This document shows, one piece after another, positions 1 through 64,000 of a stretch of DNA of 64,000 nt. Positions within the stretch are counted from its first letter, which is position 1. The number at the start of each line of letters is the position of its first letter. The position numbers and the translations under genes were made by a program. The stretch is from an uncultured Phascolarctobacterium sp. (lineage in GTDB: Bacteria > Bacillota > Negativicutes > Acidaminococcales > Acidaminococcaceae). The stretch lies in NCBI GenBank assembly GCA_949288065.1, contig CASEIL010000002.1, positions 1 through 64,000 on the forward strand, read 5' to 3'. The notes beneath the pieces were generated by a model. The model ran no database searches. It saw only the letters and a list, made by a program, of their open reading frames with translations, and had not been told where the DNA came from.

Positions 1-398
1 CTTGCTGTTTTATAGCACAACACTTTGGCGATATAAAGTTCACTGTTTTTTATTAATGTAAGAAAACAAACTAAACTTAAAGAAGAAGTACCCAAAGTAC
101 GAATTTGAGCGGAGCCGCGACTTTCAAAAAATCAGCGTAGATTTAAAATCAAAAGGCACTTGCAGCATTTGCCGAGGACTGTTTGAGCTTGCAAAGCAAG
201 CGAGTTCCGCAGGCGCTGCAAGTGGCAAACTTATTTGATACGGAGCGGTTAAATTTTTTGCAGGAGCGGGAGTTTTCTTGTTTCATTCTTTTGCTCCGTC
301 AAAAGAATGAAAATGAATGAAAAACTATGAATAGAAAAGCAGTAACTTCATACAAAGACGTAAACTAAAAAATAAATGATATTAAAGAGGTGAAGAAA
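1..398. other. Non-coding region with a structured, repeat-like element
   Basis: No credible gene is seen here. The segment holds nested inverted repeats. ACTTGCAGC at 158-166 pairs perfectly with GCTGCAAGT at 215-223. Inside this, GGACT at 176-180 can pair with AGTTCC at 203-208, and GCTTGC at 187-192 pairs with GCAAGC at 196-201 across a 3-base loop. A separate 12-bp perfect hairpin follows: TTTCATTCTTTT at 281-292 with AAAAGAATGAAA at 301-312, loop 293-300. The organisation looks like a dispersed intergenic RNA or DNA repeat rather than a decayed gene, but copy number cannot be judged from one window. Confidence 0.5.
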
Positions 399-743
399 AT
401 GCTAAATAACTCATTTTTAGACGAAGAAACCTTAAAACATATCGCCGGTAACGGCAAAATAGAACTGTGCCTGCACAACCCGCGCAGCAAAACAGGCATA
501 CAAACGTGGGAGCTTAAAATAAAAATGCCAAACGGCAAACGCAAAATTGCCGTGGTGCGAGATTACGGCTTTGAGCAGAATGTGGAAGAAATTGCCATTA
601 ACCGTTTTAAAACCCGCGCGGAGCGCAATGCAGAAATATACCGCCTGTACCATGAGCAGGGCTTAAGCCAGGTATTTTTGGCTAATTTGTTTAACATCAG
701 CCAGCCTTCAGTATCGCTGATTGTGAACAAAAAAGGGGAATAA
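399..743 (+). CDS. Small helix-turn-helix protein of unknown role
   Basis: About 114 residues; not recognised as a named protein. ATG 399 is preferred over the GTG at 390 because an AGAGGTGA ribosome site ends six bases before it. The C-terminal 45 residues (from about RAERNAEIYRLYHEQG to SQPSVSLIVNKK) have the length and spacing of a helix-turn-helix of the resolvase/transposase-HTH type: a helix, the turn around LFNISQPS, then a recognition helix. The N-terminal half is a basic, strand-rich stretch with no recognisable motif. It stands alone, separated from panF by a shared bidirectional terminator. A DNA-binding regulator is the natural guess; no target is visible. Confidence 0.7.
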   Translation: MLNNSFLDEETLKHIAGNGKIELCLHNPRSKTGIQTWELKIKMPNGKRKIAVVRDYGFEQNVEEIAINRFKTRAERNAEIYRLYHEQGLSQVFLANLFNISQPSVSLIVNKKGE

Positions 744-777
744 TGCAGTTACTAATGGTTGTTTAAGTATACAAAAA

Positions 778-801
778 AGCTGCCTGCTTACACAGGCAGC
801 T
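778..801. terminator. Bidirectional terminator between the HTH gene and panF
   Basis: AGCTGCCTG at 778-786 pairs with CAGGCAGCT at 793-801 around a 6-base loop. A T-rich tract follows on the plus strand and an A6 tract precedes it, giving a T6 run on the minus strand, so it can serve both converging genes. Confidence 0.8.
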
Positions 802-829
802 TTAACTTTTTATTTATAACTTTTACAGA

Positions 830-2329
830 TCAATCGTCGCTGTATCTTTCGGGGAAGAAGGTGTGCAAAACTTTTTCTTCCTGCGGTTTGCCGATATAGG
901 TACCAAGCAAAAACAGCAGCAGCGATACGCCGATGCCGATAACAATCTGGTGCAAGTCAAAAACTTTAATCTGCATGGCCATGGAGGCGCAGTAGCAAAT
1001 TACGCCGCCGAGCATCGCCATTATCGCGCCCAAGCGGTTGGCTTTAGGCCAGAACAACCCGAACAGCAACACCCAGAAGAACGCGGTTTCCAATCCGCCG
1101 AAGGCGAACATATTTATTTGCCAGATTACGCTGGGCGGTGCAATGGCAACAACGTAAACGATAAGCCCCAGCACAACAGTTGCCAGCATACTGAGGTTTT
1201 TAATTTTGTCGTTGCTTACTTCAACATTGCGTTTTTCCATCTCGCGCATGTAAACGTCCTTGATGATGGATGAGGACGACGATAACAGCAGCGACGATAC
1301 GGTGGAAACAGTTGCCGCGATAGGACCGATGATGGTTATGCCTGCCCACAGCGGGCCCATGGTTTTTACAATCGTCAGCGGGGTAATGTTATCGACGCTG
1401 TTGCCGTAAGCTGCCAGCGTATCCGTTAAAATACCTTTGGAAAGCACGCCAATCCACGTTGCGACAAGCGTCATGGCGCCGATGGTGATGGTGCCGATAA
1501 GCATTGCCTTATGTAGCGCTTTGGTATCCTTAAAGCTGATGCCGCGCACAACGGATTGCGGCAGCGCCAGCGTACAAATGCCAACCAAGAGCCACTGGCT
1601 GATGTAGAGCGACATCGGCATTTTGCCCTGTGAGAGCGGCTCCAGCATATCATGGTGGTTGGTACTGATATATTCCATAATCTTGTCGTAGCCGCCGCCT
1701 GCGTTGAGCATGGAGGTAAACAAAATGCCGAGGCCTACCAGCATGGCAATCGCGCAAATGGCATCCGTAACGGCAACGCCCTTAAAGCCGCCGACCGTGG
1801 TGTAAAAAACTACAATCAGCCCAAAAAGGCTTAAGCCGGTAAGGTAGGAGAAGCCCGTAACGGCCTCAAACAATTTGGCTGCGCCGACAAACTGCGCCAC
1901 CATGGTGCCGCAGAAGAACATTACGATAAACAGCGCCGACATATTGGCGAGAAAATCGGACTGGTAGCGGTGGCGGATAACGTCGATAACGGTAATGGCG
2001 TTAATTTTGCGCGAGATAAGCGCTATTTTTTTGCCAAAAACGCCCAGCACCAAAAAGACAACAACCACCTGCACAATGGCCATATACAGCCAGCCGTAAC
2101 CAATCAGCCACGCCATGCCCGGCCCGCCGACAAAGGTGCTGACGGAGCTGTAAGTAGCAACGGTCGTCATGGCCAGCACAAAGCCGCCCAGGCTGTAGCC
2201 GCCGATAAAATAATCGCGCGCAAAGTTAGTGCTGCGGTCCTTACGCGAGGCGTACTGAATGTAAAAGCTTACGCCCAGCATAAACATTAAAAAGCAAAAA
2301 ACAGGAAGCAGATTAACCCAGTTGCCCAT
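830..2329 (-). CDS. panF: Sodium/pantothenate symporter
   Basis: 499 residues, the usual length for PanF of the sodium:solute symporter (SSS) family. It imports pantothenate, the coenzyme A precursor, with sodium across the cytoplasmic membrane. The protein is almost entirely hydrophobic, with about 12-13 membrane segments. The N-terminal stretch (DYFIGGYSLGGFVLAMTT, then YSSVSTFVGGPG) is the typical SSS start, and the LPQSVVRGISF segment near residue 260 matches the family core. It starts one base after the stop of the upstream yhdT, and the yhdT-panF order is the one found in many bacteria. Substrate assignment rests on that pairing and overall similarity, since other SSS members look alike. 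Confidence 0.9.
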   Translation of the reverse strand: MGNWVNLLPVFCFLMFMLGVSFYIQYASRKDRSTNFARDYFIGGYSLGGFVLAMTTVATYSSVSTFVGGPGMAWLIGYGWLYMAIVQVVVVFLVLGVFGKKIALISRKINAITVIDVIRHRYQSDFLANMSALFIVMFFCGTMVAQFVGAAKLFEAVTGFSYLTGLSLFGLIVVFYTTVGGFKGVAVTDAICAIAMLVGLGILFTSMLNAGGGYDKIMEYISTNHHDMLEPLSQGKMPMSLYISQWLLVGICTLALPQSVVRGISFKDTKALHKAMLIGTITIGAMTLVATWIGVLSKGILTDTLAAYGNSVDNITPLTIVKTMGPLWAGITIIGPIAATVSTVSSLLLSSSSSIIKDVYMREMEKRNVEVSNDKIKNLSMLATVVLGLIVYVVAIAPPSVIWQINMFAFGGLETAFFWVLLFGLFWPKANRLGAIMAMLGGVICYCASMAMQIKVFDLHQIVIGIGVSLLLFLLGTYIGKPQEEKVLHTFFPERYSDD

Positions 2330-2330
2330 A

Positions 2331-2582
2331 TTAATGTTCCTCCCCGTCTTCTAAATCAAAATCTTTAAACACAAAACGCACCAGCACCCAGCAGACCAAA
2401 ACTGCAAACAGCCAGGTGCCTATGCAGCCGCCGATAACCCAGATGGGTGTGTGGAAAAACTCAAGGGCAGAGCTTTCCAGCCCAAAGCCTGCTGCATACC
2501 AAAACAAAATAACAAGTGCGAGCGCTATCCATGTCGCCTTGGCTTCACGGTTAGCCTGAACAAATTTTTCACTGCGTTTCAT
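2331..2582 (-). CDS. yhdT: YhdT-family (DUF997) small membrane protein
   Basis: 83 residues with two membrane segments (about 17-37 and 48-72) and a short acidic tail. Small proteins of this family sit immediately before panF in many genomes, and the single-base gap here implies co-translation. Its biochemical role is not established; an accessory role in pantothenate transport is an inference from the pairing. An AAGGAGCG ribosome site precedes ATG 2582. The family name is recalled from size, topology and context. Confidence 0.85.
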   Translation of the reverse strand: MKRSEKFVQANREAKATWIALALVILFWYAAGFGLESSALEFFHTPIWVIGGCIGTWLFAVLVCWVLVRFVFKDFDLEDGEEH

Positions 2583-2648
2583 AATACGCTCCTTCTGGCG
2601 TCACCACAAATGTTGCTGCGCCGTTTATTAGGCAAAAAGCCTCTCCAT

Positions 2649-2676
2649 ATTGTACCACATTTTTAGGTTATGCCAA
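2649..2676 (-). promoter_or_regulatory. Promoter for yhdT-panF
   Basis: Read on the minus strand, TTGGCA (2671-2676) and TACAAT (2649-2654) are separated by 16 bases, about 70 bases upstream of the yhdT start. Confidence 0.65.
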
Positions 2677-2696
2677 TACCTTTATAATGAAAAGTT

Positions 2697-2724
2697 TTGA
2701 GTTTTGTAATTTTAGAGTTATAAT
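2697..2724 (+). promoter_or_regulatory. Promoter for the M20 peptidase
   Basis: TTGAGT (2697-2702) and TATAAT (2719-2724) with a 16-base spacer lie about 30 bases before the start codon. It is divergent from the yhdT promoter. Confidence 0.65.
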
Positions 2725-2755
2725 AATAGAAGTTGATAAACTTTGGAGGTAAACC

Positions 2756-3886
2756 ATGATTAACGAAGAACGTATTTTAAATGAATTTATTGAGCTTGTA
2801 AGCGTGCCTTGCCCCAGCGGGGATGAAAAGGCCGAGGCTGATTTAATTATTAAAAAACTGGCAGAGCTTGGCATTAAGGCCGAGGTGGACGACGCAGGCG
2901 TAAAAGGCGGACACACCACCGGCAATGTGTGGGCGTTTATCCCATCAAACCTTGATTACAAAGTACCGGGGCTGATGTTTGAAGCGCACATGGATTCTGT
3001 TGCACCGACGACGGGCACCAAAGTTGTCCGCAAGGATGGCGTTTTGTATTCCGACGGCACGACAACCCTTGGCGGGGATGACAAGGTGGGCATTGCCGCA
3101 ACCCTTGAGGCCGTAAAAGTTATTTTGGAAAACAACCTGCCTCACGGCGATATTCAGCTGTTCTTTACGATTGGCGAAGAAATTGGCAGCATCGGCGTAA
3201 AGCACATGGACCCTGCGTGGATTAAGGCAGACATTGGCTACTGCCTTGACGAAGGCTACGAGCCGGGCTATGTAAACAACGCTGCGCCGCGCTCCGTTAA
3301 AATGCACGTTAAGGTAACGGGCAAGGCTGCCCACGCCGGTGTAGAGCCGGAAAAAGGCATTAACGCCATTATGCTGGCAGCCAAAGCCTTAACCGCGCTG
3401 CCTGCTTACGGCCGCCTTGACGGCGAAACTACTTTAAGCGTAGGCAAAATTGAAGGCGGGCTGGCCAGCAATATTGTAGCGCCTAACGCCGAATTTGTTA
3501 TTGACATGCGCTGCCTTGACCCGGACAAATTAACCGATTTGATTGAACAGACCAGAAAAATTATTGCAGAAACAGTGGCAGCAGGCGGCGGCAAGGCCGA
3601 GATTAACGTGGAAGAAGGCTCGCCTGCCATGCGCGTAAGCGAGGACGATTTGGGCGTTGTGTTTGTTAAGGAAGCAACGGCAAAATTAGGTTTGCCGTTT
3701 AAACTGGTAAGCAGCGGCGGCTGCACCGACGGCAACTATTTGTGCGGCATGGGGCTGCCCTGCGTAGCGCTGGGCACCGGCATGAACAAAATCCACAGCA
3801 CGGAAGAATGCCTGGCTGAAAAAGATTTGTACAACCTTGCTAAACTGGTGCTGGAAATTATCAACGCCGCAGCGAAAAAGAAATAA
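2756..3886 (+). CDS. M20-family peptidase T-like metallopeptidase
   Basis: 376 residues, a cytoplasmic zinc aminopeptidase of the M20 family, closest in layout to the tripeptidase (PepT-like) branch. The metal and catalytic residues are in place: HMD at 78-80, GGDDK at 106-110, the catalytic glutamate pair GEE at 140-142, D165 in the third metal segment and a histidine in KIHSTEE near the C-terminus. The lid domain lies between them, around residues 180-290. A GGAGGT site precedes ATG 2756. The gene is monocistronic, with its own promoter and a strong terminator. Peptide substrate specificity cannot be read from the sequence, and genuine PepT is somewhat longer. Confidence 0.85.
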   Translation: MINEERILNEFIELVSVPCPSGDEKAEADLIIKKLAELGIKAEVDDAGVKGGHTTGNVWAFIPSNLDYKVPGLMFEAHMDSVAPTTGTKVVRKDGVLYSDGTTTLGGDDKVGIAATLEAVKVILENNLPHGDIQLFFTIGEEIGSIGVKHMDPAWIKADIGYCLDEGYEPGYVNNAAPRSVKMHVKVTGKAAHAGVEPEKGINAIMLAAKALTALPAYGRLDGETTLSVGKIEGGLASNIVAPNAEFVIDMRCLDPDKLTDLIEQTRKIIAETVAAGGGKAEINVEEGSPAMRVSEDDLGVVFVKEATAKLGLPFKLVSSGGCTDGNYLCGMGLPCVALGTGMNKIHSTEECLAEKDLYNLAKLVLEIINAAAKKK

Positions 3887-3894
3887 AGCATAAA

Positions 3895-3926
3895 AATAAG
3901 AGGGCGAAGGCCCTCTTATTTTTTTA
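3895..3926. terminator. Terminator shared by the converging M20 peptidase and nadE genes
   Basis: A perfect 11-bp stem (3895-3905 with 3910-3920, GAAG loop) runs into a T tract on the plus strand. The nadE stop codon (3916-3918, minus strand) lies inside the 3' arm. Confidence 0.85.
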
Positions 3927-5820
3927 GCAGTTCATTTTTAAGTTTTTGGTATTCCAGTGAGAAGTAGGGGGTAAGCTGCGCTTCGCGGTGGTCGTAGCCA
4001 TAGGCGCGGCGCGAGATGCTGATAATAGGCGGAGCCTGTATGCGTTTGGCAACCGAAAGCCCGCAAAAGAGCTTCCACCAGCGTTCCAAATCGGCAATGA
4101 AGCTGGCAGTGTCCTTAAAAGTTTCTGCAATCAGTTCCGGCTGGCAGCCAAGCAGCTGCGGCAACGTGCCATCGGCGTAATGACGCAAAATACCGGCGGG
4201 CGAGGCTTTGTGCCAGCTTTCTACAAACAGGGCAAACAGTTTATCGTGGTAGGGGTAAACCAGTGGGTCGCCGCCTGTGCCAACGGTTTGCTCCGGAGAA
4301 AGTTCTGCGCTGGGGCGCATGGCAAAAATTTCAGCGGGGATGACTTCGCGCTTAAACACCTTATCGTTTAAGTAATGCCCAAGCTCATATACCTCGTGCT
4401 TCCATAAATCGCCGATAGGGGCAACCAGGCCGCAAATATCGCCGTAAAAAGTGGCATAGCCAACGGTGATTTCTGTTTTGTTGCTGTTGCAGCTGAACGC
4501 GCCGCCGAAAGCAGCGGCCAGCCCTGCCAAAACGCGTGCGCCGCGGTCGCGCGCCTGTATGTTTTCCATAACGTATGGTGATACGTTTAAATTAAATTCC
4601 GTGCCGTTTGCAAAAGATGTTACCGGCGTTGCTGTTATTTGCGTGCGGGTGTATTCGGCGCTTTCGGCAATGGGCACAACCATGTAGTTAGTTTTAAGCG
4701 CCTGCGCGGTTTGCAGCGCCATATTTTTGGTAAGCTCCGCATTGTAGCGCCCCGGCATATTAACCAAAAGCACGTTCTGCGCGCCTAAAATATCGGTGTA
4801 CAGCGCAGCCGTAACGGCAGAATCTATACCGCCGGAAAGCCCCACAACCATTTTGGTTATGCCAAGTTGCTGCAAAAATTTTTGCACGCCGTAGCGGATG
4901 GCCTGATAAATATTTTCCGTTTTTTCCATGGCTGGCAGTGGTGCAGGCGTGCCAGCGATTTGTTTAGTTTCCGCATCAAAATTTGTATAGAGTATTTCTT
5001 CGCTGTAAGCGGGGGCTTCTGCCATTAAAGTGCCGTCGGCGTTGTAAACGCAGCTGCACCCGTCGTAGGTAAAAATATTTTTACCGTTGTTCTGAATGCC
5101 GGTGTTGTTGCAGTATACAAGCGGCAGCGCGGCGGCTTTGGCCTGCGCGGCGAACAAACGGTGACGTTTGGCGTTTTTGTTTAAAGTAAACGGAGAGCAG
5201 GAAAGGTTGCACAAAATATCTGCGCCGCTGTTTGCCAGCGCCTGCGGCACGTTAAAGTGGTAATTATCCGTCCAGCCGTCCTCGCACAGCATTATGCCAA
5301 GGTTTATATTAGTGCCTTTAAGTTGTATCTGCACCGGTTTGGTTAACTGCGCGGGCGTTGTGCCAAGCTCTGCTGCAAGCTGCGCCAGGCTGTAAAAATA
5401 ACGGCTGTCGTCAAATTCGCGGTAGTTGGGCAGCGAATGTTTAACAATAAAATTATAGGGCAGGGCGCCGTTGCCTAAGGCTTTGCCCTTGTAGGCAGCA
5501 AAGGCGGCGTTGTATTTGCGCATACGCCCATCCTCATTTACTTTGCTGCGGTCTAAGGCGATGTTGCCAAAAACAACGCACAGGTCTAAATCCGCTGTGG
5601 CGTTAATAATTTGCCGGCCGTAGGTTTCGCAGTCCTCCAAAAACGAGGTCTGCTCCCACAAATCGCCAAGCAGGTAGCCGGGCACGGCAAGCTCCGGCAA
5701 AAATAAAATATCAGCTCCGCTTTGTGCGGCTTGTTTTATAATTTGTAAAATTTTTTGTGTGTTAAGGTCTGGGCGCCCGGCAATAATTTCCGGCTGGGCG
5801 CAGGCAATTTTTAGTGCCAA
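3916..5820 (-). CDS. nadE: Glutamine-dependent NAD+ synthetase
   Basis: 634 residues, the two-domain form that makes NAD from nicotinic acid adenine dinucleotide with ammonia taken from glutamine. The first roughly 280 residues are a nitrilase-type amidase with FLPELAVPGY (catalytic Glu) and LCEDGW (nucleophile Cys). The C-terminal synthetase has the ATP-pyrophosphatase P-loop GLSGGIDSAVTAAL near residue 330. The length is normal for the glutamine-using type. The gene is single and convergent with the M20 peptidase, and divergent from ybaK across a 75-base AT-rich gap that must hold both promoters. Confidence 0.95.
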   Translation of the reverse strand: MALKIACAQPEIIAGRPDLNTQKILQIIKQAAQSGADILFLPELAVPGYLLGDLWEQTSFLEDCETYGRQIINATADLDLCVVFGNIALDRSKVNEDGRMRKYNAAFAAYKGKALGNGALPYNFIVKHSLPNYREFDDSRYFYSLAQLAAELGTTPAQLTKPVQIQLKGTNINLGIMLCEDGWTDNYHFNVPQALANSGADILCNLSCSPFTLNKNAKRHRLFAAQAKAAALPLVYCNNTGIQNNGKNIFTYDGCSCVYNADGTLMAEAPAYSEEILYTNFDAETKQIAGTPAPLPAMEKTENIYQAIRYGVQKFLQQLGITKMVVGLSGGIDSAVTAALYTDILGAQNVLLVNMPGRYNAELTKNMALQTAQALKTNYMVVPIAESAEYTRTQITATPVTSFANGTEFNLNVSPYVMENIQARDRGARVLAGLAAAFGGAFSCNSNKTEITVGYATFYGDICGLVAPIGDLWKHEVYELGHYLNDKVFKREVIPAEIFAMRPSAELSPEQTVGTGGDPLVYPYHDKLFALFVESWHKASPAGILRHYADGTLPQLLGCQPELIAETFKDTASFIADLERWWKLFCGLSVAKRIQAPPIISISRRAYGYDHREAQLTPYFSLEYQKLKNELLKK

Positions 5821-5909
5821 TTTGCATCTCTCCGGTTTGCGTTTATAGGTTTATGATGTTATTATAACAAATATAAAGTGTTAATACCATAAAAATGGAG
5901 GCGATAAGC

Positions 5910-6392
5910 ATGGCAAAGCAGAAAAAAACCAATGCTGCGCGCATTTTAGACGAAAAAAAGATAGAATATAAGCTTATCGAATATACAGTTGACGAAGAAC
6001 ATCTTGACGCTGTGCACGTTGCGGCAGAGGTTGAGCTGCCCGCAGCGCAGGTTTTTAAAACGCTGGTGGTGCGCGGCGATAAAACAGGCCCGGTGTTTGC
6101 CGTTATCCCCGGCGACGGCGAGCTTGATTTAAAGGCGCTGGCCAAAGTCAGCGGCAACAAAAGGGCAGAGCTGGTGCATTTAAAAGAGGTGCTGCCGCTT
6201 ACGGGTTACATACGCGGCGGCTGTTCGCCCCTGGGCGCAAAGAAAAATTACCCGGTGTACCTTGACGAAACCTGCGTTTTGTGGGACGCTATCGCCATCA
6301 GCGCCGGGCAGCGCGGCATGCAGCTGTTTTTAAAGCCGGATGATTTAATAGCGGCAACCGGTGCTGTTGTAGCCAATATTATTCACGCGTAA
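5910..6392 (+). CDS. ybaK: YbaK-type aminoacyl-tRNA deacylase
   Basis: 160 residues, a free-standing trans-editing protein that hydrolyses mischarged tRNA, typically Cys-tRNA(Pro). The start is placed at ATG 5910 because the GGAGG site lies at 5897-5901; an in-frame ATG at 5895 would overlap that site. The conserved editing-fold residues are visible: the K in FKTLVV, the GD(G) turn, GYIRGGCSPLG and the late SAGQRGMQLFL segment. The GGCSPLG segment is typical of YbaK rather than ProX. It stands alone before thrC. Confidence 0.88.
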   Translation: MAKQKKTNAARILDEKKIEYKLIEYTVDEEHLDAVHVAAEVELPAAQVFKTLVVRGDKTGPVFAVIPGDGELDLKALAKVSGNKRAELVHLKEVLPLTGYIRGGCSPLGAKKNYPVYLDETCVLWDAIAISAGQRGMQLFLKPDDLIAATGAVVANIIHA

Positions 6393-6464
6393 GCGTTTAA
6401 ATACTTGCCCAAAGTACATAAATATGCTATTATTTCAGCATGGAACTATGAAAGGATGACTTTT

Positions 6465-7946
6465 ATGCTGTTTTTAAGTACGCGCGGCAAAGCAGACCTT
6501 GTTTGCAGCGCCCACGCAATTACCCGCGGCCTTGCCGGTGACGGAGGGCTGTTTGTGCCGCAAAAGTTTATGGCACTTACCCTTGACGAAATTGTTGCCC
6601 TGCACGGGCTGAGCTATAAAGAACGCGCCGCCAAGATTTTGGCGCAGTTTTTAACCGATTACAGCGAGGAAGAGCTGTTGGACGCTGCCGGTAAGGCTTA
6701 CGCCGAAGAAAAATTCGGCAAGGACCCGGCGCCGGTGTTTAAGGTTAACGAAAACACCGGCACGCTGGAGCTGTGGCACGGGCCGACCTCTGCCTTTAAG
6801 GATATGGCGCTGCAAATTTTGCCGCTGCTGTTAACCCGGGCCATTGCCAAAACGGGCGAGCAGCATAAAATTGTAATTTTAACCGCTACCAGCGGCGATA
6901 CGGGCAAGGCTGCGCTGGAGGGCTTTGCCGATGTGGAAGGCACGGAGATTATCGTGTTCTACCCGGAAAGCGGTGTGAGTGAAATTCAAAAACGCCAGAT
7001 GGTTACGCAAACCGGCAACAACGTGCATGTGTTTGCCGTTAAAGGTAATTTTGATGATGCGCAGACCGGCGTAAAACGCATTTTTGGCGACGAGGCTTTG
7101 AAGGAAGAACTTGCTGCGCGCGGCTGCGTGTTCAGTTCTGCCAACTCCATTAACTGGGGCAGGCTTGTGCCGCAGATTGTATATTATTTCAGCGCATACA
7201 GCGACGCCATTGCCGCAGGGCGTATTAAAGCGGGCGAGGAGATTAACTTTGCCGTACCGACGGGCAACTTTGGCGATATTCTGGCAGGCTACTACGCCAA
7301 GCTGATGGGGCTGCCGGTGCATAAGTTTATCTGCGCCAGCAACAGCAACAACGTGCTGACTGACTTTATCAATACCGGCATTTACGATAAACGCCGCGAA
7401 TTTAAAAAGACTATTTCCCCTTCGATGGACATTCTTGTTTCCAGCAATCTGGAAAGGCTTTTGTACTGCGTTACCGGCGACGCCGAAAAGGTTGACGGCT
7501 GGATGCAGCAGCTTAACACCGAAGGTGTTTACAACGTGGGCGAAAAGGTGCATAAAAAAATTACGGCCGACTTCTTCGGGGCGTGGGTGGACGAGCAGGA
7601 AACCAAGGAAACCATCCGCCGCGTGTATAACGATTACAACTACCTGTTAGACCCGCACACCGCCGTTGCGTGGCGTGCGTGCGAAAAATACCGCCTGGTA
7701 AGCTCGGACGACAGGTATGCGGTGGTGGTATCTACCGCCAGCCCGTATAAATTCAGCGCCGATGTTTACGCCGCCTTAAAGGGCGATGAAGATGGCGCGC
7801 AGTCCTTCGACGCTTTGCACAAGCTGCACGAGGCCACAGGTGTGCCCGTGCCGCCCAAAATGCTTCAGCTGGAAGAAATGCCCGTTTTGCATAAGGATGT
7901 TATCGAAGCAGGGCAAATGGCAGAAGCGGTTAAAAACAGCATTTAA
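6465..7946 (+). CDS. thrC: Threonine synthase
   Basis: 493 residues, a PLP enzyme converting O-phosphohomoserine to threonine and phosphate in the cytoplasm. The PLP lysine lies in GPTSAFKDMALQ and the phosphate-binding segment is TATSGDTGKAAL. The N-terminal STRGKADLVCSAHAITRGLA and total length match the longer, E. coli-type threonine synthases. ATG 6465 is chosen because AAAGGATGA lies just upstream; the frame is open further 5' from a TTG at 6405 but without a ribosome site. No hom or thrB is adjacent, so it is unlinked from the rest of the pathway. Confidence 0.95.
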   Translation: MLFLSTRGKADLVCSAHAITRGLAGDGGLFVPQKFMALTLDEIVALHGLSYKERAAKILAQFLTDYSEEELLDAAGKAYAEEKFGKDPAPVFKVNENTGTLELWHGPTSAFKDMALQILPLLLTRAIAKTGEQHKIVILTATSGDTGKAALEGFADVEGTEIIVFYPESGVSEIQKRQMVTQTGNNVHVFAVKGNFDDAQTGVKRIFGDEALKEELAARGCVFSSANSINWGRLVPQIVYYFSAYSDAIAAGRIKAGEEINFAVPTGNFGDILAGYYAKLMGLPVHKFICASNSNNVLTDFINTGIYDKRREFKKTISPSMDILVSSNLERLLYCVTGDAEKVDGWMQQLNTEGVYNVGEKVHKKITADFFGAWVDEQETKETIRRVYNDYNYLLDPHTAVAWRACEKYRLVSSDDRYAVVVSTASPYKFSADVYAALKGDEDGAQSFDALHKLHEATGVPVPPKMLQLEEMPVLHKDVIEAGQMAEAVKNSI

Positions 7947-7953
7947 TTAACTA

Positions 7954-7989
7954 AAATGGCATTGCCTTTGCGGCCGTGCCATTTATTTT
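7954..7989 (+). terminator. Terminator after thrC
   Basis: AAATGGCA (7954-7961) pairs with TGCCATTT (7977-7984), followed by a short T run. Confidence 0.7.
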
Positions 7990-8032
7990 TATGCAGCTTT
8001 TAGCGTGCGGCGTGGTATTTAAGCGGCAGGTA

Positions 8033-8041
8033 TGTTATAAT
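8033..8041 (+). promoter_or_regulatory. Extended -10 promoter of the Asp23-nusB-dxs-recN operon
   Basis: TATAAT at 8036-8041 is preceded by TG at 8033-8034, forming an extended -10 element. No good -35 is seen. It lies about 60 bases before the Asp23 gene. Confidence 0.5.
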
Positions 8042-8098
8042 ATAAAAGATAGTAAACTGTAAGCAAAGACGATACCGCTTGCAGCATGGAGGCTGGAT

Positions 8099-8533
8099 AT
8101 GGCTGACAAGGAAATTTTACAGGCAAACGAACAGGCAAATGAAGCGGCGGCGCCGGAAGAAATAGGCGACGTACAAATTGCCGACGAGGTTTTAAGCATT
8201 GTGGCAAGCCTTGCCGCACAGGAGGTTGAAGGCGTAGCCGGTATGAACGGCGGCTTTGCCGATGGCCTGAGCGAATTTTTGGGCAACAGAAACGCATCCA
8301 AGGGCGTGCGCATAACCGTGGAAGGACATGTGGTAAGCGCCGAGGTTTATGTAAACATTGAATACGGCGGCTGCATACCGGAAATTGCCCTGGAGATTCA
8401 GGACAAGGTGCGCGAGGCCATAGAAAATATGACAGGTTATGAAGTAAAGGTTGTTGACGTGCATGTGCAGGGCGTGCAGCGCCGCCAGAAGACGGAGCTG
8501 GAGCAGAGCCTTGAAATGCCGGAAAATAATTAA
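8099..8533 (+). CDS. Asp23/Gls24-family envelope stress protein
   Basis: 144 residues of the Asp23 (DUF322) family. These small proteins collect on the inner face of the cytoplasmic membrane and are tied to cell-wall or alkaline stress in Gram-positive bacteria. The family core is plain: IADEVLSIVASLAAQEVEGV, then the ITVEGHVVSAEVYVNIEYG strand region and an IQDKVREAIENMTGYEV helix. A GGAGG site lies six bases before ATG 8099. It is followed directly by an AmaP-like membrane anchor and a DUF2273 protein, the standard Asp23 module. Here it leads a housekeeping operon. Confidence 0.92.
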   Translation: MADKEILQANEQANEAAAPEEIGDVQIADEVLSIVASLAAQEVEGVAGMNGGFADGLSEFLGNRNASKGVRITVEGHVVSAEVYVNIEYGGCIPEIALEIQDKVREAIENMTGYEVKVVDVHVQGVQRRQKTELEQSLEMPENN

Positions 8534-8557
8534 AGGCTCATTGGGGAGGAAACAGCA

Positions 8558-9076
8558 ATGGGAATACCTGACAGAATTATTTTAACGCTATATACATTTT
8601 TAATGGCAGTAGTTGCCGTGCTGGTGGTTTTGTGCAGCTTAGGCATTATCTCGCAGGCAGCCATAAATCAGTTTATCGCGGCCATACCGGGCAACTGGGA
8701 ATACGCCGTCGGCGGGATAATCATCCTGCTGGTAAGCCTGCGCCTTTTAATTGCGGGCATCGGCGCCACCGGCGTAAGCTCCTTAATTTTAAAAAGCGGC
8801 GATGCCGGTAAAATTTTTGTCGGCAAAAACGCCATTGAAGATTATATTTCTGAAATCGCGCAGGAGGTTTACGGCGTTTACAATGTTAAGTGTGACACCA
8901 AAATTGATGACGAAACCATCAGCGTGCGCATTAACGCCTCTATCGAGCCGGGCATAAATATACCGGAAACGACGGATGAAATTAAATACAACGTGCGCGA
9001 CACCATTAAAAAGGTTTTAGGCATGGAAATTAAAGAAATTGAATTGTTCTTTAAACAGATTAAGGCCAAAAATTAG
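8558..9076 (+). CDS. amaP: AmaP-like alkaline shock membrane anchor protein
   Basis: 172 residues. Two membrane segments (about 7-30 and 47-68) are followed by a soluble domain of the Asp23 type (IEDYISEIAQEVYGVYNV, then ISVRINASIEPGINIP). This is the architecture of AmaP, which holds Asp23 at the membrane. It lies 25 bases after the Asp23 gene with its own GGGGAGG site and precedes DUF2273, the usual order. Interaction with the neighbouring Asp23 protein is inferred from family and position. Confidence 0.88.
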   Translation: MGIPDRIILTLYTFLMAVVAVLVVLCSLGIISQAAINQFIAAIPGNWEYAVGGIIILLVSLRLLIAGIGATGVSSLILKSGDAGKIFVGKNAIEDYISEIAQEVYGVYNVKCDTKIDDETISVRINASIEPGINIPETTDEIKYNVRDTIKKVLGMEIKEIELFFKQIKAKN

Positions 9077-9092
9077 GAAGGGGGCATAGGCG

Positions 9093-9320
9093 ATGTGGAA
9101 TGAAATTCTCAGCGACTTGTGGAGAGTATATCGCGGCCGTCTTTTAGGATCTGTTTTTGGATTGTTTATAGGCGCCATGTTTTTGATTTTGGGATTTTTC
9201 CAGACGATATTTTTACTGATTTGTATTTCGGCAGGCTTCTTTATCGGCAACAAGGTTGACAAAAAAGAGGACCTGCTTGAATGGCTGGACAGGCTTTTGC
9301 CGCCCGGCTACCATAAATAA
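9093..9320 (+). CDS. DUF2273 small membrane protein
   Basis: 75 residues with a hydrophobic hairpin around residues 15-50 that includes the glycine-rich pair GSVFGLFIGAMFLILGFFQ, and a charged tail (NKVDKKEDLLEWLDRLLPP). It matches the DUF2273 proteins that accompany Asp23 and AmaP. Function is unknown; co-operation in the envelope-stress complex is inferred from invariable linkage. An AGGAAGGGGG site precedes the ATG. Confidence 0.82.
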   Translation: MWNEILSDLWRVYRGRLLGSVFGLFIGAMFLILGFFQTIFLLICISAGFFIGNKVDKKEDLLEWLDRLLPPGYHK

Positions 9321-9340
9321 CTAAAAGAACGAGGTAGAAC

Positions 9341-9751
9341 ATGATTCGCAGAACAGCAAGAGAACTGGTTGTACAAAGTTTGTTTCAAATAGATTTTTCT
9401 GATTGCAGCGCCGAAGAAGCGCTGAACGCGGCGCTTGAGGAAAAGGCCGATAAAAGCGCCTACAAGGCACAGCCCTACGCCGAAGCTGCCGTTAACGGCA
9501 TTTTAAACGCTTTGGCGGATATCGACGCTAAAATTAAAGAATATTCCATCGACTGGGATTTAAGCCGTATGCCTGCCGTGGACCGCAACATTCTGCGCCT
9601 GGCAGTATACGAGATTTATTTTGCGGAAAACAAAATCCCTGCCGGCATTGCCATTAACGAAGCGGTAGAAATTTCTAAAATTTACGGCTCGGAAGACAGC
9701 CCGCGCTTTATTAACGGCCTGCTTGGCAAAATGGTAAGGAATAATGAATGA
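9341..9751 (+). CDS. nusB: Transcription antitermination factor NusB
   Basis: 136 residues, all-helical NusB. It binds boxA RNA with NusE (S10) to suppress termination in rRNA operons. The N-terminal RRTARELVVQSLFQIDFS and the C-terminal IPAGIAINEAVEISKIYG followed by FINGLLGKM are the family signatures. An ACGAGG-type site precedes it, and its end overlaps the start of the next gene by eight bases, indicating coupled translation. Confidence 0.95.
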   Translation: MIRRTARELVVQSLFQIDFSDCSAEEALNAALEEKADKSAYKAQPYAEAAVNGILNALADIDAKIKEYSIDWDLSRMPAVDRNILRLAVYEIYFAENKIPAGIAINEAVEISKIYGSEDSPRFINGLLGKMVRNNE

Positions 9752-10660
9752 TTTAGAGGTTTACCTTGGCATTGATACCAGCTGCTACACAACCTCCGTG
9801 GCCTTTATGGACAGGTCTGCGCGCCTTGTAGGCGAAAGCAGGCAGATATTAAAGGTGCGCGAGGGTAAGTGCGGCTTGCAGCAGTCGGAAATGGTGTTTC
9901 AGCATACGCGCAACCTGCCGGAGATGGTTCAAAACGCCATGCCGCAGGGCGCAAGGGTTATCGGCGTTTGCGCGTCCGGGTACCCGCGCCCGCTGGAAGG
10001 TTCTTACATGCCGGCGTTTTTAGTTGGCTTGGGCTTTGCCCGTTCGCTGGCAACCATTAACAATATTCCGCTGCATATCATCAGCCATCAGGAAAACCAT
10101 CTTTTAGCAGGCAAATGGTCGGCCGGCGGGCCGGAGGCAGAGCGTTTTTTGCTTTTGCACGCTTCCGGCGGTACAACTGATTTGCTTTTGGCAGAGCAGC
10201 GTGAGGACAGCGGTTACAAACTGACGGAAATCGGCGGCAGCATTGATTTGCACGCCGGTCAGTTTATTGACCGCATCGGCGTAAGCCTTGGTTTGCAGTT
10301 CCCCGCGGGCCCTGCTGTGGAAGAGTTTGCCAAAACAGCGGCGCAAGCCTTAGCGGCCCGGCGACGGCGGCGCTGCGCAAACTGGCTGTCGGTGCAGAAC
10401 CTGCCGGTATTGCGGCGGGCGTGCAAAAGGTGCTTGCCGAAACCTTTTACCGGCTTATTTTTAATGCGGCCAAAGAGTTTAAGGTTAGCAGCGCGCTGAT
10501 TGTCGGCGGCGTTGCTTCCAACACTTACATTCGGGAATACCTGCACGCCAAGCTTGGCAGTAAAAAAATATCGCTCTGGCACCCACAGGCACGCTTTAGC
10601 TGCGACAATGCCTGCGGCTGTGCCGCTTTTGCAGTTTTAAAGGGTGAAAACCGTGTATGA
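9744..10660 (+). pseudogene. M22/TsaD-like (Kae1-fold) protein, frameshifted
   Basis: The first part (9744 to about 10335) encodes an ASKHA-fold M22 protein: GIDTSCYTTSVAF, HISHQENHLLAG-type segment, LLLHASGGTTDLLL and GPAVEEFAK. From about 10336 the family continues in a different frame (NSGASLSGPATAALRKLA, then VGGVASNTYIREYL and FSCDNACGCAAFA) up to the stop at 10660. The original frame instead runs into an arginine-rich nonsense tail ending at 10499. The joint also lacks the roughly 20-30 residues usually found between GPxxE and the SxSGP motif, so a deletion of a few tens of bases with loss of frame fits better than a one-base slip. Family members are paralogues of the tRNA t6A enzyme TsaD, and the position between nusB and xseA is typical of Negativicutes. 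A sequencing or assembly error is possible. Confidence 0.75.
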
Positions 10661-11858
10661 TGATGTATTTTCCGTCAGCCAGGTAAACAGGCTGCTTAAA
10701 TCGCTGGTTGATGATGACCGCCGTTTGGCCAACATTCAGGTGCGCGGCGAAATATCTAACTTTAAGCGTTACAGCAGCGGGCACTGCTACTTTACGTTAA
10801 AAGATGCAGGCGGCGTTTTAAAGGCGGTAATGTTTAAATCGGCGGCGCGCACGCTGCGCTTTGAGCCGCAAAACGGCGATACCGTAATTGCGGTGGGGCG
10901 CATCAGCGTGTATGAGCGCGACGGTGTGTACCAGCTTTATACCGATTTAATGCTGCCGGAGGGCACCGGCGCTTTAATGCTGGCGTTTGAAGAGCTTAAG
11001 CAAAAGCTTTTGCAGGAAGGTTTGTTTGATGAGGAGCGCAAGAAGCCGCTGCCGGTAAACCCCAAAACAGTCGGTATTATCACTTCGCCATCGGGCGCGG
11101 CAGTGCGCGATTTAATTACCGTATCGCGCAGGCGCAACAGCGGCATTAAGCTGTTGTTGTACCCGGTGCGCGTGCAGGGCAGCGAAGCGCCTGCCGAAAT
11201 AGCCCACGCCATTGAATTTATGAATAAGCACAAGCTGGCGGATGTTTTAATCGTCGGGCGCGGCGGCGGCTCTATCGAGGAGCTGTGGGCGTTTAACGAA
11301 GAAATTACCGTGCGCGCCATTGCGGCATCGCAAATACCAATCGTATCTGCCGTGGGGCACGAAACAGATTTTACGCTGGCGGATTTTGCCGCCGATAAGC
11401 GTGCGGCGACACCCTCCCAGGCGGCAGAGCTGGTAGTTGCCGATGCCGGTGCGTACTTAAATTATGTAAAAGAATTGCAAAAACGCTGCCGGAACACCGT
11501 TTTAAAACAACTTGCTGCGGCAGAAAGCTCGCTGGAGCGTTTGCAGGGCTCATGGGCACTTACCAGCCCGCAAAGGCTGCTGGAGGGCAGGATGCAGCGT
11601 TATGATTTTGCGGCAGCGCAGTTAAAACAGGCGTTTAACACGCTGCTTACGCACAAGCAGCACCGCTGCGGCATGCTGGCAGCCAAGCTGGACGCGCTTA
11701 GCCCGCTGACTGTTCTGGCGCGCGGTTACACCGTTACGGAAAGCAGCGGCGGCAAAATTATTACCAGCACCGGCGATGTACGCTGGGGCGACGAGATAAT
11801 TACGCAGGTGGGCGACGGCAATATAATTTCGGTAGTGCAGCATACGGAGGAACGCTGA
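10644..11858 (+). CDS. xseA: Exodeoxyribonuclease VII large subunit
   Basis: About 404 residues. It is the catalytic subunit of ExoVII, which degrades single-stranded DNA. The N-terminal OB-fold (VRGEISNFKRYSSGHCYFTLKD) is followed by the nuclease domain, with VGIITSPSGAAVRDLI, LIVGRGGGSIEELWAFNEE and VGHETDFTLADFAAD as hallmark motifs, then a long helical region. The reading frame begins at GTG 10644, overlapping the end of the broken M22 gene. GTG 10653 is an alternative start, and the AAAGGGTG site lies close to both. xseB follows after one base, so the subunits are made together. Confidence 0.95.
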   Translation: MKTVYDDVFSVSQVNRLLKSLVDDDRRLANIQVRGEISNFKRYSSGHCYFTLKDAGGVLKAVMFKSAARTLRFEPQNGDTVIAVGRISVYERDGVYQLYTDLMLPEGTGALMLAFEELKQKLLQEGLFDEERKKPLPVNPKTVGIITSPSGAAVRDLITVSRRRNSGIKLLLYPVRVQGSEAPAEIAHAIEFMNKHKLADVLIVGRGGGSIEELWAFNEEITVRAIAASQIPIVSAVGHETDFTLADFAADKRAATPSQAAELVVADAGAYLNYVKELQKRCRNTVLKQLAAAESSLERLQGSWALTSPQRLLEGRMQRYDFAAAQLKQAFNTLLTHKQHRCGMLAAKLDALSPLTVLARGYTVTESSGGKIITSTGDVRWGDEIITQVGDGNIISVVQHTEER

Positions 11859-11859
11859 C

Positions 11860-12105
11860 ATGGCAGTAAAAAAATCGCTGAAAAACCTAAAGTTTGACGA
11901 AGCACTGGCGATGCTGGAGGAAAAGGTGCGCCTTCTGGAAGAGGGCAGCCTGCCGCTGGAAGAATCGCTGGAGGTTTTTAAGGAAGGCATTGAGCTCAGC
12001 AAAATCTGTGCAGACAGGCTTGATACCGCCCGCCAGACCGTGGAGCAGATTATAGAAACCGATAACGGTTACACCACAAAACCCTTTGAGGAGATTGATG
12101 AATAA
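11860..12105 (+). CDS. xseB: Exodeoxyribonuclease VII small subunit
   Basis: 81 residues. It is the small helical-hairpin subunit that packs onto the XseA helices. The signature FDEALAMLEEKVRLLEEGSLPLEESLEVFKEGIELSK is clear (read as two segments around the central SLPLEES). A CGGAGG site lies upstream inside the xseA end, and its stop codon abuts the ispA start. Confidence 0.95.
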   Translation: MAVKKSLKNLKFDEALAMLEEKVRLLEEGSLPLEESLEVFKEGIELSKICADRLDTARQTVEQIIETDNGYTTKPFEEIDE

Positions 12106-12981
12106 ATGGATTTTACAAAATATTATGCTGACAGGCAGAAGCTTGTTAACAATTTTTTAGAAAAACGCATGCAGAAAAAGGGCATTTCCCGCGTGGATGA
12201 GGCAATGGAGTACAGCCTGTTTGCTGGCGGCAAACGCATCCGCCCGATTTTGTTAATGGCTACGGCAGACGCTGTGGGCGTAAACGGCTACAACTTTTTG
12301 CCGGTGGCAGCCGGGCTGGAAATGATTCATACCTATTCTTTAATTCACGACGATTTGCCGTGCATGGACGACGATGATTACCGCCGCGGCAAATACACCA
12401 ACCACAAGGTGTTCGGCGAGGCAATGGCACTGCTGGCAGGCGACGGGCTTTTGACGCTGGCGTTTGAGGTAATGCTGGAGCAGAAAAACGTGCCGCCTGA
12501 GGTTTTAATTGAAGTTGTGCGTGAGGTGGCAATGTGCGCAGGCAACTTCGGCATGGTCGGCGGGCAGGCGCTTGATTTGGACGCCGAGGGCAAACAAATC
12601 AGCGAGGCAGAGCTGCGCAAGCTGCATTCCGGCAAAACCGGGGCCATGTTTATTGCGGCAGTACGTGGCGGCGCTCACCTTGCAGGCGCAACCAGCGACC
12701 AGCTTTTGGCTTTAACCCGTTTTGCAGATTTACTGGGGCTGGCGTTCCAGATTACAGATGACATTCTTGACGTTGAGGGCGACCCTGCCGAGATGGGCAA
12801 AAGCGCCGGCAGCGACGAGAAAAAGCATAAATCTACCTATGTTAGCCTGTACACGCTGGAAGGAGCCAAAGCGCTGGCGGAAAAAACCGTTAACGAAGCG
12901 TTGGAATGCCTGAACAGCTTTGGCGAAAAGGCGGAGCCGCTGCGCGAAATTACCAGAATGATGTGCGGGCGCAAAGCATAA
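12106..12981 (+). CDS. ispA: Polyprenyl synthetase (farnesyl diphosphate synthase type)
   Basis: 291 residues. It condenses isopentenyl diphosphate with allylic diphosphates to give farnesyl (or geranyl) diphosphate for quinone and undecaprenyl lipids. The first aspartate-rich motif is DDLPCMDDDDYRRG and the second is DDILDVEG; GGKRIRP near residue 42 binds substrate. The two-residue insertion in the first motif (DDxxxxD) is the type found in bacterial FPP/GGPP synthases. It is translationally coupled to xseB and followed by dxs, so the start of the MEP pathway and its prenyl chain step are co-transcribed. Confidence 0.94.
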   Translation: MDFTKYYADRQKLVNNFLEKRMQKKGISRVDEAMEYSLFAGGKRIRPILLMATADAVGVNGYNFLPVAAGLEMIHTYSLIHDDLPCMDDDDYRRGKYTNHKVFGEAMALLAGDGLLTLAFEVMLEQKNVPPEVLIEVVREVAMCAGNFGMVGGQALDLDAEGKQISEAELRKLHSGKTGAMFIAAVRGGAHLAGATSDQLLALTRFADLLGLAFQITDDILDVEGDPAEMGKSAGSDEKKHKSTYVSLYTLEGAKALAEKTVNEALECLNSFGEKAEPLREITRMMCGRKA

Positions 12982-13028
12982 AACAGAAATTTACCGGTTC
13001 AACAATTAACGGAAGGATAGATGCCTTA

Positions 13029-14915
13029 ATGACAGCCGGATTATTGAATAAAATTGATTCACCCGAGGATATTAAAAAATTAAATTTTGACGCATTAAAA
13101 GAGCTGGCAGAAGAAATCCGCGAGTATATGATAGAGGTTATCTCTAAAAACGGCGGGCACCTTGCGCCTAATTTAGGCGTGGTGGAGCTGACGCTTGCTC
13201 TGCACAAGGTGTTTAATTGCCCAAAGGATAAAATCATCTGGGACGTTGGGCACCAGTCTTACATTCACAAAATTATTACCGGCCGCCGTGAGGCCTTTAA
13301 AACCCTGCGCCAGTACAACGGGCTTTCCGGCTTTCCAAAAATTCAGGAGAGTGAGTACGATGCTTTCGGCACGGGGCATTCCAGCACGTCCATATCGGCG
13401 GCGCTGGGTATGGCGATTGCACGCGATTTAAAAGGCGAAAACAACGAGGTTATTGCCGTTATCGGCGACGGCAGCATGACGGGCGGCATGGCTTATGAGG
13501 CGTTGAATAACGCCGGTGATTTGCAGAAAAAGCTGATAATCGTTTTAAACGACAACGAGATGTCTATCGCGAAAAATGTCGGCGCGATGAGCGATTATTT
13601 GTACCAGCTGCGCACGGCCAGAACCTACAACCGCATAAAAAAAGATTTGGAAGGCTGGCTGAAGCAGAAGAACTACGGCGAAAACATTATTAACATTGTG
13701 CGCCGCGTAAAGGGCAGCGTTAAATATTTGCTAGTGCCGGGCAGCGTGTTTGAGCATTTGGGTTTTAAATACTACGGCCCGGTGGACGGGCACAACCTTG
13801 AGCATTTAGTGGAAGTGCTGGAAACCGCCAAACAAACGCCGGGGCCGGTTATCATCCACGTTATAACCAAAAAGGGCAAGGGCTATGCGCCAGCCGAAGA
13901 AAGCCCCAACAAATTCCACGGCACGGGCCCGTTTGATATTAAAACCGGCAAAAAAATTGCTAACCCAAATGCGCCGGTGAGCTACACGGAAGTGTTTGGC
14001 AAAACGCTGGTGCAGATTGCCAAGGACAATAAAAAAATTGTCGCCATTACGGCGGCGATGCCGGACGGCACCGGTTTGAACTATTTTGCCGATGCTTACC
14101 CCGACAGATTTTTTGACGTGGGCATTGCCGAACAGCACGCAGTAACGGCGGCGGCAGGCATGGCAGCGGCAGGGCTGCGCCCGGTGGTAGCTGTGTATTC
14201 CACCTTTTTGCAAAGGGCGTACGATTCCGTGCTGCACGATATTGCCATGCAGAACCTGCCCGTTGTGCTGGGGCTCGACAGGGCGGGGCTGGTTGGCGAC
14301 GACGGCTACACGCACCACGGCGTATTTGATTATGCCTACCTGCGCCTGATACCGCAGATGACGATAATGGCGCCCAAGGATGAAAACGAGCTGCGCCACA
14401 TGCTGGCAACGGCGCTGGATTTTAACGGGCCGATTGCTCTGCGTTACCCGCGCGGCAGCGGGCTGGGCGTAGATATTACCGAATCTTTGCATACCTTACC
14501 CATCGGCAAGGCGGAAGAATTGTCTGAAGGCAGCGACGTGTGCCTGTGGGCAGTTGGCAGCATGGTTGACGAAGCCGTGAAAGCAGCGGCGGAGCTGAAG
14601 GAAAAAGGCATCTGCGCGGGCGTGGTTAACATGCGCTTTGTAAAGCCGCTGGACAGCGGGCTTTTGGTAAAAACCGCCATGCAGTGCAAAAATATTGTAA
14701 CGCTGGAAGAAGGCACCATTGAAGGCGGCGCAGGCAGCGCAGTGCTGGAGGTGCTGAACGAAAACGGCTTACTTGAAAGCGTGCGCGTGTTGAATCTCGG
14801 CATACCGGATAAATACATTCCGCACGGCGATAAGAAGCTTTTAATGCGCGATATCGGGCTTGACCACGACAGCATTGTAACGCGCATTGCTGATTTTTTA
14901 CAAAACGGAGATTAA
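13029..14915 (+). CDS. dxs: 1-deoxy-D-xylulose-5-phosphate synthase
   Basis: 628 residues. This TPP enzyme joins pyruvate and glyceraldehyde 3-phosphate in the first step of the MEP isoprenoid pathway. Signatures include GHLAPNLGVVELTLALH, GHSSTSISAALGMA, the TPP/Mg motif GDGSMTGGMAYEALNNAG and the transketolase segment VGIAEQHAVTAAAGMA. The frame is open from 12906, inside ispA, but ATG 13029 is preferred: GGAAGGA lies 11 bases upstream, the protein then begins near the usual Dxs N-terminus, and overlap with ispA disappears. Confidence 0.95.
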   Translation: MTAGLLNKIDSPEDIKKLNFDALKELAEEIREYMIEVISKNGGHLAPNLGVVELTLALHKVFNCPKDKIIWDVGHQSYIHKIITGRREAFKTLRQYNGLSGFPKIQESEYDAFGTGHSSTSISAALGMAIARDLKGENNEVIAVIGDGSMTGGMAYEALNNAGDLQKKLIIVLNDNEMSIAKNVGAMSDYLYQLRTARTYNRIKKDLEGWLKQKNYGENIINIVRRVKGSVKYLLVPGSVFEHLGFKYYGPVDGHNLEHLVEVLETAKQTPGPVIIHVITKKGKGYAPAEESPNKFHGTGPFDIKTGKKIANPNAPVSYTEVFGKTLVQIAKDNKKIVAITAAMPDGTGLNYFADAYPDRFFDVGIAEQHAVTAAAGMAAAGLRPVVAVYSTFLQRAYDSVLHDIAMQNLPVVLGLDRAGLVGDDGYTHHGVFDYAYLRLIPQMTIMAPKDENELRHMLATALDFNGPIALRYPRGSGLGVDITESLHTLPIGKAEELSEGSDVCLWAVGSMVDEAVKAAAELKEKGICAGVVNMRFVKPLDSGLLVKTAMQCKNIVTLEEGTIEGGAGSAVLEVLNENGLLESVRVLNLGIPDKYIPHGDKKLLMRDIGLDHDSIVTRIADFLQNGD

Positions 14916-14916
14916 C

Positions 14917-15729
14917 GTGAAAAAAGAACGATTAGATACACTGCTCGTTGAAAAGGGCTTTTTTGAAACCCGCTCGCGTGCGCAGGCCGCCATTATGGCA
15001 GGGCAGGTACTCGTCAACGAGCAGAAAATAGATAAAACGGGTACGCAGGTTGCGCCGGATGCAGCTATCCGCATTTTGGGCGGCGATTTAAAATACGTCA
15101 GCCGCGGCGGCTTGAAGCTGGAAAAGGCCGTTGCCTGCTTTGCGCTTGATTTAACCGGCCAGGTTGTGGCCGATATTGGCGCTTCTACCGGCGGTTTTAC
15201 GGATTGCGCCCTGCAAAACGGTGCGGCGCGCGTGTACGCTATCGACGTCGGCTACGGTCAGCTGGCATGGAAGCTGCGCAGCGACGAGCGCGTGGTAAAC
15301 ATGGAGCGCACCAACGTTCGTTATTTGGAAGCTGACAGCCTGCCGGAACAGGTGGACGTGGCTACTATTGACGTGGCGTTTATCTCGCTCGATAAGGTGC
15401 TGCCCGCCGTTAAAAAAATTCTGGCAGAAAGCGGCATTGTTATTGCCTTAATTAAACCGCAGTTTGAGGCGGGCAAGGAAAATGTCGGCAAAAAGGGCGT
15501 TGTACGCGACCCTGCTGTGCATTTAAGCGTTATCAATAACGTAATTGCCACCGCCAAAGAGCTGGGCTTTAAAATTGCCGGGCTTGATTATTCCCCTGTT
15601 AAAGGGCCGGAGGGCAATATTGAATACCTGCTGTATTTAAAAAATGCCGCCGGTGCGGAAGATGCTGAAGTAAGCCCGGAAGAAATTGTTAAAAATTCGC
15701 ACTTAACGCTTGATACAAGCGCCAAATAA
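14917..15729 (+). CDS. tlyA: TlyA-family rRNA methyltransferase
   Basis: 270 residues. An N-terminal S4 RNA-binding domain (ERLDTLLVEKGFFETRSRAQ, residues about 4-60) is followed by an FtsJ-like SAM methyltransferase fold with VADIGASTGGFTDCAL as motif I. Homologues 2'-O-methylate rRNA cytidines; some were named haemolysins. GTG 14917 is chosen because ACGGAG lies six bases upstream; earlier in-frame codons lie inside dxs. The tlyA-nadK-argR-recN order is common in Firmicutes. Confidence 0.9.
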   Translation: MKKERLDTLLVEKGFFETRSRAQAAIMAGQVLVNEQKIDKTGTQVAPDAAIRILGGDLKYVSRGGLKLEKAVACFALDLTGQVVADIGASTGGFTDCALQNGAARVYAIDVGYGQLAWKLRSDERVVNMERTNVRYLEADSLPEQVDVATIDVAFISLDKVLPAVKKILAESGIVIALIKPQFEAGKENVGKKGVVRDPAVHLSVINNVIATAKELGFKIAGLDYSPVKGPEGNIEYLLYLKNAAGAEDAEVSPEEIVKNSHLTLDTSAK

Positions 15730-15741
15730 GAAGGTGACAGA

Positions 15742-16617
15742 ATGCCTGTATGTACCGTGGGGCTGTTCCCCAATATGCAAAAAGAAAAGGTTTGCGCCTG
15801 CCTGCCGCAGATTTTAGGGCTGCTGAATAAATACGGCTTTAAAACGCTGCTGCCGCAGGAGCTTGCGCCAGCCGGAGCGCCGTGCTACAATACGGCAGAT
15901 GCGGAGAGCTTAACGCAGCTTGACGCGGGTATATCGCTTGGCGGTGACGGCACCTTTTTGCAGATGGCGCGCTTTCTTTCGCCTTTAAAAATACCGGTGT
16001 TCGGCGTAAATTTTGGCAAGCTGGGCTTTTTGGCGGAAACAGAAATGGGCGATTTTGAAGCCGCCGTTGCCAAACTGGCGCGGCACGAGTTTGAGCTGGA
16101 AGAACGCAGCCAGCTGAAGGCAACTGTTATCCGTGGCGGCGAACCTGTTGTGCAGGCGCACGCGCTGAACGATATGGTTGTTGCCAAAGGGCATTTCAGT
16201 AAGCTCGCTCATCTGGAGCTGAAAATTAACGGCAAACATTCCGGTATCTATGCTGCGGATGGTTTGATTGTAGCGACGGCAACCGGCTCCACGGCTTATT
16301 CATTATCGGCCGGCGGGCCCATGGTACACCCAAGCCTTGATGTGTCAATCATCACGCCAATTTGCGCGCACGCCTTATACACCCGCCCGCTGATTATACC
16401 GGGCAACAATTTGATAGAAATAACGGCAGTGCCGCCGTATGAGGAGCTTTTGCTGTCGGCAGACGGCGAGATTGCTTCGGCGGTAACCGAAAACGATATT
16501 ATACGGATTGAAAAAAATCCGGAGCCTGTCAGGTTAATCCGTTTAAACGGCAGAAGCTATTACGAAACCTGGCAGCAAAAATTAATGCGCAGCTGCGGAA
16601 ATGAGGGAAGCAAATGA
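15742..16617 (+). CDS. nadK: NAD kinase
   Basis: 291 residues. It phosphorylates NAD to NADP. The catalytic GGDGTFLQ motif (about residue 67), the NFGKLGFLAE segment and the ATATGSTAYSLSAGGP motif are all intact. An AAGGTGA site lies just upstream of ATG 15742. Its stop overlaps the argR start (ATGA), indicating coupled translation. Confidence 0.95.
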   Translation: MPVCTVGLFPNMQKEKVCACLPQILGLLNKYGFKTLLPQELAPAGAPCYNTADAESLTQLDAGISLGGDGTFLQMARFLSPLKIPVFGVNFGKLGFLAETEMGDFEAAVAKLARHEFELEERSQLKATVIRGGEPVVQAHALNDMVVAKGHFSKLAHLELKINGKHSGIYAADGLIVATATGSTAYSLSAGGPMVHPSLDVSIITPICAHALYTRPLIIPGNNLIEITAVPPYEELLLSADGEIASAVTENDIIRIEKNPEPVRLIRLNGRSYYETWQQKLMRSCGNEGSK

Positions 16618-17087
16618 ACGAAGAAGTATCTGTAAAGCAATTAAAAACCAACCGCCATGCTAAAATTAAAAGCATTATCGAATCGCATAAAATAGAAACG
16701 CAGGACGAGCTGGCAGCGGCACTGCGCGCCAGCGGCATTGAAGTAACGCAGGCCACCGTGTCGCGCGATATTAAAGAGCTGATGCTGATTAAAGTGCCGG
16801 ACGCTGCCGGGCGTTATTATTATGCCTTCCCAAAGGAGCAGAACGCTTTGATGAACGCCGGAAGGATGGAGCGCGTTTTGCAGGATTCCGTGCTGAACCT
16901 GCGCGCTGGCGGCAATTTGGTGGTAATACACAGCCTGCCGGGCGCGGCGTCTTCCGTAGCGCTGGCGCTGGATTACATGAAATGGCCGGAGGTGCTGGGC
17001 ACCGTTGCCGGTGACGATACGATTTTTGTTGCGATTGACAAGCCGGAAAACGCGGCTGTATTTATCGGCCGCTTTGCCGAAAAATAG
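16614..17087 (+). CDS. argR: Arginine repressor
   Basis: 157 residues. The N-terminal winged helix (IKSIIESHKIETQDELAAAL, then VTQATVSRDIKELM) and the C-terminal arginine-binding hexamerisation domain, with the GTVAGDDTIFVA motif, are both present. Expected to repress arginine biosynthesis genes when arginine is abundant. No arginine gene lies in this window. It overlaps nadK by four bases. Confidence 0.95.
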   Translation: MNEEVSVKQLKTNRHAKIKSIIESHKIETQDELAAALRASGIEVTQATVSRDIKELMLIKVPDAAGRYYYAFPKEQNALMNAGRMERVLQDSVLNLRAGGNLVVIHSLPGAASSVALALDYMKWPEVLGTVAGDDTIFVAIDKPENAAVFIGRFAEK

Positions 17088-17098
17088 AGGTTTGATGT

Positions 17099-18781
17099 AT
17101 GCTTCAGGCTTTACATGTCCACAATTTTGCTTTAATTGAAGATGCCAGAGTAGAATTTACAAAAGGTTTTAATGTTTTTACCGGCGAAACCGGCGCGGGT
17201 AAATCTATTTTGATTGACGCGTTCAGCATTGCGCTGGGCGCGAGGGCTTCGGCAGATTATGTGCGCAGCGGCACGGACGCTTTAACCGTGCAGGCGGTGT
17301 TTGATATTGAAAATTGCCCTGCCGCCATGAAGCTGTTGGAGGAGCAGGGCATTGATTATGAGGATGGGCTGTTTTTGCGCCGCCGCATAACCGCTGCCGG
17401 TAAAAGCCAGGCCAGCATTAACGGTATGCAGGTGCCGCTTGCGATTTTGCGCGCTTTTGCCGCCGTGCTGGTGGACGTGCACGGGCAGCACGAAAACCAG
17501 GCGCTGCTTAAGCAGGATTTTCCCCAGCAGCTGACGGATTTATACGGGCAGGCAGAAATTGCGCCTGTGCTTGAAGGCTACCACACAGCTTTTGCTGCCT
17601 ATAACAATGCCAAAGCGGAACTGGAACGCCTGCAGGGCATGGGGCAAGACCGCGAGCGCATTTTGGACAGACTGGAATGGGAGATTGAAGAAATTACCAA
17701 TGCCAATTTGCAGCAGGGCGAACTGGATGAATTGCATGAGGAATGGAAACGCCTGCAAAACAACGGCAAAATTATGCAGGCCGTCAGCGATGCCAACGAG
17801 CTTGTGGACGGCAAATACAGCGCGCTGGACGCTTTGGCGGAAGCCAGAAGCAAAATTGAAGGCGCGGCACGTTACGACAGCAGCCTTGCCGCTAACGCCG
17901 AACTTTTGGAAAGCTGCTGGCTGACGCTGGAAGAATGCCATAAGAATTTGCTGGATTATTTGGAAAACAACGAATTTGACGGCGAGCGCGCTGCCTATGT
18001 GGAGCAGCGGCTTGATTTGTGGTACCGCCTGCAAAAAAAATATGGCGCAGATTACGAGGCTATTGCTGCTTACCTGCATAAAGTGCAGCAGGAGGCGGAA
18101 GAGCTGCACGCCATTGACCGCAGCATTGAAGCAAAAACCAAAGAGCTGGCGCAAAAAACCAAAGAGCTTACTGCGCTTGCAGAGCAATTAACGGCGCTGC
18201 GCCAAAAATACGCGCAGCTTTTAACTAAGGAAATTACTGCACACATTGCCGATTTGGCAATGCCGCAGGGCAAAATAGAAATTAAATTTACGCCTAAAGA
18301 AACTTTCGGCAAAAACGGCTGCGACGATATGGTATTTTTGTTCTCTGCTAACGAGGGCGAGCCGCTTTTGGAATTATCGAAAGTAGCGTCCGGCGGCGAA
18401 TTATCGCGCATTGCGCTGGCAGTAAAAACAGTGCTGTTTAACGAGCTGGGCGTACCGACGATGATTTTTGATGAGATTGATACCGGCATCGGCGGCGTAA
18501 CAGCACAGAAAATGGCGGAAAAAATTGCCGTTATCGCCCGTAAGGGCCAGGTTATTTGCATTACACACCTGCCGCAAATTGCCAGCTTTGCTGACAGGCA
18601 CATAAAAATCAACAAGGTAAGCGCCGAGGGGCGCACGCATACACAGCTGGAGGCATTGGACGAAGCAGGGCGCATTGATGAACTGATGCGCATGACGGCA
18701 GGCGCCAGCACCAGCGAGGCGGCACGCCAGAACGCCGAGGAGCTTTTGGCAAACGCCGCGAAATTTAAAAATGCAAGGTGA
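17099..18781 (+). CDS. recN: DNA repair protein RecN
   Basis: 560 residues, an SMC-like ATPase acting early in double-strand break repair. Walker A is GETGAGKSILIDA (about residue 30), the signature motif is VASGGELSRIALA, Walker B is TMIFDEIDTGIGG, and the middle is a coiled coil of about 350 residues. No LexA-type operator was noticed upstream; it appears to be expressed from the operon. The next gene starts just after its end. Confidence 0.95.
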   Translation: MLQALHVHNFALIEDARVEFTKGFNVFTGETGAGKSILIDAFSIALGARASADYVRSGTDALTVQAVFDIENCPAAMKLLEEQGIDYEDGLFLRRRITAAGKSQASINGMQVPLAILRAFAAVLVDVHGQHENQALLKQDFPQQLTDLYGQAEIAPVLEGYHTAFAAYNNAKAELERLQGMGQDRERILDRLEWEIEEITNANLQQGELDELHEEWKRLQNNGKIMQAVSDANELVDGKYSALDALAEARSKIEGAARYDSSLAANAELLESCWLTLEECHKNLLDYLENNEFDGERAAYVEQRLDLWYRLQKKYGADYEAIAAYLHKVQQEAEELHAIDRSIEAKTKELAQKTKELTALAEQLTALRQKYAQLLTKEITAHIADLAMPQGKIEIKFTPKETFGKNGCDDMVFLFSANEGEPLLELSKVASGGELSRIALAVKTVLFNELGVPTMIFDEIDTGIGGVTAQKMAEKIAVIARKGQVICITHLPQIASFADRHIKINKVSAEGRTHTQLEALDEAGRIDELMRMTAGASTSEAARQNAEELLANAAKFKNAR

Positions 18782-18785
18782 AATT

Positions 18786-19349
18786 ATGAAAAAAATACAT
18801 CAGGCAAACCTTGATGAAAAATTTGTAAGCCGTAAACAGGGCTTTGACGGCAGGCTGCTGAAGGTGATGGTTGACACCGTAACGCTGCCTAACGGCAAAG
18901 AAACCACGCGCGAAATTATTGCCCACCCGGGCGCGGTGTGCGTGGTGCCGGTGCTGCCGGACGGAAGCATTATTTTTGTAAAGCAGTACCGCTACGCAGT
19001 TGGCAGCGTGCTGTATGAGCTGCCCGCAGGCAAGCTGGATAAGCCGGACGAGGATCCGCTGGACTGTGCTAAGCGCGAGCTTTCCGAAGAAACGGGCTAC
19101 ACGGCTAAGAGCTGGCAGAAGCTGACCAGCATTGTTACCACGCCTGGCTTTACGGATGAGGTAATTCATTTGTATGCAGCGACGGGGCTGGAAAAATTTA
19201 GCCAGCATTGTGACGAGGATGAGTTTATTGACATTGCCGTGCTGAAGCCGCAGGAAGTGCGCCAAATGCTTTTGAACGAAGAAATTTTTGACGCCAAAAC
19301 TTTAAGCGCGCTTTGTATGCTGCTTTTGCAGAACCCGCAGTTTATTTAA
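18786..19349 (+). CDS. Nudix hydrolase, ADP-ribose pyrophosphatase-like
   Basis: 187 residues from ATG 18786, which has AAGGTG at 18776-18781 upstream. The Nudix box is present around residue 78 (PAGKLDKPDEDPLDCAKREL then SEETGY), with one extra residue between the first glycine and first glutamate compared with the canonical spacing. The preceding strand VPVLPDGSIIFVKQYRYAV and overall length match ADP-ribose pyrophosphatases (NudF type). It ends the long operon. The sequence after it holds the displaced rib promoter. Confidence 0.88.
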   Translation: MKKIHQANLDEKFVSRKQGFDGRLLKVMVDTVTLPNGKETTREIIAHPGAVCVVPVLPDGSIIFVKQYRYAVGSVLYELPAGKLDKPDEDPLDCAKRELSEETGYTAKSWQKLTSIVTTPGFTDEVIHLYAATGLEKFSQHCDEDEFIDIAVLKPQEVRQMLLNEEIFDAKTLSALCMLLLQNPQFI

Positions 19350-19379
19350 CGCGTCACAGATATTTTGCTTTTAAGGTTC

Positions 19380-19408
19380 TTGACAAATCTTTGCCAATGG
19401 TAGATACT
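19380..19408 (+). promoter_or_regulatory. Probable original promoter of the rib operon, now cut off
   Basis: TTGACA (19380-19385) and GATACT (19403-19408) are spaced by 17 bases. It reads straight into the truncated FMN aptamer copy at 19430. Before integration of the mobile element this would have placed the promoter about 20 bases upstream of the riboswitch and ribD. It now points into the element. Confidence 0.55.
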
Positions 19409-19429
19409 TATTGTAGTAATTTAATACAG

Positions 19430-19464
19430 GCCTTTGGGGTAGGGAGCATTTCCCAACCGGCGGT
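19430..19464 (+). repeat. Left attachment repeat (attL): truncated FMN aptamer copy
   Basis: A 35-base segment matches 24454-24488 at 31 positions. GCCTTTGGGGTAGGG is identical, then four bases differ (AGCA here, TTAG at the right), then TTTCCCAACCGGCGGT is identical. It contains the P1 5' strand and P2 hairpin of an FMN riboswitch, but the downstream sequence does not continue as an aptamer. Confidence 0.85.
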
Positions 19465-19757
19465 TGCCTGTCTGAAAATGTTAAACAAGACCAGCACTAT
19501 TAATTAACAGACTGTTGCCGTCTTGTTCCCAAAAGTCAACACTGTAAATCCAGTATACAAGCGGCTTTACAGGCTTTTCAATTTAATATTTTTGTAACTG
19601 AAGTAGTATTGAACTATAAAAAGTTTGATACTACTTTTTGTATTTTATGGCACCCTACCAAGTAGGTTAGTTTATTGATTTTTAATAAGCAATACCCAAC
19701 TATTTATACAAAATATAAGTATTACAAATAATATTAAACTGGAAGGAGGTGTAAAAC
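19465..19757. other. Left non-coding end of the element
   Basis: No gene. It contains an 8-bp inverted repeat AACAAGAC (19484-19491) with GTCTTGTT (19520-19527), the terminator at 19601-19641, and the short dyad CCTAC-CAA-GTAGG (19654-19666). The 7-mer CCCTACC at 19653-19659 is the reverse complement of GGTAGGG in the attachment repeat, so an integrase arm site is conceivable. A GGAAGGAGGTG site precedes the integrase. Confidence 0.4.
19601..19641 (+). terminator. Terminator at the left end of the element
   Basis: AAGTAGTATTGAAC (19601-19614) pairs with GTTTGATACTACTT (19623-19636), a 14-bp stem with two G-T pairs, followed by T-rich sequence. It should stop transcripts entering from the old rib promoter before they reach the integrase. 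Confidence 0.65.
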
Positions 19758-20675
19758 ATGCTGTATTATGAAGCCGTACAAATTTTTTATAGAGATTGTG
19801 TAGGGCGTATGTTGTCGGAGCGTACTATAGAAAACTATTCCGATTATATAACTGGCTTTGGAAATTACCTGCAAAGGGTAAATAAAAGCAATATTGAGGA
19901 TGTTACAAGGGATGATGTATTAGACTACTTTGCTTTTAAGCGTAAAACCTGTTCGGAAACTACAATAAAACATAACTTCATAGCTATCAGAGCGTGTTTC
20001 AAATGCCTTGTAGCCCGTCACATAATACCTATAAACCCTTTGGATGACATACCGAAACCACGAGTGCCCAAAAAGATAATACAATCTTTTAATAGGGAGG
20101 AAGTACAGGCAATACTAAACGCCTTTGATAAAAATACTTTTACAGGGTTTAGAAACTACGCAGTCATGAGCATTTTATTCAGCACAGGTTTAAGAAAAAG
20201 CGAGTTGCTGCAAATGAATGTTTCTGATGTGTATTTAGATATTGACACTATGAAAGTAAACGGAAAGGGCAATAAAGAGCGTTATGTACCCATTAGCCCC
20301 GTATTGCACCGTGTAATTGTTACATACTTAAAAAAGCGTAAAGAATATTTAAAAGAGTGCAAATTAGCCGATAGGGATATATTTATAGTAAGCTGTAGGG
20401 GCGGCAGGTTAACTAAAGGCGGTTTAGGTACTGTATTTGCTAAACTAAAGCAATCTAAAAAACAGTGGGCACACCGTGTATCAGCGCATACATGGCGGCA
20501 CACTTTTGCAAAATTCTTTTTGTTAAACGGCGGCGATATATTCTCATTACAAAAGATATTGGGGCACGAGGATATAGAGAGTACCCGTATTTATATTGAA
20601 CTGACAAAAGAGGAAATACGCCTGCAAAATGACAAATACAATCCATTAGATAACACAAAATGGCAATATTATTAA
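19758..20675 (+). CDS. Tyrosine recombinase (integrase)
   Basis: 305 residues. The N-terminal SAM-like core-binding domain spans about residues 1-100 and the catalytic domain about 110-290. All active-site residues are present: R146 in TGLRKSEL, the lysine in NGKGNKER (about 170-173), H244 and R247 in HTWRH, H270 in ILGHED and the nucleophile Y279 in TRIYIEL. A strong GGAAGGAGGTG site precedes ATG 19758. It resembles XerC/XerD-sized recombinases more than long phage integrases with arm-binding domains. Lying at the left end of an element flanked by direct repeats, it is the obvious enzyme for integration into and excision from the FMN riboswitch. Confidence 0.93.
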   Translation: MLYYEAVQIFYRDCVGRMLSERTIENYSDYITGFGNYLQRVNKSNIEDVTRDDVLDYFAFKRKTCSETTIKHNFIAIRACFKCLVARHIIPINPLDDIPKPRVPKKIIQSFNREEVQAILNAFDKNTFTGFRNYAVMSILFSTGLRKSELLQMNVSDVYLDIDTMKVNGKGNKERYVPISPVLHRVIVTYLKKRKEYLKECKLADRDIFIVSCRGGRLTKGGLGTVFAKLKQSKKQWAHRVSAHTWRHTFAKFFLLNGGDIFSLQKILGHEDIESTRIYIELTKEEIRLQNDKYNPLDNTKWQYY

Positions 20676-20697
20676 ACAATGAAAGAAGGATTTTTAA

Positions 20698-21453
20698 ATG
20701 TTATATTTGAATATTGATATTGAAAAAGAAGTTAATAAATTTCCGCTTAACGAGCGTCCTGTAATGATAACGGTTAACGGTGTAAACATACCACGGTATA
20801 GCTACAATATGATAGATATGCCGAAGGTAGAGCAAAGTTTACAAAACGGTGAATATACCTTTTGCAACATTATAAATGCCGTTGAGAATGAATATTATTT
20901 TACCGCTCGTGAATGTTTTTTAAAGCAAATACAGGAGCATGGTTTATCTGTTAATGAACAGTACAGACTTTTAGGTGAATGTATGGTAGCATTTAGGGCA
21001 ACTTCTGGCGGCAGCGGGGATATGTGCCATGACTTTGCTGTATACAGGGCGGCTCAGATACATAACGCTGAATTAGCTGCGCTGTTATGCAAAGGTACAA
21101 TAAGCGGAATTAATGATGTATACTGTTTAAGCAGTGATAAAAATATACTTTATTACCTTGATGACGGTAAAGATTATGACTGTTGTGTGTTCCGTGCAGA
21201 TTATGAAATTAGAGAATACAGCCGCCAAAACATTGATATTACAGCAAGTGTGTTTGATGAGTTACAGTATAAGTTTGAGGAACTGAGAAAATTTAATACA
21301 TTCGGTGAGTTGGCGCAGGAAGTACCTTTAAATTGCCTTGAAGAATACATACAGGAGGCTTTATGGGGCTATGTAGGCGAAGATAACCCAAATACTACGA
21401 TAAAGGTAGCACCAACAGCAGCACAGTATTTGCGGCATGAGGTACACAGTTAA
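20698..21453 (+). CDS. Unknown 251-residue element protein
   Basis: Not recognised. It starts 23 bases after the integrase with a GAAAGAAGGA site and is likely co-transcribed with it. The protein is acidic and soluble, with no membrane segment or signal. Three parts can be seen: a strand-rich N-terminus (VMITVNGVNIPRYSYN, then EYTFCNIINAVENEYYF), a central segment with a glycine/serine-rich turn followed by a helix (FRATSGGSGDMCHDFAVY), and a C-terminal helical part rich in glutamate (FDELQYKFEELRKF, LEEYIQEALWGYV). Eight or so cysteines are scattered without a metal-binding spacing. Possible roles such as excision, replication or defence are guesses. Confidence 0.75.
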   Translation: MLYLNIDIEKEVNKFPLNERPVMITVNGVNIPRYSYNMIDMPKVEQSLQNGEYTFCNIINAVENEYYFTARECFLKQIQEHGLSVNEQYRLLGECMVAFRATSGGSGDMCHDFAVYRAAQIHNAELAALLCKGTISGINDVYCLSSDKNILYYLDDGKDYDCCVFRADYEIREYSRQNIDITASVFDELQYKFEELRKFNTFGELAQEVPLNCLEEYIQEALWGYVGEDNPNTTIKVAPTAAQYLRHEVHS

Positions 21454-21516
21454 GTTGTGCCCCCCTTGATGTGCACAGTAAAGGCGGCTTTAATACACAA
21501 AGGCAAGGTGAATATA

Positions 21517-21591
21517 ATGCAGCGTTTTAAAAAGTTTGTGTACGAGGTTATAGATAATATTATAGCTATATTGGAATGGCTGAGGTTTTAG
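21517..21591 (+). CDS. Tiny 24-residue ORF
   Basis: ATG 21517 is preceded by AAGGTGAATATA, a good ribosome site at normal spacing. The peptide is short, basic at the N-terminus and amphipathic (MQRFKKFVYEVIDN then IIAILEWLRF). It overlaps the next ORF in another frame. The strong ribosome site is the main support; function unknown, possibly a leader or membrane-active peptide. Confidence 0.4.
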   Translation: MQRFKKFVYEVIDNIIAILEWLRF

Positions 21592-21758
21592 ATTTATACA
21601 TAACTTTTGTGTTGAACCTTTTGGTAAATATTTGTACCATTGCACTGATGTTAAGTACCAATCTTAAAATAAACACAAAAAAGCAAATGGGTACACAAAA
21701 AGCAGGTACAAAGTGCAGTAAAGTTTTGTGTTTTATAGGTAATACAAAAAATCAATAA
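21576..21758 (+). CDS. Possible 60-residue membrane protein
   Basis: One hydrophobic segment (YITFVLNLLVNICTIALML, residues about 8-26) is followed by a basic, polar tail. ATG 21576 lies within the 24-residue ORF in a different frame and lacks a clear ribosome site, so it would need coupled translation. The hydrophobic-then-basic layout is protein-like, but AT-rich DNA gives such segments by chance. Confidence 0.3.
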   Translation: MAEVLDLYITFVLNLLVNICTIALMLSTNLKINTKKQMGTQKAGTKCSKVLCFIGNTKNQ

Positions 21759-22154
21759 CACAATAGTACTTAATGCTGTTTTAGTATTGAGTTATATAGT
21801 AGCTAAGTAGTAACTATGAGTTTACACAAGTTACAGCAAAGGTGTGTTTTATTGATAGTGTTTTATAAAACAGATAAAAATTTAATAAAGGCAGTTTAAT
21901 GGCAACAAAAGTAACCACGGTATACCTGTTGATTTAATAATAACAAGTAAACCGTGGTTTTCTTTTTGTTACCTTTATGTGAATTTAAGGAAGGTTAAAG
22001 TATAATCATTAATAATTATCATTTATCAATCCTTAATTATAAAATTAAAGTAACTTTGTGTTTCTTATATATGTATTATTTATATAAGAAAGTCTGTAGA
22101 AGCAGGCACAGAGCAGGTGTATTTCTAAAAAGGGAAAAAAGCGGGGCTGAAATT
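21759..22154. other. Intergenic region between element genes
   Basis: No convincing gene. It contains the terminator at 21913-21968 and an AT-rich inverted repeat, TTTCTTATATA (22061-22071) with TATATAAGAAA (22081-22091), near the 3' end of the minus-strand helicase gene. Confidence 0.5.
21913..21968 (+). terminator. Terminator for the element's plus-strand genes
   Basis: AACCACGGT (21913-21921) pairs with ACCGTGGTT (21951-21959), followed by TTTCTTTTT. An inner TGTT/AACA pair may extend the stem. Confidence 0.75.
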
Positions 22155-23486
22155 TTACCCTTTTTTGTGTTCCTTTGCTGTATGTAGCCAAGACTTAAAT
22201 TGCATACGCAGGCGGTGTGCAGGTATGTATACGTACACTTTATTTGCACATGCCGTGTTGCGGATACTTGAACGCCACAAAAACTGTATAAAAGCAGATA
22301 AAGCGTACTCTTTTTTATTAACCGTTATGCCTCTTTTAGAAAAGAATGTAACGATATTAGGATTAGGAAATTTATCGCATACAAAAGCAACGGCATTACA
22401 GTTTATAAATTCGTTTGTGGCTCTTGTTGTGAGTGCTATCCAGCGTTTAGGGCTGACACCTCTACCAGTAAGGCAGTTTTTAAAATCCTTAAAGGTAGTC
22501 CAAAAGTAACCTGTAGTTTGCCCTTTGGGTACACCATAACGCAGAAAGCCACGCAAGGCGTTGTGCAGCTTACGGGCAGCAGTACTGTTTTTATTACTAC
22601 AATTCAATCTAAACCAGTTTTTAGATAGTGTGTAATCATCATCAATAAGATTATATTTATCATCATCACAAATAACAATTCTGTCTAATCCTTTTGGGTA
22701 TGCCTCAACAAAACCTGCTGCAATATCGCCGCCGCTGTTGATGTGGTAATACTCAATAGTAAAACCATACAGCCTGCAATAATAATCAAAATAACTCTCA
22801 TGCAGGCGGTATGTGCTGATGTACACATTATCAAAGCAATACCAAATAGAAGGTTTTACCACAGCAATAACCTGTTTATCGTTATTTATACTGTACAGGT
22901 CGAGATTATCAAAGCACTTACGGAAACCTTCAAACAGACCACGCCTGCATCGTCCTGTATATTCTTTATCATCATTCCAATAAAGCTGCCCTGTAGTTTC
23001 ATTCATCAACAAATAACCCTGCGCCCTCAGCATGGCATAGTCCTGCGGATTAAGTTTATTTAATTCCTGTAGTTCCCTGTTGGCAACATTTTTGGGAGTG
23101 TTTTGGTCAATACAATCCAATATTACAGTAGGCTCCTCATCAATAATTAGTGTATATTCGTAATCACCATTAGACAACAAGGCTTTAACTTCGCTGTCAA
23201 AAAGAGTACACAGGGCATGTGTACAGCAGATGTTTTCACCTGCAATGATGAGTTGTTTTAACTCATGCAGTTTTGATGTTCCCTTTTGGTCGCCTAAAGG
23301 CTGCATACAGTTTGTATTGGCACATATCCGCTGTACTTCTGAAAGTAGTGGAGTGAGTACCAAAAAGCGGTTAAAGTTATCGGCAGCAGATTGTGCAGCA
23401 TTTATCATTTTAATTAAAGCTGTTGTCTTTCCTGCGCCTGTTGGGGCGTCAATTACCTTAAAAGCGATATTTTCTTTTGTGTTCAT
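22155..23486 (-). CDS. SF2-type helicase/ATPase of the integrated element
   Basis: 443 residues from the ATG at 23486, chosen because GGAAGGAAAG lies just upstream; the frame is open 26 codons further. Walker A is APTGAGKT (residues 14-21), Walker B is LIIDEEP (113-119, DEE variant of DEAD/DEAH), and a motif VI-like QFLWRSSIRN lies at 401-410, preceded by LTTRATNEF. Together these indicate two RecA-like lobes of a superfamily 2 helicase. The middle, about residues 125-330, is specific and aromatic-rich with no known domain recognised. It faces the integrase operon and is read from the structured right end of the element. A role in the element's replication is plausible; defence is an alternative. 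Confidence 0.75.
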   Translation of the reverse strand: MNTKENIAFKVIDAPTGAGKTTALIKMINAAQSAADNFNRFLVLTPLLSEVQRICANTNCMQPLGDQKGTSKLHELKQLIIAGENICCTHALCTLFDSEVKALLSNGDYEYTLIIDEEPTVILDCIDQNTPKNVANRELQELNKLNPQDYAMLRAQGYLLMNETTGQLYWNDDKEYTGRCRRGLFEGFRKCFDNLDLYSINNDKQVIAVVKPSIWYCFDNVYISTYRLHESYFDYYCRLYGFTIEYYHINSGGDIAAGFVEAYPKGLDRIVICDDDKYNLIDDDYTLSKNWFRLNCSNKNSTAARKLHNALRGFLRYGVPKGQTTGYFWTTFKDFKNCLTGRGVSPKRWIALTTRATNEFINCNAVAFVCDKFPNPNIVTFFSKRGITVNKKEYALSAFIQFLWRSSIRNTACANKVYVYIPAHRLRMQFKSWLHTAKEHKKG

Positions 23487-23544
23487 TTTTCTTTCCTTCC
23501 TTTTCACTACACAAATTTGAAAGAAATGATGTACCTTTCCTTCA

Positions 23545-23585
23545 TAATGTGTGACAGTAAACATTTGTCTACTTATGAGTGACAG
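23545..23585. repeat. Two 13-base direct repeats upstream of the helicase gene
   Basis: TAATGTGTGACAG (23545-23557) and TTATGAGTGACAG (23573-23585) differ at two positions and lie 28 bases apart. They are 60-100 bases upstream of the helicase start, so they could be operators or iterons. Confidence 0.45.
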
Positions 23586-23830
23586 ATAAGGTTATTGTGC
23601 GTTTAAATTCGTTTTAAGCGTGTTTATAAATGAAAGCTTATAAAGTTATACACAAAAGATTTAAAAACGCTTACAGGCGAAATATGGCGGTGATGTATGT
23701 GGCGGCGAAGGGAGAATGTTATAGTATTGCGAGTTTTATGTAAATTATTAATGTTTATTTTATTATATTGATTAAATGGGTAATCAGCGTAGCAATACCA
23801 GTAAAGCAGTTTAACATTAAATATAAAACA

Positions 23831-23890
23831 ACCGCCTTTGCTGTAACTAATAGCACCAATAAGTAAACCAATAGTCAACGGCAAGGCGGC
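23831..23890. other. Long imperfect hairpin in the element
   Basis: ACCGCCTTTGCTGTAACTAA, starting at 23831, pairs with a segment ending at 23890 (CAACGGCAAGGCGGC and bases before it) over about 22 positions with a few mismatches, enclosing a loop of about 15 bases. There is no T run, so a terminator is unlikely. Confidence 0.5.
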
Positions 23891-24093
23891 TGAAAGTAAA
23901 TAAAAATAATAAAATTGATTGTGTATAAAAATATAAACATAAACCTTTGTTTGTATTTTAGCTATGCATAGATGTTGAAGTATGTGTGTAATCTTAAAAA
24001 GTATAATAAAAATAGTACACAAGTTTTCAACAAGTGTACTAAATGGAATTTTATGCAGTTGTTAATGAATAAAAACACAAAATAAAAGCAATA

Positions 24094-24121
24094 ACGTCCG
24101 ATAATAAGGATTATGTTTATC
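24094..24121 (+). other. dif-like XerC/XerD site in the element
   Basis: The 11-base left arm ACGTCCGATAA is identical to that of the chromosomal dif candidate at 49229. The centre is TAAGGA and the right arm TTATGTTTATC shares TTATGT with XerD arms in general. The 11-6-11 layout is that of dif sites. The centre differs from the chromosomal TATATA. Confidence 0.65.
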
Positions 24122-24363
24122 TTGTTTTAACCTCATTTTATGGCAGTTTTCTATAATAAAATAAAAAAGGAAAGCCTGACTATTACATTTGTTATTTACA
24201 GTATAAATAATACAATCCCGTGTGTCAACTTTTGTATCACATATAAAAATTTCAAAATAAAAAACAAAAAGCAGCAAAGTTTTAACAGAGAATTAGAAAC
24301 CAAACGGGGCAATGGGGAAACAATATTATTTCAAAGATATATATAAGGGCAAACGAAAATTTT

Positions 24364-24391
24364 TTGTAAAATTCACTTTTAAAGTTAATAT
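24364..24391 (+). promoter_or_regulatory. Candidate outward promoter supplying the rib operon
   Basis: TTGTAA (24364-24369) and TAATAT (24386-24391) with a 16-base spacer lie inside the element, about 60 bases upstream of the rebuilt FMN aptamer. It would replace the promoter stranded at 19380. Confidence 0.5.
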
Positions 24392-24453
24392 ATTAAATTG
24401 ATAAATGCCTTAAAGTGCGCAAATATGCAGTATTGCTGACTTTTTGGTGTTTA

Positions 24454-24488
24454 GCCTTTGGGGTAGGGTTAGTTTCCCAACCGGCGGT
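24454..24488 (+). repeat. Right attachment repeat (attR), within the intact FMN aptamer
   Basis: Matches 19430-19464 at 31 of 35 positions; the four differing bases (TTAG here) fall in the loop of the P2 hairpin. The repeat ends within the conserved ACCGGCGGT of the aptamer. Confidence 0.85.
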
Positions 24489-24558
24489 ATAGTCCGCGAG
24501 CGTAAGCACGAACCGGTGCAATTCCGGTACCGACAGTATAGTCTGGATGAGAAAAGGC
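24454..24558 (+). ncRNA. FMN riboswitch (RFN element) controlling ribD-ribE-ribBA-ribH
   Basis: Conserved aptamer blocks occur in order: GGGGTAGGG, CCCAACCGGCGGTA, AGTCCGCGAGC, ACCGGTGCAATTCCGGTACC, then CGACAGTATAGTCTGGATGA. The closing stem P1 is GCCTTT (24454-24459) with AAAGGC (24553-24558). A terminator hairpin follows at 24574, so FMN binding should stop transcription before ribD. The 5' part of the aptamer is also the right attachment repeat of the mobile element, so some of these bases were probably supplied by the element. Confidence 0.95.
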
Positions 24559-24573
24559 AGCAAAATGATGTTT

Positions 24574-24612
24574 ACAGCCATAACCCCCGGAGGTTGTGGC
24601 TGTTTTGTTTGT
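24574..24612 (+). terminator. Riboswitch-controlled terminator before ribD
   Basis: ACAGCCA (24574-24580) pairs with TGGCTGT (24597-24603), extended inward by TAACC with GGTTG, loop CCCGGA, followed by TTTTGTTT. It is placed between aptamer and start codon. Confidence 0.85.
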
Positions 24613-24626
24613 AAGAAGGTGAATAT

Positions 24627-25721
24627 ATGGACGATATTAAATTTATGCGGCGCGCGCTGGAACTGGCGCAGCTGGCAGAGGGCGATACCAGCCCGAACCC
24701 GATGGTGGGCGCGGTAATTGTTGATGACGATGGCAATATCGTCGGCGAAGGTTACCACCACAAAGCCGGGCAGCCGCACGCGGAGATTAATGCTTTAGCG
24801 GCGGCAGGCGCAAAGGCGAAGGGCGCAACCATTTACGTTACGCTGGAGCCTTGTTCCCACTATGGCAGGACGGGCCCGTGCTGCGAGGCGCTGATTAAGG
24901 CAGGCGTAAAACGTGTTGTCAGCGCCGTTACCGACCCGAACCCGCTGGTGGCAGGACGCGGTTTAAATCGTCTGCGCGAGGCCGGCATTGAGGTTACGGA
25001 GCACGTTTGCGAGGACGAAGCGCGCAAGTTAAACGAAAAGTTTTTCTTCTGGATTACGCATAAACGCCCGTTTGTATCGCTTAAATACGCCATGACGCTG
25101 GACGGCAGGCTTGCCGCTGCGGGCGGTGATTCCAAGTGGATTACGGGCACGGAAGCACGCACTTACGCACATTATCTGCGTAAAGCGCACGACGCTGTGC
25201 TGGTTGGCAAAAACACCGTGCTGCGCGACGATTGCGAGCTTACCACGCGCATGGTGGAAGGTAAAAATCCTATCCGCATTGTGCTGGACAGCAAGGCAGC
25301 AATTCCGCTGAGTGCCAAAATCTTAAACGGCGAAGCGCAAACAATCATCTGCGTAAGCAAGGGCGCGCCGCAGGAGAAGCTGGCAGCTTTGCAGGGCTTA
25401 AAGAATGTGGAAGTGCTGACGCTGCCGGAAACCGGCGGCAAACTTGATTTGAACGCGCTTATGCAGGAGTTAGCTGCTAAGGAAATAACCAGCGTGCTGG
25501 TGGAAGGCGGCAGCGAGGTGCACGGTGCGTTTATGGACGCCGGGCTTGGCGAAAGAGTGTATGCGTTTATAGCGCCGAAAATTATTGGCGGCGCAAACGC
25601 TATTGGACCGGTAGGCGGCGCAAGCAAAACGGATATGGCGCAGGCGCTGAAGCTGCACGATGTTGATTGCAAACAGCTGGGCGCAGATTTTTTGATTACC
25701 GGCAGAACGGAGCGTGATTGA
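24627..25721 (+). CDS. ribD: Riboflavin biosynthesis deaminase/reductase
   Basis: 364 residues. The N-terminal zinc deaminase (HAEINAL, then PCSHYGRTGPC) and the C-terminal reductase (FVSLKYAMTLDGRLA, then WITGTEARTYAHYLR and VEGGSEVHGAFMDAGL) carry out steps two and three of riboflavin synthesis from GTP. The length is standard. AGAAGGTGAATAT precedes ATG 24627. It is the first gene of the FMN-riboswitch operon, and ribE starts two bases after its stop. Confidence 0.96.
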   Translation: MDDIKFMRRALELAQLAEGDTSPNPMVGAVIVDDDGNIVGEGYHHKAGQPHAEINALAAAGAKAKGATIYVTLEPCSHYGRTGPCCEALIKAGVKRVVSAVTDPNPLVAGRGLNRLREAGIEVTEHVCEDEARKLNEKFFFWITHKRPFVSLKYAMTLDGRLAAAGGDSKWITGTEARTYAHYLRKAHDAVLVGKNTVLRDDCELTTRMVEGKNPIRIVLDSKAAIPLSAKILNGEAQTIICVSKGAPQEKLAALQGLKNVEVLTLPETGGKLDLNALMQELAAKEITSVLVEGGSEVHGAFMDAGLGERVYAFIAPKIIGGANAIGPVGGASKTDMAQALKLHDVDCKQLGADFLITGRTERD

Positions 25722-25722
25722 G

Positions 25723-26370
25723 ATGTTTACAGGGCTTGTGGCAGAGCTTGGCACTGTGGTGGCGCTGAAGCCGCTGAAGCAAAGCTACAACATTACCGTG
25801 AAGGCGCAGAAAGTGCTGGCAAACCTGAAAATCGGCGACAGCGTGGCCGTTAACGGCGCGTGCTTAACGGTAGTGAACATTAGCGGCAGCGAATTTACCG
25901 CCGACGTGATGCCGGAAACCGTTAAGCTGACCAACCTGCGGCATTTAAAAAGCGGAGACAGGGTAAACCTTGAACGCACGCTGCGCCTGTGCGACGGGCT
26001 GGACGGGCACATTGTAAGCGGGCACGTGGAAGGCGTGGGCGTTATTGCCGCCAAAAAGGCGGAAGGCATTGCCGAAATTGTAACTATTAAAACGCCGCCG
26101 GAGCTGTTAAAATACATTATCAAAAAGGGCAGCATTGCCATCGACGGCATCAGCCTGACGGTGACGGAGGTAACGGATACGGGTTTCAGCGTATCGCTGA
26201 TTCCGCACACGGCGAAGGAAACAACGCTGGGCTTTAAAAAGCCGGGGGACGAGGTAAACCTTGAAACCGACATTATCGGCAAATATGTAGAGCATTTGCT
26301 GAATTTTAAAGCCCCGAAGGATAAACAGGGCTTAACCAAATCCATATTGTTTGAAAATGGGTTTATCTAA
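25723..26370 (+). CDS. ribE: Riboflavin synthase (alpha-chain type)
   Basis: 215 residues. It dismutates two 6,7-dimethyl-8-ribityllumazine molecules to riboflavin. The protein contains the expected internal duplication of two lumazine-binding barrels: the N-terminal [10 protein letters not shown] with [11 protein letters not shown], and the repeat starting near residue 95 ([12 protein letters not shown] then [11 protein letters not shown]). ATG 25723 is chosen because the family begins MFTG; an in-frame GTG lies nine bases upstream. Confidence 0.95.
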
Positions 26371-26380
26371 GGAGGTAATT

Positions 26381-27589
26381 ATGGAAGATTTTAAATTCAA
26401 CACCGTTGAAGAAGCCATTGAGGCGATAAAAAACGGCAAAATGGTGCTGGTTACGGACGACGAGGACCGCGAAAATGAGGGTGACCTGATTATGGCGGCG
26501 CAGTTCTGCACCGGCGACGATGTTAACTTTATGGCTAAATATGCCCGCGGGCTGATTTGCATGCCTGCCGACCCGCAGATTATGGACAAGCTGCAATTCG
26601 GCGCGATGGTTGCCAACAACACCGATAACCACGAAACGGCGTTTTCCGTTTCTATTGACCATGTGGAAACCACTACCGGCATTTCGGCTTATGAGCGCGC
26701 GCTGACGATGCGTAAATGCGCAGACCCCGCCGCCCAGCCGCAGGATTTCCGCCGTCCGGGACATGTGTTCCCACTGCGCAGCAGGGTTGGCGGCGTGTTA
26801 AGGCGCACCGGCCACACAGAGGCTACTACCGATTTGTGCCGTCTGGCAGGCTTAACGCCGGTGGGCATTTGCTGCGAAATTATGAACGACGACGGCAATA
26901 TGGCGCGCACGCCGGACCTGATTAAGTTTGCCAAGGAGCATAACTTAGTGTTCATTACCGTGGCGGCGCTGGTTGCTTACCGCAAAAAGCACGAAAAAAT
27001 GGTGCACCGCGTAGCGGAAGCCGCACTGCCGAGCAAATACGGCACTTTCCGCATTATTGCTTACGAAAACGATTTGGATAACCAGTGCCATGTGGCAATC
27101 GTGAAAGGCGATATTGCCGGTAAGAAAGACGTTTTAGTACGCGTACACAGCGAATGCTTAACCGGCGACGCGCTCGGTTCGCTGCGCTGCGACTGCGGCG
27201 ACCAGCTGGCAACCGCACTGCGCATGATTGAAAAGGAAGGCTGCGGCGTTGTTGTTTATATGCGTCAGGAGGGGCGCGGCATCGGCCTTGCCAATAAAAT
27301 CCGCGCTTATGCGTTGCAGGACCAGGGCTACGACACCGTTGAAGCCAATGTTAAGCTCGGCTTTGCGCCGGATTTGCGCGATTACGGCATCGGCGCGCAG
27401 ATACTTGCCGATTTGGGGCTGACCACCATCCGTTTGATTACCAACAACCCCGCCAAACGCGCAGGTCTGACCGGCTACGGCATTACCGTCACCGGCAGGG
27501 TGCCCATTGTGATGGAGGCCAACTGCTACAACGAGCATTACCTTGACGTTAAAGAAGAAAAAATGGGACATAAATTACACGAAAAATAA
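26381..27589 (+). CDS. ribBA: 3,4-dihydroxy-2-butanone-4-phosphate synthase / GTP cyclohydrolase II
   Basis: 402 residues, a bifunctional fusion supplying both branches of riboflavin synthesis. The RibB part (residues about 1-200) has [11 protein letters not shown] and [10 protein letters not shown]. The RibA part has the zinc cysteines in [19 protein letters not shown] and the catalytic [13 protein letters not shown]. The AAGGAGGTAATT site fixes ATG 26381 as the start. It is co-transcribed under the FMN riboswitch. Confidence 0.96.
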
Positions 27590-27602
27590 TGGAGGCATGA
27601 AG

Positions 27603-28064
27603 ATGAAAGTTTTAGAAGGCAAATTAACAGCAAAAGGCATGAAGGTTGCCATTGTGGCATCCCGTTTTAACGAATTTATTACCAGCAAGCTTATCGGCGG
27701 CGCGGAGGACTGTCTGCTGCGCCACGGAGCTGACGCCGATAATTTAACACTGGTGTGGGTTCCCGGTGCGTTTGAAATTCCGCTGGCAGCGCAAAAGCTG
27801 GCTAAAAGCGGCAAGTACGACGCTGTGGTATGCGTTGGTGCGGTAATCCGCGGCGCAACCCCGCATTTTGATTATGTATGTGCCGAAGCAAGCAAGGGCA
27901 TTGCACACGTTAGCCTTGAAACCGGCGTGCCCGTTGCCTTTGGCGTGCTGACTACCGATAACATTGAGCAGGCTGTTGAACGCGCAGGCACCAAAGCCGG
28001 CAACAAGGGCTACGATGCCGCTATGTGCGCTATGGAAATGGTAAACCTGCTGCACGAAATGTAA
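27603..28064 (+). CDS. ribH: 6,7-dimethyl-8-ribityllumazine synthase
   Basis: 153 residues. It joins the two RibBA/RibD-derived precursors and assembles into a pentamer or icosahedron. The family segments [35 protein letters not shown] and [13 protein letters not shown] (catalytic His) are present. ATG 27603 sits seven bases after GGAGG; the ATG at 27597 is too close to it. It is the last rib gene of the operon. Confidence 0.96.
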
Positions 28065-28076
28065 GAAGGCGTTACT

Positions 28077-28931
28077 ATGGAAGATATTTTAACTATTGCA
28101 ACTGTTGAAGGCGTGCGTATTTACGCCATTACAACCAAAAATTTGGTGCAGGAGGCCGCTGACCGCCACCACACCAGCCATTTGGCAACGGCGGCGCTGG
28201 GCAGGGCCATGAGCGGCGCTTTGATGCTTGCCGCTACCATGAAGGACGGCGAACGCATTGTTTTAAAATTAAAGGGCGACGGCCCGCTGGGCGAGGTTGT
28301 GGCAGAAGCCGCAGGCACCAGCGTGCGCGGCTATGTAGGCAACCCGGACGTGTTTGTGCCGCTGAAGGACGGCAAGCTGGATATTGGCGGCGCGCTGGGG
28401 CAGGGTACCATTACGCTGACGCGTTATTTGCAAAACGGCGAAACCTTTACCGGCCACGCGGAACTGCGTGACGGCGAAATTGCCAGCGATATTACCAATT
28501 ATTTGTATATGTCGGAGCAGACTCCGTCCTCTGTCGCTTTGGGCGTGCTGGTGGATAAAGAGGGCAAAGTGCTGGCAGCGGGCGGCTATTTTATTCAGGC
28601 CATGCCTGGCTGCGACGAAACGGTGCTGGAAAAACTGGGCGACAACGTAAGCACTACACCTTATGTAACCCAGCTGCTGGAACTTGGCTATACGCCGGAA
28701 AAAATTATTGCCACTCTGGCGCGCGGGCTTGATTTTGACATTAAGGAAAGCGTGCCGGTAAAATTTGCGTGCAGCTGCTCTAAAGATAAAATTTTGAACA
28801 TGCTGGCAACCTTAAAGCAGAGCGACATTGATTATTTAACCGAACAGCCCGATACCGAGGTGCACTGCCAGTATTGCAACAAAATTTACCACATCAGCGG
28901 CGAAGAACTGAAAGCACTGAACGTAAAATAA
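28077..28931 (+). CDS. hslO: Redox-regulated chaperone Hsp33
   Basis: 284 residues. The holdase chaperone is activated when its zinc cysteines oxidise. The four cysteines are intact at the C-terminus as C-S-C (in FACSCSKDKI) and C-Q-Y-C (in VHCQYCNKIYH). The N-terminal chaperone fold includes SHLATAALGRAMSGALMLAA. It lies 12 bases after ribH and before the recA promoter, so it may be read through from the rib operon; no separate promoter is evident. Confidence 0.94.
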   Translation: MEDILTIATVEGVRIYAITTKNLVQEAADRHHTSHLATAALGRAMSGALMLAATMKDGERIVLKLKGDGPLGEVVAEAAGTSVRGYVGNPDVFVPLKDGKLDIGGALGQGTITLTRYLQNGETFTGHAELRDGEIASDITNYLYMSEQTPSSVALGVLVDKEGKVLAAGGYFIQAMPGCDETVLEKLGDNVSTTPYVTQLLELGYTPEKIIATLARGLDFDIKESVPVKFACSCSKDKILNMLATLKQSDIDYLTEQPDTEVHCQYCNKIYHISGEELKALNVK

Positions 28932-28936
28932 ACTGC

Positions 28937-28965
28937 TTGACAAAGCAAACAACCGTTTGCATAAT
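28937..28965 (+). promoter_or_regulatory. recA promoter with LexA operator
   Basis: TTGACA (28937-28942) and CATAAT (28960-28965) are spaced by 17 bases. Between them lies a perfect 16-base palindrome, GCAAAC-AACC-GTTTGC (28945-28960), in the classic operator position. The lexA promoter region carries a close variant. Confidence 0.85.
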
Positions 28966-29005
28966 GTTTTTAGGAAAAGCAGATACAACAGCGGAGGTAT
29001 AATTT

Positions 29006-30052
29006 ATGGCATCTGAAAACATAGATAAGTTAAAAGCGCTTGACCTTGCCATGCGCCAGATTGAAAAGGATTTCGGCAAAGGCTCCATTATGAAGCTGGG
29101 CGAAGCAAGCAGCAAAATGAATATCGAGGTTATCCCGACGGGCGCGCTGTCGCTGGATATTGCGCTGGGCGTGGGCGGCATCCCCCGCGGCAGGGTAATT
29201 GAAATTTACGGCCCCGAATCTTCCGGTAAAACTACCGTTGCGCTGCACATGATTGCCGAAACGCAAAAGCTGGGCGGCTATGCAGCCTTTATCGACGCCG
29301 AGCATGCGCTGGACCCGGAATATGCACGCCGCCTTGGCGTAGATGTTGACAACCTTTTAATTTCCCAGCCGGATAACGGCGAGCAGGCATTGGAAATTGC
29401 CGACGCTTTAGTGCGCAGCGGCGCGATTGACATTATCGTTATCGACTCCGTTGCGGCATTGGTTCCGCGTGCCGAAATTGAAGGCGAAATGGGCGACAGC
29501 CACGTTGGTTTGCAGGCACGCTTGATGAGCCAGGCGCTGCGTAAGCTAACAGGCCTCATTGCCAAATCCAAATGCGCAACCGTATTTATTAACCAGATAC
29601 GTGAAAAAGTTGGCGTTATGTTCGGCAACCCGGAAACCACTACCGGCGGCCGCGCGCTGAAGTTTTATGCAACCGTGCGCATGGACGTGCGCCGCGTGGA
29701 AACCCTTAAAAACGGCAATGATATGATTGGCAGCCGTACCCGCGTTAAAATTGTTAAAAACAAGGTTGCGCCGCCGTTTAAGCAGGCCGAATTTGATATT
29801 ATGTACGGCGAAGGCATCTCACACGAGGGCTGCATTGTTGACCTTGGCGTAGAGCTGGAACTGATTACCAAAAGCGGCGCGTGGTATTCCTACGGCGATG
29901 TGCGCTTAGGGCAGGGCAAGGAAAAAGCCAAGGAATATTTAAAAGACAACCCCGAGCTTTTAAAAGAAATTGAAAATAAAATCCGTGCTATGACGATAAC
30001 GAAAGTATCTGCGGCAGAAGGTGAAGCAGAAGTTGCTGCGCCGGAAGAATAA
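29006..30052 (+). CDS. recA: Recombinase RecA
   Basis: 348 residues. It forms the strand-exchange filament and is the co-protease for LexA cleavage. Walker A is [12 protein letters not shown], followed by the [11 protein letters not shown] segment, [17 protein letters not shown] and the [15 protein letters not shown] motif. The acidic C-terminal tail is present. A GCGGAGGTATAATTT site precedes ATG 29006. It overlaps recX and is under the LexA-type operator at 28945. Confidence 0.98.
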
Positions 30053-30554
30053 TAAAACGCTGGCCAGCGCGCAGGAGGCTTATAATTATGCGCTGACGCT
30101 GTTAAATTACCGCGATTACAGCCTGTGGGAAATGCAGGAAAAGCTGAAAAAATGCTCTGCTGCGCCGGAGGATATTAAAGAAGCGGTAGACAAGCTGCGC
30201 GAATACGGCTTTATCGACGATAAGCGTTATGCCCTGCGCGTTTACGACGGATGGGCAGCCAAAAAATATTACGGCAAGGGGCGTTTAAAAAACGATTTGC
30301 AAAAGCGTAATATCAGCGACGAGCTGATTGCCGAAGTAACAGCCCTGGCGCAGGAAAGCAGCGAGGAGGAACGCTGCCGCGCTGCTGCCGACACCTACCT
30401 CAAAAAGAAAAAAATAAACAGCTTTGAGGACGCAGTAAAAGTTAAAGCAGGCCTGGGCAGATTTTTATTTGCCAGAGGTTTTGCCGTGGACTTAATTAAA
30501 AAAACTATGGCTGATAAAATAACTTATACTGCTGATACAACAAGCGATTGGTGA
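30021..30554 (+). CDS. recX: RecX-family regulatory protein
   Basis: Up to 177 residues. A helical protein that binds in the RecA filament groove and limits its activity. Three-helix repeats are recognisable ([20 protein letters not shown], then [18 protein letters not shown], and [12 protein letters not shown] at the end). The frame begins at GTG 30021 inside the recA end; TTG 30033 is an alternative. Overlap with recA implies translational coupling, so both follow the SOS promoter. Confidence 0.88.
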
Positions 30555-30561
30555 TACTAAC

Positions 30562-30590
30562 TTGACTTTTGGTTAAAATCCATTTAAAAT
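30562..30590 (+). promoter_or_regulatory. Promoter of rny
   Basis: TTGACT (30562-30567) and TAAAAT (30585-30590) with a 17-base spacer, about 90-120 bases before the rny start. A terminator-like hairpin lies between promoter and gene. Confidence 0.7.
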
Positions 30591-30632
30591 TATATTATCC
30601 AATCGTGTTAATAAAGATTCAAAGTTAACCAC

Positions 30633-30662
30633 GAGGCGACTGCAGGTTGCCTCATTTTTTTT
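30633..30662 (+). terminator. Terminator-like hairpin in the rny leader
   Basis: GAGGCGAC (30633-30640) pairs with GTTGCCTC (ending 30653, one G-T pair), followed by A and a run of eight T. It sits downstream of the rny promoter and upstream of its start, so it is either a terminator for recA-recX or a leader attenuator. Confidence 0.7.
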
Positions 30663-30679
30663 AGAATTTTATTAAGGAG

Positions 30680-32224
30680 GTGAGTACCATTTTAGAGTTG
30701 TTCATTACAATCGCCGGTGCCGGCACCGTGGGCGGCGTTGTAGGCTATTTTATCCGTAAAAACGTAGCCGAAAGCAAAATCGCCACGGCCGAAGAAACTG
30801 CTATCCGCATTGTGCAGGAGGCAGAACAGACCGGTGAAGCAAAACGTAAAGAGGCGCTGATGGAGGCTAAAGAAGAAATCCACCGTCTGCGCAGCGAGAT
30901 GGACCGCGAAAATAAAGAACGCCGCAGCGATTTGCAGCGTCAGGAACGCAGGCTTCTGCAAAAAGAAGAAAACCTTGACCGCAAAATAGATTCTTTTGAA
31001 AAGAAAGAAGAGCATTTGGCCATTAAGGAAACCAAACTTAATGAAAGCCAGGCTAAGGTAGACGAGTTATACAAAAAACAATTAAGCGAGCTGGAAAGGC
31101 TTTCCGGTTTGACTACCGAAGATGCAAAAAAAGAATTGCTGCAGTCTGTTGAAGAAGAGGTTAAGCACGAATCGGCAATGCTGATTAAGGAGCTGGAACA
31201 GCAGGCAAAAGACGAAGCGGACAGAAAGGCCCGCGAAATCATTTCCCTTGCCATTCAGCGCTGTGCTGCCGACCATGTTGCCGAAACAACGGTTTCCGTT
31301 GTGGCACTGCCTAACGATGAAATGAAGGGCCGCATCATCGGCCGCGAGGGCAGAAACATCAGGACTTTGGAAACACTGACAGGTATTGATCTTATCATAG
31401 ATGACACGCCGGAGGCTGTTATTATCTCCGGGTTTGATCCTGTAAGGCGTGAGGTTGCACGTATAGCTCTCGAAAAACTCATCAATGACGGGCGTATTCA
31501 TCCGTCCCGCATTGAAGAAATGGTAGAAAAAGCACAAAAAGAAGTTGAACAGAAAATTAAGGAGGCCGGTGAGCAGGCAATGTTCTCTGTCGGTGTGCAC
31601 GGTTTGCACCCCGAAATGGTTAAGCTGCTGGGCCGCTTAAAATACCGCACCAGCTATGGCCAGAACGTATTAAACCATTCTGTTGAGGTTGCCCATCTGG
31701 CAGGCATTATGGCTTCCGAGCTTGGCGTGGATGTTACCCTTGCCAAACGCGCAGGCCTTCTGCACGATATCGGCAAGGCCGTTGACCACGAGGTTGAAGG
31801 CTCCCACGTTGAGCTTGGCGTGGAAATTGCCAAAAAATACCGTGAATCCGACCTTGTACTTAATGCCATCGCTTCCCACCACGGCGATACCGAGCCGAAA
31901 AGTGTTGAAGCAGTGCTTATTTCAGCCTGCGATGCTGTTTCCGCAGCACGCCCGGGGGCACGCAGGGAAACTTTGGAAAGCTATTTGAAACGATTGACCC
32001 GATTGGAAGAAATTTCTGAATCGTTTGATGGCGTTGAAAAATGTTATGCAGTACAGGCTGGCAGGGAAATCCGCATCATGGTTAAGCCCGAGCAGGTTGA
32101 CGATGCTACCGCCGTTCTGCTGGCACGCGACGTTGCCAAAAAAATTGAGGCCGAAATGGAATACCCCGGCCAGATTAAAGTGGTCATCATCAGGGAAACC
32201 CGCGCTGTTGACTACGCTAAATAA
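30680..32224 (+). CDS. rny: Ribonuclease Y
   Basis: 514 residues, a membrane-anchored endoribonuclease that starts mRNA decay in Firmicutes. An N-terminal membrane segment (about 5-22) precedes a long charged coiled coil (about 30-190), a KH domain ([15 protein letters not shown]) and an HD phosphohydrolase domain ([10 protein letters not shown], then [12 protein letters not shown]). Start choice is unusual. GTG 30680 overlaps the AAGGAGG site, while ATT 30689 lies at ideal spacing and TTG 30698 is farther; the real start may be non-canonical. It is followed by a strong terminator. Confidence 0.95.
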
Positions 32225-32240
32225 ACTTGAAAGCTCTTTT

Positions 32241-32272
32241 AAAACGCTCCTTTGTGGGGCGTTTTATTTTTT
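32241..32272 (+). terminator. Terminator after rny
   Basis: AAAACGC (32241-32247) pairs with GCGTTTT (32259-32265), extended inward by CC/GG, followed by ATTTTTT. Confidence 0.85.
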
Positions 32273-32328
32273 ATAAATATTTATTCACGAATTATTTACA
32301 AAATTGATGGGTTTGCAGCGGGAAACAT

Positions 32329-32357
32329 TTGTTTTTGCTGTTACTTTAATGTATAAT
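32329..32357 (+). promoter_or_regulatory. Promoter of rnj
   Basis: TATAAT at 32352-32357 with TTGTTT at 32329-32334, spacer 17, about 90 bases upstream of rnj. Confidence 0.6.
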
Positions 32358-32444
32358 ATACGGTAGAGTAAGTGTACGGCTGATACTCTTCGTTAAAGTG
32401 TGTGATACTTGATCGGAAAATAAATAATTGGAGGTGTATTTTTT

Positions 32445-34109
32445 TTGAGTAAAACACAACATAAAGTAAATATTATCCCTTTGGGCGGCCTGGGCGAAAT
32501 TGGCAAGAATATGACCGCGTTCCGCTACGGCGACGATATTATTCTTGTCGATGCAGGCTTAATGTTCCCCGAAGAGGATATGCTTGGTATTGACCTTGTA
32601 ATACCTGATATAACTTATCTTATTGAAAATAAAGACAAAGTAAGGGCCATTTTTTTAACGCACGGGCATGAAGACCACATCGGCGCGCTGCCGTATGTTA
32701 TGAAACAGATTGACGTTCCCGTTTACGGCACGGCTTTAACGCTGGGCATTTTGCAGGGGCGCCTGAAGGAAAACGGCGTCAGCGATGAAAACTGCCACGT
32801 TATCAAGCCGGGCGACAAGGTTACCGCCGGTGCCTTCAAGCTGGGCTTCATCCGCGTTAACCACAGTATCCCCGATGCAATAGCTTTGGCTATCCGTACT
32901 CCTGTCGGGCTGATTATCCACACGGGTGACTTTAAATTTGACCAGACCCCTGTTGACGGGCAGGTTACGGAGTTTAACCGTTTTGCCGAATACGGCGACG
33001 AGGGCGTGCTGCTTTTGATGGCAGACAGCACCAATGCTGAGCGCCCCGGTTATACGCCGAGTGAAAAACGTGTGGGGCAGACGTTTGACGACGAGTTCCG
33101 CTATGCAAAGAACCGCATTATTGTGGCAACCTTCTCGTCTAACGTACACCGCATTCAGCAGATTATCGACAGCGCCATTCGCTATAAACGCAAGGTTGCC
33201 GTTATTGGCCGCAGCATGGTAAACGTAGTTAACATTTCCATTGAGCTGGGCTATTTAAAGGTGCCGGAGGGCGTTTTGATTGACATCGACGAAACTACCA
33301 ATTACCAGGCAAGCCAGATTGTAATTATCACCACCGGCAGCCAGGGCGAGCCGATGTCCGCGCTGACGCGCATGGCCAACAATGACCACAAAAAAGTAGA
33401 AATTATGCCGGGCGATACCGTTATTATTTCGGCAACGCCGATTCCGGGCAACGAAAAACTGGTTTCGCGCACGATTGATAACCTGTACAAACTGGGTGCT
33501 GACGTTATTTACGAAAAGAGCAACGGCGTACATGTTTCCGGACATGCCAGCCAGGAAGAAATTAAAATGATGCACAACCTTGTGCGCCCGAAATTTTTTA
33601 TGCCGGTGCACGGCGAATACCGCCATCTGGTTAAGCATGCGCAGCTGGCACAATCGCTGGGTATGCCGCGCGAGAACATTGTTATCGGCGAAAACGGCGC
33701 TGTTATTGAGCTGACGCGCAAGAGCATTGCCATTGCAGGGCGTGTGCCTGCCGGTAAAATACTGGTTGACGGGCTTGGCGTCGGCGACGTTGGCAACATT
33801 GTACTGCGCGACCGCCGCCAGCTTTCGCAGGATGGCATTATGATTGTTGTGGTAACGATTGAGAAAAATTCCTGCCGCATTGTTTCCGGCCCGGATATTG
33901 TTTCGCGCGGGTTTGTGTATGTGCGCGAGGCGGAGGACTTAATGGAGACCGCTAAGGAAAAGGTAGAAATGGCTCTGGACCGCTGCGCCGATAACAATGT
34001 GACGGAGTGGAGCGTGCTGAAAAGCGCTATCCGCGACGCGCTGGGACGCTTTTTGTACGAAAGAACCCGCCGCCGTCCGATGATTTTACCGATTATTATG
34101 GAAGTTTGA
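32445..34109 (+). CDS. rnj: Ribonuclease J
   Basis: 554 residues of the metallo-beta-lactamase/beta-CASP family with 5'-exonuclease and endonuclease activity in mRNA and rRNA processing. The zinc motif THGHEDHIGALP (about residue 73), later HTGDFKFDQTP, GSQGEPMSAL and the beta-CASP VSGHAS and MPVHGEYRHL motifs are present. It starts at TTG 32445 after a GGAGGTG site; no in-frame ATG lies nearby. With rny just upstream, both major Firmicute RNases are neighbours. Confidence 0.95.
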   Translation: MSKTQHKVNIIPLGGLGEIGKNMTAFRYGDDIILVDAGLMFPEEDMLGIDLVIPDITYLIENKDKVRAIFLTHGHEDHIGALPYVMKQIDVPVYGTALTLGILQGRLKENGVSDENCHVIKPGDKVTAGAFKLGFIRVNHSIPDAIALAIRTPVGLIIHTGDFKFDQTPVDGQVTEFNRFAEYGDEGVLLLMADSTNAERPGYTPSEKRVGQTFDDEFRYAKNRIIVATFSSNVHRIQQIIDSAIRYKRKVAVIGRSMVNVVNISIELGYLKVPEGVLIDIDETTNYQASQIVIITTGSQGEPMSALTRMANNDHKKVEIMPGDTVIISATPIPGNEKLVSRTIDNLYKLGADVIYEKSNGVHVSGHASQEEIKMMHNLVRPKFFMPVHGEYRHLVKHAQLAQSLGMPRENIVIGENGAVIELTRKSIAIAGRVPAGKILVDGLGVGDVGNIVLRDRRQLSQDGIMIVVVTIEKNSCRIVSGPDIVSRGFVYVREAEDLMETAKEKVEMALDRCADNNVTEWSVLKSAIRDALGRFLYERTRRRPMILPIIMEV

Positions 34110-34128
34110 TTTTAAAGAGGTGGCATAG

Positions 34129-36693
34129 TTGCCAAGGTATAAAAAGGTTAATAACGAACAAAAAAATACCGGGCGCAAAAGAAAGCTTGCAGGCGTTGTA
34201 ATGCTGTTAGCGGGCTTCTATGCCGCCGCTGCTTATATAGGCTTAACGGGCGAATTTTTTGCGGAAATGTGCGGCTATCTGCTGGGCATGGGGGCGTTTT
34301 TAGCACCGCTGGCGCTGATTATTTGCGGCATTTACCTGCTCGCATTTTCGGGGCCGTTCAGCATTTCGCGCCGCGCGCTAGCTTTGGTTATTTTGCTTTT
34401 GTGCCTTTTGGGCATTGCGCACCATGTGTTTACGCCCGCCGGGCAGGAGATGGATTTATATTCCTTCCCCGAAGGCGGCGGGCTGATTGGCGGCACGATT
34501 TTATGGGTACTGAGCAAAATTGCCGGTACTGCCGGTGCGCTGATTATCCTTGTGGTTTTAAGTTTAACCTGCGTGCTGCTGTTAAGCCGCCTTTCGGTGC
34601 AGCTTTTGCTGCTTAAAATTAAAGGCGCGTTTTCTTCTATGGGCAAACGCAGCAAAAAAGAAAGTGCGGTGGAAGAACGTGCGGCAACGCCGCGCATTAC
34701 AAGCACTGCCAAACGTGAAAGGCAGTTTGACCCCTACCGCGACGATGAGTTCTCGCAATTTACGGAAGGGCTGGAAAAACCGGGCCCGTTTAAACGCATT
34801 TTTGGCAAGAGCAAAAAAACGTCCATCAGCGAGCATTTTGTGAATATTGAAAACGAAACCTATGAGGTTTACGATGATATCGAAGAGCCGCAAACCGAAA
34901 AAACGGCAGAAGAAATAACCGAACACAATTTTTGGGGCGCAGAGCCGCAGTATAAAACCGATGATGAACCTGAAAAAGCTAAGCCGGAGCCAAAACCGGT
35001 GCTGGAAAAATTTAAACATACGGAACAAATGGCGCCTGCGGGCAGCTTTTTAAACCCATACAGAGTTAAAACCATTGATTTTAGCGATACTGAAAATACT
35101 GCTGAAGAAGAACCGCAGGAGCAAATAACGGCTGAAGCAAGGCCTTTAAAAATTGCCGATACTGCCGATTTAATGCAGCAGAAGGAAGAACCTGCGCCGC
35201 AGGAAGTACCGGAAGTTAAGGCTGAACCGGAACCGCAGGAACAGGAAGCGGAAAGCAGCTATAAATTTCCGCCGCTTTCGCTTTTAAATACGCCGGTTGT
35301 TACCAAGGACCGCAATCTGGAAGAGGGCATCCGCCATCAGTGCGGCATTTTGGAACAGACGCTTGCTGATTTTAAAGTGCGTGCAACGGTTATTGCCGTT
35401 ACGCGCGGCCCATCCGTAACAAGGTTCGAGCTGGAACCTGCGCCGGGCGTAAAGGTAAGTTCCGTGGTAAATTTGGCGGACGATATTGCTTTGAAGCTTG
35501 CCGCACCGGGCGTGCGCATTGAAGCGCCGATACCGGGCAAGGCTGCTATCGGCATTGAAGTGCCGAATTTGAAAAACGATACTGTTTTCTTTAAAGAAGT
35601 TGTCGACTGCGACGAGGTTAAAAAATCCGCCGGCAAGCTGTGCATAGGGCTTGGCAAAGATATCAGCGGCAACATCATCACGGCAGATTTAAGCAAGATG
35701 CCGCATTTACTGGTAGCAGGCTCTACCGGTTCCGGCAAATCCGTGTGCATTAACACTATTATTGCCGGGCTACTGTGCAAATACCCGCCGGAATATGTAA
35801 AATTAATTCTGGTTGACCCGAAGGTTGTAGAGCTTAGCAACTACAACGGCATACCGCAGCTGTTAACGCCGGTTGTTACCGACAGCAAAAAGGCTGCTTC
35901 GGCCCTGCACTGGGCGGTTGCCGAGATGGAGCGCAGGTATAAGGCGTTTGCCGATACGCATGTGCGCGATATTAACAGCTATAACGAGCATGCCGAAGAA
36001 AAAATGCCGTTCATTGTTATTATTATCGACGAGCTGGCCGATTTGATGATGGTTGCCAAGGTTGACGTTGAGGACGCTATTCTGCGCCTGGCGCAAAAGG
36101 CAAGGGCGGCCGGTATACATTTGATACTGGCAACGCAGCGCCCATCGGTAGATGTAATTACCGGCATTGTTAAGGCTAACATCCCTTCGCGCATAGCGTT
36201 TGCAGTATCGTCGCAGACGGATTCGCGCACCATTTTGGATATGGGCGGCGCGGAAAAGCTTTTGGGCAAGGGCGATATGCTGTTTTACCCGATTGGCATT
36301 AACAAGCCTGTGAGGGTGCAGGGCGCGTTTGTTACAGACGATGAACTGAACAGGATTGTTGATTTTATTAAAGAGCAGGCCATACCTGTGGAATACAGCA
36401 ATGAGGTTACCGAGCAGGCGCTGGAAAGCGACAAAAACAGCGGCAGCCAGCAGGCAGGAATTGACAGCGACCGCGACGAATTATTTGAAGATGCGGTAAG
36501 GCTGGTTATGGATACTGGGCAGGCCTCGTCATCCATGCTGCAAAGAAAATTCCGCATTGGCTACACAAGGGCCGCAAGGCTGGTTGATACGATGGAAGAA
36601 TTGGGCATTATCAGCCATGCTGCGGGCAGCAAACCGCGCGAGCTTATTATGCCGAGGGCAGTTATAGAAGATAAATTTTTTACATCTGAGTAA
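34129..36693 (+). CDS. ftsK: DNA translocase FtsK/SpoIIIE
   Basis: 854 residues. Four hydrophobic segments in the first 160 residues anchor it at the septum. An acidic, proline- and glutamate-rich linker follows to about residue 390. The motor has Walker A GSTGSGKSVCINT and Walker B FIVIIIDELADLMM. The C-terminal winged-helix gamma domain (SSMLQRKFRIGYTRAARLVD) reads polar DNA sequences and activates XerCD at dif. It starts at TTG 34129 after AGAGGTGG. This protein is the expected partner of the dif site 15 kb downstream. Confidence 0.95.
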   Translation: MPRYKKVNNEQKNTGRKRKLAGVVMLLAGFYAAAAYIGLTGEFFAEMCGYLLGMGAFLAPLALIICGIYLLAFSGPFSISRRALALVILLLCLLGIAHHVFTPAGQEMDLYSFPEGGGLIGGTILWVLSKIAGTAGALIILVVLSLTCVLLLSRLSVQLLLLKIKGAFSSMGKRSKKESAVEERAATPRITSTAKRERQFDPYRDDEFSQFTEGLEKPGPFKRIFGKSKKTSISEHFVNIENETYEVYDDIEEPQTEKTAEEITEHNFWGAEPQYKTDDEPEKAKPEPKPVLEKFKHTEQMAPAGSFLNPYRVKTIDFSDTENTAEEEPQEQITAEARPLKIADTADLMQQKEEPAPQEVPEVKAEPEPQEQEAESSYKFPPLSLLNTPVVTKDRNLEEGIRHQCGILEQTLADFKVRATVIAVTRGPSVTRFELEPAPGVKVSSVVNLADDIALKLAAPGVRIEAPIPGKAAIGIEVPNLKNDTVFFKEVVDCDEVKKSAGKLCIGLGKDISGNIITADLSKMPHLLVAGSTGSGKSVCINTIIAGLLCKYPPEYVKLILVDPKVVELSNYNGIPQLLTPVVTDSKKAASALHWAVAEMERRYKAFADTHVRDINSYNEHAEEKMPFIVIIIDELADLMMVAKVDVEDAILRLAQKARAAGIHLILATQRPSVDVITGIVKANIPSRIAFAVSSQTDSRTILDMGGAEKLLGKGDMLFYPIGINKPVRVQGAFVTDDELNRIVDFIKEQAIPVEYSNEVTEQALESDKNSGSQQAGIDSDRDELFEDAVRLVMDTGQASSSMLQRKFRIGYTRAARLVDTMEELGIISHAAGSKPRELIMPRAVIEDKFFTSE

Positions 36694-36707
36694 TGGAGGA
36701 AAGACTT

Positions 36708-37430
36708 ATGGATAATGTCAGCAATATGCTTAAAGAAGCACGTCTGGCCAAAGGGTTGTCGATTGAACAGGCAGAAGCGGCAACCAGTATCCGTAAACTT
36801 TACCTGGAGGCGGTTGAAAACGGCGAGTTTGACAAAATTCCCGGCGATGTTTTTACCAAAGGCATCATCCGCACGTACGGTAATTTTTTAGGGCTGAACG
36901 GTCCGGACCTTGTTAATATTTACAAAGCGCAGAACAGCGGCCTTACTAAAGAAGCCGTTGCGCCCCAGCCGATACGCATGGTAGAAAAAATCAGCGTTTC
37001 GCCGCAGATTAAGCCGGAAAGGGTTTCCTCTGGCAACTGGCTGAGCTATGTTCTGGTGCTGGCGCTGGTAATTGTTGTGGCGGGCGGAATTGCCTGGTTT
37101 ATGAACAGTGATGCGCCGCAGACGGCAAGCGCACCGGCAGAGCAGCAAACCACCATGCCTGCCGGAAATAAAGCCGTGGAAGCGCCTGTTTACGAGGGCG
37201 TTAATTTGCAGCTTAAATGCACCACCGACCGCTGCTGGATGGAGGTTACTGCCGACGGGCAGGTTGTTTACAGCGGCATTATGGAAGCAGGGCAGCAGCA
37301 AACCTTTGAAGCCAAGGACAACATCAGCGTGCATTACGGCAACATCGGCGCGATGGAAATTACCGTCAACGGAAAAACTCTGCCTAAAGACCCCGAGGTT
37401 GGCTCCGTTGTAAGAACCTATAATAAATAA
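36708..37430 (+). CDS. rodZ: RodZ-like helix-turn-helix membrane protein
   Basis: 240 residues from ATG 36708, placed by the TGGAGGAAAGA site. The cytoplasmic N-terminus is an HTH_25 domain (LKEARLAKGLSIEQAEAATSI, then IPGDVFTKGIIRTYGNFLGL). One membrane segment (about residues 110-128) follows, and the outside C-terminal domain (CTTDRCWMEVTADGQVVYSG) fits DUF4115. RodZ links MreB to the cell-shape machinery. Lying after ftsK and before the radical SAM genes is common in Firmicutes. Confidence 0.88.
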   Translation: MDNVSNMLKEARLAKGLSIEQAEAATSIRKLYLEAVENGEFDKIPGDVFTKGIIRTYGNFLGLNGPDLVNIYKAQNSGLTKEAVAPQPIRMVEKISVSPQIKPERVSSGNWLSYVLVLALVIVVAGGIAWFMNSDAPQTASAPAEQQTTMPAGNKAVEAPVYEGVNLQLKCTTDRCWMEVTADGQVVYSGIMEAGQQQTFEAKDNISVHYGNIGAMEITVNGKTLPKDPEVGSVVRTYNK

Positions 37431-37452
37431 TTTTGGAGGGCTTTCATAAATA

Positions 37453-39300
37453 ATGAAAGATTTTCTGCCAATTTCGATAGAAGAAATTAAAGAACGCGGC
37501 TGGGAACAGCTGGACTTTTTGTTCGTCAGCGGCGACGCTTATGTAGACCATCCTTCCTTCGGCCCGGCGGTTATTTGCCGCGTGCTGGAGGCGCATGGCT
37601 ACAAGGTGGCGCTTTTGTGCCAGCCGGACTGGCGTAAGCCGGAAAATTTTGCCGTGCTGGGCAAACCGCGTTTAGCGGTGCTTATTTCCGGCGGCAATCT
37701 GGATTCCATGCTGTGTCACTACACAGCCGCCAAAAAAGAACGCAAAAAAGATAATTACACGCCAGGCGGCGAGATGGGCAAACGCCCGGACCACGCCACG
37801 GCGGTTTATGCTAAACAAATTAAAAAGCTGTGGCCGGAGATGCCGGTAATTATTGGCGGCATTGAAGCCAGCCTGCGCCGCTTTGCCCATTATGATTACT
37901 GGGAGGATAAACTGCTGCCTTCTATTTTGTCAGACAGCAACGCCGATCTGTTAATTTATGGCATGGGTGAAAAGCAGATTACCGAAGCTGCCGATTATTT
38001 AAGCGGCGGCGCGAGCATGCAGGATATGCACTATATCCGCGGCACCGCGTATTTAACCGATACCCTGGAAGGGCTGGACGATTATGTGGAGCTGCCCGGC
38101 TACGAGGACTGCCTGAAAAACCGCAGGCTGTTTGCCAAAGCGCATTACCTGCAAAGCAAGGAGCAGGACCCGTTTTACGGCAAAACCGTGGTGCAAAAAA
38201 ACGGCAGCCGCTATTTGGTGCAGAACCCGCCGTCGTACCCGCTGACGCAGGAAGAAATGGACGCTGTTTACGGCCTTGATTACCAGCGCACCTACCACCC
38301 CAGTTACGAGGCTTTGGGCGGCGTGCCTGCCATTGAAGAAGTACGTTTCAGTATTATCAGCTGCCGCGGCTGTTTTGGCAGCTGCTCTTTCTGTGCCATT
38401 CACAGCCATCAGGGGCGCATTATTCAGGCGCGCAGCCACGAATCAATCCTGCGCGAGGCTAAAATCATTGCGGCCATGCCGGATTTTAAGGGCTATATAC
38501 ACGATGTTGGCGGCCCGACGGCCAACTTCCGCCACCCGGCGTGTTCCAAACAGTTAAAATTTGGTGCGTGCCGCGACAGGCAATGCCTGTTCCCGAAGCC
38601 ATGCCCCAATTTAAACAGCGACCACAGCGATTATATTGAGCTTTTACGCAAAATACGTGCTATTCCCGGCATTAAAAAGGTGTTTATCCGCTCCGGCATC
38701 CGTTACGATTACCTGCTGGAAGAAAAAACAGGCGAGTTTTTGGACGAGCTGTGCCGCTACCACGTCAGCGGGCAGCTTAAAATTGCGCCGGAGCACGTTG
38801 CACCACGCGCGCTGAAAAACATGGGTAAGCCGGGTAAAGAGGTTTACTTAAAATTTATGCGCGCCTTTTATAAAAAGAATAAGGAAATCGGCCTAAAGCA
38901 GTTTTTGGTGCCGTATTTTATTTCCAGCCATCCGGGCTGCACGCTGGATGACGCTATTGAACTGGCAGAGTTTCTGCGTGATATCGGTCACCAGCCGGAG
39001 CAGGTGCAGGATTTTATACCGACGCCGGGCAGCTTATCGACGGCGATGTATTATTCCGGCTACAACCCGGAAACCGGGCGTGAAATTTACGTTGCCCGCA
39101 ACCCGCACGAAAAGGCTATGCAAAGGGCGCTGATGCAGTATAAAAACCCGCGTAACCGCCAGCTTGTTAAAGAGGCGCTGCAAAAAGCAGAGCGCACTGA
39201 TTTAATCGGCAGCGGCGAAAAATGCCTGCTGAAGGTTTCTGACGGGCGCAGGCCTTTTAATGGCAGCGCAAAACGCAGTGCCAGGCCGAAAAAAAGATGA
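37453..39300 (+). CDS. YgiQ-family radical SAM protein
   Basis: 615 residues, typical of the YgiQ (UPF0313) family. The radical SAM cluster motif is C-R-G-C-F-G-S-C-S-F-C (near residue 305, within ISCRGCFGSCSFCAIHSHQG), the CxxxCxxC spacing being GCFGSCSFC. An N-terminal region precedes it, with LISGGNLDSMLCHYTA, and there is a C-terminal DUF3362-like tail. Its reaction is unknown. GGAGG lies 14 bases before ATG 37453, a little far. The lipoprotein gene overlaps or abuts its end. Confidence 0.9.
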   Translation: MKDFLPISIEEIKERGWEQLDFLFVSGDAYVDHPSFGPAVICRVLEAHGYKVALLCQPDWRKPENFAVLGKPRLAVLISGGNLDSMLCHYTAAKKERKKDNYTPGGEMGKRPDHATAVYAKQIKKLWPEMPVIIGGIEASLRRFAHYDYWEDKLLPSILSDSNADLLIYGMGEKQITEAADYLSGGASMQDMHYIRGTAYLTDTLEGLDDYVELPGYEDCLKNRRLFAKAHYLQSKEQDPFYGKTVVQKNGSRYLVQNPPSYPLTQEEMDAVYGLDYQRTYHPSYEALGGVPAIEEVRFSIISCRGCFGSCSFCAIHSHQGRIIQARSHESILREAKIIAAMPDFKGYIHDVGGPTANFRHPACSKQLKFGACRDRQCLFPKPCPNLNSDHSDYIELLRKIRAIPGIKKVFIRSGIRYDYLLEEKTGEFLDELCRYHVSGQLKIAPEHVAPRALKNMGKPGKEVYLKFMRAFYKKNKEIGLKQFLVPYFISSHPGCTLDDAIELAEFLRDIGHQPEQVQDFIPTPGSLSTAMYYSGYNPETGREIYVARNPHEKAMQRALMQYKNPRNRQLVKEALQKAERTDLIGSGEKCLLKVSDGRRPFNGSAKRSARPKKR

Positions 39301-39308
39301 GGAAAACC

Positions 39309-40286
39309 ATGGCTTTAAAAAAGCTTTTACTTACCTGCATAGCTTTAGTTACGCTGCTTTGTGCGGCGGGCTGCTCGTTTTTTGACGACGTTGTGCATTT
39401 AAAAAACGATAACGAAGCAATACTCGCCTCGGACCAGAACGCAGCCTTATTGCAGGCGCTGGCAGAAGAATATAACAGCACCCATGCCGAGTATAAGGTA
39501 TGGCTGCAAAATGCCGACGATAAAAACCCAAAAGAACCCGATATTTATTTAATGGAATTAACGAAGCTGGCGCAGCTGGAAGCAGATAACAAGCTTTTAG
39601 CGCTTGAACTGCCGGAAGCAGATGCTTTGCCGGAGGGCTTTAAAAGTGCAGGTAATTACTGGCACGGAGTTTTTTACGACCCGGTAGTGCTGTTGGTTAA
39701 CCAGAGCTTTTCGCGCAGGGTAGGGCAGCAAAACATCCGCAACTGGGAAGATTTGCTGCAAATTAAGGATGTGCGCATTGCGCTGGAAAACCTGAGCGAT
39801 ACCGACGGTACGCGCGGTTTTTTGTGCGCCTTTGCCAGCCATTTCGGCGAGGAGAACGCCCTGAATTATCTGCGCGAGCTGCACAAAAACATACCGCAGT
39901 ACGCTAAATTTCCCTTTACGCCGATACGCATGGCTGCCGTGGGCGATGCCGATATTGCCTTAACGCGCAGCAGCTATATATTCCAATACCTTGAAAATTC
40001 CTTTCCCGCCTATGTGGCAAGGCCCGTTGAAGGCACGCCGGTAAGCCTGTGGGGCGTGGCAATCAGCGCCGAAAGCGCCGGTAACAAGGCTGCACAGGAT
40101 TTTTGCCGCTGGCTTTTAACCAACGCTGCGGTAAAACGCATTTTAATGCAGCAAAACACCGGGCTGGAACCGCTTGACGGCGTAAAGGATACCACAAGAT
40201 TGTGGCTTAACACGCATTACCTTACGCAGGACAAAGCCGACGGGCTGATTAACAAATGGCTGAAAACCGTAAGGTTTGAAAATTAA
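39309..40286 (+). CDS. Solute-binding lipoprotein without a linked transporter
   Basis: About 325 residues. A signal peptide ends in a clear lipobox, LCAAGC, so the mature protein is lipid-anchored. The fold resembles type-2 periplasmic binding proteins of the extracellular solute-binding families 1/6: WLQNADDKNPKEPDIYLMEL, YDPVVLLVNQSF, NWEDLLQIKDVRIALENL and a C-terminal CRWLLTNAAVKRIL region. No permease or ATPase gene is near, so the ligand (iron, sugar or polyamine) cannot be assigned. ATG 39309 has an AGG-type site; ATG 39297 overlapping the YgiQ stop is possible. Confidence 0.7.
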   Translation: MALKKLLLTCIALVTLLCAAGCSFFDDVVHLKNDNEAILASDQNAALLQALAEEYNSTHAEYKVWLQNADDKNPKEPDIYLMELTKLAQLEADNKLLALELPEADALPEGFKSAGNYWHGVFYDPVVLLVNQSFSRRVGQQNIRNWEDLLQIKDVRIALENLSDTDGTRGFLCAFASHFGEENALNYLRELHKNIPQYAKFPFTPIRMAAVGDADIALTRSSYIFQYLENSFPAYVARPVEGTPVSLWGVAISAESAGNKAAQDFCRWLLTNAAVKRILMQQNTGLEPLDGVKDTTRLWLNTHYLTQDKADGLINKWLKTVRFEN

Positions 40287-40301
40287 AACGGAGGATACAC
40301 A

Positions 40302-41645
40302 GTGAAAATAGGCGTAGTTAGTTTGGGCTGCCCCAAAAATCTGGTCGATTCGGAAACCATGCTGGGGCTGCTGCACGAGGATAAATTTGAACTTACCAAT
40401 AACCCGGAGGAAGCCGGGCTGATTATAGTCAACACCTGCGGCTTTATTGAATCTGCCAAAGAAGAATCCATCAACACCATTTTGCAAATGGCAGAATACA
40501 AAAAAACTGGCTGCTGCAAGTATTTAATTGTTACCGGCTGCCTGGGCCAGCGTTACGCTGAGGAGCTTTTTGCCGATATGCCGGAGGTTAACGCCATTGC
40601 CGGCGTAGAGGTTTATGACGAAATCGGCAGCATTATAAAACGCGTCATGAACGGTGAACGCTTTATAATGCTGGAGCGCAGCAAACCGGATGTTATTTAC
40701 ACCAGTAAGGATACATTTTTGCCGCGCGTTTTAACCACCGCACCGTATACCGCTTATTTAAAAATTGCCGAGGGCTGCGACAACTGCTGCTCCTACTGCG
40801 CAATACCAAAAATTCGCGGGCCGTACCGCAGCAAGCCGATGGAACAGGTGCTGAAGGAAGCGCATGCACTGGCAGCAGGCGGCGTTAAAGAGCTGATTGT
40901 TGTAGCGCAGGACACCACCCGCTACGGCGAGGATTTGCCGGGCGGCAGGCTGCTTTTGGCAGATTTGTTAAAAGAGCTTAATAAAATTGCAGGCCTGAAA
41001 TGGATTAGGGTAATGTACTGCTACCCCAATAATTTTACGGATGAATTGATTGAAGCGTTTGCTACGCTGGACAAGGTTTGCAAATATGTGGATTTGCCCT
41101 TGCAGCACGCCAGCAACACGCTGCTTGCTTCCATGAACCGTTATGATACGAAGGAAGAGGTAGCCGCACTGCTTGCCAAACTGCGTGAGCGTATCCCCGG
41201 CATCGTTATCCGTACTACGTTTATTGTCGGCTTCCCGGGCGAAACGGACGCCGATTTTGAAGAGTTGAAAGAATTTGTAGAGCAGCAGCGTTTTGAAAAC
41301 GCCGGTGTTTTTGCCTATTCTCAGGAGGAAGGCACCGTGGCAGGCACCATGCCGAACCAGATTGACGACGATGTTAAACAGGAGCGTTATCACGAACTGA
41401 TGGCATTGCAGGCGCATATTTCCGAAGAACTGCACCAGGAAACCGAAGGTATGGAGCTGGAGGTGCTGGTAGAGGGCATTGAAGAGGACGGCAGCGGCCT
41501 GTATTATGGACGCAGCTACCGCGAAGCGCCGGACATTGACGGGCTGGTATTTATAGAAAACGCCGGTGACGTACAGCCGGGCGATTTTATAAAAGTAAAT
41601 ATTCTGCAAGGCTTTACCTACGAATCGGTAGGCGAAAGAATATAA
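40302..41645 (+). CDS. rimO: Ribosomal protein S12 methylthiotransferase RimO
   Basis: 447 residues. The first cluster domain has GCPKNLVDSE, NTCGFIESAKEES and VTGCLGQRY. The radical SAM motif is CDNCCSYCAIP, and a TRAM RNA-binding-type domain ends the protein. It beta-methylthiolates S12 Asp88. Start is GTG 40302, preceded by ACGGAGGAT. The GCPKNLVDSE segment and LPLQHAS motif distinguish RimO from MiaB. Confidence 0.93.
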   Translation: MKIGVVSLGCPKNLVDSETMLGLLHEDKFELTNNPEEAGLIIVNTCGFIESAKEESINTILQMAEYKKTGCCKYLIVTGCLGQRYAEELFADMPEVNAIAGVEVYDEIGSIIKRVMNGERFIMLERSKPDVIYTSKDTFLPRVLTTAPYTAYLKIAEGCDNCCSYCAIPKIRGPYRSKPMEQVLKEAHALAAGGVKELIVVAQDTTRYGEDLPGGRLLLADLLKELNKIAGLKWIRVMYCYPNNFTDELIEAFATLDKVCKYVDLPLQHASNTLLASMNRYDTKEEVAALLAKLRERIPGIVIRTTFIVGFPGETDADFEELKEFVEQQRFENAGVFAYSQEEGTVAGTMPNQIDDDVKQERYHELMALQAHISEELHQETEGMELEVLVEGIEEDGSGLYYGRSYREAPDIDGLVFIENAGDVQPGDFIKVNILQGFTYESVGERI

Positions 41646-41663
41646 ATTAAAGGGGGAAGGGCC

Positions 41664-42916
41664 ATGAAGGTTGAAGTAATCAATACAGGTACAGAGCTTT
41701 TACTGGGAGAAATTTTAAATACCAATTTTCAGTATCTGTCCCGGCAGCTGAACAAGCTGGGCTTTGACGTGCTTTACCAGACCACCGTCGGCGACAACGC
41801 CGGGCGCTTAAAGGACGTTTTTAAAACCGCTTTAGAGCGCGCCGATATTGTTATTACAACCGGCGGGCTTGGCCCCACCCGCGGCGATATTACCAAAGAG
41901 GTGCTGTGCGAAACGCTGAACCTTGGCACCTACCTTGATTTGGACACATGGAACCGCATTAACAATTATTTTTGTAAACGTGGTCTGTGCATGAGCGGCA
42001 ACAACGAAAAGCAGGCAATGGTGCCCATTGGCGCGCAGGTTTTAACCAACGAGGTTGGCACTGCGCCGGGGCTTGCCGTTACGCAAGGCGACAAGCTGAT
42101 TGTGCTTTTGCCCGGGCCGCCCTCGGAGATGCAGCACGTTTACGAAAAACAGCTGGAGCCCTATTTAATTAACCATTTTGCAAAACAGGGCGTAATTTAT
42201 TCGCACATTATCAGGCTGCGCGGCATTGGCGAAAGCGCAGTTGCCGAAAAGCTTGACGATATTATAACTTCTCAAACCAACCCGACGATTGCCATTTACG
42301 CACGCAGGGGCGAAATTATTATCCGCCTGACGGCGAAGTGCATGGAGCTTAACGAGGCGAAAACCTTAATTGCCGCCATGGAAGCGCTTGTAAACCAGCG
42401 CCTGAGCCGTTATATTTACGGCACGGATGACGAAACGCTGGCCTCCTATTTGGGCAGGGAACTTTTGCGGACGGGCAGCACCATTGCCTTTGCGGAATCC
42501 TGTACGGGCGGGCTTGCCAGCAGCTTAATAACGGATGTGCCGGGCAGCAGCGAATATTTGCTGGGCAGCGCCGTTACTTACAGCAATATGGCCAAGCATA
42601 AGCTGATTAACGTATCGCAGGAGAACCTTGATACCTACGGCGCCGTGAGCGAGCCGGTGGCGCGCCAAATGGCCGAGGGCGTGCGCGCGCTGTTTGGTAC
42701 AACCTACGGCGTGGGCATTACCGGCATTGCCGGGCCGGGCGGCGCAACCAGGGATAAGCCAGTAGGGCTTGTGTATATGGCAGTTGCCGATGACAAAGGT
42801 ACTGTGTGCGATAAACATATTTTTGGCGGGTCGCGCACCGATAACAAAATGCGCAGCGCATTAACAGCCATTTCGATGGTTATTGATAGAATAAAAGAAA
42901 CGGAGAATACAGACAA

Positions 42917-42920
<4 letters not shown>
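41664..42920 (+). CDS. cinA: CinA-family competence/damage-inducible protein
   Basis: 418 residues, full-length CinA. The N-terminal MoCF-like domain (INTGTELLLGEILNTNFQYL, then TGGLGPTRGDITKE) is joined to the C-terminal NMN deamidase domain (TIAFAESCTGGLASSLITD, then GVGITGIAGPGG). It hydrolyses NMN and may act on ADP-ribose. An AAAGGGGGAAGG site precedes the ATG. The DEAD-box gene overlaps its end by four bases. Confidence 0.93.
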
Positions 42921-44512
<1,592 letters not shown>

Positions 44513-44528
44513 AATTACACTATGAAAG

Positions 44529-44557
44529 AGAGCAGGCAGCACACCGCCTGCTCTTTG
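44529..44557 (+). terminator. Hairpin between the DEAD-box gene and hflX
   Basis: AGAGCAGGC (44529-44537) pairs with GCCTGCTCT (44546-44554). Only three T follow, so termination may be partial. Confidence 0.5.
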
Positions 44558-44567
44558 AGGTATAATT

Positions 44568-46382
44568 ATGCGCGAAATTTCAGGCAATAAAAAAGGCATA
44601 CGCGACAGCGTTATAGCAGAACTGCAAAAATTATACGACATCCAGTCGCCGCAGCTGGTGGCGCCGGAGCTGGCGCTGAAGCTTGCCGATATTACCGAAT
44701 ACATCAACAGGGAAATCAGCGTTTATATTACCCGCAGCGGGCAGATTATTGATATTGCCATCGGCGATAATGCCACCGTGGAGCTGCCAACCTTCAGCGG
44801 CAGGCGCGGGGCAGGGCGCTTAAGCGGTATCCGCTGTGTGCATACGCATCCGGGCGGCAACCCCAATTTAAGCGGCGTTGATATTTCTGCCTTAAAAAAT
44901 AACAAGTATGACGCTATGGTTGCTATCGGCGTAGCGTCGCCAGATTTTACGCAGTCCACGCTGACCTTCGGGCTGATTACCGGCATCGACAGCAATGAAA
45001 ATTACACGGCTGAATGTTACGGCCCTTACACGCTGGAAGAAGCGGAAAATATTAACTTCGTAAACACCGTTGCCACCATTGAACGCATTTTGGATAAGCA
45101 GACCGGCTCTTCCTCCTTGCAGGTAATGAGCGAGCGCGCTATCTTAATCGGCATGGAGTGGGGCAGAAGCGATTCCCTGTGGACGGTGGACGATTCGCTG
45201 GAGGAATTAAAGCAGCTGGCTGATACCGCAGGCGCAACCGTTATTAAAAAGTTTGTGCAAAAGCGGCCCAAGCCGGACCCGACCTTTTATATCGGCCGCG
45301 GCAAGGTGCAGGAGCTGGCGCTGTACGCCCAGCAGGAAAACATCGACCTGTGCATTTTTGACGACGAGCTTTCACCGGCGCAGCAGCGCAATATTGAAAA
45401 CGTAATGGGCATCAGGATTTTGGACCGCACGGCTTTGATTCTGGACATTTTTGCCCAGCGAGCCCGCACAAACGAGGGCAAATTGCAGGTTGAGCTGGCT
45501 CAGCTGCAATACACGCTGCCGCGTATTATGGGCAAGGGCTTAATGCTTTCGCGCCTTGGCGGCGGCATTGGCACGCGCGGCCCGGGCGAAACCAAGTTAG
45601 AGGTTGACCGACGCAGAATCCGTGACCGCATTGCCTTTATTAAAGAGCAGATTGAAAAGGTTAAATCCGTGCGCAGCCTGCACCGCGCAGGTCGCAAAAA
45701 AAACAACGTGTTTGAGGTAAGCCTTGTGGGTTATACCAACGCCGGTAAATCCACGCTGCTGAACACGCTGACCAATTCGGATATTTACGCCAAAGACCAG
45801 CTTTTTGCCACGCTCGACCCGACGACGCGCCAGCTGACGCTGCCCAACAAGCAGGAAATCATCCTTACCGATACGGTTGGCTTCATCCAAAGGCTGCCGC
45901 ACCAGCTGATTGCCGCCTTCCGCTCTACGCTGGAGGTTGTGACGGAGGCAGATTTACTGGTGCACGTTATCGACGTCAGCCACGAGCTGTATAAGGAGCA
46001 GGCAGCCGCCGTGCACGAGGTTTTAAAGGAAATCGGCGCGGAAAACAAGCCTGTAATTACCGTTTACAATAAAATTGATAAGCTGCCGCCGGACAGCAAA
46101 CTGGCGGAACGCCTCGCGCAGGAAGAAGACACGGTTTGCATATCCGCTGTAAAGCGCTTTAATTTAGAGGCCTTGCAGCAGCAGATTGAAAAGCACCTGC
46201 AAAGCAAGGCGGTTGAGGTGACCCTGGAAGTGCCTTACGCCGAAAGCGCCGTAGCGGCGCGCCTGCACGAAACGGCAAACGTGCTGTCGCAGGAATATAC
46301 CGAGCGCGGCACGCTGCTGAAGGTGATTGTGCCGGTTGAGGATTTGGAAAAATACAACGATTATATAGTAAAAAGTGAGTGA
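44568..46382 (+). CDS. hflX: GTPase HflX with N-terminal JAMM-like extension
   Basis: 604 residues, about 180 longer than classic HflX. The C-terminal part is HflX, a ribosome-splitting GTPase: [34 protein letters not shown], the G1 loop GYTNAGKS (about 388) and [10 protein letters not shown]. The N-terminal 190 residues contain a pattern matching metalloprotease JAMM/RadC domains: E49, H92-T-H94-P, then S102 and D105 ([20 protein letters not shown]). Long HflX forms of this kind occur in other Firmicutes. Whether the extension binds metal is not known. Confidence 0.92.
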
Positions 46383-46390
46383 ATTTTTGA

Positions 46391-47629
46391 ATGACAGATT
46401 ACGCAGAAATTGAACGAGTTGCCCTTGAAGAAGTAGAAAAACACGCCAAAATTTACGAAGAAGCAGCGCTTTTTAACACCGCTAAGGTGATGAAAGCGTT
46501 CCGTGAGCACATGGTTTCGGACTTTTATTTAAAACCGACGACCGGTTACGCATACAGCGACGTGGGGCGCGAAAATTTAGACGCCATTTACGCCGATATT
46601 TTTAAAACAGAAGCGGCGCTGGTGCGCTCGCAGTTTGTAAGCGGCACGCATGCGCTGGCTGTGGCGCTTTTGGGCGTTCTGCGCGCGGGCGACGAGATGC
46701 TGGCGGCAACCGGCACGCCGTACGACACGATGCAGACCATTATCGGCAGCCCGGTTAAAACGCCCGGCTCGCTGGTTGATATGGGCATTACCTATAAGGA
46801 AGTGCCGATGCTGGACGATAAGCCCGATTTGGAGGCTATTTGCAGCGCCATTACCGATAAAACCAAACTGGTGCATATTCAGCGCTCCTGCGGGTACAGC
46901 AGTGTGCGCAAAACCTTAAACGTGGCGCAGATAGGGGAGATTTGCCGCGCTGTTAAACAGGTTAAACCTGACGTTATCTGCTTTGTTGATAACTGCTACG
47001 GCGAATTTATCGAAAAGCAGGAACCGACCGAGGTTGGCGCTGATTTAATGGCTGGCTCGCTGATTAAAAACCTTGGCGGCGGCTTTGCGCCGACGGGCGG
47101 CTACATTGTTGGCCGCGCCGATTTGGTAGAGCTGGCTTCCTACCGCCTTACTGCTCCCGGCTTGGGCGGTGAGATGGGCGCAACGCTGGGCGACACGGCA
47201 CGCGAATTTTACCAGGGCCTTTTTATGGCGCCGCATATTGTGGTGCAGGCCGTTAAAACTGCTATTTTTGCAGCGGCAGTGTTCAAAAACATGGGCTACG
47301 CCGTAAAACCGCTACCGGAAGAAGTACGCAGCGATATTATTCAGGCCATCCGTCTGGAAACGCGCGAACGCCTGTGCAATTTCTGCATTGCCATTCAGAG
47401 CAATTCTCCAGTTGACGCGCATGTTGAGCCTGTGCCTGCCATGATACCAGGCTACCAGGACGAAATTATTATGGCGGCAGGCACCTTTGTGCAGGGCGCA
47501 TCTATCGAGCTGAGCGCCGACGGCCCCTGCCGTGAGCCGTATAACGTATATTTTCAGGGCGGGCTGACCTTTGAACACGGGCGCATTGCCATTATGAGCG
47601 CAGCCAAAATGGTAGGCCCTAAAGCATAA
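46391..47629 (+). CDS. Methionine gamma-lyase-family (aluminium resistance) PLP enzyme
   Basis: 412 residues of the PLP family often called aluminium resistance protein or Met_gamma_lyase (PF06838). The family segments QFVSGTHALAVALLGVLRAGDE, HIQRSCGYSSVRKTL, DNCYGEF and the PLP lysine in SLIKNLGGGFAPTGGYI are present. It is placed with carbon-sulfur lyases of cysteine and methionine metabolism by homology; the exact substrate is unproven. It starts eight bases after hflX, the usual neighbour in many Firmicutes. Confidence 0.85.
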   Translation: MTDYAEIERVALEEVEKHAKIYEEAALFNTAKVMKAFREHMVSDFYLKPTTGYAYSDVGRENLDAIYADIFKTEAALVRSQFVSGTHALAVALLGVLRAGDEMLAATGTPYDTMQTIIGSPVKTPGSLVDMGITYKEVPMLDDKPDLEAICSAITDKTKLVHIQRSCGYSSVRKTLNVAQIGEICRAVKQVKPDVICFVDNCYGEFIEKQEPTEVGADLMAGSLIKNLGGGFAPTGGYIVGRADLVELASYRLTAPGLGGEMGATLGDTAREFYQGLFMAPHIVVQAVKTAIFAAAVFKNMGYAVKPLPEEVRSDIIQAIRLETRERLCNFCIAIQSNSPVDAHVEPVPAMIPGYQDEIIMAAGTFVQGASIELSADGPCREPYNVYFQGGLTFEHGRIAIMSAAKMVGPKA

Positions 47630-47645
47630 GAACGGAGGTAATTTT

Positions 47646-48083
47646 ATGAGCGCTAAAGAAGAATACATGCAAATTATCAAAGACGTGTACAGCATTAACA
47701 GCTTTGTTAAGCTGTGCGGCATGGAACTGGTGGACGTGGAATGCGGCAAGGTTAAAGTTGCCATGCCCATTGACGCTGCCAAACACACCAATTTGTATGA
47801 GGTTGCGCACGGCGGCTCGTTGGCGGCACTGGCCGATACAGCGCTGGGCATGACCTGCGCCAGCGTGGGGGCAAGGGTAGTAACCATTAACTACACAATC
47901 AACTTCATCAAAAACCTGCACGCAGGCGATGTGGCTACTTCCGTCGGCACGGTAATTCAGCGCGGGCATAAAATTATCATTGTAAAAGTAGAAACCTTTA
48001 ATAAAGAGGGCACACTGCTTACGGAAATGCTGGGCACAATGTACGTTATCGGCCAGTTTGAAACAATACCGGAAAAATGGTAA
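47646..48083 (+). CDS. PaaI-type hotdog thioesterase
   Basis: 145 residues, a hotdog-fold acyl-CoA thioesterase of the PaaI group. The hallmark HGGSLAALADTALGMTC (active-site region) follows a strand of VDVECGKVKVAM, and VTINYTINFIKNLHAGD continues the sheet. CGGAGG lies before ATG 47646. It may be co-transcribed with the preceding lyase. The substrate is unknown. Confidence 0.85.
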   Translation: MSAKEEYMQIIKDVYSINSFVKLCGMELVDVECGKVKVAMPIDAAKHTNLYEVAHGGSLAALADTALGMTCASVGARVVTINYTINFIKNLHAGDVATSVGTVIQRGHKIIIVKVETFNKEGTLLTEMLGTMYVIGQFETIPEKW

Positions 48084-48105
48084 ATAAATTTAATGGTGTA
48101 AAGCT

Positions 48106-48213
48106 ATGAAAAAGATATTAAGGTTAATAATTTTTATTGTGGTATTACTCGTCAGCCTTGCTGCCGCAGTAATATTTATGAATACGCTTTCTTCCTTATT
48201 TATAGGTAAATAA
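48106..48213 (+). CDS. Small single-pass membrane protein, 35 residues
   Basis: ATG 48106 follows GGTG at moderate spacing, 22 bases after the thioesterase stop. The product is basic at the start (MKKILRLI), then a 20-residue hydrophobic segment (FIVVLLVSLAAAVIF), then a short tail. It is the last gene before the terminator. Such tiny membrane proteins are often real but rarely characterised; function unknown. Confidence 0.5.
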   Translation: MKKILRLIIFIVVLLVSLAAAVIFMNTLSSLFIGK

Positions 48214-48270
48214 ACTACAAATAAAAAAGAAAAAGCAGAACTTTTGGTTCTGCCTGAAAATTAATTGTAC

Positions 48271-48307
48271 AAGCCTTTGCTAAAAAGCAGGGGCTTATTT
48301 TTTTATT
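48271..48307 (+). terminator. Terminator closing the plus-strand gene block
   Basis: AAGCCTTTGC (48271-48280) pairs with GCAGGGGCTT (48287-48296) with two G-T pairs, followed by ATTTTTTT. It ends the 42 kb of plus-strand genes, 110 bases before the converging lexA. A smaller hairpin GCAGAAC/GTTCTGC lies just upstream. Confidence 0.8.
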
Positions 48308-48419
48308 ATATTCGAAAGTAAATATTCTATTTATTTTTAGTGTTTATATGACATCATAATAATGTTATATAAACTGCATTTCAATATTGTTCTAAAGTTA
48401 TATAGACAATATATTGCTG

Positions 48420-49082
48420 TTACATCATTCTAAAAACAGCTATTACCTTACCGATAACCTGGATATTATCGCCGCCTACAATCGGCTTATAGGCATCGTT
48501 TTCCGGCTGCAAACGCACACAACGCAGCTCGCGGAAATAGCGTTTTACAGTAGTTTCCTCACCATCGATAAGAGCAACGACAATATCGCCATTGTTGGCA
48601 AAATTCTGCTTGCGAACCACAATATAGTCGTGGTCTAAAATACCGGCCTTAATCATGCTGTCGCCGGTTACTGAAAGCATGAACACATCCTCATCGCATC
48701 CCAGTAAATCAAGTGGGATGGGATAGGTTTCTTCGATATTTTCTACCGCTAAAATAGGCATACCGGCTGTAACGCGCCCAACAAGCGGCACAGGCACAAC
48801 GGTTTTATTCTTCCACTCATAATTATCGTGCGTCAGCTCCAGAGCACGCGGCTTGGAAGGGTCGCGCTGTAAAAAGCCGTATTCTTCTAATTTATGCAAA
48901 TGGTTATGCACGCTGGCGCTGGAAGATAACCCGACTGCCTGGCCAATTTCACGCACGGCAGGCGGATAGCCTTTGGTTTTTACGCATTCGCGGATGTAGT
49001 TTAAAATTTGGCGTTGGCGCGGGGTCAGCATATCTTCGGTAATCGGTCCTTCAAAACCGGAAAAGCGTTTCTGTCTGGCCAT
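48420..49082 (-). CDS. lexA: SOS repressor LexA
   Basis: 220 residues. The N-terminal winged helix (TPRQRQILNYIRECVKTKGY, then SSSASVHNHLHKLEEYGFL) binds operators. The C-terminal self-cleavage domain has the scissile A106-G107 in GRVTAGMPILA, S142 in VTGDSMIKAG and K180 in EETTVKRYF. An AGGAGGC site precedes ATG 49082. It has its own promoter with an operator-like repeat, indicating autoregulation, and its 3' end converges with the plus-strand block. Confidence 0.96.
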   Translation of the reverse strand: MARQKRFSGFEGPITEDMLTPRQRQILNYIRECVKTKGYPPAVREIGQAVGLSSSASVHNHLHKLEEYGFLQRDPSKPRALELTHDNYEWKNKTVVPVPLVGRVTAGMPILAVENIEETYPIPLDLLGCDEDVFMLSVTGDSMIKAGILDHDYIVVRKQNFANNGDIVVALIDGEETTVKRYFRELRCVRLQPENDAYKPIVGGDNIQVIGKVIAVFRMM

Positions 49083-49119
49083 TGATAGAGCCTCCTGAAA
49101 GTTTATTTGTTATACAATT

Positions 49120-49160
49120 ATTATAACAGTTATTTGCAGAGTAGTCAAAACATTCGTTTG
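49120..49160 (-). promoter_or_regulatory. lexA promoter with LexA-type operator
   Basis: Read on the minus strand, TTGACT (49143-49148) and TATAAT (49120-49125) are 17 bases apart. CAAAC-GAAT-GTTTTG (49146-49160) overlaps the -35 and is a one-mismatch version of the perfect palindrome at recA. Confidence 0.75.
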
Positions 49161-49228
49161 CTGTTTGGCAAAATAAATAAAGGCAGGTGCATAGCGCTAG
49201 CTGCCTTGTGGAAATCATATAATAAATA

Positions 49229-49256
49229 ACGTCCGATAATATATATTATGTAAAAT
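49229..49256 (+). other. Chromosomal dif site (XerC/XerD)
   Basis: The 11-6-11 layout is ACGTCCGATAA, centre TATATA, then TTATGTAAAAT. The last two parts are nearly those of Bacillus subtilis dif (centre TATATA, arm TTATGTAAACT), and the arm layout also fits E. coli dif. Gene direction reverses beside it: plus up to 48.2 kb, minus from 48.4 kb on. That is the pattern expected where the two replichores meet. Confidence 0.85.
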
Positions 49257-49608
49257 TTGCGAAATTCATTTTCAAACAATCCCATAACGATTTTATTATT
49301 CCAGACTTTTTACATTTTGTATATTTGAGGAGTGTTAAAAAATGAAAAACTTTCTTATCCTTGTACATTTCATTTACTATTTTTACTTTCCTATTGTTCT
49401 CAAGTACCATAAGATTATTATTTTTATTATCTGCTATATAATAAATCTGTATTTTTCACTATAAATATCTTGTAAAAGCCTCTGGTTAAATAATACGCTC
49501 ATATTTGCGTTTTACGCGTTTTTAGTTTATTTTTGGTATCAATACAAGCGTATAATGTAAAAATCACGTTACAAACGATTTTTAGCGGTGCTTTTTAGAA
49601 AAAGCCGC

Positions 49609-49650
49609 AAAAAATTAGAGGCTTCGGCGTTTTACAGCTAAAGCCTCTAA
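49609..49650 (-). terminator. Terminator after the secreted protein at 49675
   Basis: TTAGAGGCTT and AAGCCTCTAA (49615-49624 and 49641-49650) form a 10-bp stem. On the minus strand six T follow (complement of 49609-49614). Confidence 0.8.
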
Positions 49651-49674
49651 CACACTGTTTAATTATAGCACAAA

Positions 49675-51348
49675 TCAGTACAAATATAAATCACCGGTGT
49701 TAAACTGCTGCATAATTTGCGCATTGGCAGTTTCTTGGGTGCCTTTGGTAAAATAAAGCAAATCGTTAAAGCGCTGGCTTCTGTCAAAATAAAGCTGGTT
49801 TTTAACGTAGCAGTCAAACGGCACTAAATTAGCGTTCAGCATGCTCATAAACAGCTCGTCGTTCACTGTACTGCCAGTTTCCGCCGGTTTATCAGTAAGC
49901 AGGTTAGCCTCCTGCAACACCTTAAACAAATCGGGGATATGCGCCTTAACGTCAGCCTCGCAAACAAAGCGGCCGTTGTAGTTATTAATATCAAAGGTAT
50001 AATTAAAGTTTTCGGCTTTTAAATACCTTTCAACAAGTGCAACATCCTGTGGCGAAAGGCTGTTCATTACCTGCTGCATGGAACTGTCAAACATAGCTTT
50101 GGTTAGCTGCGGATTATCAAAAATAACCTTGTATTCATCCACAAAGCGCGCGAAATCCGGTTCAACCTGCGCTACGCCGTTAAAATTGCCGCTGGCCATT
50201 ACTACGCCTTCGTCTACCAAATCCAGCAAATCCTGCATGGTGAGCTGTGATAAATCCATTTTTAAAGTATTGGTGCTGTTGTCAAAATCAATGCCGAAGG
50301 TTTGCACAGCTTTATCAGCAGCCTCCAGCGAGGTTTCCGGCATGGCGCTGTAACCAACCAGCTCAAAGCCGCCTTTATCTACGCCGTAAATGCTGCTGAA
50401 ATCCGTCCTGCTGTACAGCCATTTATCAGGCAGCTGCACCTTGCGCCCGCTCACCTCGTCATTAATAACAAGCGCCTTTCTCAGCTGCGGTTCGGTAAAC
50501 GCCATGGTAAAGCCTGTGCCCTCTACAAGCAGTTTGTTAAATTTATCAAAGCCTTTTTTATCCAGCTTGTAAAGCTGATTTAAGCCCGGCAGCTTGTCGT
50601 CGATGTCTACATACAGGCTCATTACCATATAAAGAATGTTGTTGACGCTCCGCAGGCAAATTTTTTCCTTTACGTTGTACAGGTTCTGCATTTTGGTAAC
50701 CATATAGCCGTCGTCGCTAAAGCTTACCTCAATGCCCTGCTCCTTTAAATCGTCCTGTTTGGCGGATGCCTCTTCCAGCGCTTTGGTTTTGGTAAAGGGC
50801 AGCTTCATTTCGTAGCCAATATTATCAATGCTCGCCTCAATCATCAGTGCATCCATGTGGTTAATTTTTTCAACCTTAACCTTGTCGAAATGGCTTAAAC
50901 CGGCAAGCTCTTTGTTTAAATTAACAAGGCTGTCAAACTCCTCAGCGTCGCCGCTGAAGTTAACATACACGCCGGAAGCAATCTTTGCCAGATAGTCCAA
51001 ATCTTCGCCCTGCAAGGGATTTTTGGTTGTTTTCAACGCTTTTTTGATATTTGCTAAGTCAGCATTGAACTTTTCGGAAGTAAAATCAATACCGAAGTTC
51101 TTTTTAAGCTGCTCCGCCGTAAGGCTGGTGGCTATGTGCATGCCGTTGGTTTTAACAGCCTCAGAATCCATATCAAAAACGCGGTTTTCGGCGGCAAACA
51201 TATTTTCGCCCACAAGCATAATGTTCTGGTCGGGGACGTTTAGCGCAAAGCCTGTATCCCTGCTGACGTATGTAAACGCGCCCGCAGTTAAAGTACAGCT
51301 GCACAAAAGCCCCGTCAGCAATGCGCTTGCATATAATTTTTTCATCAT
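49675..51348 (-). CDS. Secreted or lipid-anchored protein of unknown function
   Basis: 557 residues, not recognised. The start is ATG 51348, with GAGGGTG upstream. The signal sequence ends LLCSC or TAGAF: the first would be a slightly atypical lipobox, the second an ordinary signal peptidase site. The rest is soluble, mixed helix and strand, lysine- and aspartate-rich, without a motif I know. A segment VQLPDKWLYSRTDF resembles TLPEDWVYLQLHDD of the upstream neighbour, so the two may be distant paralogues. They lie 27 bases apart and are likely co-transcribed with pduL. Confidence 0.75.
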   Translation of the reverse strand: MMKKLYASALLTGLLCSCTLTAGAFTYVSRDTGFALNVPDQNIMLVGENMFAAENRVFDMDSEAVKTNGMHIATSLTAEQLKKNFGIDFTSEKFNADLANIKKALKTTKNPLQGEDLDYLAKIASGVYVNFSGDAEEFDSLVNLNKELAGLSHFDKVKVEKINHMDALMIEASIDNIGYEMKLPFTKTKALEEASAKQDDLKEQGIEVSFSDDGYMVTKMQNLYNVKEKICLRSVNNILYMVMSLYVDIDDKLPGLNQLYKLDKKGFDKFNKLLVEGTGFTMAFTEPQLRKALVINDEVSGRKVQLPDKWLYSRTDFSSIYGVDKGGFELVGYSAMPETSLEAADKAVQTFGIDFDNSTNTLKMDLSQLTMQDLLDLVDEGVVMASGNFNGVAQVEPDFARFVDEYKVIFDNPQLTKAMFDSSMQQVMNSLSPQDVALVERYLKAENFNYTFDINNYNGRFVCEADVKAHIPDLFKVLQEANLLTDKPAETGSTVNDELFMSMLNANLVPFDCYVKNQLYFDRSQRFNDLLYFTKGTQETANAQIMQQFNTGDLYLY

Positions 51349-51375
51349 TTGCACCCTCTTTTTAAAAAACAAAGC

Positions 51376-52665
51376 CTATTTTTTAAGTTTCAGCTTATCA
51401 TTCCAAAGGTTAAAGGCAGGCGTAGCGCCGTCCTCAGTGCGGTCAAAGGCAATGGCCAGCCAGCCCCTATTGCCCAGCGTTTTGGCCTCTGCAAAAATTT
51501 TGTAGGTAAAGGCGGCGTTCACCGGGCTCAGCTCCGTGCGCAGATAAAGGCTCCCCTGCCCGTCTTTTACCAGGGCATCATATTCGTAGTTTGTAATCTC
51601 TACATTTTTATTGGCAAAATAGTCTTTTAAGCTCTCCAGCCCCTGTTTAATATCAGCGGTGTTCTGCTCCGGTTTAGCATAAAGGTCTGCCAGCTCGTCC
51701 TCATCGGCAAATTTTACGCTGCACAGCATAATGCCGTGGCGGAAGAATTCCAGCAGCTTATCCTCATTTTCTGCCACAGCGTTAGCCGCCGTCTGCGAGG
51801 TTGCCACGTTAACGGCAGTGTGCAAATCGTTAACGCCGCCGCCAAAGCCTGCTTCGGCAATTTTCTCCCACGCGTTCTGCGGCATGGCAAAGCTAACGGT
51901 TACCTGGTCGCTGTTGTAATCGTCGTGTAGCTGCAAATAAACCCAGTCCTCCGGCAGCGTAATGCCGTAGCCTGCGGTTTTATCGGTAATGGCAAAAGCA
52001 GCTTCCTCCGCCTTAGGCGGGATGGCTTTAAAACCCTTTAAAAACTTAGCGGCGTTTTTTTGCGGCTGTTCACCGCTGACGTAAATTTCCGTCGGTCCGT
52101 CTGCCCCGCCGATAATGCCGATGCTTTCTTCCGGCACGTTCTGCGGGCGCGCTTCATTAACAAAGGTAGCATCCGCCAGCAGCAAATACAGCCTGTCGTT
52201 GGCAGAGGTGTAATACAGGGTTAACGGTTTTGTGCCTTCCTCTAAATTAACGCTGACGGCGATGTATTTGTTTTTGCCAAACTTCTGCGCGCTGACGCTG
52301 TAATCCGGCTCTTCTGCATCGGTAAAGGCAATTATGGGCGATACAAACGGCCCGGCAAGCTGTTTGTTAATTCGCTCCGTGCTGATGCCGTTGCGCTGCA
52401 AAAGCAAAATATCGTTATATTTTTTGTTAAAAGCCTCAGTGCTGAAGGCAGCGCCCAAAAACTTATCCGCCTGCTCCGGCAAAATCGCTTCCGCGTAAGC
52501 GCCGGTGTTTTCATCGTTAAAGCCGTAAAAATGCCTGCCCACAGCCTCAATATAGCTGTCGGAAGAAGGCTCGGGCGTTTTAAAGCCGTCTGTTTTATTG
52601 GTATATGCAAACGACGTTGCAGCCAGCTGAACCAGCAGCAACGCCATAAACAGTATTTTACGCAT
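51376..52665 (-). CDS. Secreted protein with an OadB-like GIIGGADGPT motif
   Basis: 429 residues; start ATG 52665 has GAGG seven bases upstream (an ATG at 52671 is too close). An N-terminal signal peptide ends at SFA. Around residues 182-197 lies IGIIGGADGPTEIYVSG, nearly the signature of the beta subunit of sodium-pumping decarboxylases (GIIGGADGPT then hydrophobic), but the protein has no other membrane segment and cannot be that subunit. The rest is soluble and unrecognised. It lies seven bases after pduL in the same operon. Similar stray motifs in small secreted Firmicute proteins are known to me only as database mis-annotations. Confidence 0.75.
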   Translation of the reverse strand: MRKILFMALLLVQLAATSFAYTNKTDGFKTPEPSSDSYIEAVGRHFYGFNDENTGAYAEAILPEQADKFLGAAFSTEAFNKKYNDILLLQRNGISTERINKQLAGPFVSPIIAFTDAEEPDYSVSAQKFGKNKYIAVSVNLEEGTKPLTLYYTSANDRLYLLLADATFVNEARPQNVPEESIGIIGGADGPTEIYVSGEQPQKNAAKFLKGFKAIPPKAEEAAFAITDKTAGYGITLPEDWVYLQLHDDYNSDQVTVSFAMPQNAWEKIAEAGFGGGVNDLHTAVNVATSQTAANAVAENEDKLLEFFRHGIMLCSVKFADEDELADLYAKPEQNTADIKQGLESLKDYFANKNVEITNYEYDALVKDGQGSLYLRTELSPVNAAFTYKIFAEAKTLGNRGWLAIAFDRTEDGATPAFNLWNDKLKLKK

Positions 52666-52677
52666 CTTCATGCCTCA

Positions 52678-53253
52678 TTAATATCTTGTTACAATATCAA
52701 CCAGCGCGCCGTTTTCCATGCCGCAAGCATTGCCCTCGTCGGTGTCGATATGAATTTCATCGGCGTGGTCCGGACCGGTACGCACATAAACGTGCTCAAA
52801 ACGCAGGGCACGCGCGCCGGTGGTTTCCATGGCGACAATGTCGTGGTTTTTCAAATGGTATTTGGCAGCGGTTTCGGGGCACAGGTGAATGTGGCGCTGA
52901 ACCAGCATAACGCCCTCTTTTAAAACAACCTCGCCCTTAGGGCCAACAAGCCTGCCGCCCATCGAGCCTTCCAGATAGCCGGAGAAGCAAATCGGCGGGT
53001 CGATGCCAAGCTGGCGTGCGTCCGTTTTGGCAAGCTCAACCTGGGTATAGGGGCGCAGCGGCCCGATAACGCGCAGGCGCATTTTGCCTTTATCGGTTTC
53101 AAGGTATACACATTCCTCGCTGGTATACTGGCCCGGCTGAACAATCGGTTTCAGCGGGTGCAGCTCGCTGCCGGGGCCAAACAAAATATCCATGTCTTCT
53201 CTTTTTAAATGGCAATGGCGTCCGGAAACGCCCATTCTTAATTTAAAACGCAT
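52678..53253 (-). CDS. pduL: PduL-type phosphate acyltransferase
   Basis: 191 residues from ATG 53253, placed by GAGGTGA. It interconverts acyl-CoA (propionyl- or acetyl-CoA) and acyl phosphate for ATP yield. The two zinc-binding repeats are visible: VSGRHCHL at the N-terminus and VQRHIHLCPETAAKYH later, then the GRALRFEHVYVRTGPDH-type end. No microcompartment shell genes or encapsulation peptide are seen, so it is probably the free metabolic form. It leads the operon with the two secreted proteins. Confidence 0.9.
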   Translation of the reverse strand: MRFKLRMGVSGRHCHLKREDMDILFGPGSELHPLKPIVQPGQYTSEECVYLETDKGKMRLRVIGPLRPYTQVELAKTDARQLGIDPPICFSGYLEGSMGGRLVGPKGEVVLKEGVMLVQRHIHLCPETAAKYHLKNHDIVAMETTGARALRFEHVYVRTGPDHADEIHIDTDEGNACGMENGALVDIVTRY

Positions 53254-53292
53254 ATACTTCACCTCGTTAAATATTTTATACTATTCCCTATT

Positions 53293-53346
53293 ATTATACA
53301 CCAAATATGGCTAAAAGTCATTCTGTTATGTGTGTACAATAGTACA
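53293..53346 (-). promoter_or_regulatory. pduL promoter with upstream palindrome
   Basis: On the minus strand, ATGACT (53316-53321) and TATAAT (53293-53298) are 17 bases apart. Just upstream, TGTAC-AATA-GTACA (53333-53346) is a perfect inverted repeat, a candidate activator site. Confidence 0.6.
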
Positions 53347-53388
53347 AAATGTCCGCCGTTATTTGTTAAATTTTTTCAAACTCCGCCG

Positions 53389-54690
53389 TCAGCGGCGATG
53401 CTTGGCATAGCCTTCCGTAAATAAGCGCCACAGCGGCAGCAAATATAAAAAGCAGGCAAAGGCAATGCTGCCCGGCGGCGCGCCGATAGAAGCCAGCGGT
53501 ACGGCTGCTGCAATCGACCACGGTACCAGCGCGGCAACAACAACGGCGGTATCCTCCAAATTAAGCGCCATTTTGTTTTTATCAGGCTCAAGCTGATGGC
53601 AAAGCTGGTGCGTAAGCATAATGGCCAGCACCTGGTTGCAGGCAATAACTGCCGAGATAACCGCCGTGCAAAGGATGGCCGCAAACGCCGTTGTTTTCTG
53701 CGCCAGCAGATTGATGGCAAGTTTGGCGCGGTTTAACAGCCCCGTTTTTTGAAAGATGCCCGTATAGGTTGCGGAAAGAAAGATAATTGCCGATACGTTC
53801 AGCATGGAAGTAATGCCTCCCCCATTCAGCATGGCCGCAAGCTGCGCGTCACTGGCAGTGTAGCCTGCCCACAAAAGTTTGGGGAAGCTGGCCAGTGGCG
53901 TGTGCTGCACAAAAACGCACACCGGCAGCGCGGTTAAAATGCTTACCAGCATGGCAATTTTAACATCAATACGCAGCGCAGCCATAATAAAAATGGCAAT
54001 AGCGGGCAAAAGTGCAACAAGGCTTAAATTAAAGCCGCGTCCAAAAAGCTGCTGTAAATTAAGCACCTTGCCCGTGCCGCTAAAAACAAAACCCGCAGCT
54101 GCGTACAAGGCGCAGCTTGCCAAAAACGGCACCCACATAGAGCGCATCATGTTTTTGATGTTGGCAAAAATATTGGTATGCGTAACCTCTGCCACCAGTA
54201 GTGCGCTGGTAGATACCGGCGAGCAGCGGTCGCCGAAGAATACGCCGCTGAGCACTGCCCCGCCTGTTAAAAGCGGGTTAACCTGCATGGTAGATCCAAT
54301 CGCCGCGCAAATTACGCCCATGGTGGCAGCCGTGCCAAAGGCAGTGCCCGTCAGCACGGAAATAAAGCAGTTCAGCAAAAACGCCATTACTAAAAACAGC
54401 GAAGGGTTAATCAGCTGCGCAGCGTAGCACACAATTACGGGTATTGTGCCCGCCTCGCGCCACAGCGCCGTCAGCATGCCAATAAGCACAAAGGTTATCA
54501 GTATATTTTTAACGGTTTTAACGCCGTTTAATGATAGATTAAACAGCTCTGTCCACGCAAAGCCCTTATACCTGCCGTACAGCCAAAACAACACCAGCCC
54601 CGCTGCCAGCGCGTACAAAATCGAAAAGCCAAACAGCACGCACCATAAAAGCAGCGCGCAAAATACAGCCAAAGTTACAAACTCTATCAT
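53389..54690 (-). CDS. nhaC: NhaC-family Na+/H+ antiporter
   Basis: 433 residues with about 11-12 membrane segments. NhaC-type features include TGTAFGTAATMGVICAAIG and SGVFFGDRCSPVSTSALLVAEVT. It exchanges sodium for protons, or in some relatives malate/lactate across the membrane, so the substrate is not certain. An ACGAGG site precedes ATG 54690. It ends 135 bases before pduL and may be read alone. Confidence 0.85.
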   Translation of the reverse strand: MIEFVTLAVFCALLLWCVLFGFSILYALAAGLVLFWLYGRYKGFAWTELFNLSLNGVKTVKNILITFVLIGMLTALWREAGTIPVIVCYAAQLINPSLFLVMAFLLNCFISVLTGTAFGTAATMGVICAAIGSTMQVNPLLTGGAVLSGVFFGDRCSPVSTSALLVAEVTHTNIFANIKNMMRSMWVPFLASCALYAAAGFVFSGTGKVLNLQQLFGRGFNLSLVALLPAIAIFIMAALRIDVKIAMLVSILTALPVCVFVQHTPLASFPKLLWAGYTASDAQLAAMLNGGGITSMLNVSAIIFLSATYTGIFQKTGLLNRAKLAINLLAQKTTAFAAILCTAVISAVIACNQVLAIMLTHQLCHQLEPDKNKMALNLEDTAVVVAALVPWSIAAAVPLASIGAPPGSIAFACFLYLLPLWRLFTEGYAKHRR

Positions 54691-54722
54691 TTTTACCTCG
54701 TTATAAATTTAAAAATCCGCAT

Positions 54723-54761
54723 AAAAAAGCAGTTTACCCATATATTATACAGGTAAACTGC
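54723..54761 (-). terminator. Terminator after nfnB
   Basis: GCAGTTTACC (54729-54738) pairs with GGTAAACTGC (54752-54761). On the minus strand a run of six T follows. Confidence 0.85.
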
Positions 54762-54777
54762 AAAGTTTTACAGCAAA

Positions 54778-56169
54778 TTATTTATTTTTAAGGTATTCGT
54801 CGATAGCGTGAGCGGCTTTTTTGCCTGCGCCCATAGCGGAAATTACGGTGGCAGCGCCGGTTACAATATCGCCGCCCGCAAATACGCCGGGGATAGAGGT
54901 TGCGCCGTTTTCATCGGCTACAATGTTGCCGCGCTTGTTGGTTTCAAGGTCGTGCGTGGTTTGTTTTAACAGCGGGTTCGGCCCCTGCCCTATTGCCATA
55001 ACAACCATGTCCACGTCAAGCACGTATTCGCTGCCTTTAATGGCTACCGGGCTGCGGCGGCCGCTGGCGTCTGGTTCACCCAGTTCCATTTTAATGCATT
55101 CCATGCCGGTTACCCAGCCTTTGTCATTGCCCAAAATGCGCACCGGGTTGTTCAAAAGGCGCAGCTCAATGCCTTCCTCGCGCGCGTGGCCGATTTCTTC
55201 CTTACGCGCCGGCATTTCCTCTTCGCTGCGGCGGTAAACAATGTAAACTTCATCTGCTCCAAGGCGTTTGGCGGTGCGTGCTGCGTCCATGGCAACATTG
55301 CCAGCGCCGACTACGGCAACCTTTTTGCCTACATAAACAGGGGTTGCAACTTTCGGGAACTGGTAAGCGCGCATTAAGTTGACGCGGGTTAAAAATTCGT
55401 TGGCAGAATATACGCCGTTAAGGTTTTCGCCTTCGATGTTCATAAAATGCGGCAGGCCTGCGCCGGTGCCTACATAAATAGCGTCGAAGCCTTCTTCCTC
55501 AAACAGTTCCTGCACGGTAAACAGGCGGCCGATAACGGCGTCCACCATTACTTTTACGCCCAGCTTTTTCAGCGCGTCAATTTCGTGCTGCACAATTTCT
55601 TTAGGCAGGCGGAATTCCGGAATGCCGTACATCAATACGCCGCCGGGTGCGTGCAGCGCTTCAAAAATAGTAACGTCGTAGCCCATTTTGGCAAGGTCGC
55701 CTGCGGCGGTAAGGCCGGAAGGGCCGCTGCCTACAATGGCAACCTTTTTGCCGTTAGGCGCTGCTTTTTCGTTATCTACGTTGTCCATGCCGTGTTCGCG
55801 CGCGTAATCCGCTACAAAGCGCTCTAAACGGCCGATAGCTACGCTCTGCCCCTTAATGCCCAGCACGCATTTGCTTTCGCACTGGTTTTCCTGCGGGCAA
55901 ACACGGCCGCAAACTGCGGGCAGGCTGTTTTTGCGTTTTAAAATTTTAATGGCTTCTTCCATGTTGCCTTCTTTAACGGCATGGATGAACGCCGGAATTT
56001 CCACGTTAACCGGGCAGCCGGTAACGCACAGCGGGCGCGGGCAGTTTAAGCAGCGCTCTGCTTCGTCCACGGCGGTTTTCATATCATAGCCGAGGGCAAC
56101 TTCTTTAAAGTTTTTATTTCTAACGTCTGCCGGCTGTTCCGGCATCGGGTTTCTCATTCCTCCACGCAT
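54778..56169 (-). CDS. nfnB: NfnB-like subunit of NADH-dependent ferredoxin:NADP+ oxidoreductase
   Basis: 463 residues. It resembles the small subunit of glutamate synthase: N-terminal iron-sulfur cysteines (ERCLNCPRPLCVTGCPV, then CGRVCPQENQCESKCVLG), then FAD and NAD(P) folds (VAIVGSGPSGLTAAGDLA and VAVVGAGNVAMDAARTA). Paired with an NfnA-like gene overlapping upstream, it is best read as NfnB of the electron-bifurcating transhydrogenase, rather than glutamate synthase, since no large subunit is present. Start near ATG 56169, nine bases after GGAGG. It is also related to sulfide dehydrogenase SudA. Confidence 0.88.
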   Translation of the reverse strand: MRGGMRNPMPEQPADVRNKNFKEVALGYDMKTAVDEAERCLNCPRPLCVTGCPVNVEIPAFIHAVKEGNMEEAIKILKRKNSLPAVCGRVCPQENQCESKCVLGIKGQSVAIGRLERFVADYAREHGMDNVDNEKAAPNGKKVAIVGSGPSGLTAAGDLAKMGYDVTIFEALHAPGGVLMYGIPEFRLPKEIVQHEIDALKKLGVKVMVDAVIGRLFTVQELFEEEGFDAIYVGTGAGLPHFMNIEGENLNGVYSANEFLTRVNLMRAYQFPKVATPVYVGKKVAVVGAGNVAMDAARTAKRLGADEVYIVYRRSEEEMPARKEEIGHAREEGIELRLLNNPVRILGNDKGWVTGMECIKMELGEPDASGRRSPVAIKGSEYVLDVDMVVMAIGQGPNPLLKQTTHDLETNKRGNIVADENGATSIPGVFAGGDIVTGAATVISAMGAGKKAAHAIDEYLKNK

Positions 56170-56996
56170 TTGCAATGACCTCCGCAGCTATATTCAATGG
56201 ATTCCTGGTCTTTATACATCAGCTGGCGCTGCATAAGGTTGGCAAAATCAACCAGATGCCCATCAAACTCAGGACCGTCCACGCAGGCGAATTTGGTTTC
56301 GTTGCCTACGGTTACGCGGCAGCCGCCGCACATGCCGGTGCCGTCTACCATAATGGTGTTAAGGCTTACCGTGGTTTTGGTGCCGAAGGGTTTGGTGGTG
56401 GCAGCTACGTTTTTCATCATTATAACGGGGCCAATGGCCAGCACTAAATCAACCTTTTCGCCTTTTTCCAGCATTTCGCGCAGCGGGTCGGTTACAAAGC
56501 CCTTGTGCCCTTCGCTGCCGTCGTCGGTGGTAATAATCAGCTCGTCGCTGATGGCTTCCATTTTGTCGCGCCAGATGATTAAATCCTTATTGCGCGCGCC
56601 CACGATGGAGATTACTTTGTTGCCAAGCTCATGGTAAGCACGGGCAATCGGGTATACCGGAGCAACGCCGATGCCGCCGCCTACGCAGACAACAGTGCCG
56701 AACTTGCCCATCTCAGAAGGATGGCCGAGCGGGCCGACAACGTCGAGAATATCGTCGCCTTCTTCAAAGGTTTCGCAAAGGTGTTTGGTAGTGTTGCCAA
56801 CTGCCTGCACAATTAAGGTAATGGTGCCTTTTTCGCGGTCAAAATCGGCAATCGTCAGCGGAATACGTTCGCTGTCCTCGTCGGTTCTAATCATTACAAA
56901 CTGCCCCGGCTGGCATTTATGCGCAATCAGGGGCGTGTCTACTAAAAATTCATACACAGAAGGTGCTAAATTGCTTTTGAATAAAATTTTAGCCAC
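56154..56996 (-). CDS. nfnA: NfnA-like subunit of NADH-dependent ferredoxin:NADP+ oxidoreductase
   Basis: 280 residues. The FAD domain and NAD domain (VCVGGGIGVAPVYPIARA) are followed by a [2Fe-2S] site, DGTGMCGGCRVTV with cysteines 223 and 226 and C238 in KFACVDGPEF. This matches NfnA/SudB. With NfnB it would reduce NADP+ using NADH and reduced ferredoxin. It overlaps nfnB by about 16 bases. It follows mtaD by 26 bases in the same direction. Confidence 0.9.
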   Translation of the reverse strand: MAKILFKSNLAPSVYEFLVDTPLIAHKCQPGQFVMIRTDEDSERIPLTIADFDREKGTITLIVQAVGNTTKHLCETFEEGDDILDVVGPLGHPSEMGKFGTVVCVGGGIGVAPVYPIARAYHELGNKVISIVGARNKDLIIWRDKMEAISDELIITTDDGSEGHKGFVTDPLREMLEKGEKVDLVLAIGPVIMMKNVAATTKPFGTKTTVSLNTIMVDGTGMCGGCRVTVGNETKFACVDGPEFDGHLVDFANLMQRQLMYKDQESIEYSCGGHCKCVEE

Positions 56997-57022
56997 TCGT
57001 GTTTCCCTCCTAAAACAAAATA

Positions 57023-58303
57023 TTATTTATTGGTTAAACGGCGTGCGCGCGCATCTGCTTCGGCATAAATCTTCTCCAAATCCATGTAAAGCAGTTTGCC
57101 GCCCTGCATCAGCAGTTTGCCGTCGATAATAACGGTATCGGCGTCGCCGGCATTGGCAGCATACACAAACAGGGACGTTCTGTCGTGGCGCGGGTGCCAG
57201 TACGGTTTATCCATATCGTAAAGCACAATATCGGCCTTTTGCCCGGGTTCAATTTTGCCAAGGTTAGCAAAGCCCAGCGCTTTTGCGCCTTCGCTGGTGG
57301 CAAGCGCCAGTGCCTGTGCCGCAGGCAGAATTTCCGGGTCGCCCGTCATATTTTTATGCAGCATGGCGGCAAGGCGGCATTCCTCCAGCATATCAAGGTT
57401 GTTGTTGCTGCTGGTGCCGTCCGTGCCCAGGCCGACAGTTATGCCGTGCGCCAACATAGCAGGCACGGGTGCAATGCCGCTGGCAAGTTTAAGGTTGCTT
57501 TGCGGGTTATGCGCCACGCGCACGTTTTGGGTAGCCATAATTTGCATATCGGCTTCGTCAACGTGTACGCAGTGCGCTGCCAGCGTGCCGCATTCAAACA
57601 TGCCCAGGCTGTCCATCAGTTTAATCGGGCTCATGCCGTGCTCTTTCAGGCAGTCGTCCACTTCGCCGCGGGTTTCCGCAAGGTGCATGTGTATTTCGCT
57701 GCCCAGCTCCTGCGCTTTGGCAATTACTTTTTTCAAATAATCAACCGAGCAGGTGTAAGGCGCGTGAGGCCCAAGCATTACGCGGATACGGCCGTTCTCG
57801 CTGTTGTGGCGGTCTTTAAACAGCTGTGCGTTTTCTTCCAGCTTGGCAAAGTTTTCGTCGCTGAAGCCTGTCAGCCCGCGGCTTAAAGCAGCACGGATGC
57901 CGGTTTCCGCCACAGCGTCCGCCACGCGGTCCATGGCAAAGTACATATCGGCAAAGCAGGTGGTGCCGCTTTTTAGCATCTCCGCAATGGAAAGCATGGT
58001 GCCCCAGTAAATATCGTCGTCGGTTAAGCCGTCCTCAGCAGGCCAGATTTTGTTTTGCAGCCAGTCCATCAGCACCATGTCGTCCGCATAGCTGCGCAGC
58101 AGCGTCATAGCGGCGTGCGTGTGGGTGTTTACCATGCCCGGCACGGCAATTTTGCCGTCGGCGTCAACCGCTTCGGCAGCTTCATAGCCTTCCGGCAGAT
58201 TTTTGCTGATGACGTCAATAACGCCGTCCGTAATGCCGATGTAGTATTTATCGTTATCGGCGGCGCTGATGATTTCAGCATTTTTTATCAGTAATTTTGC
58301 CAT
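57023..58303 (-). CDS. mtaD: 5-methylthioadenosine/S-adenosylhomocysteine deaminase
   Basis: 426 residues of the amidohydrolase superfamily. Metal ligands lie in VNTHTHAAMTLLRS, HMHLAETRGEVDD and AHCVHVDEADM; the length and LQNKIWPAEDGLTDDDIYWG segment fit the MtaD/TrzN branch. It deaminates methylthioadenosine, S-adenosylhomocysteine or related nucleosides. Its stop-start overlap (TAATG) with the aldolase gene indicates coupled translation, and neighbours ahcY, mtnA and mtnP support the substrate class. Confidence 0.9.
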   Translation of the reverse strand: MAKLLIKNAEIISAADNDKYYIGITDGVIDVISKNLPEGYEAAEAVDADGKIAVPGMVNTHTHAAMTLLRSYADDMVLMDWLQNKIWPAEDGLTDDDIYWGTMLSIAEMLKSGTTCFADMYFAMDRVADAVAETGIRAALSRGLTGFSDENFAKLEENAQLFKDRHNSENGRIRVMLGPHAPYTCSVDYLKKVIAKAQELGSEIHMHLAETRGEVDDCLKEHGMSPIKLMDSLGMFECGTLAAHCVHVDEADMQIMATQNVRVAHNPQSNLKLASGIAPVPAMLAHGITVGLGTDGTSSNNNLDMLEECRLAAMLHKNMTGDPEILPAAQALALATSEGAKALGFANLGKIEPGQKADIVLYDMDKPYWHPRHDRTSLFVYAANAGDADTVIIDGKLLMQGGKLLYMDLEKIYAEADARARRLTNK

Positions 58304-58971
58304 TATTCTTCTCCTAACTGACGTTTGCGGTAATGGGCTTCGTAAAAGCCGTGCATAACGTCGATGTCGCTTTGCGGCAGCAGCACCGCACCGCCTATGC
58401 TCTGCGTAATGCAGTACAACTGGGCAGATTTTTCCACAATGCCTGCCACCATCATGGCTTCGTCAAGCGTGGTGCCCCAGCAGGCAACGCCGTGGTTGGC
58501 TAAAAGCGCCGCGCGTTTACCGTTCATGGCGGCAATTACGTTGGCGGCCAGCTCTTTGGTGCCGGGCAGGGCGTATTTGGCGCAATGCACTGCACCGCCC
58601 ATAATCTGCACCAAATCCTCCACCAAAGGCGGAATATCGCGCCGCGCCGCAGCGCAGGCACTGGCATAAATGCTGTGCGTGTGCACAACGGCTTCGGCAT
58701 CCGGCAGCGCCTTGTAGATTGCTAAATGCAGCGGCAGCTCGCTGCTCGGTATCAGGCTGCCGTCCAGCGTTGTGCCTGCCGCGTCTACAATGGTAATATC
58801 CTGCGGCATTAAATTATCGTAGCTGTGGCCAGAGGGTGTTACGGCAAAGGTATCGTCGTCAACCTTAATACTGATGTTGCCCCACGAGCCGGGCAGCATG
58901 TTCTGCCCCGCCATTTTATGCGCGGCGTTAATAATTTCCACACGCGCTTTGTTAATTGCTATATTGTTCAT
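58303..58971 (-). CDS. Class II aldolase, probably acting on 5-methylthioribulose-1-phosphate
   Basis: 222 residues of the class II aldolase/adducin family, metal-dependent. The zinc histidines are seen in VVHTHSIYASACAAAR and the late histidine in ANHGVACWGTTLDEAMMV; the glutamate is in SELPLHLAIYK. Size and context beside mtnP and mtnA suggest the aldolase of the methylthioadenosine DHAP shunt, splitting methylthioribulose-1-phosphate into dihydroxyacetone phosphate and methylthioacetaldehyde. A dehydratase role (MtnB), or a fuculose-phosphate aldolase, cannot be excluded by sequence alone. Confidence 0.8.
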   Translation of the reverse strand: MNNIAINKARVEIINAAHKMAGQNMLPGSWGNISIKVDDDTFAVTPSGHSYDNLMPQDITIVDAAGTTLDGSLIPSSELPLHLAIYKALPDAEAVVHTHSIYASACAAARRDIPPLVEDLVQIMGGAVHCAKYALPGTKELAANVIAAMNGKRAALLANHGVACWGTTLDEAMMVAGIVEKSAQLYCITQSIGGAVLLPQSDIDVMHGFYEAHYRKRQLGEE

Positions 58972-58972
58972 A

Positions 58973-60217
58973 TCATTCAGCGTGCAGGTAAGCGTATTGT
59001 TCCGGCGTTAAGGTGTCGATGCCGTAGCCCATAGCTTCCAGTTTTAAAGCGGCAATTTCAGTGTTCAGTTCTTCCGGCAGCACATAAAGGTTGTTTTTAA
59101 GCTCGCCCTTATGCTCAAGCAAATACTTCATGGCAAGGAACTGCATGGCGAACGAAAGGTCCATTACTTCCGCCGGATGCCCGTCACCGCAGGCCAGGTT
59201 TACCAGGCGGCCTTCGCCCAGCAGGTTCAGCTTGTGGCCGTTAGGCATGGTGTAAGTAGTAATGTTTTTGCGCACTTCGTAAGGCGCTTCAACCGTCATT
59301 GCTTCAAGGTCTTTTACATTAATTTCTACGTCAAAATGGCCTGCGTTGCTCAAAACAGCGCCGTCCTTCATCAGCGGGAAGTGTTCTTTCGTAATTACAT
59401 CCTTGCAGCCGGTAACGGTTACAAAGAAGTCGCCGTATTTGGCAGCTTCGGCCATCGGCATTACGCGGAAGCCGTCGAATACAGCCTCAATGCCTTTAAT
59501 CGGGTCAATTTCCGTAACGATAACATTAGCGCCCAAACCTTTGGCACGCATGGCAACGCCCTTGCCGCACCAGCCGTAACCGGCAACAACAACGGTTTTG
59601 CCTGCCACAACAAGGTTGGTGGTGCGCATAATACCGTCCCAGCTGCTCTGGCCGGTGCCGTATCTGTTATCAAACAAATATTTGCAGTATGCGTCATTAA
59701 CGGCAATCATCGGGAAAGCCAGCTTTCCCTGCTCGTTCAGTGCTTTTAAGCGGTGTACGCCGGTGGTGGTTTCCTCGCTGCCGCCGATAAGGTTCGGAAT
59801 CAGCTCGCGGCGGGTGCTGTGCAGCATATTAACAAGGTCGCCGCCGTCGTCGATAATCAGCGCCGGTTTGGTATCAAGCGCTTTGCTTAAATATAAATCG
59901 TATTCCTCCTGCGTACAGGCATGGGTGGCAAAAACGGTAACTCCGCTGTCTGCCAGCGCTGCGGCAACGTCGTCCTGCGTGGAAAGCGGGTTGCTGCCGG
60001 TAACTACCACGTTAGCGCCGCAGTTTTTCAGCGTCTGCGCCAGGTAGGCGGTTTTTGCTTCAAGGTGAATGGTTACAACCATGTTCAAGCCGTCGAATAT
60101 TTTTTTACCGCCGTAACGCTCGTTCAAAATATTCAGCAACGGCATGTGCTCTTTTACCCAGGCTATTTTCTGGTGGCCGGAAGGCGCAAGGGCAATGTCT
60201 TTAATCATACTATCCAT
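58973..60217 (-). CDS. ahcY: Adenosylhomocysteinase (possibly S-inosylhomocysteine hydrolase)
   Basis: 414 residues. It hydrolyses S-adenosylhomocysteine with bound NAD. Key segments: ETTTGVHRLKAL, NDAYCKYLFDNRYGTGQSSWDG (catalytic Lys and Asp) and the NAD fold VVVAGYGWCGKGVAMRAKG. It is the shorter form found in archaea and many anaerobes, ending EQYAYLHAE rather than in the PDHYRY of the longer class. An AAGGAGGAAAATTTTA site precedes ATG 60217. Given the adjacent deaminase, inosyl-homocysteine may be the true substrate. Confidence 0.9.
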   Translation of the reverse strand: MDSMIKDIALAPSGHQKIAWVKEHMPLLNILNERYGGKKIFDGLNMVVTIHLEAKTAYLAQTLKNCGANVVVTGSNPLSTQDDVAAALADSGVTVFATHACTQEEYDLYLSKALDTKPALIIDDGGDLVNMLHSTRRELIPNLIGGSEETTTGVHRLKALNEQGKLAFPMIAVNDAYCKYLFDNRYGTGQSSWDGIMRTTNLVVAGKTVVVAGYGWCGKGVAMRAKGLGANVIVTEIDPIKGIEAVFDGFRVMPMAEAAKYGDFFVTVTGCKDVITKEHFPLMKDGAVLSNAGHFDVEINVKDLEAMTVEAPYEVRKNITTYTMPNGHKLNLLGEGRLVNLACGDGHPAEVMDLSFAMQFLAMKYLLEHKGELKNNLYVLPEELNTEIAALKLEAMGYGIDTLTPEQYAYLHAE

Positions 60218-61268
60218 TAAAATTTTCCTCCTTGGTTTTAAGCTGCAATTTTTTTATGTTTTCCAAATAAGGCGGCTTAATAACGCCGTATTCGGTGATG
60301 ATGCCTGTAATAAGCTCCGCGGGCGTAACGTCAAACGCCGGGTTGTAGGCAGGCGCGTCCTGCGGCGCAGTAACAACGCCCTGCAAACGCCTAACCTCGT
60401 CCGCGCTGCGTTCTTCAATGGGTATTTCCGCCCCGGTGGCGATATTAAAATCAAACGTGCTGACGGGAGCAGCAATGTAAAACGGTATGCCGTGGTGCTT
60501 AGCAGCCAGCGCCACGCCGTAAGTGCCTATTTTGTTGGCGGTATCGCCGTTTAAGGCAATGCGGTCGGCGCCCGTAACGACGGCGTTAATGCCCTTTTGT
60601 TTCATCGTCCACGCCGCCATGTTATCGGTAATAACCGTTACCGGGATATTGTCCTGCATCAGCTCCCACACCGTCAGGCGCGCGCCCTGCAAAAGCGGAC
60701 GGGTTTCATCGGCATAAACCATGTCAATTTTGCCCTGTGCGTGCGCCGCACGGATAACACCAAGGGCAGTGCCCCAGCCGCAGGTTGCCAGCGCACCAGC
60801 GTTGCAATGCGTAAGGATGCGGGTGTGCGGCGGCAAAAGCGCTGCGCCGTATTCGCCCATTTTTTTGTTGCAGGCGATATCGTCGGCGTAAATTTTTTGC
60901 GCCAGCGCTTCCAGTGCAGCGGCAATTTCTTCAGCACTTTGCTCAGCCATAGCTTCTGCTTTGGCGTACAACTTGTTAGCTGCCCACGCAAGGTTTACAG
61001 CCGTCGGGCGTGCCGCAATAAGCTCATCGCGGATAGCGGCAAAATTTTGTAACTCTGCTTTGCCCTCGCGCATTAGCTGCTGCCAGCCCAGCACCATGGC
61101 AAAGCCTGCCGCAGCGCCAATGGCGGGCGCACCGCGTACCTCCAGCCGTTTAATGGCTTCGGCAACGCGCAGGTAAGTTGTACATTTTATAAAGCTAATT
61201 TCTACGGGCAGCTTCGTCTGGTCCAAAATCTCCAGCGCGTCATGCTGCCACTCCATTGTTTTAACCAT
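60210..61268 (-). CDS. mtnA: Methylthioribose-1-phosphate isomerase
   Basis: 352 residues, an eIF2B-like fold. It converts methylthioribose-1-phosphate to methylthioribulose-1-phosphate. Diagnostic segments: RGAPAIGAAAGFAM, LTHCNAGALATCGWGTALGV (catalytic Cys) and VTGADRIALNGDTANKIGTYG (catalytic Asp). It overlaps ahcY by eight bases. The ribosome site is weak (AAGG-like); ATG 61256 is an alternative start. It could also process the 5-deoxyribose analogue. Confidence 0.94.
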   Translation of the reverse strand: MVKTMEWQHDALEILDQTKLPVEISFIKCTTYLRVAEAIKRLEVRGAPAIGAAAGFAMVLGWQQLMREGKAELQNFAAIRDELIAARPTAVNLAWAANKLYAKAEAMAEQSAEEIAAALEALAQKIYADDIACNKKMGEYGAALLPPHTRILTHCNAGALATCGWGTALGVIRAAHAQGKIDMVYADETRPLLQGARLTVWELMQDNIPVTVITDNMAAWTMKQKGINAVVTGADRIALNGDTANKIGTYGVALAAKHHGIPFYIAAPVSTFDFNIATGAEIPIEERSADEVRRLQGVVTAPQDAPAYNPAFDVTPAELITGIITEYGVIKPPYLENIKKLQLKTKEENFNG

Positions 61269-61277
61269 AGTCGCGCC

Positions 61278-62075
61278 TTACAGCTTAAAGCCGCCAAATT
61301 CTGCCATGCAGTGCGCGCAGTTGCAGGTTTCAGTGTCCTCACTGTTATCGGCAATAAAGGCTTCAATCAGCTGCGCCATGTTTTTGCCGCTCTGCGCCAT
61401 AGCTTCCACAACCTCGCTGTGGCTCAGCGGCGTCGGCGAAATGCCTGCCGCCATGTTGGTTACAATGCTGCAGTTGGTGTAGCACATTTCTGCCTCGCGC
61501 GCCAGTACGGATTCCGGCAGGTTGGTCATGCCCACAAGGTCGCCGCCCAGCATGGCAAACATTTTAATTTCAGCCGCGGTTTCAAAACGCGGGCCCTCGG
61601 TGCAAACATAGCATCCCGTTTTGTGGAACGGAATAGCCGTTTTTTCAAGGCATTTAATAACCTTCGCGCGCAGGCGCGAGCAATAAGGGTTAGTAAAATC
61701 CACATGTGCCACGCCGCGCTCCGGCGTATCGTAAAAAGTGTTTACACGGCTTTTGGTAAAATCAATCGCCTGGTCGCACACAACAAAATGCCCAGCCTTC
61801 ATCTCCCTGTTTAAAGAGCCTACTGCCGTGGTGGCAAAAATTTCTTCTGTGCCGAGGCTTTTCAGCGCCCAAATGTTGGCGCGGTAGTTAACCTTGTGCG
61901 GCGGTACGCTGTGCCCCACGCCGTGGCGAGTAATAAACACTACCTGGTTGCCGTGCAAAGTGCCAAGCTTGCACAATGCATCGCCGTAAGGCGTGGTAAT
62001 AACCTTTTCTTCAAAGCCTGCCAGCGCTTCCGGGCTGTAAACGCCGGTGCCGCCGATAATTGCTATTTTGCGCAT
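61278..62075 (-). CDS. mtnP: Methylthioadenosine phosphorylase
   Basis: 265 residues of the purine nucleoside phosphorylase family, MTAP class. Motifs: IIGGTGVYSPEAL, RHGVGHSVPPHKVNYRANI, TEGPRFETAAEIKMF and GMTNLPESVLAREAEMCYTN. It cleaves methylthioadenosine with phosphate to adenine and methylthioribose-1-phosphate, feeding MtnA. It starts after AGGAGGATTAAC, two bases downstream of the HAD gene stop. Confidence 0.94.
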   Translation of the reverse strand: MRKIAIIGGTGVYSPEALAGFEEKVITTPYGDALCKLGTLHGNQVVFITRHGVGHSVPPHKVNYRANIWALKSLGTEEIFATTAVGSLNREMKAGHFVVCDQAIDFTKSRVNTFYDTPERGVAHVDFTNPYCSRLRAKVIKCLEKTAIPFHKTGCYVCTEGPRFETAAEIKMFAMLGGDLVGMTNLPESVLAREAEMCYTNCSIVTNMAAGISPTPLSHSEVVEAMAQSGKNMAQLIEAFIADNSEDTETCNCAHCMAEFGGFKL

Positions 62076-62076
62076 G

Positions 62077-62739
62077 TTAATCCTCCTGTTTATTTAAAGT
62101 ATCTATCAAAGTCAGTAAATCAGTCATTTTGTTCAAAACGTAATCGGGTTTGCCCTCGGTTAAAATGTAATCCCAGTCAAAGCTGGTATAACGCACGGCG
62201 GCAGTCTGACAGCCTGCGCCGCGGGCACTTTGCAAATCAAAGGGGCTGTCGCCGACTGCAAGGCACTCTGCCCCGCTTAAGCTAAGCTGCTTTAGTGCCA
62301 TCAGGCTTGGGCCGGGCAAAGGTTTGTTTTCGGCGCAATCGTCGCAGGCGATGATAGTATCGAAGTATTTTACTAAATCATAGCAACCAAGGTCGCGTAT
62401 TGCCGCCGGTCGCTTTTTAGAAGTAACAACGGCCATTTTAATGCCGCGCTGCTTTAACGCTGCTAAAGTTTCTGCAACGCCGTCGATGCCTTCTATCAGT
62501 TCATCGTGCCGCGTGCGCTGATACGCACGGTAGGCATCGCAGAACTCGTCCGCCATTTCCTCCGGCATGTAAGCAGTAACGGCGGTGCGCATCGGCAGCC
62601 CAAAACCTGCAACCAGCTCGCTGTCAGCCGGCACCGGCAGGCCAAACTTCTTAAACGTGTGGCGGAACGATTCCAAAATCAGCGGCGTGGTGTTTACCAA
62701 CGTGCCGTCAAGGTCAAACAAAACTCCCTTTATCTTCAC
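62077..62739 (-). CDS. HAD-family phosphatase (phosphoglycolate phosphatase-like)
   Basis: 220 residues. HAD motif I is FDLDGTLVNTTPLI, motif II is VVTSKKRPAA and motif III/IV is GDSPFDLQSARGAG. The cap domain lies between motif I and II. It leads the salvage operon. The length fits phosphoglycolate/pyrophosphatase-like members; a role with a methylthio- or deoxysugar phosphate is only suggested by position. A GTAAGGAG site precedes ATG 62739. Confidence 0.85.
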   Translation of the reverse strand: MKIKGVLFDLDGTLVNTTPLILESFRHTFKKFGLPVPADSELVAGFGLPMRTAVTAYMPEEMADEFCDAYRAYQRTRHDELIEGIDGVAETLAALKQRGIKMAVVTSKKRPAAIRDLGCYDLVKYFDTIIACDDCAENKPLPGPSLMALKQLSLSGAECLAVGDSPFDLQSARGAGCQTAAVRYTSFDWDYILTEGKPDYVLNKMTDLLTLIDTLNKQED

Positions 62740-62766
62740 AAAAATCTCCTTACAAATTTTTAAACT

Positions 62767-62783
62767 TTATCATTTAATGATAA
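62767..62783. promoter_or_regulatory. Palindrome upstream of the salvage operon
   Basis: TTATCATT-T-AATGATAA is a perfect 8-bp inverted repeat around one base, about 30 bases before the HAD gene. It could be an operator overlapping the promoter. Confidence 0.4.
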
Positions 62784-62820
62784 CACAAAAACTCCTTAAA
62801 ATAAAGATTTTGCAGCCCTG

Positions 62821-64000
62821 TCAATATTTTTCCAAAATCATTATGCCGTCTTTTTCTTTTACAATCCTTACGTTTTGGATTGCTTCCGGGTTTTCAAGGC
62901 GTTTATATTCCAAACGGCGCACTACAATGTATTTGGGCGCTGCATCGGTAATGGCGTTCTTTAAAGCGTCGGTTTTAGGCAGCATCTCCTCGCCCGCTAT
63001 GCCGGTGTAATACATAAAGCCGGGGCGCAAAAACTTATCGACGTAAACGGTTTTAGTGGTGTCGCAGCCTGCCATATATTCAGCCGCCATGGTTTTAACG
63101 CTAAAGCGGTCCGCCACGGGCGGCAGGATGAACGAAAATGCCACCAGCATGGTTAAAAAGCCCATAGCTGCGTGCAGGTAGCCTGCAAAAATTACATCGC
63201 GCTCGCGCCACAAAAACCACAGTATTACAAGCCCGATAACAATGGTAATGCCGCTAAGTACGCTGGCCTCCAGCGCTGCTTCCGGCAGTTGCTGACCGCC
63301 GATAAACCAGCCCGCGCCCAAAAGGCCAAACATTACAACCGTGCCAATAACCCAGCTCGTCAGCGATTCGCCGCGCTGGCTCTCTAAACGTGCAATGTTC
63401 CAGCCGACGATGATGGCCAGCGCCGGAAACATGGGCAGAATGTACGATACCAGTTTAGTCTGCGAAACGCTGAAGAACAGCAGCACAAACAGCCACCAGA
63501 TATTAAAGAACGACATTTTTACCAGCTCGTCGCTGCTGGCTTCCGAAATGGACGCACGGATGGATTGCAGCAAAATGCCCGTCCAAGGGAACATGCCAAG
63601 GATGATTACCGGCAGGTAATACCACCACAGCACGCGGTCGGGATGTTCCGGCGTGGTAAAGCGTGTAAGGTTATGGAAGCCTAAAAAGGTATTAATAAAT
63701 TCCATGCCGTGTACCTGATACATTAAGTAGTACCACGGCGCGGCAATGGCAAAATACAGCGCCAGCCCGCGGATAACGTGCATTTTTAAAATCTCGCGCA
63801 GATTGCCGGTAAACAGCAAATGCAAAAAGATAATAGCGCCCGGGAACACAATGCCGATAGGCCCTTTGGTTACGGTTGCCAGCGCCATGGCAATGTACAT
63901 TACCCAATACCACTTATGCATGTAGCACAAAAGCGCCGCCGTCATAAAAAACAGCAGCGTGGTATCGGTAACGGCGGCCTTGCCGAGATAGAAAAACTCC
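62821..64000 (-). CDS. ArnT-family glycosyltransferase, partial (cut by window end)
   Basis: At least 393 residues; the 5' end lies beyond the window. Many membrane segments and the segment GKAAVTDTTLLFFMTAALL, then ALATVTKGPIGIVFPGAI, belong to the ArnT/PMT-type dolichyl-phosphate-mannose-like GT-C family that uses polyprenyl-linked sugars, for example aminoarabinose onto lipid A. The tail (LVPRPTKYIVVRRLEYKRL-like end with KYIVVRRLEYKRLENPEAI) is soluble. Acceptor is unknown. Its 3' end is 82 bases upstream of the HAD gene. Confidence 0.8.
   Translation of the reverse strand, partial: EFFYLGKAAVTDTTLLFFMTAALLCYMHKWYWVMYIAMALATVTKGPIGIVFPGAIIFLHLLFTGNLREILKMHVIRGLALYFAIAAPWYYLMYQVHGMEFINTFLGFHNLTRFTTPEHPDRVLWWYYLPVIILGMFPWTGILLQSIRASISEASSDELVKMSFFNIWWLFVLLFFSVSQTKLVSYILPMFPALAIIVGWNIARLESQRGESLTSWVIGTVVMFGLLGAGWFIGGQQLPEAALEASVLSGITIVIGLVILWFLWRERDVIFAGYLHAAMGFLTMLVAFSFILPPVADRFSVKTMAAEYMAGCDTTKTVYVDKFLRPGFMYYTGIAGEEMLPKTDALKNAITDAAPKYIVVRRLEYKRLENPEAIQNVRIVKEKDGIMILEKY

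Follow-up and report, generated by a model that had tools for sequence, protein, structure and literature searches.

Background

Tyrosine integrases favour tRNA genes, in which a 7-bp loop between inverted stems matches the core site (PMC8371274). The islands usually found in such genes restore their target, are bordered by direct repeats and typically supply the 3′ part of the gene on the integrase side, with the original promoter kept. Integration at the 5′-distal side of a tRNA gene is rare, according to the passages of PMC8371274 and PMC6563490 that cite Zhao and Williams 2002 and Cossu 2017; in these passages the 5′-distal integrators, such as the archaeal pTN3-type elements, use the 5′ half of an RNA gene for attachment and supply a promoter and a 5′ half, and the targets reported are tRNA genes only. 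Protein genes are treated in a comparable way by SXT in prfC and by dusA-specific elements such as IMEVchUSA3: with a tyrosine integrase, they insert at the 5′ end of the conserved gene and equip it with a replacement 5′ part and promoter of their own (PMC8409611). A riboswitch has also served as an integration site: the part of PMC10117131 that concerns it places an Enterococcus cecorum prophage in a preQ1 riboswitch, where it likely alters downstream expression, and describes no rebuilding of the riboswitch.

Here we analyse a window, by which we mean the whole stretch of 64,000 nucleotides under study, from the 1.83-Mb draft genome (G000) of an uncultured member of the genus Phascolarctobacterium. 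We consider it very likely that the FMN riboswitch in this window harbours a small integrative element, that FMN aptamer DNA is the chromosomal attachment site for the XerC/D-type tyrosine recombinase of this element, and that the account given below holds as a whole. Such an element would share with the usual tRNA-gene islands the type of integrase, a core of a 7-bp loop with inverted arms, the restoration of the target and the direct repeats, but would supply the 5′ part instead of the 3′ part. In this respect it resembles the SXT and dusA elements; however, these are much larger and are mobilizable or conjugative, and they enter a protein gene; in the present case, the structure to be restored is that of a cis-regulatory RNA. 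It would differ from the 5′-distal tRNA integrators, as far as the passages cited above describe them, in that the targets are an FMN riboswitch and, in related elements, the RNase P RNA gene rnpB. Among open-licence papers we found none that reports an element with an FMN riboswitch as the target that it rebuilds, or a comparable use of rnpB, and we regard the novelty as provisional; the original prediction, which knew of no element directed at an FMN riboswitch, stands to that extent, but the preQ1 prophage, as described in part of its source, is a precedent for riboswitches as targets.

The locus and its two aptamer copies

The sequence at 19430-19464 recurs at 24454 with 31 of 35 bases identical, which is its top match elsewhere in the window. 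The runner-up reaches 23 of 35 and the maxima in 20 shuffled windows were 19-25, which rules out a chance origin of the repeat. The 5,024-bp segment between the copies has a GC content of 34.2%, against 52-53% in both flanks, and encodes a full-length tyrosine recombinase with the R-K-H-R-H-Y catalytic set (R146, K170, H244, R247, H270 and Y279) and a structure match to XerD (2.5e-23; features in Table 1). The right copy belongs to an aptamer that spans positions 1-138 of the RF00050 covariance model with the full consensus structure and exceeds the gathering threshold of 66.2 bits; it is the sole FMN aptamer in the genome, and is followed by a terminator and then ribD-ribE. These data bear out the original prediction of an AT-rich, recombinase-encoding segment between two repeats, the right one being the 5′ part of a full FMN aptamer before ribD. 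The left copy scores 15.5 bits, under the gathering threshold, and is predicted from its sequence to be non-functional as an aptamer. We also considered a decayed full-length aptamer on the left side of the window, and rejected it: past GGCGGT, the alignment is non-significant when taken alone (z about 1).

Table 1. Features of the insertion locus, in window coordinates
Feature	Position	Strand	Evidence or remark
Nudix hydrolase gene (host; left flank of insertion)	18771..19349	+	PF00293 1.6e-16
Original rib promoter, TTGACA-17-GATACT	19380..19408	+	now separated from ribD
Left, stranded 5′ part of aptamer (P1 strand, P2 hairpin, J2/3)	19426..19464	+	31/35 to right copy
Element left end	19465..19580	+	homologous to G003 element end from about 19500
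Terminator-like hairpin between left copy and integrase gene	19600..19637	+	-17.1 kcal/mol
Tyrosine recombinase, 305 aa	19758..20675	+	PF00589 5e-32; phrog_1 3e-50
ORF, 251 aa, no family assigned	20698..21453	+	81% identity to G003 element ORF
YonV-like DEAD/ResIII-type ATPase gene	22155..23486	-	phrog_2467 2.7e-47
Element right end	24387..24449	+	homologous to G003 element up to P1 outer base
Complete FMN aptamer (right copy)	24450..24562	+	RF00050 100.1 bits
P1 5′ strand and P2 5′ half of rebuilt aptamer	24454..24468	+	probably element-supplied, from L2 loop switch
Intrinsic terminator of riboswitch expression platform (host)	24574..24603	+	
ribD, rib operon gene 1	24627..25721	+	TIGR00326 1.5e-124

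Empty sites in related genomes

Four congeners (G001, G002, G004 and G005) contain a single aptamer, which precedes the rib genes and scores 100.7-109.2 bits, and no element. In G002, G004 and G005 the same Nudix gene and a rib promoter of the same arrangement as in the window lie immediately 5′ of this aptamer. Element-free relatives thus show the order anticipated at the outset, Nudix gene, rib promoter, one aptamer and ribD, and in none of the four are both repeats present in the absence of the element; an ancestral double riboswitch was rejected on this count. To reconstruct the empty site we cut the window at the repeat, joined the flanks and aligned the product to the congeners: it matches G004 with 226/261 identities and a gapless join, and in G001 about 50 bp around the join are identical. 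The L2 loop of the empty G001 site, TTAGTTT, is that of the right copy (24469-24475) and differs from the AGCATTT of the left copy (19445-19451). From this loop to its 3′ end, the right copy is best read as host sequence.

A second insertion in the same genus

The nearest other carrier of the element is G003, also an uncultured Phascolarctobacterium, in which an integrase 84% identical to that of the window lies at the same locus between two aptamer copies. The two elements have three genes in common, in identical order. The right copy in G003 is a complete aptamer (102.4 bits). The left copy follows the native sequence from the promoter up to GAACCGGTGC in L5, with about 1 mismatch in 80 bases; past GAACCGGTGC it is diverged yet significantly similar to the aptamer (z 6-7, against about 1 past the left copy of the window), so that the counterpart of window positions 19465-19580 is a decayed 3′ aptamer. 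The left copy has lost conserved segments such as GGAUG and scores 41.1 bits, under the gathering threshold. The idea that the left repeat stops after the 5′ part of the aptamer consequently fits the window but not G003, whose stranded copy is far longer and reaches L5.

At the right end of the G003 element, 5′ of the right copy, we observed TTGACA...GGTAGATACTTAT. The 13-mer GGTAGATACTTAT is found once, at the native rib promoter, in each of G000, G002, G004 and G005, and is absent from G001; G003 is the only one of the six genomes in which it is present twice, the second time within the right end of the element. This second occurrence marks a diverged rib promoter copy as part of the G003 element. 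The original prediction, which spoke of the aptamer only, is to be amended accordingly: as read from its sequence, the G003 element brings a promoter copied from rib as well. The host genes of G003 are about 93-95% identical to those of the empty G002, G004 and G005 and about 82% identical to those of G000, and this grouping with empty relatives, together with the nearly unmutated stranded copy, shows that the G003 insertion is recent and separate. The FMN-riboswitch insertions that we found therefore number two, from one genus, both in genomes that are apparently metagenome assemblies. A pattern search of 398 genomes of the phylum gave some further double matches (G605, G640, G401); the stretches examined around them contain no related integrase, and we therefore take them to be separate riboswitches.

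The two promoters and two near-complete aptamer copies of G003 could also be explained if the riboswitch and its promoter had been duplicated in tandem first, and an unrelated element had landed between the copies later. We regard this as very unlikely, given that two copies are found in none of the four empty congeners, that the joined flanks of the window give a gapless empty site, that in the left copies native sequence abruptly gives way to diverged sequence, each time at a hairpin loop but not at the same one in the two genomes, and that integrases of the same clade lie at the borders of RNA genes in 13 of 13 cases (see below).

Crossover and the rebuilt riboswitch

Comparison of occupied and empty sites shows that attachment takes place in the aptamer DNA of the FMN riboswitch, as had been proposed; the separate insertion in G003 and the location of all integrase relatives at structured RNAs point the same way. 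In the window, the loop switch suggests strand exchange at the P2/L2 hairpin, in which inverted arms enclose a 7-base loop; the L2 loops of the two copies differ at four of seven bases, so that the position given for the crossover within the repeat is approximate. On the left, the junction would then consist of host sequence (promoter, P1 strand and P2 half); on the right, it would join the P1 strand and P2 half of the element to the host aptamer. Since the element ends in a P1 strand and P2 half, the distal junction recreates a complete aptamer before ribD, and with a complete aptamer in place the rib operon would be expected to stay FMN-regulated. That the element rebuilds the aptamer, as originally suggested, agrees at the level of sequence with the scores of both right copies, which are like those of empty sites. 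The G003 element brings at this end its rib promoter copy as well, and a longer portion of the aptamer.

A new promoter at the distal end is clear in G003 and in a tRNA-associated element of G062; the right end of the window element has only weak promoter-like matches and lacks the promoter block of G003. It could be argued from this that the insertion is real but that the mimic is a recombination core only, which part of it simply is, so that the riboswitch, intact as a mere side effect, lacks a promoter or is mis-regulated. We consider this unlikely, because the aptamer-like end stops at the P1 outer base in both elements, a rib-type promoter is present in the G003 element, both rebuilt aptamers score like empty-site ones, and the genome has no other FMN riboswitch.

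In the account that we favour, in which the element restores the riboswitch, the left copy keeps the old rib promoter, which now faces the integrase gene with a terminator-like hairpin in between. A corresponding hairpin (-18.7 kcal/mol), with another stem sequence, is present in the G003 element. A rib promoter facing the integrase, a terminator-like hairpin between the two in both elements and the 41 bits retained by the G003 left copy would suit a hybrid leader that works as a regulator and makes integrase expression depend on flavin status or on the activity of the rib promoter. The loss of GGAUG and other conserved segments in G003 and the low score of the window copy, on the other hand, make FMN binding by the left copies unlikely, and we judge a regulatory role of this kind very unlikely.

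The L2 and L5 loops of the FMN aptamer are T-loops (PMC3764141, PMC2258182), and the corresponding DNA here takes the form GGG-7-CCC and CCGG-7-CCGG, respectively. The FMN aptamer is probably a target because the DNA of these hairpins resembles the 7-base-loop hairpins of tRNA genes. The breakpoint lies at the L2 hairpin in the window and at the L5 hairpin in G003, although the G003 breakpoint may be at L2 instead; in these two cases, breakpoints thus appear to fall at the T-loop hairpins.

Integrase relatives and their RNA-gene targets

From 380 Negativicutes genomes, with an E-value limit of 1e-50, we retrieved 13 integrases, two each from G000 and G042. Visualized as a tree, all 13 form one clade (support 100/100), within which the FMN-riboswitch integrases are sister to the tRNA-Gln/Glu and tRNA-Ser integrases (81/94). 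Every member lies in or adjoins a structured-RNA gene: nine are at tRNA genes (eight assigned by Rfam and ARAGORN, the ninth, in G100, read by eye), two at rnpB and two at FMN riboswitches.

The layout of the window clearly recurs in one rnpB case and one tRNA case. In G001, an identical repeat of 107 bp, made up of the promoter and 5′ rnpB sequence, borders a 10.8-kb segment; the rnpB copy next to the integrase is truncated, whereas that at the distal end is complete (302.6 bits). In G062, tRNA-Gln stands with a broken, decayed tRNA-Glu on the integrase side; on the distal side both tRNAs are complete and follow a new TTGACA-18-TATACT promoter. In the second rnpB case (G000:C20) the repeat is 99 bp, and in G100 the integrase side retains only the 5′ half of a tRNA-Gly, up to the anticodon stem. 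The most distant member, in G248 (34% identity), has the ordinary layout, with a 3′ repeat from the anticodon loop on.

From these observations we tentatively propose, as an idea to which we give somewhat less than even chances, that an integrase lineage recognising tRNA-type hairpin DNA, with 7-base loops and inverted arms, moved from tRNA genes to the two T-loop hairpins of the FMN aptamer and to RNase P RNA, in its 5′ domain, and that its elements capture the promoter and 5′ RNA domain of the target, rebuilding the essential RNA at the distal end, with decay of the unused 3′ mimic on the integrase side. With the elements described here, target-restoring integration, known for tRNA genes and protein genes, extends to a metabolite-sensing riboswitch and RNase P RNA, with an apparent capture by the element of the target's own promoter and a concrete reason for RNAs with tRNA-like T-loops to serve as attachment sites. 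The pattern also suggests how to search for small elements overlooked by island finders that rely on tRNA genes, and cautions that the promoter of a riboswitch can be element-borne and differ between strains.

Gene content of the element

The window element may still be mobile. We found no relaxase or conjugation genes among its scanned ORFs with Pfam, PHROG and NCBIfam, and no phage structural, packaging or capsid-interference genes, PHROG recognising only the integrase and the phrog_2467 ATPase; the element may nonetheless be a phage satellite with genes of unrecognised families. Searches of viral contigs for the integrase, the ATPase and the att pattern gave nothing, and no excised circle or attP was seen there. 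The 251-aa ORF has no match in Pfam, PHROG, PADLOC or NCBIfam. A YonV-like ATPase is common to both FMN-riboswitch elements, both of those in rnpB and two of those at tRNA genes, which therefore look like one small-element family. The ATPase of the window, whose gene start we set by that of its G003 homologue, is 72% identical to the G003 counterpart and 30% identical to SPbeta yonV, and has plasmid homologues too.

Related insertions in rnpB and at tRNA genes

The window's own genome contains a second integrase, sister to that of the window element (43% identity), which is located within the RNase P RNA gene, rnpB. The far-side rnpB of this element scores 78 bits and lacks about 200 internal bases, which were not found elsewhere in the assembly of that genome; either the assembly is at fault here or the RNase P RNA gene is broken. 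AAGAGGAAAGTCCGG occurs twice in degenerate form just within the right end of the element; these copies may be former attachment sites or sites bound by the integrase.

The RNase P RNA gene of a congener, G001, holds a 10.8-kb element, whose identical 107-bp repeats comprise the promoter and 5' rnpB and whose far rnpB copy is complete. The repeats of the rnpB elements are identical within each genome and different between genomes, which suggests recency or homogenisation.

Related integrases at tRNA genes include those of the Negativicutes genomes G062 and G100. The 5.3-kb element of G062 lies in a tRNA-Gln/tRNA-Glu operon; the near tRNA-Glu is decayed, and the far operon is complete and has a new promoter. 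In G100 the tRNA-Gly before the integrase breaks off at the anticodon stem, leaving just its 5' half, and the remainder of the contig yielded no far copy.

Left end of the window element

The left aptamer copy, together with the ACAGGC/GCCTGT that encloses it, folds into one long hairpin; this extended dyad surrounds the presumed crossover. A terminator-like hairpin stands upstream of the integrase gene; its counterpart in the element of the congener G003 is equally stable with a different stem sequence, which suggests conserved control of integrase expression.

Coordinates of the features (G, genome; C, contig; L, extracted locus)
Feature	Location
rnpB with second integrase, window's genome (G000:C20)	L067:6440-6538; L099, G000:C20 about 17860-18051
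Degenerate AAGAGGAAAGTCCGG copies	L087, G000:C20, right end of the rnpB element
rnpB with element, G001:C6	L068:5537-5643; L100:3380-3486
tRNA-Gln/tRNA-Glu operon with element, G062	L101:2967-8464
tRNA-Gly 5' half, G100	L104:5150-5420
Left aptamer copy with ACAGGC/GCCTGT	window 19426-19472
Terminator-like hairpin	window 19600-19637

Follow-up and report, generated by a model that had tools for sequence, protein, structure and literature searches.

Tyrosine integrases of the Tn916/CTnDOT type carry an N-terminal arm-binding domain. In CTnDOT, the 7-bp overlap is identical solely at one edge, and the three-domain integrase, IntDOT, uses several att sites. In Xer-dependent phage integration one pair of strands is exchanged, and for Tn6283 an exchange of only one strand pair has reportedly been proposed. 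Tn916 is described as a conjugative element with many insertion sites and a 6-bp, donor-derived coupling sequence (PMC12084037, PMC5991714). Part of the reason why RNA genes are favoured as integration targets is the resemblance of a palindromic stem with a 7-nt loop to the core site of tyrosine recombinases, as argued in PMC8371274. The same source describes the integrase of the archaeal virus SSV1, whose cuts border an overlap that corresponds to the anticodon loop of a tRNA gene. As the TIGER resource is described, 22.8% of its islands are intergenic, and unrecognised riboswitch cases may therefore exist among them. Judged by the titles and the beginnings of abstracts in the open-access literature, we found no report of a riboswitch serving as an attachment site.

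Here, we describe such a locus in an uncultured Phascolarctobacterium sp. It lies in a 64,000-nucleotide stretch of DNA, referred to as the window, whose assembly (G000) comprises 1.83 Mb in 44 contigs. The evidence supports well that positions 19445-24468 represent a 5.0-kb integrative element, which resides within the FMN riboswitch preceding ribD and is inserted at the P2 hairpin.

The element in the ribD leader

The window contains two dyads, GGTAGGG-AGCATTT-CCCAACC at 19438-19458 and GGTAGGG-TTAGTTT-CCCAACC at 24462-24482. With up to two mismatches allowed, the dyad pattern gave four matches (two sites, each on both strands) compared with 0.28 expected, and none of 100 shuffles yielded four. 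Both dyads are embedded in a direct repeat of 35 nt (attL and attR in Table 1), the copies of which are 89% identical at a spacing of 5,024 bp. They differ solely at four contiguous bases of the 7-nt centre, and the 7-bp arms are complementary at six of seven positions. The comparison of the complete repeats thus confirmed the observation behind the original prediction, that is, a centre reading AGCA in one copy and TTAG in the other between near-inverted arms.

A covariance model search identified a complete FMN riboswitch at the right copy, well above the gathering cut-off of 66.2 bits (Table 1). The left copy is a truncated hybrid, which scored 15.5 bits over a stretched alignment and thus remained below the RF00050 cut-off. 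The right end of the element provides the first 15 riboswitch bases, GCCTTTGGGGTAGGG, and thereby re-forms the complete riboswitch on this side. On the left, the host 5' end is joined to element sequence in a hybrid junction. According to the Rfam structure, P2 consists of three GGG/CCC pairs and a 7-nt loop, and this loop is the 7-base middle of the dyad. The original prediction had equated the arms with the P2 stem and the variable bases with its loop. The loop assignment stands, but the arms extend beyond the RNA stem, and their outer bases are junction bases.

Table 1. Positions of features at the ribD locus of the window
Feature	Position	Strand	Evidence	Remarks
Native ribD-leader promoter	19380..19408	+	Consensus scan	TTGACA-17-GATACT; element now between promoter and ribD
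attL, left att repeat	19430..19464	+	Assigned via empty sites	Host 5' riboswitch half to loop; loop AGCATTT (19445-19451) and right arm from element
Centre AGCA, element (attP) version	19445..19448	+	A at loop position 1 in 0/41 canonical intact loops	
Terminator-like hairpin between attL and int	19600..19637	+	16 pairs, fold z -7.2	Possible insulator
Tyrosine integrase (int), 305 aa	19758..20675	+	PF00589, PF02899, PF13495; phrog_1	Xer-like; SAM-like N domain and catalytic domain
251-aa protein	20698..21453	+	No family matched	Kept in L034 (81%), weakly in L040
469-aa P-loop helicase-like protein	22155..23564	-	phrog_2467	Common to several related elements
FMN riboswitch re-formed at right junction	24450..24562	+	RF00050, 100.1 bits	
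attR, right att repeat	24454..24488	+	Same loop in intact riboswitch of G001	GCCTTTGGGGTAGGG from element; loop TTAGTTT (24469-24475) and arm from host
Centre TTAG, host (attB) version	24469..24472	+	Repeat comparison; intact riboswitch of G001	
Terminator hairpin of ribD leader	24574..24603	+	Consensus scan	Probable riboswitch expression platform
ribD	24627..25721	+	TIGR00326, 415.7 bits	Gene under riboswitch

The integrase gene adjoins the left repeat. Models of XerC and XerD (TIGR02224 and TIGR02225) cover most of the protein, with scores of 194.1 and 196.4 bits compared with cut-offs of 335.15 and 329.6. In the integrase, SAM-like and catalytic domains were the only matches above cut-off, with none to an arm-binding domain, and the SAM-like match nearest the N-terminus starts at residue 8 of the 305-aa protein. 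Family searches with four ORFs of the element revealed no conjugation or capsid genes.

The region around the native promoter (19350-19426) is 96-99% identical in the congeners G002-G005, and the promoter itself now points into the element. A consensus scan revealed no strong promoter at the right element end of the window, which renders the expression of ribD uncertain. We also considered that the native promoter simply drives int and rejected this option because a strong terminator-like hairpin intervenes.

A second copy, related integrases, and putatively captured host sequence

The closest integrase (84% identical) is encoded on CASFZG010000004.1 of another uncultured Phascolarctobacterium (genome G003, locus L034), where the same insertion interrupts the FMN riboswitch; the riboswitch on the right side of the insert scores 102.4 bits. 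The 251-aa protein and the helicase are 81% and 72% identical between the two elements. FMN riboswitches were present in all six genomes of the genus. Four of the five congeners (G001, G002, G004, and G005) have only an uninterrupted copy, and the fifth, G003, has the element. The divergence of the element is similar to that of its flanks, which makes a shared ancient insertion with later losses conceivable. A search of 59 family and 380 class genomes yielded no further FMN-type copies, leaving two in all, and viral contigs searched with the integrase, the helicase, and the att pattern gave no matches.

The hairpin between attL and int has a homologue in L034 (z -6.3), in which, by eye, one pair is changed on both sides from A-U to G-C. 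L034 also contains an ORF of 66 aa (9743-9943, minus strand), which resembles an XRE-type regulator by eye and is without evident counterpart in the window element. The arm motif GGTAGG/CCTACC occurs six times in L034 (7681, 7905, 7939, 11234, 13302, and 13424), five of them near the ends, a count matched by one of 500 shuffles. The three copies in the window are not unusual (49 of 500 shuffles). These copies are possible accessory sites of the integrase.

Across the 380 class genomes, 12 integrases from 10 genomes matched at E<=1e-55, and all 12 abut a structured-RNA gene: an FMN riboswitch in two cases, rnpB in two (G000 and G001), and a tRNA gene in eight. The tRNA targets are Gln, Leu, Ser, Ala, Arg, Arg, Gly, and a further Gly gene that, by eye, is cut just after the anticodon loop. 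The tRNA of L044 was assigned by ARAGORN, the Rfam scan having covered eight of nine loci without L044. Both junctions were read in six of the 12 loci; in the other six, the sequence covered showed no second junction, and several contigs end there. The cut gene, tRNA-Gly(CCC), lies beside the integrase at 9690-9735 of L043, and no restored partner was detected on this contig. In a tree of the 12 integrases and four host Xer-like proteins, calculated without L028, the 12 separate with 100/100 support. The two FMN integrases pair with 100/100, and a tRNA-Gln/tRNA-Ser pair forms the nearest group (82/92). Homologues of the helicase occur in four of ten related loci (L037, L040, L103, and L104).

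The ends of these elements contain copied sequence of the host target locus. L034 has a degenerate full-length riboswitch at its left end (41.1 bits) and a TTGACA-17-GATACT promoter at its right end, which includes a 14-nt exact match to the host ribD promoter (E 0.003). This promoter-bearing stretch is absent from the window element, where the alignment shows a gap. The rnpB elements duplicate the host promoter together with the 5' end of rnpB (99 and 107 bp, identical). The tRNA-Gln element (L037) repeats 98 bp, followed by a decayed version of the neighbouring tRNA gene, of which relatives have an intact copy, and the tRNA-Leu element repeats 124 bp. In all four relatives with both junctions read (two rnpB, tRNA-Gln, and tRNA-Leu), the repeats are fully identical over 98-124 bp. 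We infer that, across the 12-integrase family, attP arose by capture of a target-locus copy.

Several details of these relatives are recorded here. The decayed gene of L037, downstream of the left tRNA-Gln copy at 9564-9660, is a host tRNA-Glu gene and represents a fossil of the captured flank. The rnpB (RNase P RNA) elements are 11 kb in size (L103, G000:C20:6523 and 17943; L104, G001:C6:38627 and 49470), and each has a 43%-identical integrase. Their perfect repeats of 99 and 107 bp include the rnpB promoter. The sole RNase P RNA match in the assembly of the window (G000:C20:17906-18051) spans 146 nt and model positions 1-367; with 78 bits compared with a cut-off of 100, it is either internally deleted to a large extent or misassembled.

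The heterologous centre

According to the original prediction, varied centres between invariant arms in other copies would support recombination of the coupling-sequence type. The same pattern, however, is displayed by 43 intact FMN riboswitches without any element, and we therefore rejected it as evidence for recombination. The canonical GGG-7-CCC arrangement was present in 41 of the 43; the two non-canonical P2 loops (L088 and L091) were left out of the loop counts. L093, a guessed region that contains no riboswitch, was dropped as well. At least five of seven arm positions are complementary in 39 of the 41 canonical riboswitches, while loop positions 2-6 vary. Position 1 was T in 41/41 loops and position 2 was G or T, and AGCATTT occurred in none of them. 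A better argument for heterology tolerance is that the arms are kept and only the centre is changed in the element half. The left end of the element is without riboswitch likeness past GGCGGT, yet the 16 bases right of the centre are exact, and TTT at the right edge of the loop is the sole part common to AGCATTT and TTAGTTT. Sixteen exact bases with mismatches in the loop only are plausibly what a recombinase that reads the arms and the TTT edge would leave.

The intact riboswitch of G001 has the loop TTAGTTT with CCCAACC, and those of G002, G004, and G005 have TGAAATT with CCCGACC. The right copy of the window equals the G001 sequence through loop and arm. The presence of TTAGTTT in G001 and the absence of AGCATTT from the 41 loops point to TTAG as the host-type (attB) and AGCA as the element-type (attP) centre, which places the crossover at or left of the left edge of the loop. 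The flanking genes count against TTAG as the host centre: they place G000 nearer to G002-G005 (ribD 81-82%, NUDIX gene 84-86%), and hence to the TGAAATT clade, than to the TTAG-bearing G001 (75% and 76%). In L034, the left copy reads TGCAATT-CCCGACC and the right copy TGAAATT-CCCAGCC, and near relatives have TGAAATT-CCCGACC. Only one of seven centre bases differs between its junctions, compared with four of seven in the window. Either half could be the host's because each departs from the sequence of the clade at a different place. The restored riboswitch of G003 (L034 13424-13450) reads CCCAGCC, and the intact riboswitches read in relatives have A at the position of the G. The presumed working copy is thus changed at a junction base that is usually fixed.

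We lean slightly towards the reading that the element targets riboswitches, uses the loop as overlap, tolerates partial heterology, and has captured its attP from the host. The integrase would likely bind the near-inverted arms GGTAGGG and CCCAACC, and strand exchange would likely span the 7-bp P2 loop, comparable to the action of tRNA-targeting integrases at the 7-nt anticodon loop. It is about equally probable that attP AGCATTT and attB TTAGTTT were, or were not, already unlike at four of seven overlap bases upon integration. If they were, replication would settle the mismatches, and the left repeat would end up with the attP centre and the right repeat with the attB centre. This order, which we observed, is one of two expected after replication of a heteroduplex overlap; it is also expected for a crossover entirely left of the loop. 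Judging from the family, attP would be an earlier-captured copy of the host target locus. It would be retained at positions that restore the RNA or are used by the recombinase, and it would decay at others. The claim of heterologous-overlap recombination gains from a centre that differs between the element and host halves while the arms are kept, and it loses from the low number of FMN-type copies (two), the ambiguity of L034, and the identical repeats of the relatives. For heterology tolerance at the overlap, the balance is close to even.

The most serious alternative, which we consider possible but clearly less probable than the favoured reading, is that the overlap was identical at integration and the left centre changed later, free of selection, which would make heterology tolerance unnecessary. 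The left copy does not form a working riboswitch, L034 contains a decaying left riboswitch copy, and the repeats of the relatives with both ends read are identical, all of which agree with a later change. Drift, however, should also strike the 31 other repeat positions. All four changes form one contiguous block (P = 6.1e-4) inside the loop (P = 6.7e-4 for four randomly placed mismatches among 35 positions, calculated post hoc). Even kept arms with a free centre would still imply that excision is independent of the centre.

A crossover inside an identical block beside the loop, either GCCTTTGGGGTAGGG or the right block CCCAACCGGCGGT, would place the loop difference outside the overlap. The 15 identical bases on the left and 16 on the right suffice for an overlap of 6-8 bp, and the positions of the host and element centres agree with a crossover left of the loop. 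We nevertheless regard this as rather unlikely on the basis of a scan for dyads with inverted 8-base arms and 5-8-base spacers. The loop-centred dyad ranked first or second in attL, attR, and the reconstructed attP and attB of the window as well as in attL of L034, and it was weak in attR of L034, where an arm is changed. No dyad outside the loop region outranked the loop-centred ones in the four att forms of the window, and the loop sits almost centrally in the repeat (15 + 7 + 13). The dyad ranking and the SSV1 parallel favour the P2 loop as the putative overlap.

Exchange of a single strand pair, for which the hairpin or the TTT edge would provide the needed homology and replication would resolve the remainder, appears improbable. 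It would suit a Xer-like enzyme and an overlap with only TTT in common at one edge; the excised form, however, was not seen. That the repeat is an ordinary duplicated piece of riboswitch and not an att site can be set aside as very improbable: dyad arms are indeed intrinsic to FMN riboswitches, as the complementarity counts above show, but the integrase is encoded beside the left repeat, a second genome has the same insertion, and the site is empty in four congeners.

The favoured reading, a riboswitch-targeting element with the loop as overlap, extends the use of structured RNA by kin of tRNA and rnpB integrases to a regulatory RNA and provides a natural way of testing what the integrase reads in the hairpin. 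If loop heterology is tolerated, the integrase family has a clear route to target switching. More speculatively, and in our view doubtful, this Xer-like lineage could use structured-RNA hairpins (tRNA, RNase P RNA, and FMN riboswitch) as core sites, read the arms instead of the loop, and retarget by capturing the whole RNA locus including its promoter. Tolerance of mismatched loops would then permit hops between RNA families, and riboswitch insertion would put the control of a vitamin B2 gene on element-supplied sequence. By eye, P2 (GGG, 7 nt, CCC) resembles the tRNA T-arm, a candidate bridge for retargeting.

Comparison with known systems

The original prediction of a Tn916- or CTnDOT-like enzyme is contradicted by the domains of the integrase, its choice of target, and the gene content of the element, although the enzyme may act like them at the overlap itself. 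As in Tn916, the two ends have different bases between the arms (as described in PMC12084037 and PMC5991714). The insulating terminator described near the left end of Tn916 (PMC11658703) also has a likeness here, where the hairpin could shield the element from the host promoter. Unlike Tn916, the element has a fixed site, a size of 5 kb, no conjugation genes seen, and no arm-binding domain matched. In place of many targets, both copies occupy the same riboswitch, and all ten relatives reside at tRNA genes or rnpB. If the loop is the overlap, its 7 bp with identity at one edge resemble CTnDOT, but a two-domain enzyme here uses one structured-RNA target. XerC and XerD are related at the level of models that match under their cut-offs, and the element integrases form a group apart from the host Xer-like proteins.

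The likeness is closer to SSV1, whose tRNA anticodon loop is replaced here by the P2 loop of a riboswitch, and to the tRNA/tmRNA islands of the Islander type as described in PMC4383910. With the latter, the locus shares a tyrosine integrase, a target RNA gene that is split and restored by element sequence, a displaced fragment marking the other end, and a 7-nt loop with stem arms as the likely core. In agreement with RNA-gene-targeting islands, we found the integrase beside the split RNA gene, the restored copy at the other end, and an uninterrupted site in relatives. The locus departs from the Islander-type islands described there in its target, a metabolite riboswitch, in the restoration of the 5' part by the element, and in a loop that differs between the junctions.

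What the first reader, a model, noticed from the sequence alone, without database searches (positions are those of the whole stretch)
24094..24121. dif-like site inside the integrated element
The left arm is identical over 11 bases to the chromosomal dif candidate 25 kb away, the right arm begins TTATGT, and the spacing is 11-6-11. Elements that exploit XerCD (IMEX) or plasmids with Xer resolution sites carry such modules. Because the element also has its own integrase, the site more likely resolves multimers of an excised circle; an alternative is past or optional XerCD entry. The centre differs from dif, which would limit recombination between the two.
Basis: partly seen in the sequence, partly recalled or inferred. 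Interest (0 to 1): 0.75.

Follow-up and report, generated by a model that had tools for sequence, protein, structure and literature searches.

The report
Host-recombinase site inside an integrated element
A 5-kb mobile element with its own integrase also carries a near-copy of the chromosome's dimer-resolution site (dif); comparison with relatives suggests that the host's XerC/XerD enzymes use it to cut joined copies of the element back into single circles, while its altered centre keeps it from recombining with the real dif 25 kb away.

Summary
The site is real: ACGTCCGATAA-TAAGGA-TTATGTTTATC at 24094-24121, 11-6-11. About 1e-6 exact-arm matches are expected by chance per element. The dif at 49229 is also real: conserved across Acidaminococcaceae, near lexA, with a GC-skew flip there. 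The element (19430-24488, 5,024 bp) sits inside the FMN riboswitch of ribD; four congeners show the empty site.

(1) All four helicase elements found in the genus carry the site. Each has TG[AT]ATAA at about -28 and -171 on the XerC side, even where the module is inverted. That resembles the accessory sequences of plasmid sites such as cer and psi. The host has ArgR and PepA. (2) In the order, 11 of 13 extra dif-like sites with non-dif centres lie within 10.4 kb of a tyrosine integrase (P about 2e-14), several in satellite-like elements. Two small Macrococcoides plasmids with the same helicase family also carry such a site.

Best reading: a host XerCD site that reduces multimers or concatemers of the element to monomers, with a diverged centre that isolates it from dif. 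XerCD binding and recombination are inferred, not shown. IMEX-type entry at dif is disfavoured.

The parts
24094..24121 (+). dif-like Xer site: XerC arm 24094-24104 (ACGTCCGATAA), centre 24105-24110 (TAAGGA), XerD arm 24111-24121 (TTATGTTTATC)
23922..24093 (+). putative XerC-side accessory module; TGTATAA at 23922-23928 (-172) and TGAATAA at 24066-24072 (-28), both at matching distances in the three other elements of the genus
19430..24488 (.). integrated element with its two end repeats (5,024 bp from repeat start to repeat start)
   Evidence: end repeats; empty site in four congeners
19430..19464 (+). left end repeat: first 35 nt of an FMN riboswitch aptamer, truncated
24454..24488 (+). right end repeat, the start of the complete FMN riboswitch of ribD
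19758..20675 (+). tyrosine integrase, Xer-like (305 aa)
   Evidence: PF00589; XerD/XerC models match but below their cut-offs
20698..21453 (+). 251-aa protein of unknown function, 81% identical in G018
22155..23564 (-). helicase-like protein, phrog_2467 (YonV family)
49229..49256 (+). chromosomal dif (ACGTCCGATAA TATATA TTATGTAAAAT), in direct orientation with the element's site
24450..24562 (+). complete FMN riboswitch (RF00050) that serves as the integration target
16614..17087 (+). host argR/ahrC gene, a candidate accessory factor

Best explanation
The site is a Xer recombination site of the small-plasmid type, carried by an integrative element that also has its own integrase. The integrase moves the element in and out of the FMN riboswitch upstream of ribD. 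Once excised, or after arrival in a new cell, the element probably replicates with the help of its YonV-family helicase and forms multimers. Host XerC and XerD would bind the arms of two copies of the site on one multimer and recombine them, giving monomers. A roughly 170-bp module on the XerC side, with two TGWATAA motifs, would restrict the reaction to copies on the same molecule, as ArgR and PepA do at cer. The centre TAAGGA differs from the dif centre TATATA at three of six positions, which suppresses recombination with the directly repeated dif 25 kb away, an event that would cut a 25-kb segment out of the chromosome. Shown by sequence: the arms, the conserved position, the XerC-side module, the element with its empty site, and the host genes. 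Inferred: XerCD binding, replication as a circle, multimer formation, ArgR/PepA control.
For: Arms match the host dif far beyond chance. All four helicase elements found in the genus have the site. Between orthologues the arms agree at 19/22 positions but the centres at 1/6, which fits recombination between identical copies rather than with dif. Two motifs sit at fixed distances on the XerC side in all four elements, including one whose site is inverted relative to its element; small-plasmid Xer sites have about 200 bp of accessory sequence there (PMC11724359). The host has XerC/XerD-like genes, ArgR and PepA. The same helicase family is on two circular plasmids that each carry one strong dif-like site. 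Across the order, 11 of 13 non-dif-centre sites lie within 10.4 kb of an integrase.
Against: No direct evidence of XerCD binding, excision, replication or multimers. The XerD arm departs from dif in its outer five positions. The more distant relatives L057 and L060 lack a site. The XerC-side double motif was found only in this genus, and a full ARG box is not significant. The motif was picked after seeing the data, although an unbiased 5-mer test agrees.
Confidence: 0.72

Rival explanations
1. IMEX-type entry: the site is, or was, an attP by which host XerCD insert the element at the chromosomal dif, as an alternative to its own integrase.
For: The XerC arm is identical to dif and the first two centre bases (TA) agree; VGJphi-type IMEX integrate with homology only on the XerC side of the centre (PMC5357621).
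Against: The element has an integrase and sits in a different site with its own end repeats. Relatives' centres (CATGTG, CAAGGC, CCACCC) have no XerC-side homology with TATATA. No element was seen at dif in the genomes examined.
Confidence: 0.07
2. The element's own Xer-like integrase, not host XerCD, acts on the site (a second recombination or regulatory site of its own).
For: The integrase is of the short Xer-like type; XerD and XerC models score 196 and 194 bits, below cut-off.
Against: The arms are those of the host dif, and the same arms occur with unrelated integrases (L071-L081) and on plasmids with no annotated integrase. The end repeats bear no resemblance to the site.
Confidence: 0.08
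3. Relic: a site kept from a plasmid ancestor that no longer works.
For: The outer half of the XerD arm is diverged, and relatives L057 and L060 live without a site.
Against: Arms and the spacing of the XerC-side motifs are kept between elements whose other non-coding DNA is largely not alignable.
Confidence: 0.08
4. Exchange module: the site lets elements, or genes between sites, be swapped, like pdif modules in Acinetobacter.
For: The inner four centre bases of the two resident elements agree (TAAGGA and CAAGGC).
Against: Each element holds one site, not a flanked module. The two centres differ at both outer positions. The genes and integration sites of the two elements are different.
Confidence: 0.05

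Closest known systems
Xer recombination sites of small plasmids (ColE1 cer, pSC101 psi)
   Same: Two 11-bp arms around a 6-8 bp centre, one per replicon, centre unlike dif, conserved sequence of about 170-200 bp on the XerC side
   Different: Carried by an element with its own integrase that is found inserted in the chromosome; the accessory motifs are new and the proteins that bind them unknown
Macrococcoides plasmids pMiCAN82c and p19Msa0936-1
   Same: YonV-family helicase and one strong dif-like site with a non-dif centre on a small circle
   Different: No integrase annotated; free plasmids
IMEX (CTXphi, VGJphi, TLCphi, GGI)
   Same: A dif-like site with host-matching arms on mobile DNA
   Different: IMEX use the site to enter dif and generally lack an integrase; this element sits in a riboswitch by its own integrase
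pdif modules of Acinetobacter
   Same: Extra dif-like sites with variable centres on mobile DNA
   Different: pdif modules are genes flanked by two sites; here there is one site per element
PICI/PICMI phage satellites
   Same: Small integrase-bearing elements of 5-12 kb; several site-bearing relatives have satellite-like gene sets
   Different: No Xer site has been described for them in the papers read; the window element itself has no packaging gene that we could recognise

Membership tests
Plasmid-type Xer recombination site | Two 11-bp arms matching host dif around a 6-8 bp centre | tested here: met
   17/17 conserved arm positions, 6-bp centre
Plasmid-type Xer recombination site | One site per replicon, centre different from dif | tested here: met
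   One site in the element; TAAGGA against TATATA
Plasmid-type Xer recombination site | Accessory sequence next to the XerC arm | tested here: met
   Two motifs at fixed distances on the XerC side in four elements; 68% identity there against 47% on the other side between orthologues. Function of the sequence not tested
Plasmid-type Xer recombination site | Accessory proteins (ArgR or ArcA, PepA) bind it | not testable with these tools
   Genes for ArgR and PepA are present; a full ARG box is not significant
Plasmid-type Xer recombination site | Lies on a replicating circle | tested here: inconclusive
   Helicase family shared with circular plasmids; no reads to show the circle
Plasmid-type Xer recombination site | XerCD-dependent recombination | not testable with these tools
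   Needs an assay
IMEX | Integrated at the chromosomal dif | tested here: not met
   Inserted in the FMN riboswitch, 25 kb from an intact dif
IMEX | Depends on host XerCD for integration, no integrase of its own | tested here: not met
   Tyrosine integrase at 19758-20675 next to the end repeat
pdif module | Genes flanked by two dif-like sites | tested here: not met
   A single site in the element
PICI-like phage satellite (the window element) | Integrase plus phage-responsive regulator, replication and packaging genes | tested here: inconclusive
   Integrase and helicase only in the window; a terS-like gene occurs in the site-bearing element L078, and D5-type or DnaB-like replication proteins in L076, L078, L080

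The most novel reading that the evidence does not exclude
Small integrative elements and phage satellites in Acidaminococcaceae, and perhaps many tailed phages, routinely carry one host-XerCD site with a private centre. The host's chromosome-dimer machinery then turns their multimers or packaged concatemers into single copies, while the private centre isolates them from dif and from each other. This would answer how concatemer-packaged satellites end up as single integrated copies.
Probability: 0.35. Interest if true: 0.78.

Novelty: new variant of a known kind. Interest (0 to 1): 0.6.

Why it matters
Xer sites are known on plasmids, where they resolve dimers, and on IMEX, where they serve integration. 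A Xer site with an accessory-like module on an element that has its own integrase separates the two jobs: the integrase for entry and exit, host XerCD for keeping the element single. The authors of the PICMI satellite paper (PMC10803314) leave open how a satellite packaged as a concatemer comes to be integrated or kept as one copy. A Xer site is a simple, testable answer for elements that have one. The private centres also show how such elements could avoid rearranging the host chromosome at dif.

Tried and rejected
Chance match: rejected. IMEX at dif: no element found at dif; the two dif copies of G023 are two diverged versions of one lexA locus, probably a mixed assembly. A dif-like site in SPbeta: only 55-85 kb was scanned, nothing above chance. 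The search for related loci with the helicase in genome contigs and viral contigs found nothing; the genome search was more sensitive. Site in the more distant helicase loci L057-L070: none. An ARG box as such: not significant. Literature: no paper in the held library was found to describe dif-like sites in integrase-bearing satellites; the library lacks most subscription journals, so this is weak evidence of novelty.

Full report
CHECK OF THE OBSERVATION. The sequence at 24094-24121 is ACGTCCGATAA TAAGGA TTATGTTTATC. A second copy of the left arm lies at 49229, in ACGTCCGATAA TATATA TTATGTAAAAT. With up to three mismatches in the 17 fixed arm positions, only three places in the 1.83-Mb draft genome fit: this site, the 49229 site, and one on contig C20. 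With the base composition of the element, 1.2e-6 exact hits are expected, and the best score in 2,000 simulated elements was 14 of 17. The right arm shares TTATGT with dif but only 7 of 11 positions in all.

THE CHROMOSOMAL DIF. The 49229 site is the true dif. ACGTCCGATAA-TATATA-TTATGT, or a close variant, occurs in nearly every genome of the family, usually once. The reversed control pattern gave one hit in 63 genomes at up to one mismatch. In relatives the site lies beside or near lexA, as here. GC skew is positive up to 48 kb and negative after it, as expected at a replication terminus.

THE ELEMENT. Repeats of 35 nt at 19430-19464 and 24454-24488 (89% identical) bound the element. The right copy is the start of a complete FMN riboswitch (RF00050, 24450-24562) upstream of ribD. 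Four congeners have the same locus uninterrupted: both flanks of the window align across it and overlap by about 36 bp. The element is 5,024 bp long; the 4-kb bin that lies wholly inside it has 35% GC against about 50% around it. It encodes a tyrosine integrase (19758-20675), a 251-aa protein of unknown function, and a helicase-like protein of phrog_2467. The helicase family includes SPbeta YonV and proteins on plasmids of Acinetobacter, Bacillus and Macrococcoides. The element therefore looks like an integrative replicon; whether it is a phage satellite is open.

CONSERVATION OF THE SITE. G018, another species of the genus, has the orthologous element in the same riboswitch (integrase 84%, 251-aa protein 81%, helicase 72% identical). 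Its site is AAGTCCGATAA CATGTG TTATGTATAAC, in the same place and orientation. Arms agree at 19 of 22 positions, the centre at 1 of 6. A second, 11.4-kb element in the window's own genome, on contig C20, and its relative in G014 have helicases 35% identical to the window's and sit in the 5' end of rnpB. They carry ACGTCCTATAA CAAGGC TTATGTATAAT and GTGTCCGATAA CCACCC TTATGGTAAAT. In simulations each of the four sites was equalled in at most 2 of 1,500 runs. Two related elements in other genera, L057 and L060, inserted in tRNA genes, have no such site.

THE XERC-SIDE MODULE. In all four elements TG[AT]ATAA occurs at -172, -172, -170 and -172, and again at -28, -28, -29 and -29, counted from the XerC arm. 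On the XerD side it was found once, in L054. In L056 the site points the other way relative to its element, yet the motifs keep their place on the XerC side, so the module moves as a unit. None of 20,000 simulations of three of the elements shared even one such position. That motif was chosen after seeing the data. A test without choosing a motif (5-mers shared at matching offsets) gave 4 observed and never 4 in 2,000 simulations; the downstream side gave 0. Between window and G018, the 200 bp on the XerC side are 68% identical and the 200 bp on the XerD side 47%. This is the layout of Xer sites on small plasmids, which need about 200 bp next to the XerC arm, bound by ArgR or ArcA and PepA (PMC11724359). 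The genome has ArgR (inside the window, 16614-17087) and PepA. The motif resembles an ARG-box half, but a full ARG-box match is not significant, so the protein is not identified.

THE SAME THING IN OTHER ELEMENTS. Across the order, 13 dif-like sites with at most one arm mismatch and a centre unlike that genome's dif were examined. Eleven lie within 10.4 kb of an integrase other than XerC/D; 3.8% of the DNA lies that close, P about 2e-14. The true dif sites checked lie at least 29 kb away or on contigs without such an integrase. A class-wide scan of 380 genomes gave 12 exact-arm sites with a non-T at centre position 5 and no control hit; two of these, G035 C4 and G060 C85, appear to be the chromosomal dif of those genomes because they lie near lexA. 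Five of the elements end in tRNA repeats (Thr, Trp, Pro, Pro, Val). Their genes are satellite-like: D5-type or DnaB-like replication proteins, phage-type repressors, a terS-like gene in L078. L077 contains a tape-measure gene and looks like a prophage remnant. In nine elements with both ends known, the site lies 0.25-1.8 kb from the end opposite the integrase, never beyond 18% of the length. The XerC-side double motif is not seen in these other elements, so their accessory sequences, if any, differ.

PLASMIDS AND VIRUSES. Two small circular Macrococcoides plasmids with the same helicase family (10.5 and 11.9 kb, no integrase annotated) each hold one strong dif-like site, 21 of 22 arm positions (against arms of the Staphylococcus type, taken from memory), with centres TATGAA and CATACA; shuffles reached 17. 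In IMG/VR the exact arms with any centre hit at least 120 stretches (capped), the reversed pattern 3. None of the 119 sites extracted has the centre TATATA, against 15 of 81 in genome contigs. The family matches of the long genes on those contigs are led by tailed-phage genes, above all the large terminase. So dif-like sites with private centres are not confined to this family, though the role in each virus is unknown and some may be IMEX-type.

MECHANISM. Most likely the site lets host XerCD reduce multimers of the element to monomers. Comparison favours this over entry at dif: arms are kept while centres drift from dif and from each other, which suits recombination between identical copies but not with dif. 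The element has an integrase and a different attachment site. The site stands in direct orientation 25 kb from dif, so a dif-like centre would risk deletion of the segment between them. The element's own Xer-like integrase as the actor is a minor rival, because the same arms appear with unrelated integrases and on plasmids with none annotated. Not shown: binding, recombination, excision, replication and multimers.

NOVELTY. The site belongs in kind with plasmid Xer sites. The new part is its regular presence on elements with their own integrase, with an accessory-like module in this genus. No paper in the held library was found to describe this. The PICMI satellite paper leaves the single-copy question open and does not mention Xer or dif.

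Noticed in passing
19380-19464 and 24450-24562: The element's target is an FMN riboswitch. The element carries the first 35 nt of the aptamer (68 nt in G018), so ribD keeps a complete riboswitch, while the native promoter (TTGACA-17-GATACT, 19380-19408) is left at the other end with a truncated aptamer next to the integrase. ribD must now be transcribed from a promoter in or through the element.
   Followed up: partly
G000:C20 (L055:1441-12959) and L056:537-11487: A second element family uses the 5' end of rnpB (RNase P RNA) as target, with a 99-107 nt repeat that includes the promoter. In the window's genome the only rnpB match is 146 bp long and below cut-off, against 351-353 bp in G014 and G018: an assembly error or a deleted middle.
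   Followed up: partly
IMG/VR loci L094-L213: At least 120 viral stretches carry exact dif arms with very varied centres, against 3 for the reversed pattern. Many come from tailed phages by their terminase genes.
   Followed up: partly
24105-24110 and L055:12355-12360: The two elements resident in one genome share the inner four centre bases (TAAGGA and CAAGGC), while the elements in other genomes do not. Unexplained; possible exchange between them.
   Followed up: no
24014-24040: Near-perfect inverted repeat AGTACACAAGTTTTCAACAAGTGTACT in the XerC-side module, largely conserved in G018. Might be an origin or a protein-binding site.
   Followed up: no
48420-49256: dif lies next to lexA here and beside or near lexA in several relatives across the order, a stable neighbourhood at the terminus.
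   Followed up: partly
21907-21965: Strong inverted repeat (AACCACGGTATACCTGTT / AACAAGTAAACCGTGGTT) between the 251-aa gene and the helicase; could be a terminator or an origin feature.
   Followed up: no
L071, L076, L078, L080, L081, L054, L055, L056 and window: In all nine elements with both ends known, the dif-like site is near the end opposite the integrase. No reason is known.
   Followed up: partly
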